Source of the DNA: a virus
Length of the DNA: 36,188 bases
IMG/VR virus record: IMGVR_UViG_3300020437_000024
Location: 1-36,188 of that record
Strand: one strand, 5' to 3'
Part shown: positions 1 through 36,188 of the stretch, piece after piece
Layout of the letters: each line of letters opens with the position of its first letter
Position numbering within the stretch: the first letter of the stretch is position 1
Made by a program: the position numbers and the translations under genes
Notes under the pieces: model-generated
Database searches by the model: none
What the model was told of the DNA's origin: nothing
Seen by the model: only the letters and a program-made list of their open reading frames with translations

Positions 1-509
1 CCATGGTCAGGCATCTGAACCATTGCATTCATATAGAAATGTGGTAGTTCAAAATGCCCAAACATATACTTACACTTGATCTTAGATACCTGTTTCCATT
101 CGTCGCCCACTAGCCAAGGAATGAATCCTACATCACCTTTGACAATTGGTTCATTTAAAATTTGAATATTTGGATACAATTCTGCAAACTGAATACTGTT
201 CATTTCTCTGGTATCTTTGTAGTATTCATCATGGTTGCCAGGAATCATGTAGACATTATCAAAGTTATCATTTAACTTTTGTAACCCTTTCAATGTATAG
301 TTCAATGTGCTAACATTCACTGAAGCACGTTGATGATGCCAATCGCCACCAAATATACAAGTTTTAATATTTTGGTCTTTTGCTTTTTCAATCATCCAGT
401 CTATAAACTTCAAACAATCCAAGTTGTGTGTCTTGGCATTGTTCTTCATTCCAAAATGGATATCTGTAAAAGCAATTACCTTATCAAATAAAGGCTCGCT
501 ATTCTTCAA
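1..509 (-). CDS. 47: gp47-like recombination nuclease subunit (SbcD/Mre11-type), N-terminal part
   Basis: Metallophosphoesterase nuclease subunit that in T4 pairs with the ATPase gp46 to resect DNA ends for recombination-dependent replication. The visible 169 residues carry the metal-binding series in order: DIH (D16, H18), GGDWHH (55-59), GNHD (91-94) and GHFE (151-154), as in SbcD/Mre11 enzymes. The gene runs off the left window edge. I place the start at a TTG (507-509): the frame is closed just upstream by a TAG, the next ATG lies inside the first catalytic motif, and AAGGA sits about 7 nt before the TTG. It begins 2 nt after the gp55 stop, so it is probably translated from the same message. 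The 55-47 adjacency matches T4 synteny. Confidence 0.93.
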   Translation of the reverse strand, partial: MKNSEPLFDKVIAFTDIHFGMKNNAKTHNLDCLKFIDWMIEKAKDQNIKTCIFGGDWHHQRASVNVSTLNYTLKGLQKLNDNFDNVYMIPGNHDEYYKDTREMNSIQFAELYPNIQILNEPIVKGDVGFIPWLVGDEWKQVSKIKCKYMFGHFELPHFYMNAMVQMPDH

Positions 510-511
510 GG

Positions 512-1363
512 TTAATCCTTTTCGTTGAAATCGCTATAAGTATTGATCTTTTGTTCTTCTAAAAGTTTCTTCATATTCATTTCGTGTTCAAGTTGTCTTG
601 TGAAACTTGGCATAACACCTGAATCCTGCAAAATATCATCTCTAATATTTTGATTTTTCTTTTCAATATTCAAAACCCTTGTGAAACTATTTGTAATAGC
701 GGCAGTGTAATATGCAAACGGATTTGCACCTTTACTTTCGTCAAACTGTAATCCAATCTGACTTAACTGCATGAGTGCTTGTCCACGCATTTCATCTACA
801 TATGTGTAACCACGCCAGTTACTTCTGGTACTGTATCTTTCAACAAGTTTCAAATACATGAATGCTAACTTGTTATTGATCTTACCATGATCTGTGCTGA
901 AGTATCCGTTTTCAAGTCCACCTTTCCAGTGGCTCCTGCCAACTTCTTTGATTTCGTCATCAACATAAGCATAGTGCTTGTATGGAGGAAAGTTTACTTT
1001 CTCCTTGTAGTCTGCTTCTTTCTTAGGATTCTTTTTTGCTTCTTCTCTGTCAGGGATATGCTCAAATGTCATGACCCTAAAAACCAATTCGCTTTGATCA
1101 ATTGAATTTGGATCTACATGAACTGCATCTTTACCTCTAGTTGACTTACCTTCTGATTTAAGTTTTTCAACCATTTGGTCTTTGATTCTTTTTGCTCTAG
1201 CCGCTTTTGCTTCTGCAATATGCTTAGGTATATCCTTTACACTAGGAACTATTAAATCAAATATTTCATAACTTTCATCTAGATAATAACTATATGTATT
1301 CTTGCTTTTGGCAATTTCCTTCAATAAGTCTTTGTTGTTTAAGTAATTTACTCTTCTAGCCAT
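512..1363 (-). CDS. 55: gp55-like late-transcription sigma factor
   Basis: Phage sigma factor that directs host RNA polymerase to late promoters, in T4 together with the sliding clamp gp45 and co-activator gp33. The C-terminal half (about residues 190-260) is the recognisable part: a DEMRGQALMQLSQIGLQFD stretch followed by NPFAYYTAAITNSFTRVLN and a KKNQN tail, the sigma region 2-like block of gp55 in marine T4-like phages. At 283 residues it is longer than T4 gp55 (185), the extra being a charged N-terminal region. ATG 1361-1363 has AGGA 7 nt upstream, and a sigma70-like promoter lies just before it. The GATAAATA sites in this window are its expected targets. In T4 the gp55 C-terminus binds the clamp; here it ends YSDFNEKD, which I cannot confirm as a clamp motif. 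Confidence 0.92.
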   Translation of the reverse strand: MARRVNYLNNKDLLKEIAKSKNTYSYYLDESYEIFDLIVPSVKDIPKHIAEAKAARAKRIKDQMVEKLKSEGKSTRGKDAVHVDPNSIDQSELVFRVMTFEHIPDREEAKKNPKKEADYKEKVNFPPYKHYAYVDDEIKEVGRSHWKGGLENGYFSTDHGKINNKLAFMYLKLVERYSTRSNWRGYTYVDEMRGQALMQLSQIGLQFDESKGANPFAYYTAAITNSFTRVLNIEKKNQNIRDDILQDSGVMPSFTRQLEHEMNMKKLLEEQKINTYSDFNEKD

Positions 1364-1385
1364 ATATTTTTCCTATAATAAACAT

Positions 1386-1400
1386 CTAGGATCTACCTAG
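1386..1400 (-). promoter_or_regulatory. Small hairpin at the 5' end of the gp55 message
   Basis: CTAGG-ATCTA-CCTAG is a perfect 5-bp stem with a 5-nt loop. On the minus strand it lies directly downstream of the predicted start site of the sigma70-like promoter, so the gp55-47 mRNA would begin with this stem. It could protect the 5' end, but the stem is short and this is inference. Confidence 0.35.
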
Positions 1401-1409
1401 TTGTTTTAT

Positions 1410-1438
1410 AATATAACGTATTATGCCTTAACTGTCAA
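1410..1438 (-). promoter_or_regulatory. Sigma70-like promoter for gp55-gp47
   Basis: On the minus strand TTGACA (1433-1438) is separated by exactly 17 nt from TATATT (1410-1415). The -35 is a full consensus match and the -10 a good one. It points into gp55, which begins about 40 nt downstream of the expected start site near 1403. This suits early or middle transcription by the unmodified host polymerase, which is needed before gp55 can open the late promoters. Confidence 0.7.
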
Positions 1439-1460
1439 GTGAAAAATACCCAGATAACAA

Positions 1461-1494
1461 CATGATAAATACTTTAACAGGAGTTATTATCATG
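1461..1494 (+). promoter_or_regulatory. Inverted repeat over late promoter and start codon
   Basis: CATGATAA (1461-1468) is a perfect reverse complement of TTATCATG (1487-1494). The right arm contains the start codon of the nucleotidyltransferase and the 18-nt loop holds its ribosome-binding site. The left arm overlaps the late promoter, so RNA started there would lack it. Read-through RNA could fold and hide the start codon. The arms are AT-rich and only 8 bp, so chance cannot be excluded. Confidence 0.4.
1464..1471 (+). promoter_or_regulatory. Late promoter (GATAAATA)
   Basis: GATAAATA matches the T4 late -10 element TATAAATA in seven of eight positions and is shared by all five intergenic sites in the window. 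By T4 spacing the transcript would start near 1477, leaving a leader of about 15 nt that contains AGGAG (1479-1483) before the ATG at 1492. It would drive the nucleotidyltransferase and the baseplate genes behind it. Confidence 0.75.
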
Positions 1495-2106
1495 AGAATG
1501 CATCAGTTACTTTTTGAAGCAAAAGCAACTAAAACTGTTGCTATATATCCAGGTAGGTTCCATCCGTTTCATAAAGGTCATAAGTTTGTATACGACTATT
1601 TATCTAAGAAATATGGCACTGTTTACATAGCAACGAGTGATAAACAAGAAGAAGGTTCACCATTTTCTTTTGAAGAAAAGAAAAAAATGATGATATTGAC
1701 TGGTGTACCTGCAGATAGGATTGTTAACGAAAGACAACCGTATATTGCTTCAAACATAGTAAGTAGGTTAGATCCTAAAGACACTGGTGTAGTTTTTGGT
1801 GTTGGTAAGAAAGACATGGAAGGCGATAGTCCAAGATTCAAGATTGGATTAAAGAAAAACGGAGAGCCTACATATTACCAGAATAACACAGATGATAAAA
1901 GAACGCATGACGAGCATGGTTATTTAGAAGTAGTGCCAACACAAACATTCAAAGTATTAGGTGAACCTGCTACAAGTGCTACAGAATTAAGAAGACAGTA
2001 TGCAACACTAGATGATGCATCTGCTATAAAATTTATAGAAGATTTATTTGGAAAACATGATGTAGAAGTACAAAATATCATGGACGACAAGTTGGGTAGA
2101 AAATAA
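1492..2106 (+). CDS. Cytidylyltransferase-like nucleotidyltransferase with capsid-targeting-like N-terminus
   Basis: Adenylyl/cytidylyltransferase of the HxGH superfamily (NadM, NadD and CoaD relatives), joining a nucleotide to a phosphorylated substrate. GRFHPFHKGH (residues 21-30) holds HxGH at 27-30, and TSATELR (161-167) stands for the ISSTxxR signature. Length from this start is 204 residues. An in-frame ATG at 1462 overlaps the late promoter; the ATG at 1492 has AGGAG 8 nt upstream and is preferred. With that start the protein begins MRMHQLLFEA, close in length and form to the T4 capsid-targeting peptide of internal proteins (MKTYQEFIAEA), including an (L/I)xE-A site for the prohead protease. 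Substrate is unknown: nicotinamide mononucleotide or phosphopantetheine are the obvious candidates. The stop overlaps the next start (TAATG). Confidence 0.87.
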   Translation: MRMHQLLFEAKATKTVAIYPGRFHPFHKGHKFVYDYLSKKYGTVYIATSDKQEEGSPFSFEEKKKMMILTGVPADRIVNERQPYIASNIVSRLDPKDTGVVFGVGKKDMEGDSPRFKIGLKKNGEPTYYQNNTDDKRTHDEHGYLEVVPTQTFKVLGEPATSATELRRQYATLDDASAIKFIEDLFGKHDVEVQNIMDDKLGRK

Positions 2107-2756
2107 TGGACTTAGACAACAGTTACAGTATAGAGGCCAAAGGCAGACTCACTACAAAAACTTCTGGAGCATTCCAGGAAATTTTTGGTGATGCTGATAT
2201 CGTAAAACCTTTGAGAGATTTTAACGGAATAGTGATGCCTTATAATCCTATGCTCAACATGAACTATCAAGCAAACTACAGTAACCAAACACCAATACAC
2301 AGCAACTTTCAATATCCATTTTATCAAAATAGTTCCTTTGAGCCTTTTACAGCGAGTTTTGTTCTTACAGCAAACACACAAAAAGAAGCGAGATACACTC
2401 TCGCTTGTCATCATTTTTTAAGAACGTGTACCAAGATGGTACAATCAGGAAGTACTGATTTTACATCGGCGGACAAGACCGGGTCGCCTCCTCCAGTATT
2501 AAAGTTTAGTTCCTATGGAGATCAAATGTTCAAGGATATACCTGTAGTGATAAACAGTTATAACTTTACTCTTGAAAATGAAAAAATATTTGTAAATGTG
2601 ATTGGCGAAGATGGCAGAAAGACAGAAACATATGTACCAGTTGAATGGACAATGATCGTAAGTCTAATGCCTGCATACAATCCTAAACAGAATCGTAAAA
2701 AATTCAATACAGCAGATTATGCTAATGGTAGACTAATAAGTGGCGGATATCAATAA
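2106..2756 (+). CDS. 48: Baseplate tail-tube junction protein, gp48/gp54-like
   Basis: Probable central baseplate protein of the gp48/gp54 type, which caps the hub and starts tail-tube polymerisation. The 216-residue protein has a conserved-looking core at about residues 45-115, with YNPMLNMNYQANYS followed by an FEPFTASFVLTANTQKEARY stretch and a C-terminal region ending SLMPAYNPKQNRKKF. T4 gp48 and gp54 are longer (over 300 residues), so this is a compact form. The main support is context: it lies directly ahead of gp53 and the hub, joined by TAATG overlaps on both sides. Whether it is closer to gp48 or gp54 cannot be told here. Confidence 0.6.
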   Translation: MDLDNSYSIEAKGRLTTKTSGAFQEIFGDADIVKPLRDFNGIVMPYNPMLNMNYQANYSNQTPIHSNFQYPFYQNSSFEPFTASFVLTANTQKEARYTLACHHFLRTCTKMVQSGSTDFTSADKTGSPPPVLKFSSYGDQMFKDIPVVINSYNFTLENEKIFVNVIGEDGRKTETYVPVEWTMIVSLMPAYNPKQNRKKFNTADYANGRLISGGYQ

Positions 2757-3058
2757 TGGCTCAGAATCACAAAGAATCATCACAGTATTTTGACACACCC
2801 TTGGTAGATAATTCTTATTTGGATATAGCAAGGATAAGACCGTTATTACCAGATGTTACAGATCAAGACTATACTGTGCCACCCAAATTTGCTAATAGAC
2901 CAGATCTATTGGCATTTGAGTTATACAATAACCCAAATCTCTGGTGGGTATTCCAGTTACTGAACATGGATAAACTTGTTGATCCGCAAAACGATCTAGT
3001 TGAAGGTTTAGTAATAAGAATAGCAACCGCTGACAGAGTATTTGGGGAACTATTGTAA
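2756..3058 (+). CDS. 53: Baseplate wedge protein gp53
   Basis: Wedge component that in T4 joins the wedges to the hub. The diagnostic stretch is RPDLLAFELYNNPNLWWVFQ (about residues 47-66), followed by LVDPQNDLVEGLVIRI, which resembles the LysM-like N-terminal portion of gp53. It is 100 residues against 196 in T4, a shortened form that appears to retain only this domain. Both ends are fused to its neighbours by TAATG stop-start overlaps, so its amount is probably set by translational coupling to the preceding gene. Confidence 0.82.
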   Translation: MAQNHKESSQYFDTPLVDNSYLDIARIRPLLPDVTDQDYTVPPKFANRPDLLAFELYNNPNLWWVFQLLNMDKLVDPQNDLVEGLVIRIATADRVFGELL

Positions 3059-5412
3059 TGGCGAATAATTTCAAAGCAAATAGTAGACCTGCAGATAATA
3101 AAACTGCTGACATGAGCTCAACCAGCACATCTCCTGCTAGTACCACAGTATATCTAAAACACGTTAGAGAAAACAAAATGGATAGCATTGATTTACCGAC
3201 TTGTCTATGGTCTTTGTACATGATCAGTGAAGATGCATTTATGAACAATGATGACATGAATGCCATTAAACTATCCGGTAATGCTAGAAAAGTACTGATT
3301 GCTTCTTCAGGTAGGACAGATGAGTTCACTATAAGTAATGTTGTTATAGATACCAAGATAGGTATGCTACCTGGTGTGAACACAAATTTTACATTTGACA
3401 TCACAACACCATATCAATCAGATTTTATAGATAAACTGTTAACATCTTCCGCTTTATTAGGAATCAACAATTATTCAAAGGCGCCACTATTACTAGAATT
3501 GAATATCAAAGGCAGAGATCCAAGTACAGGATTATCAAAACACTTCGCAACTAGAAATTTTGCTGTCTTTATCAAAGGCATGAATTTCAGTATCAATGAG
3601 GAAGGCGCTAGATACAGCATTGACGCCGCTTCTGTTAATGATTTTCCTAGAGGTGATGTAGCAGAAAATCTAAATGAACAAATCTCATTGAAAGGTGATA
3701 ACCCTGAACAACTGCTCAAGGATCTTTCAGCCAAACTACTTGAAAGAGATGAAGCCTCTATTTCTGTAAGGAAGGCCATTGCAGATCAATATGAATTTAC
3801 TTTTACAGATAATGCACAACAGATAGCAACTACAGATATCAAAGTTGACGAATATACTGCACCTAACAAGAGTGCTCCAAAGAACAAAGAAAAAGAAGAA
3901 AAAGTTACTGCCACAGAAAAGACAAATCATACGCCAAGCAAAAAGTTGGCAATTGATTATGAAAAAGGAACTGGCATAACGACTATAATAGAAAATTTAA
4001 TGATGAATTCACCGGTGCTAAAGAAGAAAGTACAAGAATATAATGATAAGAATGAAAAATTTGCAGAGAAACTAAAAGCAGATGGCAAAGCCACAGGTGC
4101 TAAAAAAGTAAACATCAAACAGTTTTATAATTTTGACACACAAGTCACATACTTAGGTTATGATTTCCTAAGAAGAGATTATGCTAAGAAATTTGAATAC
4201 AGAATCAGTATGTACGACACTCCTATTGGCTATGTTGGTCAAACTGATATCTCAACAGATAAAAAACAAAACGTAGATAGAATAAATGAAATTTCTGATA
4301 GGATAGGTATTAAAAAATTATATCACTATATGTACACTGGAAAAAATGATCAGATAATAGAATTACAGTACAACTTTGATAATATGTACTTCGTGGCAAT
4401 AGGTGCCCAATCAGAAATCATTGATAGTTTCAAGTTCCTACCTGGCGTGAGATATGACGAAGGATTAACAAAGAAACTGGCTGAATCTAGAATAGCAAGT
4501 AAAACTTTAAAACTTTATGTACAATATGGTAAATCAACAGATGAAAAAGAAAAATTTAAACTCCAGCAGGAAATAATCAAAGGCAATCCCGATCTTAAAG
4601 CAAGATTGGATGCGGATATGGGCAGTGAAACCTTTGACAGTGCGGTTCAAAAAACATTACTGGAAGCTCAACAAAAAGTAGATGATGCAGACCAGGCACT
4701 AAGAAATTACAATAGTAAATTTGAATCATCAATTGATAATTATACTACACCAGGTGCAGTATCAACAGAAAATGAATTTGTCAAAGCATCAAGCAGAGTA
4801 GGACAAGCACTCAGTAATCAACAGAACAACAATGCCAGAGGCAATGGAGGTCAAATCACTGTTGCAGGAAAAGTAAATCCTAACGTTGGAACCAATACTA
4901 TCTTTGCAGGAGATGTATCTAGACAAGCATTTATTGACTACTACAAAACAAAACCTTTGCCTGTGATGTTCCACGAGACTGGTAAAGTAACACAGACTGG
5001 TGTAGAAGGCGACACAGAACCAGGCGGCGGCTTGTTGGCACAGTATTTTAACAATGCAAAAAATGCTGGCGGTACAGGAGATATGATGAATGTTGAAATG
5101 ACAATCAAAGGCGACTTGATGTATCTTCCAGACTTGTCAAGGAATTCTTCAAAAAATCCACACATTCAAACACAAAAACCTTTGATGATAATAGTTGTTA
5201 GCAATCAAGTCAGTGAATATAATAAAGATGGATTTATGAGGATCAACTCCAAGAACGCACTTAATGGATTGTACATGGTAGTGGCGGCAAATCACAAATG
5301 GACAGATGACGGGCAGTATACTATAACATTAGACTTGCGTAGAGAGTTAGGCACAGACTTGCACGGTCTATCTTTTAGAGGTGCAGAATACATAACTGAT
5401 TTGAATATATAG
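3058..5412 (+). CDS. Large putative baseplate hub protein (gp27 position)
   Basis: 784 residues, placed immediately before the gp5-like spike, where the hub protein that clasps gp5 is expected. The N-terminal third (about 30-250) is beta-rich, with LPGVNTNFTFDITTPYQSDF. A Lys/Glu-rich linker follows (about 265-300), then a mixed middle region and a helical Gln/Lys-rich segment (about 500-570). The C-terminal part (about 675-765) has a TIKGDLMYLPD strand and a GLYMVVAANHKWTDDGQYTI motif, the final-domain pattern of gp27 and late-control-D hub proteins (a Gly-Tyr-x-Val strand, a His, then a Tyr-Thr strand). T4 gp27 is half this size, so extra domains are present. The function is inferred from position and this C-terminal pattern. 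Confidence 0.58.
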   Translation: MANNFKANSRPADNKTADMSSTSTSPASTTVYLKHVRENKMDSIDLPTCLWSLYMISEDAFMNNDDMNAIKLSGNARKVLIASSGRTDEFTISNVVIDTKIGMLPGVNTNFTFDITTPYQSDFIDKLLTSSALLGINNYSKAPLLLELNIKGRDPSTGLSKHFATRNFAVFIKGMNFSINEEGARYSIDAASVNDFPRGDVAENLNEQISLKGDNPEQLLKDLSAKLLERDEASISVRKAIADQYEFTFTDNAQQIATTDIKVDEYTAPNKSAPKNKEKEEKVTATEKTNHTPSKKLAIDYEKGTGITTIIENLMMNSPVLKKKVQEYNDKNEKFAEKLKADGKATGAKKVNIKQFYNFDTQVTYLGYDFLRRDYAKKFEYRISMYDTPIGYVGQTDISTDKKQNVDRINEISDRIGIKKLYHYMYTGKNDQIIELQYNFDNMYFVAIGAQSEIIDSFKFLPGVRYDEGLTKKLAESRIASKTLKLYVQYGKSTDEKEKFKLQQEIIKGNPDLKARLDADMGSETFDSAVQKTLLEAQQKVDDADQALRNYNSKFESSIDNYTTPGAVSTENEFVKASSRVGQALSNQQNNNARGNGGQITVAGKVNPNVGTNTIFAGDVSRQAFIDYYKTKPLPVMFHETGKVTQTGVEGDTEPGGGLLAQYFNNAKNAGGTGDMMNVEMTIKGDLMYLPDLSRNSSKNPHIQTQKPLMIIVVSNQVSEYNKDGFMRINSKNALNGLYMVVAANHKWTDDGQYTITLDLRRELGTDLHGLSFRGAEYITDLNI

Positions 5413-5420
5413 GAAATTAG

Positions 5421-7652
5421 ATGACTAAGAAAAAATATATCACTACAAATAAAGCATACAAGGAAACACCTGCACAATACAAAGGTGGAAACGCCAGTAG
5501 ACACAACGGCATATACATCGCTGTTGTTAAAAAGTCATATGATCCACAGAAAATGGGTAGATTATTAGCATGGGTTCCTGACTTGGGCGGATTGGAAACT
5601 GATGAATCATATTGGAAATCTTTCAGTTATGCAAGTCCATTCGCAGGACAAAGTCCAGCCAAACCAGAATACATACAAGGCACTACATTTGAAAGTACGC
5701 CCGTTGCTTACGGTATGTGGTTTGTGCCACCTGATGAAGGTAATAAGATTGTAGTAGCGTTCCTAGACGGAGACGAGAATAGAGGTATATGGTTTGGTGC
5801 TCTACAAGAAAGTTACATGAATCACAGTATGCCAGATATTGCTTTTGCAAAGTCAAACAAAACAGGTCATCCCTTAGAAAGACCTGTAACAGAATACAAC
5901 AAGCATGAAACTGTTGTCAACCCACACGAACCTGCAAGAGGTAGACCAGAACACACACCACGTTTTAACAGTTTAGTAGAAGCAGGACTTATCAGAGACT
6001 TTGTACGTGGTCCAACAACAAGTAACGCACAAAGAGAAACACCAAGTCAGGTATTTGGTATGAATACACCTGGTCCTATTGACGCTACACTTCCAAATGC
6101 GGCACAGGTAAAGAAAAGACATGGCGGTCATAGTCTGGTATTTGACGATGGTGATATCAGAGGTACTTCAGAATTAGTGAGATTGAGAACCAGGGGTGGA
6201 CATCAGATATTACTACATGATAGTGCTGAATTAATTTATATTTCTAACAAAGAATCAACTGCTTGGGTTGAACTTGATAATAGAGGCAACATAAGCATTT
6301 ATGGCAAAGGTGAGTTCAGTGTCAGAAGTGAAGGCAACATGAACTTGCACACAGATAAAAATTTAAACATTGGTGTTGATGGAAACTTAAATGTTAATGT
6401 TGGTGGTAATACAAGAATTAATCAAAGTGGCACAATGGATCATAGAATTGGTGGTGCAATCAAAGAAACATTTGCAAGTACAAGAGATACTAAGATCACA
6501 GGTGATGTTAAAACTGAATATGAAGCAGATTACGATTTAACAGTTGGTACAGAAACAACAATTAACACAGGTACACAATACAATGTTAGGGCAGGAACTA
6601 ATATTAGGAATAGAGCGTTAGGTGGTGAGTTTACAGTTATCTCTGCATCAGACTTTGTTGCAAAGAGTGCCAATGTACATCTTAACCCTTCTAGTACACC
6701 TGCTTCACCTAATGATGCAGATAGTCCGGCTGAAGCAAGTAAGGTAAGTTTGAAAAGACACAAAAACATCACTGATCCATTAGAAGCATTGAGTCCGGGT
6801 AGTCATTCAAACAACAAAACATCTCCTACATCAACATTTCCTACAATGGAACCTTGGGTGGGTCATAAAACATCAAGTTCAAGTTACAGTTTTACAAACA
6901 GTGCCGCGGCGGGTAACCCGATACAAGAGAACACAAGTAATAGAGCAGAAACTTCGATAGAAGGTAATGCTCCTGCTAAGACTGGCGCAATTAGCTCTGT
7001 AGCAAATAAACCATTGGACTATGAAAATGCAGAAGGTAAATTTGTTGGAACAGGTTATGACAGTGCAGGCAATCCACAATACGAAAAAATTGAAGATTCA
7101 TTAAATGAAACTGATGCAACTGCACAAGGCAAACCCCAATCACGTTTTGAAGTTAACGGTATGACAATAAGTGATAATGGATTAAAATTTGTTATGCATC
7201 ATGAAGGCTTTAAAAAGAATATATACAAAGATGTTGCATTACTTCCTACTATTGGTGTAGGACACTTGCTATTACCAGAAGAGAATCAACGTGGTGCAAT
7301 TAATATTGGTGGTACATTTATTAAGCCACCATTGACAGATGATCAAGTGATGGCATTGTTAAGACAGGATCTTGTAAGATTTATCAAATCAGTCCAAGAA
7401 GCCTGTAAAACAGAACTTACGCAAAACCAATTTGATGCGTGTGTGAGTTTATCATTTAACATTGGTGTTGGTGGATTTAAGAAAAGTAGTGTTGTAAAAC
7501 GTATCAATTCAGATGATTTTCCAAATGTACCTGATGCGTTTATGATGTGGACGAAAGCCACCATAAATGGACAGCGTCAAGTTGTAAAAGGACTTGTAAA
7601 TCGTAGAAGAGCAGAAGTTGACCTATTTACTAAACTTTCTAGCACAGAATAA
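5421..7652 (+). CDS. 5: gp5-like cell-puncturing spike with C-terminal lysozyme
   Basis: Trimeric tail spike that pierces the outer membrane and digests peptidoglycan. Domains in order: OB-fold (about 28-135, with YDPQKMGRLLAWVPDL and VPPDEGNKIVVAFLDGDENR); a beta-helix built of short Gly-containing repeats (about 270-420, e.g. GNLNVNVGGNTRI); a Ser/Thr/Pro/Asn-rich linker (about 430-580); and a T4-lysozyme domain (about 585-743). The lysozyme triad is present with T4 spacing: E595, D604 and T610, in HHEGF and YKDVALLPTIGVGHLL. In T4 gp5 the lysozyme lies between OB-fold and beta-helix, so the order differs here. AGGA lies 6 nt before the ATG. The spike tip would be followed by the enzyme rather than end the protein. 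Confidence 0.9.
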   Translation: MTKKKYITTNKAYKETPAQYKGGNASRHNGIYIAVVKKSYDPQKMGRLLAWVPDLGGLETDESYWKSFSYASPFAGQSPAKPEYIQGTTFESTPVAYGMWFVPPDEGNKIVVAFLDGDENRGIWFGALQESYMNHSMPDIAFAKSNKTGHPLERPVTEYNKHETVVNPHEPARGRPEHTPRFNSLVEAGLIRDFVRGPTTSNAQRETPSQVFGMNTPGPIDATLPNAAQVKKRHGGHSLVFDDGDIRGTSELVRLRTRGGHQILLHDSAELIYISNKESTAWVELDNRGNISIYGKGEFSVRSEGNMNLHTDKNLNIGVDGNLNVNVGGNTRINQSGTMDHRIGGAIKETFASTRDTKITGDVKTEYEADYDLTVGTETTINTGTQYNVRAGTNIRNRALGGEFTVISASDFVAKSANVHLNPSSTPASPNDADSPAEASKVSLKRHKNITDPLEALSPGSHSNNKTSPTSTFPTMEPWVGHKTSSSSYSFTNSAAAGNPIQENTSNRAETSIEGNAPAKTGAISSVANKPLDYENAEGKFVGTGYDSAGNPQYEKIEDSLNETDATAQGKPQSRFEVNGMTISDNGLKFVMHHEGFKKNIYKDVALLPTIGVGHLLLPEENQRGAINIGGTFIKPPLTDDQVMALLRQDLVRFIKSVQEACKTELTQNQFDACVSLSFNIGVGGFKKSSVVKRINSDDFPNVPDAFMMWTKATINGQRQVVKGLVNRRRAEVDLFTKLSSTE

Positions 7653-7672
7653 AAAACTGCTTTAACCTAGGC

Positions 7673-7680
7673 GATAAATA
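7673..7680 (+). promoter_or_regulatory. Late promoter (GATAAATA)
   Basis: GATAAATA lies in the 44-nt gap between the spike gene and gp25. The expected start near 7686 leaves a short leader carrying AGAGG (7686-7690) ahead of the ATG at 7697. It would separately drive gp25, gp6 and the giant wedge gene. I find no stable inverted repeat around this copy, unlike those at 1464 and 26499. Confidence 0.72.
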
Positions 7681-7696
7681 AATATAGAGGCATATA

Positions 7697-8071
7697 ATGA
7701 CGTCATTTGTAGGATATAGTAGTAAAAATAAACTAAAAGGCCCATTCACCTTGCGTGATATGGATCTAAGTATTGCTGATTTTGTAAATCACCTTGAAAC
7801 TAGAAAAGGTTCAAGAGTCATGTTGCCAGAATTTGGAAGTATATTACCTGAATTAGTAATGGAACCATTTACTTCAGATCTAGTTGAACAAATCAAAACT
7901 GAAGTATTGGATATAGCAACAGAAGATCCAAGATTGAAAATTAATAATGTAACAGTTGAGCAGGTTGAACAAGCACTATCTATTAGAATAAATGCGTTAT
8001 ATGTTCCAACCCAAGAAGAAAAAGAAATTGATTTGTTATATGAAAACTTTGGAATAACGGCGGAGAGTTAA
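7697..8071 (+). CDS. 25: Baseplate wedge protein gp25
   Basis: Wedge protein of the gp25/W family, common to contractile tails and type VI secretion (TssE), where it ties the wedge (gp6-gp7) to the sheath initiator. The signature is clear: HLETRKGSRVMLPEFGSIL (about residues 33-51) and EDPRLKINNV (about 76-85), the latter holding the family's EPR-type motif as D-P-R. Length (124) is close to T4 gp25 (132). It is the first gene behind a late promoter, and gp6 starts 1 nt after its stop. Confidence 0.95.
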   Translation: MTSFVGYSSKNKLKGPFTLRDMDLSIADFVNHLETRKGSRVMLPEFGSILPELVMEPFTSDLVEQIKTEVLDIATEDPRLKINNVTVEQVEQALSIRINALYVPTQEEKEIDLLYENFGITAES

Positions 8072-8072
8072 G

Positions 8073-11000
8073 ATGGCACAGTCTGTAAGACAAAATAATT
8101 TATTTGCGGCAGAAGATATTGACGTTATTGTAAGAAGTTTTTCCGAAATTAATTTTACATCATATGATTTTGACACTATCAAACAATCAATGTTGACTTA
8201 CCTCAACAATAACTTTCCAGAAGAATTCAATGATTACATTGAAAGTTCAGAATTCATAGCAATCGTAGAACTACTAGCATACCTAGGACAACTTGTTAGT
8301 TTCAGAGCAGATTTAAATGCTAGAGAAAACTTTTTAGATACAGCAGAAAGAAAAGAAAGTGTTCTAAGAATTGCAAAGCAATTAAACTATAAAATTAAAA
8401 GAAACTTACCAGGCACTGGTACACTTAAAATTTTAAGTGTGCAGACAAACGAAAACGTAAAAGACAGTTTAGGCAACGACCTATCTAACATTCCAATTAT
8501 TTGGGACGATCCAAGCAACGAAGATTACCAAGAACAATTCCTTACAGTTTTAAACGCCGCCTTTACAAGTCAGAACCAATTTGGTACACCGTTCAAGAAA
8601 GGCAGTGTAAGTGGAATCAGAACAGAATTATATCCATTGGATAATGTTACAAGATTGAATGTTGTGTATCCTTACTCAACTCCAATCAGTAACGATACAG
8701 TTGACATGGAACTGGTCAATCCTAACTTTATAGATGGACAATACATTTACGAAGAAAAACCTGATCCTGAATCAGCATTTAAATTGATTTACATGAATGA
8801 CGGGTTAGGCAATAGCAGTGATAACACTGGCTTCTTCCTGTATACAAAGCAAGGTACGTTAAAAAACGAGGACTTCCAGATTGATAATCCATTGCCAAAC
8901 AGGGTGCTCACAATCCTCGATGACAATATTAACGACCTTGATGTTTACTTTCAAGAGATCGACGGAGAAGGATCTGTTAAAGGTCAATGGGAAAAAGTTT
9001 CTAATGTTAGTGGAAACAATATTATCTTTAATGACATTGACAGCAGTACTAGGACAATATACGAAGTTGACACATTAGCAAATGGTGGAATACAACTTAA
9101 ATTTGGTGACAACATTTTTGCATCAACTCCTTCTGGTACTTACAGATTATGGTACAGAACTAGTGAGAACAAGAAATATAGTATACGTCCAGATGAATTT
9201 GGTGAGAAGTCTGTAAACATACCGTATGTTTCAAAATCAGGCGAAACACATCTTTTAACAATGACGTATACACTGACATATACTATTAGTAATGCCGTAA
9301 CAGCAGAGACAGTATCCGAAGTGAAAGTAAGAGCACCTCAAACATTCTACACTCAGGATAGAATGGTTAGTAGTATTGATTACAATGTGTATCCACTTAT
9401 CAAATCAACAGATATTAAAAAGATCAAAAGCATAAACAGGACTCATGCAGGTCATAGCAGATATATTGATATCAACGATCCTACTGGTACTATCGCTAAC
9501 ACAAACGTATTTGGTGAAGATGGTATACTTTACAAGGAACCAAGTCAGCAAGAAAAAACTGCTACATTTGATACCAATCTAAATATTGAACAACTTATCA
9601 AAAAGCATATTGAAGTAATGTTTGGACATGATTCATTAACCAACTTCTTTTATGAAGACTATAGAAATAGTATTCTATCACAGAATCCAGATGAACTTAC
9701 ACTCCAAGGTAACAATAGATTAATATTTAATACTGATCAAAGTCAGGCTATGAATAATGTAGGCGTACTTGCACCACAAGTTGGTACACCAACCAATTGG
9801 ACGACAAGTGGATTAGATGCTAACAGTCAATTTAAATTGATAAGAGAATTATGCGTTTTGGAATATGTTAATAGTGTAACATCTAAAACAGAAAATGTTG
9901 TAGTACAAAATATCACAGATAGAACAGATGATACAGGACATAGAATTACATTAAAAAGAAATGTCCCCAATGGTTCGCAGATTAGGAGAATTATTCCAGT
10001 ATTTAGAAGAGTATTCAATACTACAGAACTAAATGCTATTGAAGAAGCAATTATTCAAAGTAATACATTTGGTATTGCTTACGACTATACAAATTCAACT
10101 ACAGGCTTACCATCATTTAGATTGGTAAATGAAAATGATATTGCACCAGAAGATACTATAAGTTTTAATTATACAGCAGATGTTACTAGCAATAACCAAG
10201 ACAGTAGTTGGTTAGTCAAATGTCAATACATTGGTAACAATCAATATAGAATCACTTCAAGAGGTGTAAGGTATATTTTTGAGAGTGATAAAGAAACAAG
10301 ATTCTTCTTCAACAACGAATTTAAAACTGTTGATACAGCAACCGGTACAAGTAAAAAAGATTCAGTAACAGTACTTGCAACAAACTTGGATAATAAAAAA
10401 CAATTAGAGTTTGTGAGAGTTACAAATCCTGGAATAGGATATGTTGACAATACAAATATTTCAATAGCAGTGGCAAATAATGACGGTGTTAATATTACGA
10501 CAGCATTTACACCTTTCTTGAGTATCAATGATACTGTAGCAGGCACAGGTGCAAACGCTTGGGCCACTGGTGTTATGTCACAGAATCAGTCAAATTTAAA
10601 CAATACGACACATATAATTGAAAACAGATATAAGAACGATGGATCAGGTGATGAAACTGATAGTTATACTAATTTAACTGCTACTTTACCTTTCTATATT
10701 AACAACCCAAGTTCGTCATATGATGGTACAAAAGATTTCAGTAGAACTGCAAAAATTATGGTTACATTTGATGGGTCAAACAATCTAACAAGTGTTAGTG
10801 TCATTGATGCAGGAGCAGGTTATAAGAATGTTAATGACCTATCTATTAAAGCAAAGACAGGTAACACTTATGCTATTTCTGATTCAGATGATATCGCTAT
10901 GTTGAATTTTAACTCAGGTAGCATTTCAAATATAGTTTCAGAAACTGAAGCATTAGGTAAAAAGTACGACCCAGGTAGCACTATTACTATTGAAGGTCCA

Positions 11001-12632
11001 ACTGCTTCGCTACCTACATATTTTAACAATGCAAGTAAAGACGCTACTGCAATTTTAGTATTAGATGACGTTACTAAATTAGAAAATGAAATATCATTTG
11101 ATGTAGTAGACAGTTTTATATACGAGGATGGATATCAAGATCCACGTAAGATTATTATTAAACCTAGTGATACAGATGACGATAACGTTCCGGATCTGCC
11201 TCTAAGTTTTGAAAATATTATTGATAACACTGAGTATGTTTTCTTTGAAAGTTATACAGACTTTGATGGTTACACATATTACAGACCTGTAACTAACGAG
11301 TCAACAAGACCTGTAGTTTGTATTAACGAAAACAATTCAAGTAATCCTTTAACTATACCAGTAACAGTTAACACGTTAAATAGTCCTACTAATACTGATG
11401 GTACTAGTACGATAGTTTATAACAAGTTTGATAGAAGATTCTATAAGTTTTCCGGGACAATAGGTTCACAGATTGCAACTGTATTGCCTCAAGAAAATGA
11501 TGCACTAGACACTGGTATCTTTACTTCAAACCAAGTAGATACTTTTTACAGAGCATACGTTGGTAGAGGATTTGTAGAATATAGTACAAATGTTAAAGCA
11601 CCAGATGTTACCAGAAGTACATTTTTCTTTAACCACAAGCATTTTGCACCAGCAAATCAGCGTGTAGATCCGAGTGTAAGTAATGTTATTGATATGTATA
11701 TTTTAACAGATACATATCATACGTCAGTTAAGAATTGGTTAAGTAGAAATGAAGATGTTAGTTTATTTCCAGTTCAACCAACTTCTGAAGAGTTGTTTAA
11801 CACTTTCAATACACTGGGCGACAACAAAGCAATAAGTGATCAACTTGTATTCAGACCTAGCAGATTTAGATTATTGTTTGGTGCAAACGCAGAATCAGAA
11901 TATCGTTGTAAGTTTAAAGTAATCAAAGTACCAGGTACAAAATTCAGCGACAACGAAATCAAATCAAAAGTTATTGAAGCAGTAAATGAATACTTCGATG
12001 TTGCAAACTGGGATTTTGGCGAAACATTTTATTACACAGAATTAAGTGCATATATACATCAAAAACTTACTGGTATCATTAGTTCAGTAGTTATTGTACC
12101 AGAAAATCAAAGTTCAAGATTTGGTAACTTGTTCCAAATTAGAGCAACAAGTGAAGAACTATTTTTGAGTACTGCAAAAGTATCAGACGTTGAAATTGTA
12201 AAAGGATTCACAGAACAAAATCTAAGAATTGGATTTACATCAAGTGATGACACAACTACAAGCACAATTACAACATCAAGTAACACAACTACAAGTGTTG
12301 GTCCTTATGCAGTTTACGGTACAGAAAATAGTGGAGGTTCAGCAAATGGTCTTGTTGGTTACTTCTATCCGTTGTACTTAACAAGTGATGCGGCATTAGC
12401 GGCATCATCAACCAATGCTATCCACGTTCATAGTTTTGAAGAATTCCCAGGTGTATCATTCTATATGCCAACAGAACAAATGAATCACGGTAAGACAACA
12501 TTTGATACTTCATTGTATACACTTTATACAACTGAAATAAACACATCTACTACAGTGACTACAACAAATGGTACAGGTTCTTCTGGTTCAGGCGGATCAG
12601 GTGGTAGCGGAGGTTCAGGCAGTGGCTACTAA
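8073..12632 (+). CDS. 6: Baseplate wedge protein gp6, enlarged
   Basis: gp6 dimers form the iris ring that holds the T4 baseplate together. The N-terminus (about 10-150) is typical, with SSEFIAIVELLAYLGQLVSF followed by RADLNARENFLDTAERKES. The canonical C-terminal part is near 1300-1385 (YFDVANWDFGETFYYTELSA, then SVVIVPENQSSRFGNLF). At 1519 residues it is more than twice T4 gp6 (660). Inserted beta-rich material includes three Gly-x-Gly-Tyr-type repeats at about 783 (NPGIGY), 910 (DAGAGY) and 965 (KYDPGS). An extra tail after 1390 is Ser/Thr-rich, contains HVHSFEEFPGVSFYMPTEQM and ends in a Gly/Ser run. GGAG lies 7 nt before the ATG. The 3' end overlaps the next gene by 11 nt. Confidence 0.93.
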   Translation: MAQSVRQNNLFAAEDIDVIVRSFSEINFTSYDFDTIKQSMLTYLNNNFPEEFNDYIESSEFIAIVELLAYLGQLVSFRADLNARENFLDTAERKESVLRIAKQLNYKIKRNLPGTGTLKILSVQTNENVKDSLGNDLSNIPIIWDDPSNEDYQEQFLTVLNAAFTSQNQFGTPFKKGSVSGIRTELYPLDNVTRLNVVYPYSTPISNDTVDMELVNPNFIDGQYIYEEKPDPESAFKLIYMNDGLGNSSDNTGFFLYTKQGTLKNEDFQIDNPLPNRVLTILDDNINDLDVYFQEIDGEGSVKGQWEKVSNVSGNNIIFNDIDSSTRTIYEVDTLANGGIQLKFGDNIFASTPSGTYRLWYRTSENKKYSIRPDEFGEKSVNIPYVSKSGETHLLTMTYTLTYTISNAVTAETVSEVKVRAPQTFYTQDRMVSSIDYNVYPLIKSTDIKKIKSINRTHAGHSRYIDINDPTGTIANTNVFGEDGILYKEPSQQEKTATFDTNLNIEQLIKKHIEVMFGHDSLTNFFYEDYRNSILSQNPDELTLQGNNRLIFNTDQSQAMNNVGVLAPQVGTPTNWTTSGLDANSQFKLIRELCVLEYVNSVTSKTENVVVQNITDRTDDTGHRITLKRNVPNGSQIRRIIPVFRRVFNTTELNAIEEAIIQSNTFGIAYDYTNSTTGLPSFRLVNENDIAPEDTISFNYTADVTSNNQDSSWLVKCQYIGNNQYRITSRGVRYIFESDKETRFFFNNEFKTVDTATGTSKKDSVTVLATNLDNKKQLEFVRVTNPGIGYVDNTNISIAVANNDGVNITTAFTPFLSINDTVAGTGANAWATGVMSQNQSNLNNTTHIIENRYKNDGSGDETDSYTNLTATLPFYINNPSSSYDGTKDFSRTAKIMVTFDGSNNLTSVSVIDAGAGYKNVNDLSIKAKTGNTYAISDSDDIAMLNFNSGSISNIVSETEALGKKYDPGSTITIEGPTASLPTYFNNASKDATAILVLDDVTKLENEISFDVVDSFIYEDGYQDPRKIIIKPSDTDDDNVPDLPLSFENIIDNTEYVFFESYTDFDGYTYYRPVTNESTRPVVCINENNSSNPLTIPVTVNTLNSPTNTDGTSTIVYNKFDRRFYKFSGTIGSQIATVLPQENDALDTGIFTSNQVDTFYRAYVGRGFVEYSTNVKAPDVTRSTFFFNHKHFAPANQRVDPSVSNVIDMYILTDTYHTSVKNWLSRNEDVSLFPVQPTSEELFNTFNTLGDNKAISDQLVFRPSRFRLLFGANAESEYRCKFKVIKVPGTKFSDNEIKSKVIEAVNEYFDVANWDFGETFYYTELSAYIHQKLTGIISSVVIVPENQSSRFGNLFQIRATSEELFLSTAKVSDVEIVKGFTEQNLRIGFTSSDDTTTSTITTSSNTTTSVGPYAVYGTENSGGSANGLVGYFYPLYLTSDAALAASSTNAIHVHSFEEFPGVSFYMPTEQMNHGKTTFDTSLYTLYTTEINTSTTVTTTNGTGSSGSGGSGGSGGSGSGY
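12570..12629 (+). repeat. Gly/Ser-coding low-complexity run at the end of gp6
   Basis: The last 20 codons of gp6 are almost only Gly and Ser, built from near-repeats of GGT-TCA-GGC-GGA. The same DNA supplies GGAGG (12609-12613), a near-perfect Shine-Dalgarno sequence 8 nt before the GTG start (12622) of the next gene. One stretch thus encodes a flexible tail and a strong ribosome-binding site. Confidence 0.8.
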
Positions 12633-15600
12633 TTATACCACATCAACTAGTTCAGATGTTCCAGCAGTAAACAATTCTCTGGCACAGAAAAGTTCAGTTA
12701 AACGTGCTTTTGAATATTTGCCAGAAAACTTGCAAACATCTATAAATGATAGATTCTTTGATGCTACTATTGATCAGTTATTTTCAAAACCAGATATATT
12801 AAAACTTATTGGCTATGTTGGTAAGAAACGTGAAGACTTAGGCGAGAAGAATGATTTTTATATTCCTGAGCCTAAGAAAGTTAGAAAAAATTATCAATTT
12901 GAACCAGCAGTGGTTACAAGAAATACTTTAACCAATGAAGTTGAATCAAGTTTATTTTATGAAGATATTATTAAAACATTAAGGTCTCAAGGTGCCATAG
13001 TTAACAATCACGATAGATTATTTAAAACTGATAGTTACAGTTATATGCCTCCTATCAACTTGGATATGTTGGTAAACTATCAAAACTACTTCTGGTACCC
13101 AGAAGGTCCTGCTGTACTAGATATCAAAGGTAATGAAAATAATGTAATCAATGTAGATACAAACATTATAGGACAAACAAACTACAAAACACCTGAAGGA
13201 ATTGATCTTAAAAATGGATCAAGAGTTAGATTTATAAACAGTATTGCAACAAGTGTTAACACACAAAGCAATACTAAATTTACATACAATACTATCGAGC
13301 CATCTACATACCACAACAATACATTTATTGTAGAAGGTGTAGGTAAGTCGATAAGATTACTTCCGGAATCATTTGTTGATAGTACTTTAGCAACAGATGC
13401 ACTAGATTACATTGTAATGGAAAGAGGTAGTTACAATAACAACAGATGGAGCAAAGGCAACTGTTGGTATCACAGAGATACGCTACTTCAAGTTACAGGT
13501 AGTAATAGTATTACAACAGTAACACAAGAAATATTTAAGAAATGGGATGGTAGTAATAGAGAAATTACTGTTACTGCTGGATCATTTGATGTAGGAGCAG
13601 TATTTACAATTAAGACAGTAGGTTCAACTGATTTTACATTAATTGGTTCACCTAACAATGATGTTGGCACTACGTTTACAGCAACAGGGCCAGGTGTAGG
13701 TACAGGTGAAGCAACTACAGATTCATTGATTGTAGACGTTAATGGTTCCCTTACAAATATACAATTACAAAACGGATGGACAACTGGTGACGATACTGTT
13801 GCTCAACCAAAGACAAAAGATATAGCACCAAAATTTTATGCAGATGACGTTACAGGATTTGATGCTGACAAGTGGGACGCTGAATTAATTGATTTAGATT
13901 TTGAATTTGATCTTAAGCAATCAAGACAAGCAACTAGACCTATTGTACAGTTTGATCATAATTTGGAATTACATAATTATGCACTTGAGCATTTAACTGA
14001 AATAGACATGATGGCTACAAGTGAACAGTTTTCTGAAATACAATTAGAGCCTAGTGCAACAATAGATGGCCGTATAGTACAAGATGGACACAAAATTGCA
14101 TTCACTGATGATAGTAATGCTAACGAATTTATTGAGTGGGATACTACTCCGTTTGATGCAGGTGCATCAGGTTACACTACCGTACAACGCACTGATGATA
14201 CAAGGTCGGTTACAAATAACTATTATGCAGGAGGCAGTAAACAAACTGTCAGAACAGGCACTTACATTTATGATACAACAAATCAAGAACCTGCAAGTCC
14301 AGTATCAGGTGTGGCATATCTAATCAATAGTACTTCAGGTACATGGACTCCTATAACTTCTTCAAGTGTATGGGACGTTAGATTTATTACGTCAGGTGAA
14401 AGTATTACAGGTAGAATTTATACTGTAAGATTTACAGGAAGTCCAGGAACTATAAATTTATTGTTTGAAGATCCTATAGAAATCCTAGATGATCAAAAAA
14501 TATATGTTAGAGACGGTGAACGCAATGGCACTAAAGAATGGGTATGGAAAAATAACTCATGGACAGAACTGCAACACAAAGATTCAATAAACAAAGCACC
14601 ATTATTCAAGTTATACGATAATGAAGGTGTTGAACTTGATAATGTTGCAAAATATCCAAACAGTATTCATGTAGGTAACAAAATCTTCAATTATAATGTT
14701 ACAAACACTGGAACAGAAGATGCTGTGTTAGGACTTAAACTTACTAGAAAAGAATTACAACAAGTAAACGATATTGAGTTCAAGGACTTTTTAAGTGATA
14801 AACTTTACTATGGTCCTAACGAAATTAAAAGTTATTACTTCTGGGATAAGTTTGATATCAATCCAGATACAAGTGCAAACAATGATGTACCGCCAGCAGA
14901 TAGAATAGTGAATAGATCTTTTGGTAACAACTGGAATTCAACAGGAACAATCAAACAAAGAGTTGTCAAAAAATATGTAGCAAGTTATGATGATGAAAAT
15001 ATCTTTGAATGCTCAGTGACACCAAATCTTTTACCTAATGGTATGTATGACATAGAAGTTCTAGTCAATGAAGAACCATTAGCACAAGACACAGCAACTA
15101 GAAATAACGATTTCTATTATGATGCGGCGAACAAGCGAGTCATTTTAAGATCAGAAAATATATTTGTTAAGGTTAAAACAGATAGTGTTATTGAATTGAA
15201 AATAGCAACAACAGAAGGCATTGAATTAGAAAATGATGCTTACTTTGAAATACCACATACACTAGAAGCCAATCCGGGCAATGAACAAGTTTCAACTATA
15301 ACAATCAACGAAGGTATAAATCATTTTAAAAATATTATTGGATCACAAGTAAACTTTACAGGTGATGAACTAGGTTATAACAATTACACAGATACTGCAC
15401 AAGATGGTAGTCTTGGCAGATTCATTATGCAACATGACGCACCTATGTTGTTGTTGGGACATTTGCTTAACAACAATAGTACCGTAGATATTGTAACATC
15501 ATTGCGTCAATCAATGAAAAGTTTTGTTGAAACAAAATTAAGAATTTTACAAAATAGTTTGCAAGGTGATGCCTCAGGATTAGATATACCAGTAGAACTA

Positions 15601-18600
15601 GATAGAATTTTAACTGATCTTTACAGTGCAAATTATAATAACGGAAAATATCTTGATAGTAAAATGTTAGGTTATGGTACAAACTACACTTCATTTACTT
15701 TTACTAGGGAAGACAGTGCTACATATTACAATACAGTATGTAGTTATAATAAAACTGAATTTAGTCAGAAGAAAAAACTATACTATGTTTTTGTAAATGA
15801 TATTCAACAAAATCAATTGGTTGACTACAATATAGAATTAGGTATTAACAATGATGGTGATATCGCAACTATAATTAGATTCAATAAAGAACTAGTTGAT
15901 ACTGATGTTGTAGTAATAAAAGAATACAGTAATTTAAGTAACTCGTTTGTAGCACCAACACCAGCGGCAATGGGCCTTACTAAAGTATATGTTCCGGAAA
16001 TTTATTTGGATAACACATACAAAACTGACACATATGTAATACAAGGACACGACGGTAGTATTACACCTTGTTATGGTGAAACTGGAAATGATGTAAGAGA
16101 TTTAATTTTATTAGAATTTGAAAAAAGGATATACAATAGTTTACCACAGGATATAATCAATATTGATAGAAAATTCTTGAATAGTGTGACAGTTTTACCT
16201 GGTAAGTTTAGAACAGCAGACTACAACCAAAAAGAAATAAACGAAATCACTAGTATATCGTTTAACAAATGGGTTATTAAGAACAATGTTGATTTTAGAT
16301 CAAACAGTGATTATGATGACAATGATGCTTTTACATGGAACTTCAGTACAGTAACAGATAGATTTGGAGAAGTACTTCCAGGACACTGGAGAGCAATTTA
16401 TCATTACTACTATGATACTGATAGACCTCATACGCACCCATGGGAGATGTTAGGATTCAGTATTAAACCAGATTGGTGGGAAACTGAATACGGTACTAAT
16501 TATGGATCTGGCAATTCTAAGATGTGGAATCATCTAGAGCAAGGTATCATCATAGGTGGCGACAGAGAAAACTTTACCAATAATGTTTACCTTACAGATA
16601 ATCCATACAGGAGAGTAGGACTTTCAGAAGTATTGCCGGTTGATAGCAGTGGTACGTTGCTTGATCCTATCAAGGCAAACATTGCCGGTGATAATAAGAT
16701 CGACAACCAAGGTAACTATATGTTGCCTATCGTTAAGTACAGAGATGCAGAATGGGTATTTGGAGATCAAGGCGTTGCAGAATCAGCATACTGGAGAAGC
16801 AGTGAAGGTGTAGGTTCCATTGCAGAATTATTATATCTTACAAAGCCTGCACAGTTTGCGAGTATTGGCTGGAACACTCTATCATTTACAAAATCAAGAA
16901 TTAGTAAAGATCAATTGATCAGTAACTTCAATGGTAGAAGGCTAGGACCAAATAACTTGCAAGAACATAGTGACACAAACTTTGTTTACGGTTATCAGAG
17001 CTTCATAAAAAATTACTTAACAAGTAAAGCATTGGATTATCAAACAAGATTTATAACACCTATTACCAAAACATATGTCAATCTTGCATACAAATATGGT
17101 GCATTTGTTGATAGTGATAGTTTAAAAGTTGAATTAGATAAACAGAATCCAAGCACACAAAACACTGCTATTTTCTATCCAAATGAAAATATTACTACAA
17201 AACTATACACACAGAACAGCGATAGTGTATTAACATACAGTGGTGTTATAGTTGAGAAAGTTGATCTTGGTTATAGGATAGCGGGATATGATTCCTACAA
17301 ACCTTACTTCAAATATTTTGCACCTTATGAAACAGGACCTAAGGAAGTAATATCTGAGTTTGAGGGACAAAACTATGAAGTATACAAGAACTATGATTAT
17401 GAAACAGTTTTACAATTAGACTACGGATCAACATTTAGAACCGAACAGCAAGTATTAAACTTCTTGATGGGGTATGAAGCATACTTAAAAAATCAAGGTT
17501 GGACATTTGATAACTTTGATGCTGAAGCAGGTGTGTTCAATGATTTTAAATTAAGTGCTAAAGAATTTTTGTTCTGGAACAAAACTACAAATTGGACAAA
17601 TGGTTCATTCATTGCTTTGAGTCCATTTGCAACTCAAGCGAATATCACATTATCTCAAGGCTATGTTTCAAACATTGAGAGTATGTATGACGGAACATAC
17701 AATATCTTAAACAAATATGGCAATAAGATTCCTATCAAAGATTACACTGTAGAGAGAATCAGTGACAGGGTACAAATAAAAACTATTAACAATGTTAATA
17801 CAATATTTGGATTAAAACTAAATGTTGTAAACAGCGAACACGTTGCAATTTTTGATAACGTATCAAACTTCAATGATGTGATGTATGATCCAATACTTAG
17901 ACTAAGGCAGGATCGTATTAAAATTAATATTAGAAAAACCACAGACTGGAATGGTAAAATAAGAGCCGATGGATTCTTAGTTACTGACAATAACATAATT
18001 CCTAACTTTGATACTACAGCAGATGACTTTAGAAAATTTTATAACAGACATGATACACTTACAAATGAAGCAATAAGAGATAGTGTTAGAAATCAATTTG
18101 GTTATGAACGTAGAGATTATCTAAACAATATCACATTAGATGACGATATTAGTTTTGAATTCTATACAGGTATGATTAAACAAAAAGGTTCTAAGAACAG
18201 CATCAATAAATTATTAAGATCAACTGTTATCAGTGGACTTGGTGAAATTGATATATTTGAAGAACTTGCATTTAAAGTTGGTTCATATGGTGGAACAGAA
18301 ATTAATCTTACTAACGAAGTAAAGATACCAGCAAGTGATATTAAATCAAGCATACCGTTGTTTGAATTTGTAAATGATACAAGTGCAGATTGGGAAGACA
18401 TAAAAACCGATGATGTTGTTACTATCAACAGACTTAAAGATCCAAGATGGACAGTTAAACCAAAATTACCAAACGATACAATATGGCCAACATTAGCAAA
18501 AGGTTATATGGATAATAATTATCTGCCAAACGCAGGTTATGTTTTAACTTCAGGCGAAGTAGACAATAATATTCCACTTACTATTTACAAAGCATTTGAT

Positions 18601-21600
18601 CTAACTTCATTTGCCACATTAAGTGCAAGTAGTCAAACTAACAGACCTGCCACCGATGATTATGCATGGGTAGCAAAGCATTTAGATAACGACTGGCAGA
18701 TTTCACAACTAAAACAAACGCCCAATGGTGAAACTATTGTATCATCGACTAAAAGTGCTACCAATGGCACTACAATAGATATAACATTGTCAGCAACAAC
18801 ACATGATATTAGTATAGATGACTTTGTTGAGATAAAAGGATTAAAATCAAGTACTGACTTAGATGTGGTTGCTGATGGAAACTATAAAGTTACCAATGTT
18901 GCAGGAGCAACAATAACAATTGAAGTATTCTCATCAGAAGATGGTGTGTCTGGTAACGGTGAAACAATTAAAGTTTGGAGAACAAGAAGGTTTTCTACAG
19001 GTGACTTAACTACAAACACAGGTGATTATAGATGGGTAGACAATTATGATAATACCGGCAGTTGGGCAGTAATTAATTCACTCAATGCATTGGTCAGACA
19101 GGAAAGCAAAAAGATTAATAGTAGATTATTCAAAGAAGCAGTGCTATATGATAACGTAGCAAAAACTAACGACTCTGAAATGTTCTTGAATGATCCTTAC
19201 AAAGGATTGGTTTCAGGTGTAGCAAAAGAAAACTTAACATACATAGGTGATTATGATCCTGCCAGATATACTGTTACAGATAATATAGATAATATTTCTG
19301 AAAACGACTTTGTGTTTAATAAACAACAAGTAGGAGAATTATGGTGGGATACTAGTACCTGTAGATATATCGAATATGAACAACACACCAATAGATATAG
19401 AAAAGAAAATTGGGGTAGTTTCTTCCCAGGTTCTACTGTAAAAGTTTATGAATGGATAGAGAGTTCCGTAGCACCAGAAGCATACGCAGGTCCCGGAACA
19501 CCAAGAGATCCTGAAGATTACGTTACAATAGATAGTTATGATGAGTTTTCAAATCAGATAACAACTTTCTACTATTTCTGGGTTGGTGGTTTGAATACTG
19601 TCCTTACATCAAAATACAACAGAACATCAAGTGTTATAGACATTGAAAATATAATTAAAGATCCACAAGGCAACGGTATAACTTGGTATGCACCTATCAG
19701 TGATATCACATCAACTAACAATGCTGGATTTATAACAAGTGGAATAAGTGATCTATTCACACAAAATGATAGTAGTATCAGTTTTAATTACAAAACAAAT
19801 AACAAAGATCAAAACATACATAATCAATGGATACTATTGAGAGATGGTGATAGCAGAAGCGTAATTCCTGACATTTTACAAACTACACTTAAAAATAGTT
19901 TAACTGGTCATGTAATTTATCAAGGTAAATTTGAGCGTGTGCCTGATCCAGATCTAAATGAAACTAATAGTTATGGAAGTAGTATTAGACCTAGAAAGAG
20001 TTGGTTTAGAAATCATAAGATGGCAAAGAAAGTTTTTGCAAATCATGTTAATGAAGTTGTCAAAGCAATATGTTTAGATGATGTAAGACCTCAATGGAGT
20101 TCGTTCTTATTAAACAATCAATATATTGAAACACAGGATTGGATTGAAAGTGGACAAGGACCATACTTGGTTTCTTATACAGTTGACACTATTCAACAAA
20201 GAGATAATTTGAATTATGCTGTCACAGCAGGAGAAGTAATTAGAGTTGGCGATAACGTTAATTATGATGACTGGAAGTTTGGTGCAGACGGTCTTTGGAG
20301 TAAAATTTATAGTACAAATTGTACTTTTAAAATTAAAGATAAATTCTTTACAGATGAATATAGTATCAATAATGCAGAAAATATTAAAACAATTTATTCC
20401 ACACTGGTTGATTACATATTCACAGAAAACTTGTTTGTAAATGTTAACAAACTATTCTTTGCAATGGTGAGATATGTATTAGCAGAGCAAGACAGTGTTG
20501 ATTGGATATTTAAAACAAGTTATGTTAAACTTGCAGTTACAGAAAAAGATATTAAACAAGAAGTCAAGTATAAAAAAGATTTTGTTGTAAATGTGTTAGA
20601 TTACTTTAATGAGATCAAACCTTACAGTACCAAAATCAGAGACTTTTTATCAGTTAAAGAAATACAAATGGATGTAGCAAATACAGGTGCTACAGACTTT
20701 GATAATCCTGCATATATTGATGCTAATGGTAACTTACAGTTTTATGATCCATTAAATGCAAATGATGCAACTGCTATGAAAGACTTGAAAATATACAGAG
20801 ACTATTACAAAAATTATGGTAATAAGTTACAAACTGCTGAATCAACTAAAACATCAATTATAAGAGACTTACCATCTACATTCTCACAACACCCGGCTAT
20901 GAACGGAAACGACTTTGAATATAGACTGTTAAAAAATATTAAAACAACAATGTTGTTTGATAGAATTAGTTTCATAGACAGAATTAAAACATATGAAGAC
21001 TTTGTTTCATTAATAGAAAAGTTTGACAATGAATATATTAACAAACCAGAAAATGATAGCATCAATGACACAGATAGAAAAATCAATGGCGTACTTATAA
21101 ACGATGCAGTTGGTAGAATAGTAAAATATGATCCAGTAACTCAAAACCTTATTGCTCTTTATAAAAAAGCACTAGGCGGAAGTCTACAGAACATTTACAC
21201 AGATGTTACTACAAGTTGGATTAAATTTAATCTACAAAGATCAATTACAATGAGAGTTAATAGTTTATTAACGTATGGTGAAATTGAACGTACAACTGGA
21301 AACGAATTTGATTTTGATTGGGATCAGTTTTACAACTATCCAAATCCAAACACTGCTGGTTGGGATACATTTGGTTGGGATAACAACGATTTAGCATCTA
21401 TTAGGAATGAACAGTTTGATATTAATAGTTGGGATCAAGACATTGAACTTGAGGAACTTAATGATGTAAATGCAACGATAGTTGATTACATTAAAGCAGG
21501 CAAAACTAATACAGAAATTAGAACGTTAATGGGCGATGGCGTTAATCAATGGAATGTAAAGAATTCAGAATTATCTTTATACAGACAATACTTAGATGTG

Positions 21601-22707
21601 TTGGATACACAAGTAGATGGTGGTAAGTTCTCTCATGTATCTTTCAAGGATACACCAGAAGAATTAGCAATGTTAACAGTAGCAGATGGTTTGATAGTAT
21701 ATGACATTGATACATCGGCAACGTCAACAACATTCTTAGACATTGACGATTACGGTGATCTAGGACCTACAGTTGATTGGACAGCAGGCGGGCCAACAAT
21801 TACTGAAAACGGAAAGGTTGTAGTAGATGAAGGTTTGATTACACAGGCCGCTGGTACTCCAGATGTTGAGCTAGGAAAAATTACAAATACAGGTAATAAC
21901 TTCGTACACATATACGATACTAACGGTAGAGACTTCTATGATATAACTAATAGTCATAGAGCGGAAAAAATGAAAACTTACAAGCCTAGTGGTATCGATT
22001 ATACAAGTAATATAATTGAAGTAGGTAATGCAATAGGTGCAAGTTCAATGGTTGCTGGTTCGCAATATATTGTGGAAACTATTGGTAATACAGATTTTAC
22101 ACTAGTAGGTGGTGCCAACGAATTAGGAAATACTTTTTATGCAACAGGAGCAGGTGCTGGTTCGGGTACTGTAAAGAAAGTGTATCCATTAAAGTATCAT
22201 GGTCCATTTGATGATTATACTAGACGTAGAACACAGGTAATCCTACTTAACTTGGATTCTGATATTAATAAAAATGATACAACGATTAGTATATCAGATG
22301 TCACAGGTATGTTTATACCTGACAGAGAAGCAACAAAAGCAGGATTAAATTCATTTGGTGTTGTAATGATAGGAAGTGAAGTAATATTCTATTACAACAT
22401 AGATACAGTTAATAATAAGTTACTGGATTGTAAACGTGGACAATGGGGCACAAGTGCTAGAAATCACAGCATTAACCAGTTAGAAACCAAAGCAGTTCAT
22501 GTACCAATAGATAGTGCTATCGATAGTTCAGCATTTGAAACAAATCAAGATCTATATGATATATTAAGTGGAAACATACTAGATTACGGTGCAACAGCAG
22601 ATCCTATCACAGACTTCCCAGAAACACCGGGTATTGGTTGGGATTCAGGTAGTATTGTAGGACCTACATACACAGAGAGAGTATACGACTTTGGTAACTT
22701 GAATTAA
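12622..22707 (+). CDS. Giant baseplate wedge protein (gp7 position), 3361 aa
   Basis: Largest gene in the window (10.1 kb). Its place directly after gp6 is that of T4 gp7, the wedge initiator (1032 residues), but I see no direct similarity and infer the role from position. I choose GTG 12622 (MATNYTTS...) because it follows GGAGG by 8 nt; the frame also opens at ATG 12568, which would only translate the Gly/Ser run of gp6 out of frame. Visible features: an N-terminal NYQNYFWYPEGP motif (about residues 152-163); two copies of a TDFTLIG-type module at about 324-367 and 3141-3188; and a C-terminal beta block with an IGSEVIFYYNI strand and CKRGQWGTSA. Composition is rich in Asn, Asp, Thr and Tyr, with no membrane segments or signal peptide. 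Confidence 0.72.
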   Translation: MATNYTTSTSSDVPAVNNSLAQKSSVKRAFEYLPENLQTSINDRFFDATIDQLFSKPDILKLIGYVGKKREDLGEKNDFYIPEPKKVRKNYQFEPAVVTRNTLTNEVESSLFYEDIIKTLRSQGAIVNNHDRLFKTDSYSYMPPINLDMLVNYQNYFWYPEGPAVLDIKGNENNVINVDTNIIGQTNYKTPEGIDLKNGSRVRFINSIATSVNTQSNTKFTYNTIEPSTYHNNTFIVEGVGKSIRLLPESFVDSTLATDALDYIVMERGSYNNNRWSKGNCWYHRDTLLQVTGSNSITTVTQEIFKKWDGSNREITVTAGSFDVGAVFTIKTVGSTDFTLIGSPNNDVGTTFTATGPGVGTGEATTDSLIVDVNGSLTNIQLQNGWTTGDDTVAQPKTKDIAPKFYADDVTGFDADKWDAELIDLDFEFDLKQSRQATRPIVQFDHNLELHNYALEHLTEIDMMATSEQFSEIQLEPSATIDGRIVQDGHKIAFTDDSNANEFIEWDTTPFDAGASGYTTVQRTDDTRSVTNNYYAGGSKQTVRTGTYIYDTTNQEPASPVSGVAYLINSTSGTWTPITSSSVWDVRFITSGESITGRIYTVRFTGSPGTINLLFEDPIEILDDQKIYVRDGERNGTKEWVWKNNSWTELQHKDSINKAPLFKLYDNEGVELDNVAKYPNSIHVGNKIFNYNVTNTGTEDAVLGLKLTRKELQQVNDIEFKDFLSDKLYYGPNEIKSYYFWDKFDINPDTSANNDVPPADRIVNRSFGNNWNSTGTIKQRVVKKYVASYDDENIFECSVTPNLLPNGMYDIEVLVNEEPLAQDTATRNNDFYYDAANKRVILRSENIFVKVKTDSVIELKIATTEGIELENDAYFEIPHTLEANPGNEQVSTITINEGINHFKNIIGSQVNFTGDELGYNNYTDTAQDGSLGRFIMQHDAPMLLLGHLLNNNSTVDIVTSLRQSMKSFVETKLRILQNSLQGDASGLDIPVELDRILTDLYSANYNNGKYLDSKMLGYGTNYTSFTFTREDSATYYNTVCSYNKTEFSQKKKLYYVFVNDIQQNQLVDYNIELGINNDGDIATIIRFNKELVDTDVVVIKEYSNLSNSFVAPTPAAMGLTKVYVPEIYLDNTYKTDTYVIQGHDGSITPCYGETGNDVRDLILLEFEKRIYNSLPQDIINIDRKFLNSVTVLPGKFRTADYNQKEINEITSISFNKWVIKNNVDFRSNSDYDDNDAFTWNFSTVTDRFGEVLPGHWRAIYHYYYDTDRPHTHPWEMLGFSIKPDWWETEYGTNYGSGNSKMWNHLEQGIIIGGDRENFTNNVYLTDNPYRRVGLSEVLPVDSSGTLLDPIKANIAGDNKIDNQGNYMLPIVKYRDAEWVFGDQGVAESAYWRSSEGVGSIAELLYLTKPAQFASIGWNTLSFTKSRISKDQLISNFNGRRLGPNNLQEHSDTNFVYGYQSFIKNYLTSKALDYQTRFITPITKTYVNLAYKYGAFVDSDSLKVELDKQNPSTQNTAIFYPNENITTKLYTQNSDSVLTYSGVIVEKVDLGYRIAGYDSYKPYFKYFAPYETGPKEVISEFEGQNYEVYKNYDYETVLQLDYGSTFRTEQQVLNFLMGYEAYLKNQGWTFDNFDAEAGVFNDFKLSAKEFLFWNKTTNWTNGSFIALSPFATQANITLSQGYVSNIESMYDGTYNILNKYGNKIPIKDYTVERISDRVQIKTINNVNTIFGLKLNVVNSEHVAIFDNVSNFNDVMYDPILRLRQDRIKINIRKTTDWNGKIRADGFLVTDNNIIPNFDTTADDFRKFYNRHDTLTNEAIRDSVRNQFGYERRDYLNNITLDDDISFEFYTGMIKQKGSKNSINKLLRSTVISGLGEIDIFEELAFKVGSYGGTEINLTNEVKIPASDIKSSIPLFEFVNDTSADWEDIKTDDVVTINRLKDPRWTVKPKLPNDTIWPTLAKGYMDNNYLPNAGYVLTSGEVDNNIPLTIYKAFDLTSFATLSASSQTNRPATDDYAWVAKHLDNDWQISQLKQTPNGETIVSSTKSATNGTTIDITLSATTHDISIDDFVEIKGLKSSTDLDVVADGNYKVTNVAGATITIEVFSSEDGVSGNGETIKVWRTRRFSTGDLTTNTGDYRWVDNYDNTGSWAVINSLNALVRQESKKINSRLFKEAVLYDNVAKTNDSEMFLNDPYKGLVSGVAKENLTYIGDYDPARYTVTDNIDNISENDFVFNKQQVGELWWDTSTCRYIEYEQHTNRYRKENWGSFFPGSTVKVYEWIESSVAPEAYAGPGTPRDPEDYVTIDSYDEFSNQITTFYYFWVGGLNTVLTSKYNRTSSVIDIENIIKDPQGNGITWYAPISDITSTNNAGFITSGISDLFTQNDSSISFNYKTNNKDQNIHNQWILLRDGDSRSVIPDILQTTLKNSLTGHVIYQGKFERVPDPDLNETNSYGSSIRPRKSWFRNHKMAKKVFANHVNEVVKAICLDDVRPQWSSFLLNNQYIETQDWIESGQGPYLVSYTVDTIQQRDNLNYAVTAGEVIRVGDNVNYDDWKFGADGLWSKIYSTNCTFKIKDKFFTDEYSINNAENIKTIYSTLVDYIFTENLFVNVNKLFFAMVRYVLAEQDSVDWIFKTSYVKLAVTEKDIKQEVKYKKDFVVNVLDYFNEIKPYSTKIRDFLSVKEIQMDVANTGATDFDNPAYIDANGNLQFYDPLNANDATAMKDLKIYRDYYKNYGNKLQTAESTKTSIIRDLPSTFSQHPAMNGNDFEYRLLKNIKTTMLFDRISFIDRIKTYEDFVSLIEKFDNEYINKPENDSINDTDRKINGVLINDAVGRIVKYDPVTQNLIALYKKALGGSLQNIYTDVTTSWIKFNLQRSITMRVNSLLTYGEIERTTGNEFDFDWDQFYNYPNPNTAGWDTFGWDNNDLASIRNEQFDINSWDQDIELEELNDVNATIVDYIKAGKTNTEIRTLMGDGVNQWNVKNSELSLYRQYLDVLDTQVDGGKFSHVSFKDTPEELAMLTVADGLIVYDIDTSATSTTFLDIDDYGDLGPTVDWTAGGPTITENGKVVVDEGLITQAAGTPDVELGKITNTGNNFVHIYDTNGRDFYDITNSHRAEKMKTYKPSGIDYTSNIIEVGNAIGASSMVAGSQYIVETIGNTDFTLVGGANELGNTFYATGAGAGSGTVKKVYPLKYHGPFDDYTRRRTQVILLNLDSDINKNDTTISISDVTGMFIPDREATKAGLNSFGVVMIGSEVIFYYNIDTVNNKLLDCKRGQWGTSARNHSINQLETKAVHVPIDSAIDSSAFETNQDLYDILSGNILDYGATADPITDFPETPGIGWDSGSIVGPTYTERVYDFGNLN

Positions 22708-22729
22708 TTAAATACAAACATAAACATAT

Positions 22730-22737
22730 GATAAATA
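22730..22737 (+). promoter_or_regulatory. Late promoter (GATAAATA)
   Basis: GATAAATA in the 49-nt gap after the giant wedge gene. The expected start near 22743 puts AAAGGG (22742-22747) at or next to the very 5' end of the RNA, 9 nt ahead of the ATG at 22757. It would give the structural protein and tail-fibre genes their own late transcript. Confidence 0.72.
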
Positions 22738-22756
22738 ATATAAAGGGTTAATAAAC

Positions 22757-23428
22757 ATGGAAAAGAATGCTAAACCAAATGATAAAGCAAATATTCTAGC
22801 GTCTGGTCATATCTTAATTAAAGATGTTACAGATGAGAAAAATCCTGTTGTTTTAGTAAACAAAAGGAATGCTATTCATTTTGGTAACTTTGCAAAGCAT
22901 TTAGCATTCAGTTTAGCAAATAAGTCCAACCACGGTATCTTCTTTATGAATTTTGGAAACGGTGGTTCTTATATTAACAGTAATGGTGAAGTTGTATACA
23001 AAACAACTAATACATCAGATGCTCCTAGTTCATCAAGCAAGTTGTATAATCCTACATATGGTAAAGTTGTAGATAATACATCAAGTTTGGCTACTAGTCA
23101 GTCAAGTGACTATGTATTAAAAAACAATATTGTTGGTGTTGAAAGCACAACAAGTTACAGTGATATTGTTATTAGATGTACATTAGACTTGGGAGAGCCT
23201 ACTAATCAAAGTGTATTTGATAGTGGAGCGGCAGATAACGACAGTTATACATTTGATGAATTAGGGTTGATATCTTTGGATCCTACTGTTGGAGCGGCTC
23301 AGTATGAAGATTCTAGCCAAAATATACCTAAGGGAATTTTGCTTACCCATGTAATTTTCCACCCAATTCAAAAAACTTTAAACAGAGTTATTGAAGTGGT
23401 TTATACTTTAAGAATACAAATGCAATAA
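22757..23428 (+). CDS. Conserved virion structural protein (baseplate/fibre-associated)
   Basis: 223 residues. I do not recognise a named T4 protein; it does not look like T4 gp8. The N-terminus has a strand-turn motif GHILIKDV followed by VLVNKRNAIHFGNFAKHLA, then FFMNFGNGGSYIN. The C-terminus has SYTFDELGLISLDP and LLTHVIFHPIQKTLNRVIEV, the sort of ordered beta-sandwich ends seen in phage structural proteins. No signal peptide or membrane segment. It sits between the giant wedge protein and a fibre protein behind its own late promoter, so a role as baseplate or fibre-attachment component is likely but inferred. Confidence 0.6.
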   Translation: MEKNAKPNDKANILASGHILIKDVTDEKNPVVLVNKRNAIHFGNFAKHLAFSLANKSNHGIFFMNFGNGGSYINSNGEVVYKTTNTSDAPSSSSKLYNPTYGKVVDNTSSLATSQSSDYVLKNNIVGVESTTSYSDIVIRCTLDLGEPTNQSVFDSGAADNDSYTFDELGLISLDPTVGAAQYEDSSQNIPKGILLTHVIFHPIQKTLNRVIEVVYTLRIQMQ

Positions 23429-23447
23429 GGAAACAGGTTGAGAAACA

Positions 23448-25313
23448 ATGACATATTCAGTTAGAAGAACAAATGGACAGGCGCTTGTTGATGTTGCACC
23501 AGGTACTATTGATGTATCTCGTTCGATTACACTTATCGGTAAGAACTATGCCGGTTATGGTGCTTTGATCGCAGAAAACTTTGTACATCAATTAGAAAAC
23601 TATGCAAACTCATCACCGCCTAACAATCCTCTAAGAGGACAATTATTTTATGATACCACAGAAGGTACATTAAAAGTTTTTACAGGTGACGATGACACCA
23701 CTCAGTTTTTGAGAATGAATGTTACTAAATTAACTAGTAACGTTCCAACTACTGAGATTACAGATGCTAAAGAGCGTGAATTATATTATCATGCTCCAAC
23801 AGGAACTACTGATCAAATCGCAAGATTAAAATATTACAATGGTTCAAACTTCTTTGATGTTTCACCAATGTCAAATTTTGGTTTTAGAATGGACGTAGTT
23901 AAAGTTAGAAAAACTAACACATCTGGAGAATACATGGTAAACGGTGTTGCTGATCCAACTTCAACAGGTAGCAACGCAGATACTACTTCAATTCTAGTTT
24001 ATTCAAAAGAAATGGAAAGCAATGCGGCAGGCGGCAGTGCAACTAGAGCACTAAAAGTCATAGCAGTATTTTCAACAGAACCAAACGATGTAAGATTTGG
24101 TCCTTATGCAACTGGTGTAGGAAACAGTGATACATCAGAATATCCAGAAACTATAGGCAACACAACTGAAACTGTACTATCAAGACTTTTCTCAACCGAT
24201 TCTAACTATATTGGTAGTACTAATCAATTTGGTCTATTTGCTTCTGATACTAATTCAGGTGTAGCGGCATTTGCGGCAGGTGCATCAGATGTTACTGCGG
24301 CACAAGTCACACACAGAGCAGTTTCACCAGGATTAAACAATAGCGGACTTATTGCAAGTATTGCATCAGCACCAACTGCTGACAACGCAACACAATTTAA
24401 TAATCAAGGTCCAAGTTTCTACCTTGATTATGCAAACTTTAATAACAGTAATCAAGCATCTACATTGGCTACACCGTTCTTCGTAGACTTTGCAGATAAC
24501 ACACCTACACTTGATAACAGTTTTGATCTTGGTTCACCTACTAAGAAATTTGCAAACGTATATGCAACTACGTTTAATGGAGATTTGATAGGTAACGTTA
24601 CAGGTAATGTAACTGGTACAGTTAGTGGTACTATTAGCACCACAGTTCCATCAAGTTTCCAAGATGTAAGTTGTGATGACTTAACAGTAGCAGGTAACTT
24701 GATTGTAAACGGTACAACTACAACTCTAAACGTTAACGAATTAGAAGTTGAAGATACTATTATTACTGTTGCAAAAAATACAACTAATGCACTATCTGCT
24801 AACGGTGCAGGATTTGAAATTGATTTGGGCAGTAACGGCTCAAGCACAATGACATTCCGTGCCGCTGATGATACAATGGTATTCAACAAAGATGTAGAAG
24901 CACCAAACTTCAAAGGTTTAGCAACATCAGCAAAATATGCTGACTTGGCAGAGAAGTACATCGCAGACAAAGAATACGATCCAGGTACAGTAGTTAAACT
25001 TGGTGGTAATGCTGAAATTACTGAAACAGTATCACAAGGTGATAAAGATGTATTTGGTGTAATTTCAACACAACCAGCATTTTTAATGAATGCAGAAGGC
25101 GAAGGGTTACCGGTTGCTATGACAGGTAAAGTACCAGTTAAAGTAGAAGGCCCTGTAGCCAAGGGCGAGAGACTAATTAGTTCAAATAGAGCAGGATTTG
25201 CACAAGGTATTGGTGCAAGAGGATATGATGCTAGAGAAGTAATTGGTAGAGCATTACAAGCACATGATGGGTCAGGTCCTGGCATAATCATGGCTATTGT
25301 TGGCGTTAGATAA
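23448..25313 (+). CDS. Tail-fibre/baseplate structural protein
   Basis: 621 residues. The N-terminal domain (about 1-90) has PGTIDVSRSITLIGKNYAGY, LIAENFVHQLENYANSSPP and GQLFYDTTEGTLKVF, a block I know from short-fibre or baseplate-attached proteins of marine T4-like phages. The middle is Asn/Thr/Ser-rich. A GNVTGNVTGTVSGTI repeat (about 382-396) looks like fibre shaft. The last 130 residues (from about 494, SAKYADLAEKYIADKEYDPG) form a conserved C-terminal domain seen in many phage fibre proteins, possibly an assembly or trimer-capping domain. It probably replaces T4 gp10/gp12-type fibres. A hairpin terminator follows about 25 nt after its stop. Confidence 0.75.
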   Translation: MTYSVRRTNGQALVDVAPGTIDVSRSITLIGKNYAGYGALIAENFVHQLENYANSSPPNNPLRGQLFYDTTEGTLKVFTGDDDTTQFLRMNVTKLTSNVPTTEITDAKERELYYHAPTGTTDQIARLKYYNGSNFFDVSPMSNFGFRMDVVKVRKTNTSGEYMVNGVADPTSTGSNADTTSILVYSKEMESNAAGGSATRALKVIAVFSTEPNDVRFGPYATGVGNSDTSEYPETIGNTTETVLSRLFSTDSNYIGSTNQFGLFASDTNSGVAAFAAGASDVTAAQVTHRAVSPGLNNSGLIASIASAPTADNATQFNNQGPSFYLDYANFNNSNQASTLATPFFVDFADNTPTLDNSFDLGSPTKKFANVYATTFNGDLIGNVTGNVTGTVSGTISTTVPSSFQDVSCDDLTVAGNLIVNGTTTTLNVNELEVEDTIITVAKNTTNALSANGAGFEIDLGSNGSSTMTFRAADDTMVFNKDVEAPNFKGLATSAKYADLAEKYIADKEYDPGTVVKLGGNAEITETVSQGDKDVFGVISTQPAFLMNAEGEGLPVAMTGKVPVKVEGPVAKGERLISSNRAGFAQGIGARGYDAREVIGRALQAHDGSGPGIIMAIVGVR

Positions 25314-25330
25314 TCAAGATATTAGATTTA

Positions 25331-25338
25331 GATAAATA
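25331..25338 (+). promoter_or_regulatory. Late promoter (GATAAATA) abutting a terminator hairpin
   Basis: GATAAATA 17 nt after the fibre gene stop. Its last base is the first base of an 11-bp hairpin. By T4 spacing RNA would start near 25344, inside the left arm, so RNA made here could not form the hairpin while read-through RNA could. It serves the structural gene at 25482 through a leader of about 138 nt. Confidence 0.65.
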
Positions 25339-25363
25339 ATGGTGTAGCGAGAGCTACACCATT
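25338..25363 (+). terminator. Hairpin terminator after the tail-fibre gene
   Basis: AATGGTGTAGC (25338-25348), loop GAGA, GCTACACCATT (25353-25363): a perfect 11-bp stem with a GNRA-type tetraloop, followed by TTAG. The T-tract is short (ATTTT overall), so termination may be partial. The position 24 nt after a stop codon supports a terminator or a 3'-end stabiliser. Confidence 0.7.
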
Positions 25364-25365
25364 TT

Positions 25366-25480
25366 AGTGTGGACACCCAGACACTTTAATAAACGGGTCT
25401 ATAGTAAACTTGGGTCCAAGTAAGACTGTGAACGTGAGGATCAGTCGGGCGTTAGGCACCAAGGTGATATGGAGATAAAA
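25366..25480 (+). other. Hairpin-rich leader upstream of a structural gene
   Basis: A 115-nt non-coding stretch, about 45% GC against the mid-thirties around it. It can form several local stems: AGTGT/ACACT (25366-25370 with 25381-25385), the near-palindrome ACTTGG-GT-CCAAGT (25408-25421), GACTG/CAGTC (25424-25428 with 25442-25446) and CAC/GTG within GGCACCAAGGTG (25455-25466). GGAG (25471-25474) serves the ATG at 25482. I match it to no known riboswitch or tRNA. It may be a structured 5' leader or a small RNA. Confidence 0.45.
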
Positions 25481-25481
25481 A

Positions 25482-26465
25482 ATGGCATATACTTCAGGTA
25501 GTGCTATTACCGCGGCAGATTATAATAGTTTTTATAATGATGTCAAAGATATTTACGGTGATAGCAATTCAAACGCAACATCTGATGCGGCATTAATTTT
25601 CGGTTATGGTGAGACAATGTTAGGTGCAACTGTTAGTGCAGGTGATACTATTACAGCGGCTCACTGGAATAACCTAGTTAAAATGATTCACAGATGTGCA
25701 GACCATCAAGGCACAAGTATTACACTTGGCGGTGGTCATTCCACTGACGTTGTTAGTGCAGGCGATACAATTTCACCAATCGCAAATTTAGCAAGTTCCA
25801 TTACTTCAATCAGAACAAACAAGTTAAATGCAGATGCAAGTAACTTGACAACTGATTCACAAGATAGTGCAACTTACTCAAATGCGTGGGCCGGTGGTAT
25901 TGTAAGAACACACACTCTAACTTGGTCAAGTTATAACGACTTACGTTATTTCTTCAACCAAGGTGGTAAGATCCAGCATTCATTTGCAACAGCAAATAGT
26001 TCTGGTTCAGCACAAGATGAGGAATGGGCAGACTTGATTACTAAGACTGGTACTATTACTTTTGGTATCAACAGTATTTCAAGATCAGGTTCCATTGCTA
26101 TTAATACATCAGCGGCTGGTTTTACTGCAATAAACGGTTCAACGTCTGAACAAACTGTGTTTAAAGCATTTGCTGACAGTTCACCGTATACTGGTAACTT
26201 CGTAGAAGTAACGTATACATTAAACAGTGCAACTACACCATCAGCAATTACTGTTAAAACAAAGTTCACTGATGCACACTCAGCTCAAACTGGTAACTTT
26301 ACAGGTGGCGGACTTGGTTCTGCTCCTAACGAAGGCCAAGGCTGGACAGGTGAAGACAGTGTAACGATTGATATTACAAGTACAACAAGTACAGTAAGAG
26401 CAAACGGTACATTCATCAACTCTGCGGCACCATCAGCATCAGGCGCGGCATGGACAGGTAGTTAA
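25482..26465 (+). CDS. Virion structural protein, probable fibre component
   Basis: 327 residues, low in Cys and charged residues and high in Ser, Thr, Gly, Ala and Asn, typical of phage fibre proteins. The N-terminus holds related units: GSAITAADYNSFYNDV (about 6-21), SAGDTITAAHWNNLVKMI (about 52-69) and a third SAGDTI (about 92). The middle has HTLTWSSYNDLRYFFNQGGK followed by a DEEWADLITKTGTITFG strand pair, and the C-terminus a VTIDITSTTSTVRANGTF strand. I recognise the type from marine T4-like phages but not a named T4 counterpart. It has its own late promoter and structured leader, suggesting separate dosage control. GGAG lies 7 nt before the ATG. Confidence 0.65.
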   Translation: MAYTSGSAITAADYNSFYNDVKDIYGDSNSNATSDAALIFGYGETMLGATVSAGDTITAAHWNNLVKMIHRCADHQGTSITLGGGHSTDVVSAGDTISPIANLASSITSIRTNKLNADASNLTTDSQDSATYSNAWAGGIVRTHTLTWSSYNDLRYFFNQGGKIQHSFATANSSGSAQDEEWADLITKTGTITFGINSISRSGSIAINTSAAGFTAINGSTSEQTVFKAFADSSPYTGNFVEVTYTLNSATTPSAITVKTKFTDAHSAQTGNFTGGGLGSAPNEGQGWTGEDSVTIDITSTTSTVRANGTFINSAAPSASGAAWTGS

Positions 26466-26476
26466 TACTAATTAAC
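26461..26476 (+). terminator. Weak hairpin at the end of the structural gene
   Basis: GTTAAT-ACTA-ATTAAC is a perfect 6-bp stem spanning the stop codon, followed by TTAAAATAAC rather than a T-run. It is AT-rich and weak. It may slow or end transcription before the next promoter, but the evidence is thin. Confidence 0.25.
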
Positions 26477-26480
26477 TTAA

Positions 26481-26548
26481 AATAACCCTTTCTGGTTCGA
26501 TAAATACATACATTAAATGTACTGTAAATTGACCAGGAAGGGTTTATT
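26481..26548 (+). promoter_or_regulatory. Long inverted repeat hiding the first RBS of the cassette
   Basis: The arm at 26481-26497 pairs with 26531-26548: 13 consecutive pairs (A26485 to T26497 with G26531 to T26543, two of them G-T wobbles), then four more after one bulged T. The right arm contains AGGAAGGG (26535-26542), the ribosome-binding site for the ATG at 26549. The late promoter (26499-26506) lies in the loop, so late RNA starting near 26512 lacks the left arm and leaves the site free. Read-through RNA would be locked. This is the arrangement known for T4 e and soc. Confidence 0.72.
26499..26506 (+). promoter_or_regulatory. Late promoter (GATAAATA) of the GT/radical-SAM cassette
   Basis: GATAAATA with an expected start near 26512, 37 nt before the first ATG. 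It is the only late-type promoter I find for the ten tightly packed genes up to 36021, so the whole cassette probably depends on it and on gp55. Confidence 0.75.
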
Positions 26549-26893
26549 ATGACAACTGAAATACAAAGTGTGCTAGAATATGCAGACTATAGATTTGTAT
26601 TAAATAATCAAAAACAATTACTAAAAGAAAAGACACTACAACATCTAAGACATTCGCACAATGGTGGTAGTTTTAATATTGATTCTACTTTAATCAGTAT
26701 GACGAGAGCACTAATAGATGGTGATAACACTACAATATATCTAATGGACACTAATAACAATCCTATAGAAATAAAAGAAGCACATATATTCTTAGATACT
26801 ATTATTAAAAAATATATGGAAGTGATGAAACGTTATCATACTGAATATAAAGAACTTACAAAAAATAGAACAGTAAAGACACTGGTAAAATGA
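26549..26893 (+). CDS. Uncharacterised small protein, first gene of the cassette
   Basis: 114 residues, not recognised. It is predicted soluble and mostly helical, with an N-terminal LEYADYRFVLNNQKQLLKEK, a central SFNIDSTLISMTRALIDGDN and a C-terminal FLDTIIKKYMEVMKRYHTEY helix ending in a basic tail. No cysteines, signal peptide or membrane segment are present. It has a strong AGGAAGGG site, buried in the inverted repeat on read-through RNA. Its stop overlaps the next start (ATGA), so blocking its translation could also lower that of the glycosyltransferase gene behind it. Because gp55 promoters act late, a structural, scaffold or adaptor role is possible but not shown. Confidence 0.72.
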   Translation: MTTEIQSVLEYADYRFVLNNQKQLLKEKTLQHLRHSHNGGSFNIDSTLISMTRALIDGDNTTIYLMDTNNNPIEIKEAHIFLDTIIKKYMEVMKRYHTEYKELTKNRTVKTLVK

Positions 26894-27750
26894 CAAGAGG
26901 TGTGTTAATTTTTGCCCACAATAATGAGGGTATTGATTATGTAAAGTTGGCGTGTGCAACTGCATTAATGATCCGTAAAAATATGAGCGTTGATGGCATT
27001 ACACTAGTCACTGATGATACTAGTCTTAATTACAGTTTAACTGATCACGAAAGTATTGCAAAATATTTCTTTGATGAGATAGTACAATATTCAAATCAAA
27101 ATTTTACAAAAAAGACGTTTAGAGATCATATAAAGAGCGATAAAGTATTAACCTTTTACAACGGCGATCGTTGTCAAGCATGGGATATAACAAATTACGA
27201 TGAAAACATAGTTATAGATGCAGATTATTTGATACAGTCGGATATTTTAAACAACTGTTGGGGAAGTGAAGAAAGTTTTATGGCCAACAAGCATATAACA
27301 ACTATCAATACATTATTTCCTATGCAACAACCTCGTATCAACTTTCAAGGCATCGAACAATTTTGGGCAACAGCAATTTATTTTAAAAAAGATCAAGAAG
27401 CAAAACTAATATTTGACGCATGGAAAATGGTAAAAGAAAATCATCCTTATTACAAGTCATTGTATGATATTCCTGGTAAAACATTTAGGAATGATTTTGC
27501 ATTATCAGTAGCATTACATATAACAGAAAATACTAATGTTTCTAGTTTACCAGATAACAGTTTATTAACCAGTTACGATGAAGATGATATTATTGATGTA
27601 GAACTTAACAAAATAATATTAGCAACTAGAGATAATGACAGAGCAGATTTCATGCCAGTTAAAGTAGAAGGCAGGAACGTTCATGTAATGAATAAATTTG
27701 CATTAACCAATCATATAGAAAAGATAATGGAGACTTACGCAGGTGAGTAG
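26890..27750 (+). CDS. Glycosyltransferase-like protein 1 (GT-A fold)
   Basis: 286 residues resembling GT-A nucleotide-sugar transferases of the GT8 kind. The N-terminal strand GVLIFAHNNEGIDYVKLACA leads into a Rossmann-like half, and D110-A-D112 in NIVIDADYLIQSD is the probable metal/nucleotide-sugar DxD motif. A later FWATAIYFKKDQEA segment fits the acceptor half. It is a paralogue of the next gene: both open with M(T/S)RG, then (D)YV(K/R)(L/M)A. The start overlaps the previous stop as ATGA. Sugar donor and acceptor are unknown. Its late promoter argues for acting on virion parts or on late envelope glycans rather than on early takeover. Confidence 0.68.
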   Translation: MTRGVLIFAHNNEGIDYVKLACATALMIRKNMSVDGITLVTDDTSLNYSLTDHESIAKYFFDEIVQYSNQNFTKKTFRDHIKSDKVLTFYNGDRCQAWDITNYDENIVIDADYLIQSDILNNCWGSEESFMANKHITTINTLFPMQQPRINFQGIEQFWATAIYFKKDQEAKLIFDAWKMVKENHPYYKSLYDIPGKTFRNDFALSVALHITENTNVSSLPDNSLLTSYDEDDIIDVELNKIILATRDNDRADFMPVKVEGRNVHVMNKFALTNHIEKIMETYAGE

Positions 27751-28582
27751 AGGTTATATTACTATTGCACAAAACAGTGGCGACTTGGATTATGTACGCA
27801 TGGCATACGCACTAGCGGCCAGTATCAAAAAAACGCAAAGCGAAGTTGACGAGTTTGCAATCATTGTAGATCCTAATTACGAAATGCCAGAAGAATATAA
27901 ATGGGCATTTGATTATATTATTCCTATGCCCTGGGGAGATATGGCCGAAGGAAAAGACTGGAAGATAAACAACAAATGGAAATACTATCATGTAACACCA
28001 TTTGATGAAACTGTGGTACTTGATTGTGATATGTTGTTTACTAGAGATGTTTCGCACTGGTGGGATTTACTTGCCAGTAAAGATGTATGGGCCTGTACTC
28101 AAGTCAGAACATATAGAAATGATATTGCCACTAGCACATATTATAGAAAAGTATTTGTTGAAAATAAATTACCAAATGTATACACTGCATTCTTTTATTT
28201 TAAGAAGCCAAACAAAACAGCAGAAGAACTTTTCAAAATGGCAGAGTATATCACTGACAACAGATCAACATTCTACAACAAGTATTTAGATACAAGTGTA
28301 CCTAGTTTCTTAAGTATGGATGTTGTATTTGCACTTGCAATGAAAATATGTGATCTAACTGACGAATGCATAGACGAAAGTTTACATCTACCTACATTCG
28401 TACACATGAAAGGTAAATTACAAAACCATCCAAATGTTGGAGAGAAGTGGCATGAATTTTTAGATGGACAATACATAGATAATCAAATATATGTAAATCA
28501 GTTTAGACAAAACTATCCATTTCATTATGTACAAAAAGAATGGTTAACAGATACAATTATTAAACAGATTGAGGATATGTAA
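27743..28582 (+). CDS. Glycosyltransferase-like protein 2 (GT-A fold)
   Basis: 279 residues, paralogue of the gene before it. The opening SRGYITIAQNSGDLDYVRMA is followed by DEFAIIVDP; D94-C-D96 in ETVVLDCDMLFTRD is the DxD motif in its commonest GT8-like setting. Later motifs include NVYTAFFYFKKPNKTA, a SMDVVFALAMKI helix and THVxMK-like HLPTFVHMKGKLQ, where a histidine could help bind metal. The start is GTG 27743, with GGAGA 9 nt upstream, and the gene overlaps the previous one by 8 nt. The pair probably arose by tandem duplication and then diverged, perhaps adding successive sugars. Substrates are unknown. Confidence 0.74.
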   Translation: MSRGYITIAQNSGDLDYVRMAYALAASIKKTQSEVDEFAIIVDPNYEMPEEYKWAFDYIIPMPWGDMAEGKDWKINNKWKYYHVTPFDETVVLDCDMLFTRDVSHWWDLLASKDVWACTQVRTYRNDIATSTYYRKVFVENKLPNVYTAFFYFKKPNKTAEELFKMAEYITDNRSTFYNKYLDTSVPSFLSMDVVFALAMKICDLTDECIDESLHLPTFVHMKGKLQNHPNVGEKWHEFLDGQYIDNQIYVNQFRQNYPFHYVQKEWLTDTIIKQIEDM

Positions 28583-29145
28583 TGAAAGCAATGTATGTAT
28601 ACTTTGATGACAACGGCAAGATTGTTGGCATAGCAAACAAGCCATCATCTGATAACTATCCTGACACCAACGAAATGGAAACTGATATATCACAAGTGGA
28701 AGATTTTATTTTAGGAAATAAAAACACTTTGGAATATGTTGTTGTTAACAAAAACGGTGTACCTACTATTACAAAACCACAAGAGCTAACTGTACCTTTG
28801 AGTTGGAAGAAGTATTTACGTTTATATACGCCAACTACAGTAATGGAAGATTTTGATATTTTCATTGACAGAAACGTCAAAACCATTTATATTAATTTAA
28901 CAGATAAGTTCTTGAAAGAATTAGAAGATAGTGGTACTGTATATAATTTAGGTGCTACAGGTAAGATTGAAGTTTATTTGTGTGATGCAAGGAATTACAA
29001 ATTTGTTTATTATTCTATGAGTGTTAAACCAGGCGATTTATTTGCAAAAAAAGTTGAACCTATTAAATACAATATAGAGATTCCAAAAGATATAGTTTGC
29101 ATGACAAAAAATATCTTCAACAAAACTAGTTTTAGGATATTATAA
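28582..29145 (+). CDS. Uncharacterised protein between glycosyltransferase genes
   Basis: 187 residues, not recognised. It opens with AMYVYFDDNGKIVGIANKPS, a two-strand hairpin of the kind found at the start of some tail-fibre-associated or assembly proteins. The middle part is rich in beta strands with charged turns (YLRLYTPTTVMEDFDIFIDR, then KTIYINLTDKF) and the C-terminus is basic. A single Cys pair (CDARNY and VCMTKN) is visible and there is no signal peptide. TAATG couples it to the preceding gene and it ends 1 nt before the next start. Its place inside the operon suggests it serves as partner or target of the sugar-transfer enzymes, but this is only guilt by association. Confidence 0.68.
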   Translation: MKAMYVYFDDNGKIVGIANKPSSDNYPDTNEMETDISQVEDFILGNKNTLEYVVVNKNGVPTITKPQELTVPLSWKKYLRLYTPTTVMEDFDIFIDRNVKTIYINLTDKFLKELEDSGTVYNLGATGKIEVYLCDARNYKFVYYSMSVKPGDLFAKKVEPIKYNIEIPKDIVCMTKNIFNKTSFRIL

Positions 29146-29146
29146 T

Positions 29147-30175
29147 ATGGAAAAGAGCGTACCAATTAATGAGTTGGATGTATTCTACATAAGTTACGAT
29201 GAACCACGCAAGGAAGAACACTGGGCCAAGATACTGGATAATGTTCCGTGGGCAAAGCGTGTAGATGGTGTAAAGGGATTTGATAATGCACACAAAGAAT
29301 GTGCTAGACAAAGTGAAACTGAAAGATTTGTAACCATAGATGGTGATAATGAAATTGATCCAAAGTTCTTTGATAACAGATTAACCATAACTGCCAAAAC
29401 TGAAAAAAGTATTTTTAGTTGGAGTGCAGTTAACGTAATCAACGGATTGATTTATGGCAATGGCGGACTTAAAGTTTGGCCAGTAGATACTACACTTGCA
29501 ATGAACACACACGAAGCCGCAGAGGGCGAAGTTGCGGCTGTTGACTTTTGCTGGGACTTAGACTATCAACAAAAGAATGATGTGTACAGTACAAGTTATC
29601 CAAACGGTAGTCCTTATCAGGCATTCAGAGCAGGCTTTCGCGAAGGTGTCAAGATGAGTCTGCACGAGGGCAGTAAAATTGGTATAAAAGATTTTAGACC
29701 TTTTGGTCCTGATGGCACAAAATATGAAGGCTGGAATAGTGGTGCTAGGATATGGCACAAGAATTATCAACGCATGATCATATGGATGACAGTTGGTGCA
29801 GATGTAGAAAATGGATTATGGGGTATGTTGGGTAGCAGGCTAGGTTGTCAGATGACAAACTTAACTGACTGGGACCATACACTTATTAGTGACTACGACT
29901 GGTTTACTAACTTCTTTGAAAATGATATTGCACCTAACTTTGCAGGTACAGATGAAACTTGTTATTACACAGGTTTAGATTGGAGCAAAGAAAAAGTATG
30001 GAATAGAATAAAAGAACTTGGCGAACAACTTAGAGTCGATCTTAATCTTAAGATTGCAGATTTCGATGAAGCAGGTTCAAAATTTTTCAAAGAAGTGTAT
30101 GTTAATCCTACAAGAGTTGGATTTAACTACGATGAAAAGTTTACGGAGTGGTTGCAAATAAGCAGAAAAACATAA
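29147..30175 (+). CDS. Third glycosyltransferase-like protein (GT-A-type)
   Basis: 342 residues. The N-terminus (LDVFYISYDEPRKEEHWAKI, then VPWAKRVDGVKGFDNAHKEC) and the ERFVTIDGDNEI block look like a GT-A nucleotide-diphosphosugar domain, with D65-G-D67 as the DxD equivalent. A region near residues 130-175 has DFCWDLDYQQ and YQAFRAGFREGVKMS, then GWNSGARIWHKNYQRMIIWM. It shows no close similarity to the two upstream paralogues beyond the fold pattern, so it probably joined independently. The ATG is 1 nt after the previous stop, with AGGA about 9 nt upstream. The assignment to sugar transfer is from motif and context only. Confidence 0.62.
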   Translation: MEKSVPINELDVFYISYDEPRKEEHWAKILDNVPWAKRVDGVKGFDNAHKECARQSETERFVTIDGDNEIDPKFFDNRLTITAKTEKSIFSWSAVNVINGLIYGNGGLKVWPVDTTLAMNTHEAAEGEVAAVDFCWDLDYQQKNDVYSTSYPNGSPYQAFRAGFREGVKMSLHEGSKIGIKDFRPFGPDGTKYEGWNSGARIWHKNYQRMIIWMTVGADVENGLWGMLGSRLGCQMTNLTDWDHTLISDYDWFTNFFENDIAPNFAGTDETCYYTGLDWSKEKVWNRIKELGEQLRVDLNLKIADFDEAGSKFFKEVYVNPTRVGFNYDEKFTEWLQISRKT

Positions 30176-30402
30176 TGACAAAACCAAATAAGAAATTTGA
30201 ATTAACAGTTAGAGACATAGAAATAATAGAAATAGCACTTAGAGCAAAAGCAGGACGTAGAGGTATTGCTATTGCTGAAGGTGACACATCTCCGCAACTT
30301 AGAGAAGAGATGCGTGAAATACAAGAACTATTAGGTCGTATACATTCTCAAAAAAATTTCTATGCCAAGTTTACAGATGGCAAACCTTATGTGAGTGGAT
30401 AA
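30175..30402 (+). CDS. Small conserved phage protein, 75 aa
   Basis: Charged, helical protein: FELTVRDIEIIEIALRAKAG, then a second helix REEMREIQELLGRIHSQKNF and a tail ending DGKPYVSG. I recall similar small proteins in marine T4-like phages without knowing a function. An in-frame GTG at 30148 would add nine residues, but ATG 30175 makes a TAATG overlap with the previous stop and a TAATG with the next start, the style of this operon, so I prefer it. Lying directly before a radical-SAM gene, it could be a partner or even a peptide substrate; it has no Cys and no obvious leader-core layout, so the second idea is weak. Confidence 0.68.
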   Translation: MTKPNKKFELTVRDIEIIEIALRAKAGRRGIAIAEGDTSPQLREEMREIQELLGRIHSQKNFYAKFTDGKPYVSG

Positions 30403-31847
30403 TGTCTGGTGAGCTAGATATATACAGAGAAACTAAAAAGAAGATTGACAAAGTCAGTCCTAGTTTCTGTTTGGCTAAATGGCAACAAGTAACATTACAC
30501 TTACACAATGGTCATACACATAGTTGTCACCATCCGCAAACACACAAGATACCTTTACAAGAATTAAAAGACAATCCTAGTGCTTTGCACAATACCAATT
30601 ACAAAAAGCAACAACGTAAAAAAATGCTAGAAGGGTACAGGCCTTCAGAGTGTCAATATTGCTGGAATGTTGAAGACTTAGAAGGTGAACACTTTAGTGA
30701 TAGAACTATTAAAAGTTCAAACGCTGACTGGGCCGCACCTTACTTTGACGATGTTATAGATGCAGGTTGGGAAGGTAATATTACACCACGTGCAGTAGAA
30801 GTAAGTTTTGGTAATGCTTGTAATTTTAAATGCACATACTGTAGTCCTATTTTTAGCAGTAAGTGGCAACAAGAAATACAAGAAAAAGGTCCGTATCCTA
30901 CAAGTCAAAAATTTAATAATCTACATTGGATAGAACAAACGGATCGTAAACCTTTTTTGGAACGTGAAGATAATCCTTATGTAGATGCGTTTTGGCGTTG
31001 GTGGCCTGAACTAAGAACTAAACTTACAACATTTAGAATTACAGGCGGTGAGCCTTTAATGAATAAAAATACATTTCAAGTAATGGATGATCTTATTGAG
31101 AATCCTAATACAGAAATGGCATTAGACTTTAATACAAATTTATGTGTACCAGATAAACTTGTAAAACAGTTTGTAGAAAAAGCAAAAGTATTAACACTTG
31201 AAAACAAAGTTGATAGTGTTAAAATTCATACCAGTGTTGATACGCACGGTGCTCAGGCAGAATGGTTGCGTACAGGATTAAACTATCAGCAATGGTTAGA
31301 TAATATGAATTACATATTAACTGAACTTCCAACTGTTAAAACTGCAATTATGTGTACAACTAATGCATTAAGTTTACCAAAGTTTAAATTTATGTTAAGA
31401 GACTTGTATAACTTAAAAGTAGATCATTATTTAGATGACAGAGCACCAGATGCAGGAGGCAACGGTTCACAATATGATAGAAGAGTTAGTACTGCTATCA
31501 CAATGGCAATACTAAGACATCCGCATCATTTAAATGCACAGATACTACCAAAGGATCCATACTATTGGAATTTTTTAAATGATGCTAGAAATTATATGGC
31601 ATCTAAGGAAGAAGGTAAACATGGTAACAAGCACTATCAAGGTTTCTTTGATTGGGAACTTGATACTATGGATAGATTTATAGATTACACTAAAAGCACC
31701 GTACAAGAAAGAGACTTCAATTTAGAAACTGCCAGAAGAGATTTTAGAATATTTGTTGATGAAAGCGATAAACGTAATGGAACAAACTTCTTAAAAACGT
31801 TTCCTGAATATGCAGATTTTTATCATAGTTGTGGTGCATTACTATGA
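30402..31847 (+). CDS. Radical SAM protein A (pair 1)
   Basis: 481 residues. The radical SAM core motif CNFKCTYC gives C140, C144 and C147 for the SAM-binding [4Fe-4S] cluster, and RITGGEPL (GGE 215-217) contacts the SAM amino group. An N-terminal domain supplies C23, C42, C84 and C87 (FCLAKW, SCHHP, CQYCW), spaced to hold a second cluster, a twitch/SPASM-like arrangement moved ahead of the core. Such enzymes make 5'-deoxyadenosyl radicals; the relatives with auxiliary clusters mostly modify peptides or proteins, some act on sugars. It is paralogous to the gene at 33031, with identical N-terminal cysteine spacing. It starts by TAATG coupling and ends in an ATGA overlap. Confidence 0.87.
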   Translation: MSGELDIYRETKKKIDKVSPSFCLAKWQQVTLHLHNGHTHSCHHPQTHKIPLQELKDNPSALHNTNYKKQQRKKMLEGYRPSECQYCWNVEDLEGEHFSDRTIKSSNADWAAPYFDDVIDAGWEGNITPRAVEVSFGNACNFKCTYCSPIFSSKWQQEIQEKGPYPTSQKFNNLHWIEQTDRKPFLEREDNPYVDAFWRWWPELRTKLTTFRITGGEPLMNKNTFQVMDDLIENPNTEMALDFNTNLCVPDKLVKQFVEKAKVLTLENKVDSVKIHTSVDTHGAQAEWLRTGLNYQQWLDNMNYILTELPTVKTAIMCTTNALSLPKFKFMLRDLYNLKVDHYLDDRAPDAGGNGSQYDRRVSTAITMAILRHPHHLNAQILPKDPYYWNFLNDARNYMASKEEGKHGNKHYQGFFDWELDTMDRFIDYTKSTVQERDFNLETARRDFRIFVDESDKRNGTNFLKTFPEYADFYHSCGALL

Positions 31848-33022
31848 CCAACAAACCTATATGTAAAGCACCATTCATTGCATTAAGATATTCTGCTGAC
31901 GGATATATGGTTCCTTGTTGTTGGATGAAAACTATTCCTTACTTAAAGAAGAATTCAACATCTATTGAATCTTATTGGGAAAATAAAACTATTAAAAAAA
32001 TTAGACAGCAGATGTTAGATGGTGTATTACCAGAAGGTTGCAAAAGATGCACAAATGTTGATGATACTATTAACTATAGTAGGATAGAATTTTATGACAG
32101 AATACTTGATAAAGATTTAGATAATTACAGTGTTGATCAACCTTTAGGACTTTATCAGATAGATTTAAATTTTAGTAACAAATGTAACTTAAAATGCAGA
32201 CACTGCGGGCCATGGAATAGTACTGCATGGGTAAAAGATTATAAACAATTACAACAACTAGAGCCTCACTTTAAAAATCTTAATTATAAGATAAACACGG
32301 ATAGCACAGATTTAATACATCAAAAAAAGTATTTTAAAAATGTTAAAAGACTAGATTTCAAAGGCGGTGAGCCTATGATGCAAGATGAAATGTATATCCT
32401 TTTGGATAATCTAATTAAATGGGATTATGCAAAAAACATACATCTTGTATATATCACTAACGGAACTAAACCTTATGATCATTTAAAGGACCAGTGGAAT
32501 AAATTTAAAAGTATAGGAATAGGTTTAAGTTTTGAAGCAACCGGTGATTTATTTTCCTATGTAAGAGGAGGTGAAGGATTTACTTGGAAACAATTTAATG
32601 AGAACTTACAAGGTTATACTAAAATTAATAATTTACAATATCTATCACTAACACATTCAATAATGAACTTTACATTATTTGATTTACCTCAGCAAGTAGA
32701 ATTTATTATTGACACATATCATAGATATAATTTGAAACCAAAGGCTACAGTACATAATCATTTCTTTGATAATGTTGTAACAAATCCAGCATTTTTAGAT
32801 CCTGTGATATTGCATAAGGATATAAAATTAAAATTAATAAAATTATATGAAAAATATAATTATAAGAGTATTGAGCCTATAAAGAATCGTTTAATATCAA
32901 CACTAGAATATGACAACGAAAAACAATGGAAATTGTTTAAGTCTTATACTAAATCATTAGATAAAATAAGAAATACAAATTTAATAGATCATGTACCTGA
33001 GTTTGAAGATTATTTAGAATAA
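31844..33022 (+). CDS. Radical SAM protein B (pair 2)
   Basis: 392 residues from ATG 31844, chosen over an upstream TTG because it overlaps the previous stop as ATGA. Core motif CNLKCRHC: C114, C118, C121; FKGGEPM: GGE 174-176. N-terminal extra cysteines are C7, C25, C26, C66 and C69 (PICKAPF, VPCCWM, GCKRC), a twitch-like set including a CC pair. It is a paralogue of protein D at 34744 (ICxAPF versus FCMAPW; PCCW versus PCCM). The C-terminal half is Lys-, Asn- and Ile-rich. Substrate unknown. Among the four it is the shortest and, by eye, the most AT-rich. Confidence 0.86.
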   Translation: MTNKPICKAPFIALRYSADGYMVPCCWMKTIPYLKKNSTSIESYWENKTIKKIRQQMLDGVLPEGCKRCTNVDDTINYSRIEFYDRILDKDLDNYSVDQPLGLYQIDLNFSNKCNLKCRHCGPWNSTAWVKDYKQLQQLEPHFKNLNYKINTDSTDLIHQKKYFKNVKRLDFKGGEPMMQDEMYILLDNLIKWDYAKNIHLVYITNGTKPYDHLKDQWNKFKSIGIGLSFEATGDLFSYVRGGEGFTWKQFNENLQGYTKINNLQYLSLTHSIMNFTLFDLPQQVEFIIDTYHRYNLKPKATVHNHFFDNVVTNPAFLDPVILHKDIKLKLIKLYEKYNYKSIEPIKNRLISTLEYDNEKQWKLFKSYTKSLDKIRNTNLIDHVPEFEDYLE

Positions 33023-33030
33023 ATATTGAT

Positions 33031-34569
33031 ATGCCAACTTATAAGAACAAAGACGAATCATATACAGAATACAGAGACAGGGTAGTAGATGCTATTAGTC
33101 CAAGTTTCTGTGGAGCAAAATGGTATAATGCAACTGTATGGTTAGGTAGCGGAACTACCACTAGTTGCCATCACCCGCCGGCACATAAAATACCAGTAGA
33201 AGAATTAAAAAGAAGTTACAAAGCATTACACAACACAGAATATAAAAAACTTGTTCGTAAACAAATGCTTGATGGAGAACGTCCAACTGAATGCGAATAC
33301 TGTTGGAAGATCGAAGATCTTGGAAAAGATAAAGTAAGTGATAGAGTATACAAAAGTGTTATCTATAGTGATAGTGCTTTGAAAGAAGCAAAAACAAAAT
33401 ACGATTGGACACAAGATGTAGATCTAAAGACATTAGAAATAGCATTTGATGCAAACTGTAATTATGCTTGTTCATACTGCAATGCTAGTTTTAGTACAAC
33501 ATGGATGAATGATATTCGTAAGAACGGTGCATATCAAAACCTAGTATCAGATGGTGCAAGGGCATTCCAACAAGATGGTAAGTGGGCACAACCTTATGGT
33601 GTAAAGAACAAAGACAATCCTTACACAGAAGCATTTTGGGAATGGTGGACAAAAGAGTTGCAATACAGTTTAGAAGAACTTAGAGTCACAGGTGGCGAAG
33701 CAACTATGTCACAAGACTTTTGGAAACTTATGGATTGGTGGCAAGAAAATCCTAGTTGTGAAGTTAGACTTGCTGTTAACAGCAACTTAGGTCCAAAGCC
33801 AGAACTTATGCAAAGACTATGCGATGCCACACATAGTTTCAAGTACTTTGATTTGTATACAAGTAACGAAGCAACAGGCCTACAAGCAGAATATATAAGA
33901 GATGGTTTAGTATGGGATACATGGCTCAGTAACTGTCGTAAAATGATGAATGAGGGTAACTTACGTGAATTCCATATGATGCTTACTATTAACGCTCTAT
34001 GCTTGTTTAGCCTACCAGAATTTTTAGATGAAATGTTAAAACTAAAAACAGAAAAAGATAATAAACATTTCCCTACAATGAGTTTTAACATATTGCGTTT
34101 TCCTAGTTTCCAAAGTGCATTAGTGTTACCACAAGAAATAAGACAAGAACGTGCTGATGCATTACAGCAATGGATCGATACTAATGGAGATAACAAGTAT
34201 ATACACGAAATGGAAATTGATGGAATCAAAAGATTGATCTCTTACCTAGAAGAGGTCGAAGAAGGTCATAAGTATACAAGTAGTATTGAAAGCAGACATA
34301 GAGACTTCAAGAGTTTTTATATGCAATATGACCTACGAAGAAACAAAAGTTTTGAAAAGGCTTTTGGTAATCACCCTAAACTAATAGATTGGTATAATAG
34401 TTTACCAGTCACTAACATAGAACCTATAGCAGGATTGTATGACGGCGATAGCACAAAAGGTTGGAAACACAAACAAGAACTTGAAGAACGTGCTAAACAA
34501 GAAGGCTGGGTACTTGATCCGCAAGGTGCTAATCCAGGCTCACAGGAGTATGTAGTAAAAAATGGATAA
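33031..34569 (+). CDS. Radical SAM protein C (pair 1, GGEA variant)
   Basis: 512 residues. Core CNYACSYC: C143, C147, C150. The GGE motif is at 221-223 but followed by Ala-Thr (VTGGEATMS) instead of the usual Pro. N-terminal C27, C46, C88 and C91 (SFCGAKW, SCHHPP, CEYCW) have exactly the spacing of protein A, so A and C are duplicates. It extends further at the C-terminus (to GSQEYVVKNG). It starts 8 nt after protein B with no clear Shine-Dalgarno sequence, the only loose junction in the cassette, and overlaps the small coiled-coil gene at its end. It most likely acts on a related but different target from A. Confidence 0.85.
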   Translation: MPTYKNKDESYTEYRDRVVDAISPSFCGAKWYNATVWLGSGTTTSCHHPPAHKIPVEELKRSYKALHNTEYKKLVRKQMLDGERPTECEYCWKIEDLGKDKVSDRVYKSVIYSDSALKEAKTKYDWTQDVDLKTLEIAFDANCNYACSYCNASFSTTWMNDIRKNGAYQNLVSDGARAFQQDGKWAQPYGVKNKDNPYTEAFWEWWTKELQYSLEELRVTGGEATMSQDFWKLMDWWQENPSCEVRLAVNSNLGPKPELMQRLCDATHSFKYFDLYTSNEATGLQAEYIRDGLVWDTWLSNCRKMMNEGNLREFHMMLTINALCLFSLPEFLDEMLKLKTEKDNKHFPTMSFNILRFPSFQSALVLPQEIRQERADALQQWIDTNGDNKYIHEMEIDGIKRLISYLEEVEEGHKYTSSIESRHRDFKSFYMQYDLRRNKSFEKAFGNHPKLIDWYNSLPVTNIEPIAGLYDGDSTKGWKHKQELEERAKQEGWVLDPQGANPGSQEYVVKNG

Positions 34570-34747
34570 CGAAAAATTAGAAAGACTAGAAACAAAAATA
34601 GAAAAATTATCTGTGCAAGTTGAAAAATTGAGCTTGACAGTAGAAAGATTAAGTAATAAACTAGAGCAACATATACAGTTTATTGACAACACATATGAAG
34701 GTCTAAGAAACCCAATCGAAGCGGCGAAACGTTTTTTAAGAAGATGA
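34562..34747 (+). CDS. Small coiled-coil protein, 61 aa
   Basis: MDNEKLERLETKIEKLSVQV and the following residues repeat leucine/valine/isoleucine every three or four positions with charged residues between, a clear heptad coiled coil over about residues 4-42, then a short tail ending AAKRFLRR. It overlaps the end of radical SAM C (8 nt) and the start of D (4 nt), so all three are translationally linked. It may be an oligomerising adaptor for the enzymes. No Cys, no signal peptide. Coiled-coil repeats this short can also be structural connectors. Confidence 0.75.
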   Translation: MDNEKLERLETKIEKLSVQVEKLSLTVERLSNKLEQHIQFIDNTYEGLRNPIEAAKRFLRR

Positions 34748-36021
34748 CAGTAAACAAAGACAGCAAGGCATTTTGTATGGCACCATGGACACACCTTCAC
34801 GTGTGGCCTAATGGTAATGCATATCCTTGTTGCATGACGCATATGGATCAACCAATTGGTAATGCAAGAAAAAGTAAATTGTATGACATTTGGAATAACG
34901 AAAAAATGCGTAAACTTAGACTTGATATGCTACAAGGCAAGTTCAATAGTCTATGCAATAGATGTTTTGAACTAGACAATTCAGGTAGTAACAGTTTAAG
35001 AAAACACATGAATAGAACGTTTACTACACATGATGATGTTGTTGAATCTACTAAAGAAGATGGCACAGTTGACAAGTTCAACATGGCATACATGGATATT
35101 AGATTCAGTAATATTTGTAACTTAAAATGTAGATCATGTGGTCCACATTTAAGTAGTGGTTGGTATGAAGATCACAAGAAATTGTATCCCAATGGTAACA
35201 ATGACTTTCCAAAGATTGATCATGCAACTGATGATCCTGAAACACTTTGGCAACAACTAGTACCATTGCTTGATACAACAGAAGAGATCTATTTTGCGGG
35301 AGGTGAACCTTTGATAATGGAGGAACACTATCGTATTTTAAAATGGCTTATAGAGAACAACAGAACAGATGTAAGGATAAGATATAATACAAACTTTAGC
35401 AAACTAAAATTCAAGAAAGATGATGTTATAGAACTTTGGAAAAAGTTTAACAGTGTAAGTATAGGAGCAAGTCTTGACGCTATGGGGCAACGTGGCGAAT
35501 ACATGAGAAAAGGTCAAAACTGGGCTGAAGTTGTTTCCAATCGAGAACGCTTAATCCAAGAGGCTCCACACGTTGAATTTTTTGTTAGTTCAACTTATAG
35601 TCTAATGAACAGTCTTCATCTGCCGGACTTTCACAGAGAATGGTTAGAAAAGAAATACATAGACAAACATAGTTTTAACATCAATATCTTAACTGAGCCT
35701 AGGGCTTATAACCTACAGATATTACCACACGAAGTCAAAGTACTAGTGGAACAAAAAATAGAAAACCATATAAACTGGTTGCAAGAAACATACGGTAATA
35801 TGGAATACGGACATGAAAACTATCAGCATGACAACGCAGAGAGTGTAATAAATCACTGGAAGTCAGCAGTTAAGTTCATGTACACAAATGACAGAAGCGA
35901 TGAGATATCGCACTTTTTTGATCGTAACAATAAAGTTGATGGTATTAGAAACGAGAAGTTCTTTGATACATTTCCAGAACTAGATGTATTAAGAAGAAAG
36001 TATTCTAATCACAGGGTCTAA
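34744..36021 (+). CDS. Radical SAM protein D (pair 2, twitch type)
   Basis: 425 residues. The N-terminal block FCMAPWTHLHVWPNGNAYPC gives C11, C29, C30, with C71 and C74 in LCNRCFE, the five extra cysteines of twitch-type enzymes. Core CNLKCRSC: C125, C129, C132; AGGEPLIM: GGE 186-188. It is a paralogue of protein B. Relatives annotated as twitch-domain radical SAM proteins are frequent in marine T4-like phages, where their job is not known to me. It is the last gene of the cassette. Its 3' end overlaps the convergent gene by 33 nt. Confidence 0.88.
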   Translation: MTVNKDSKAFCMAPWTHLHVWPNGNAYPCCMTHMDQPIGNARKSKLYDIWNNEKMRKLRLDMLQGKFNSLCNRCFELDNSGSNSLRKHMNRTFTTHDDVVESTKEDGTVDKFNMAYMDIRFSNICNLKCRSCGPHLSSGWYEDHKKLYPNGNNDFPKIDHATDDPETLWQQLVPLLDTTEEIYFAGGEPLIMEEHYRILKWLIENNRTDVRIRYNTNFSKLKFKKDDVIELWKKFNSVSIGASLDAMGQRGEYMRKGQNWAEVVSNRERLIQEAPHVEFFVSSTYSLMNSLHLPDFHREWLEKKYIDKHSFNINILTEPRAYNLQILPHEVKVLVEQKIENHINWLQETYGNMEYGHENYQHDNAESVINHWKSAVKFMYTNDRSDEISHFFDRNNKVDGIRNEKFFDTFPELDVLRRKYSNHRV

Positions 36022-36188
36022 TAAAAACTCTGCAACTTTATTGTTACCTCTTTCATCTAAATGAAAACCATCATCTATTATTAGATCTTCCATGTTGATA
36101 TAATCTTGTATATTGCCAACATAGTTAACATCTGGAGTAACAGGCTGGTTGTTTAACCAATTAAAGAACAAATGAGGTTTGTTGTTAA
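35989..36188 (-). CDS. Probable SGNH hydrolase, C-terminal fragment
   Basis: The minus strand is open from the right window edge to a TAA at 35989, giving the last 65 residues of a larger protein. DDGFHLDERGNNKVAEFL carries the D-x-x-H block V of SGNH/GDSL esterases, followed by a C-terminal helix, as in enzymes that remove acetyl groups from glycans. The nucleophile Ser and the Gly/Asn blocks would lie outside the window. It converges with radical SAM D, overlapping by 33 nt, and belongs to another transcript. If the fold is right it fits a glycan-active neighbourhood. Confidence 0.6.
   Translation of the reverse strand, partial: NNKPHLFFNWLNNQPVTPDVNYVGNIQDYINMEDLIIDDGFHLDERGNNKVAEFLLDPVIRILSS

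Follow-up and report, generated by a model that had tools for sequence, protein, structure and literature searches.

The window, 36,188 bases long, is part of the genome of an uncultured virus, a marine T4-like phage; the presence of gp55, gp47 and baseplate genes places it in the T4 superfamily. Its gp55 is nearest to those of jumbo phages of the Rak2-like group and phages related to them (Phosso, 46%; PA5oct, 45%; Atu_ph07, 44%). A gp55 search for larger relatives returned two loci, which were of little use. No head genes, including a gp21-type protease gene, were found on the 36 kb fragment. Four radical-SAM proteins, two of them with SPASM domains, are encoded in tandem at 30402-36021, and one of these lies behind an ATAAATA site at 33019.

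An open reading frame at 1492-2106 on the + strand encodes a 204-aa HIGH-type adenylyl/nucleotidyltransferase (NTase; NMNAT/PPAT-like), as assigned from Pfam, PHROGs, PDB profile and predicted fold. The gene is the first of the baseplate operon and is divergent from the neighboring gene for a gp55-type late sigma factor (512-1363, - strand; phrog_12791, E = 2e-91), which adjoins the NTase in every clade relative whose contig reaches that far. The next three operon genes (2106-5412, + strand) encode a virion structural protein, a gp53-like baseplate wedge and a further virion structural protein. Across the clade, the NTase is 67-73% identical, compared with approximately 50% for gp55 and mostly 22-45% for the baseplate genes (2106-8071), a difference that could mean either that the NTase is strongly constrained or that it alone has been exchanged.

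The translation begins MRMHQLLFEAKATKTVAIYPGRFHPFHKGH, with the N-terminus MRMHQLLFE|AKATK. The start codon that a preliminary description had chosen by its Shine-Dalgarno sequence held up: AGGAG (1479-1483, + strand) was read directly 8 nt ahead of the ATG at 1492, and the start aligns at this position in 11 relatives with the same neighborhood. The late promoter claimed in that description was likewise found, as a T4-type core ATAAATA at 1465-1471 (+ strand), 20 nt ahead of the ATG of the NTase-baseplate operon. An alternative ATG at 1462 precedes the promoter core and would thus fall outside any transcript starting just behind that core. A mismatch-free ATAAATA is present approximately 20-25 nt before the NTase start in all 11 syntenic relatives, in which the gene lies between gp55 and the baseplate operon. 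The window contains eight ATAAATA sites, against a chance expectation of about 20 over both strands; seven of the eight are on the + strand, at gene ends or between genes, just ahead of + genes. Promoter and gene position together indicate that the NTase is probably expressed late.

The NTase matched the Pfam family CTP_transf_like (PF01467, E = 3.7e-5) and the PHROGs cytidyltransferase family phrog_395 (E = 2.8e-7 over residues 11-183). The nucleotide-binding motif GRFHPFHKGH occupies residues 21-30 (1552-1581, + strand), and G21, R22, F23, P25, F26, H27, G29 and H30 are invariant in 39 relatives. A SATELR motif at residues 162-167 (1975-1992, + strand), in which S162 and R167 are invariant in the same number of relatives, is the counterpart of the adenylyltransferase motif ISxTxxR. 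The structure model had a mean pLDDT of 90.8 and resembled both NMNAT 2r5w (Z 11.5, rmsd 3.3 over 154) and PPAT 3l92 (Z 11.4, rmsd 3.1 over 148). The motifs and the predicted fold thus assign the enzyme to the HIGH-superfamily adenylyltransferases. Residues 1-7 have pLDDT values below 50 and structural matches start around residue 13, so the leader is predicted to lie outside the fold.

The best solved matches by sequence profile were NMNATs (2qjt, 2e-8; 1f9a, 4e-6), with PPAT behind at 5e-4. Based on the fold and on the closest solved structure by sequence, the substrate is most likely NMN, which would be converted to NAD+. Phosphopantetheine is matched nearly as well by the modeled fold, since the comparison did not separate NMNAT from PPAT (both Z about 11). 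The earlier suggestion of action on NAD or CoA is consistent with the fold. There is only slightly less than an even chance that the enzyme acts outside NAD metabolism, for example as a phosphopantetheine adenylyltransferase, a cytidylyltransferase or an RNA-end enzyme with a KxDG-type ligase domain, any of which would be compatible with packaging. This reading draws on the structural tie, on phage annotations that read cytidyltransferase, and on KxDG-type domains (motif recognized by eye) fused or adjacent to the NTase in L044, L063, L079, Mel-JY01 and S-SZBM1, whereas the preference of the sequence profile for NMNATs speaks against it. Such ligase-like domains, also recognized by eye, occur with the NTase in either order, fused or adjacent, at L044:8846, L063:8633, L067:7131, L079:4768, L086:7923-9842 and L130:5478-6671, and some of the junctions carry F-E-E-A or I-A-E-G.

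The first nine residues, MRMHQLLFE (1492-1518, + strand), are proposed to be a capsid-targeting propeptide on the grounds of a conserved pattern, motif enrichment, low pLDDT and likeness to gp67-like proteins. L7-F8-E9|A10 is encoded at 1510-1521, and the predicted cut lies between bases 1518 and 1519 (E9|A10). As the preliminary description had pointed out, this site fits the rule for the T4 gp21 protease, which cuts after L/I-x-E (PMC9026906). Its comparison with T4 leaders was borne out in kind but not in the fixed length of ten residues, as T4 leaders have 7-19 residues.

In all 11 syntenic relatives, the NTase has a short leader ending in [L/I/F]xEA. Within the close clade the leaders are MRMHQLLFEA (window), MLICEIFNEA, MLINEVISFLEA, MLITEILNLSEA, MLITEIVNLAEA and MRINDILTEA, and a more distant syntenic relative has MKLNHILTEA. 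Only 3-5 of 10 leader positions are identical to the window, compared with about 68-74% identity of the catalytic domains in the close clade; apart from its ending, the leader diverges far faster than the catalytic domain. Relatives in other gene contexts have shorter or different leaders that still end in [LIF]xEA (MRIFEA, MRITEA, MKVAELFEA and MFISELFEA), and many others are leaderless and start at the catalytic strand. Altogether, 15 of the 17 sampled leaders carry [LIF]xEA, and the remaining two have LxE followed by D or E.

When residues were shuffled, a single leader showed [LIF]xEA with a frequency of 1.4-14% (window leader, 3.5%); no combined p-value was calculated because the sampled leaders are related and not independent. 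Related loci supplied 1187 distinct ORF starts, of which 38 matched ^M..[LIF]xEA, compared with 9.3 expected by shuffling, and about a third of the 38 were NTases of the window enzyme's family. The same start had been proposed as something to seek on other late proteins of this genome; in the window, the strict N-terminal motif occurred in no other called ORF. When the species genomes of 84,980 bacteria and archaea were scanned for NTase relatives, one match came up, on a phage-like MAG contig. As to the earlier question of whether the extension is confined to phage copies, no cellular homologue was found to carry it, and by these sequence searches the NTase family appears to have no clear cellular member.

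The head genes of relatives were used to place the leader in the context of the prohead protease. A head-gene search over 34 related records yielded one usable close relative, G001 (NTase 72% identical), which is the closest relative contig with head genes and encodes gp20, a gp67-like protein, gp21, gp22 and gp23. The gp22 proteins of seven related phages had L at P3, before xE[AGS], in 39 cases (9.2 expected) and I in 26 cases (4.9 expected), indicating a site preference of [L/I]xE|[A/G/S]. The MCPs of related phages have a fitting site near residue 40, for example RALTE|S and RHLSE|A. L-F-E|A of the window agrees with the preference seen in gp22 and gp23 of its relatives. F at P3, which is found in some leaders of the closest clade (L002-L005; IFNE, FLE), is absent from the gp22 sites.

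The window leader resembles the starts of prohead-core (gp67-like) proteins of related phages, namely PA5oct MKINDIITEG (MKINDIITE|G), BF MLDEIFEA, RaK2 MLFKDIFES and Atu_ph07 MKLTELFNPLTES; these proteins were assigned as gp67-like by position between portal and prohead protease, by size and, for two of them, by a shared PHROG. A profile built from NTase leaders only ranked PA5oct gp333, a gp67-like virion protein tagged by ESI-MS/MS, first of about 1,930 other ORF starts, with a score of 15.8; the highest score among 1,941 shuffled starts was 7.9. One leader regex had been written after the PA5oct examples were seen, which makes the NTase-only profile the fairer comparison, even if the thought of looking at gp67-like proteins came from the same data. 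In PA5oct, [LIVFM]xE[AGS] within the first 16 residues was found in 9 of 93 mass-spectrometry-tagged proteins and 4 of 320 others (p = 3e-4), this being one of nine motif and length combinations tried, six of which gave p below 0.05. Strict [LIF]xEA was rejected as a mark of PA5oct virion proteins (1/93 versus 2/320, non-significant), in contrast to the broader [AGS] form.

Several phage loci also encode small proteins of 65-80 aa in which a CTS-like leader (e.g., MRANEFIKE) is joined exactly at E to a copy of the mature N-arm of the MCP (L015:14116-14358, L016:15316-15558, L017:13652-13894, L020:13969-14181, L036:14256-14453 and L046:16038-16250). The N-arm copy reads TASAGATTSGNIAVVVNP, compared with LTE|SASAGATMAGNVATLNKV in the MCP. 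A similar stretch follows VEE in PA5oct gp281, which was tagged by ESI-MS/MS. In L033 (10644-11822) and L050 (10632-12440), a tagged NTase gene is immediately followed by one for a peptidoglycan-binding protein (a Pfam result for L050), and these two proteins also have leader-like starts, MLLRELFNRNLNEAEAP and MLLRELFYKTLNEAEAP, respectively.

We consider it very unlikely that the enzyme is packaged with its leader uncut or partly cut, serving as an anchor to core or shell. Targeting and processing are separable within the T4 leader (PMC9026906), and LED, FEE or F at P3 in some relatives may be poor sites, as such an anchor would allow. The window site itself, however, fits the gp22/gp23 preference, and the exact junction at E in the small N-arm proteins also argues for cleavage.

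Several cyanophage virions contain NMNAT-like or cytidylyltransferase proteins whose route of entry has been left unexplained: the NMNAT of S-SCSM1 and the cytidylyltransferases of S-CREM2 and S-SZBM1 were detected in CsCl-purified virions, and T4-GC190 of S-SM1 in purified virions (PMC9602691, PMC10665884, PMC9146016, PMC3037559). The authors of one of these proteomes allowed for the possibility that the enzyme had been carried over in the CsCl preparation. When the genes of the three enzymes from CsCl-purified virions were read, all were found to have a short leader ending in [L/I]xE|A: MKSFLQFLKE|A in S-SCSM1, MKNFSSFLTE|A in S-CREM2 and MRFRQFIIE|A in S-SZBM1. Five more phages of that family start alike (MKSFSQFLTET, MKKFNAFLIEA, MKKFSTFISEA, MKGFSNFLIEA and MKKFSEIIEA), as does the S-RIM8 enzyme (MKKFSAFLTEA). 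In S-CREM2 and S-N03 the enzyme gene is separated from gp55 by no more than one short gene, and in S-CREM2 it is placed directly behind gp55, as in the window. The cytidyltransferase gp177 of PA5oct has neither such a leader nor a mass-spectrometry tag.

The virion enzymes of cyanophages (S-SM1 T4-GC190, S-SCSM1 gp91, S-CREM2 gp154 and S-SZBM1 gp140, together with that of S-CBWM1 according to PMC9602691) share phrog_395 and the HIGH fold with the window NTase. A direct sequence link was rejected, with blastp E values of 0.005 or worse and a marginal profile-sequence comparison (hhalign probability 9%, E = 0.004). The connection instead runs through the shared phrog_395 profile (window, E = 2.8e-7; S-SCSM1, 1e-104; S-CREM2, 2e-59) and the fold, and because the pairwise similarity is marginal, the claim is one of shared family and fold, not of orthology. 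The cyanophage enzymes also differ from the window NTase in that the sampled proteins are longer (286-424 aa) and that their leaders, of the form MKxFxxFLxEA, come nearer to the T4 type; the published accounts consulted do not mention a targeting leader.

Among the known systems, T4 IPI-IPIII and Alt with their capsid-targeting sequence (CTS) are comparable in the short leader ending in L/I-x-E before a small residue, in late expression and in the gp21/gp22/gp23 head system, which is present here in the window's relatives. They differ in that the window cargo is a HIGH-type adenylyltransferase whose packaging we infer, and its leader is of another class, M[K/R/L]-hydrophobic-x-x-hydrophobic-hydrophobic-x-E, which is closer to the gp67-like proteins of RaK2/PA5oct-type phages. 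Atu_ph07 gp695 and the Phosso adenylyltransferase occupy the same slot between gp55 and the baseplate operon, but they are leaderless and have the motif variants GRFNPPTDGH and GRCNPPTKGH, respectively. Since this slot behind gp55 can hold a leaderless enzyme, late-operon position alone is no proof of packaging and was rejected as such.

The same two phages, and the many relatives elsewhere that start directly at the catalytic strand, would suit an ordinary intracellular late enzyme, whose leader would be a variable tail with [L/I]xEA as a by-product of a favored start (M-R/K/L-hydrophobic). This explanation appears improbable, as [LIF]xE is retained in 17 of 17 sampled leaders despite turnover at the remaining positions, both gp67-like proteins and virion enzymes show the same pattern, and among the called ORFs of the window the motif is unique to this gene. 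The tag-like first nine residues instead suggest that virus particles probably carry the enzyme and inject it, and packaging by a capsid-targeting leader is well supported by homology, with packaging, cutting and injection projected from homologues.

We therefore regard it as probable that the leader is a capsid-targeting tag of the T4 kind and that the NTase is packaged, cut behind E9, injected and active early, most likely in converting NMN to NAD+. The enzyme would be made late from the gp55-dependent operon, and its leader would bind the prohead core. A gp21-like protease of the phage would then cut behind E9, releasing free enzyme from A10 inside the head. Injected with the DNA, this enzyme would act within minutes of the start of infection, adenylylating a small substrate of nucleotide type. 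The central proposal of the preliminary description, a protease-removed targeting leader on a late metabolic enzyme, is thus supported by the promoter in 11 of 11 syntenic relatives, the lack of a clear cellular family member in the genomes scanned, the gp67-like likeness and the tagged cyanophage virion relatives.

Two relatives are very long proteins with the NTase first, L020:10001-13423 (1140 aa) and L036:9977-13762 (1261 aa). The former also contains a Cu/Zn superoxide dismutase and DUF5661, and the latter a GNAT-like segment common to DarB-like and PLxRFG proteins. Polyvalent or DarB-type injected proteins follow a similar injected-cargo logic, and the multi-domain NTase relatives L020 and L036 share the GNAT-like segment with DarB-like and PLxRFG proteins; in contrast, the window enzyme is single-domain, and the N-terminal signal of P1 DarB, as described, is not of the L/IxE type. 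Across the long relatives, internal [LIVF]xEA behind the NTase domain occurred 42 times compared with 13.2 expected, which in related sequences is only a lead. It is conceivable, though rather unlikely, that marine T4-like phages carry an injected kit of NAD-making or related enzymes with a shared prohead tag, and that in some relatives NTase, Cu/Zn superoxide dismutase and GNAT are joined as a polyprotein with [L/I/V]xEA at the domain borders, to be cut apart by the prohead protease within the head; in that case the NTase would refill NAD+ before NAD-depleting host defences act.

T4 provides known examples of tagged internal proteins, and cyanophages provide examples of NMNAT-like proteins in the virion. 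No earlier report linking virion NMNAT-like enzymes to a T4-type capsid-targeting leader was found among open-licence papers. What is new is their combination, in which the leader belongs to a class also seen on gp67-like proteins of jumbo relatives, and the tag that would place NMNAT in the virion. A short leader with a prohead-protease site offers a direct, testable mechanism for virion entry, and would make injected cargo predictable from sequence in uncultured marine phages, where virion proteomes are impossible. Published work had already suggested that NMNAT from the virion reaches the host cell and alters NAD levels there. If the substrate of the window enzyme is NMN, an NAD-restoring enzyme would be delivered at time zero of infection.
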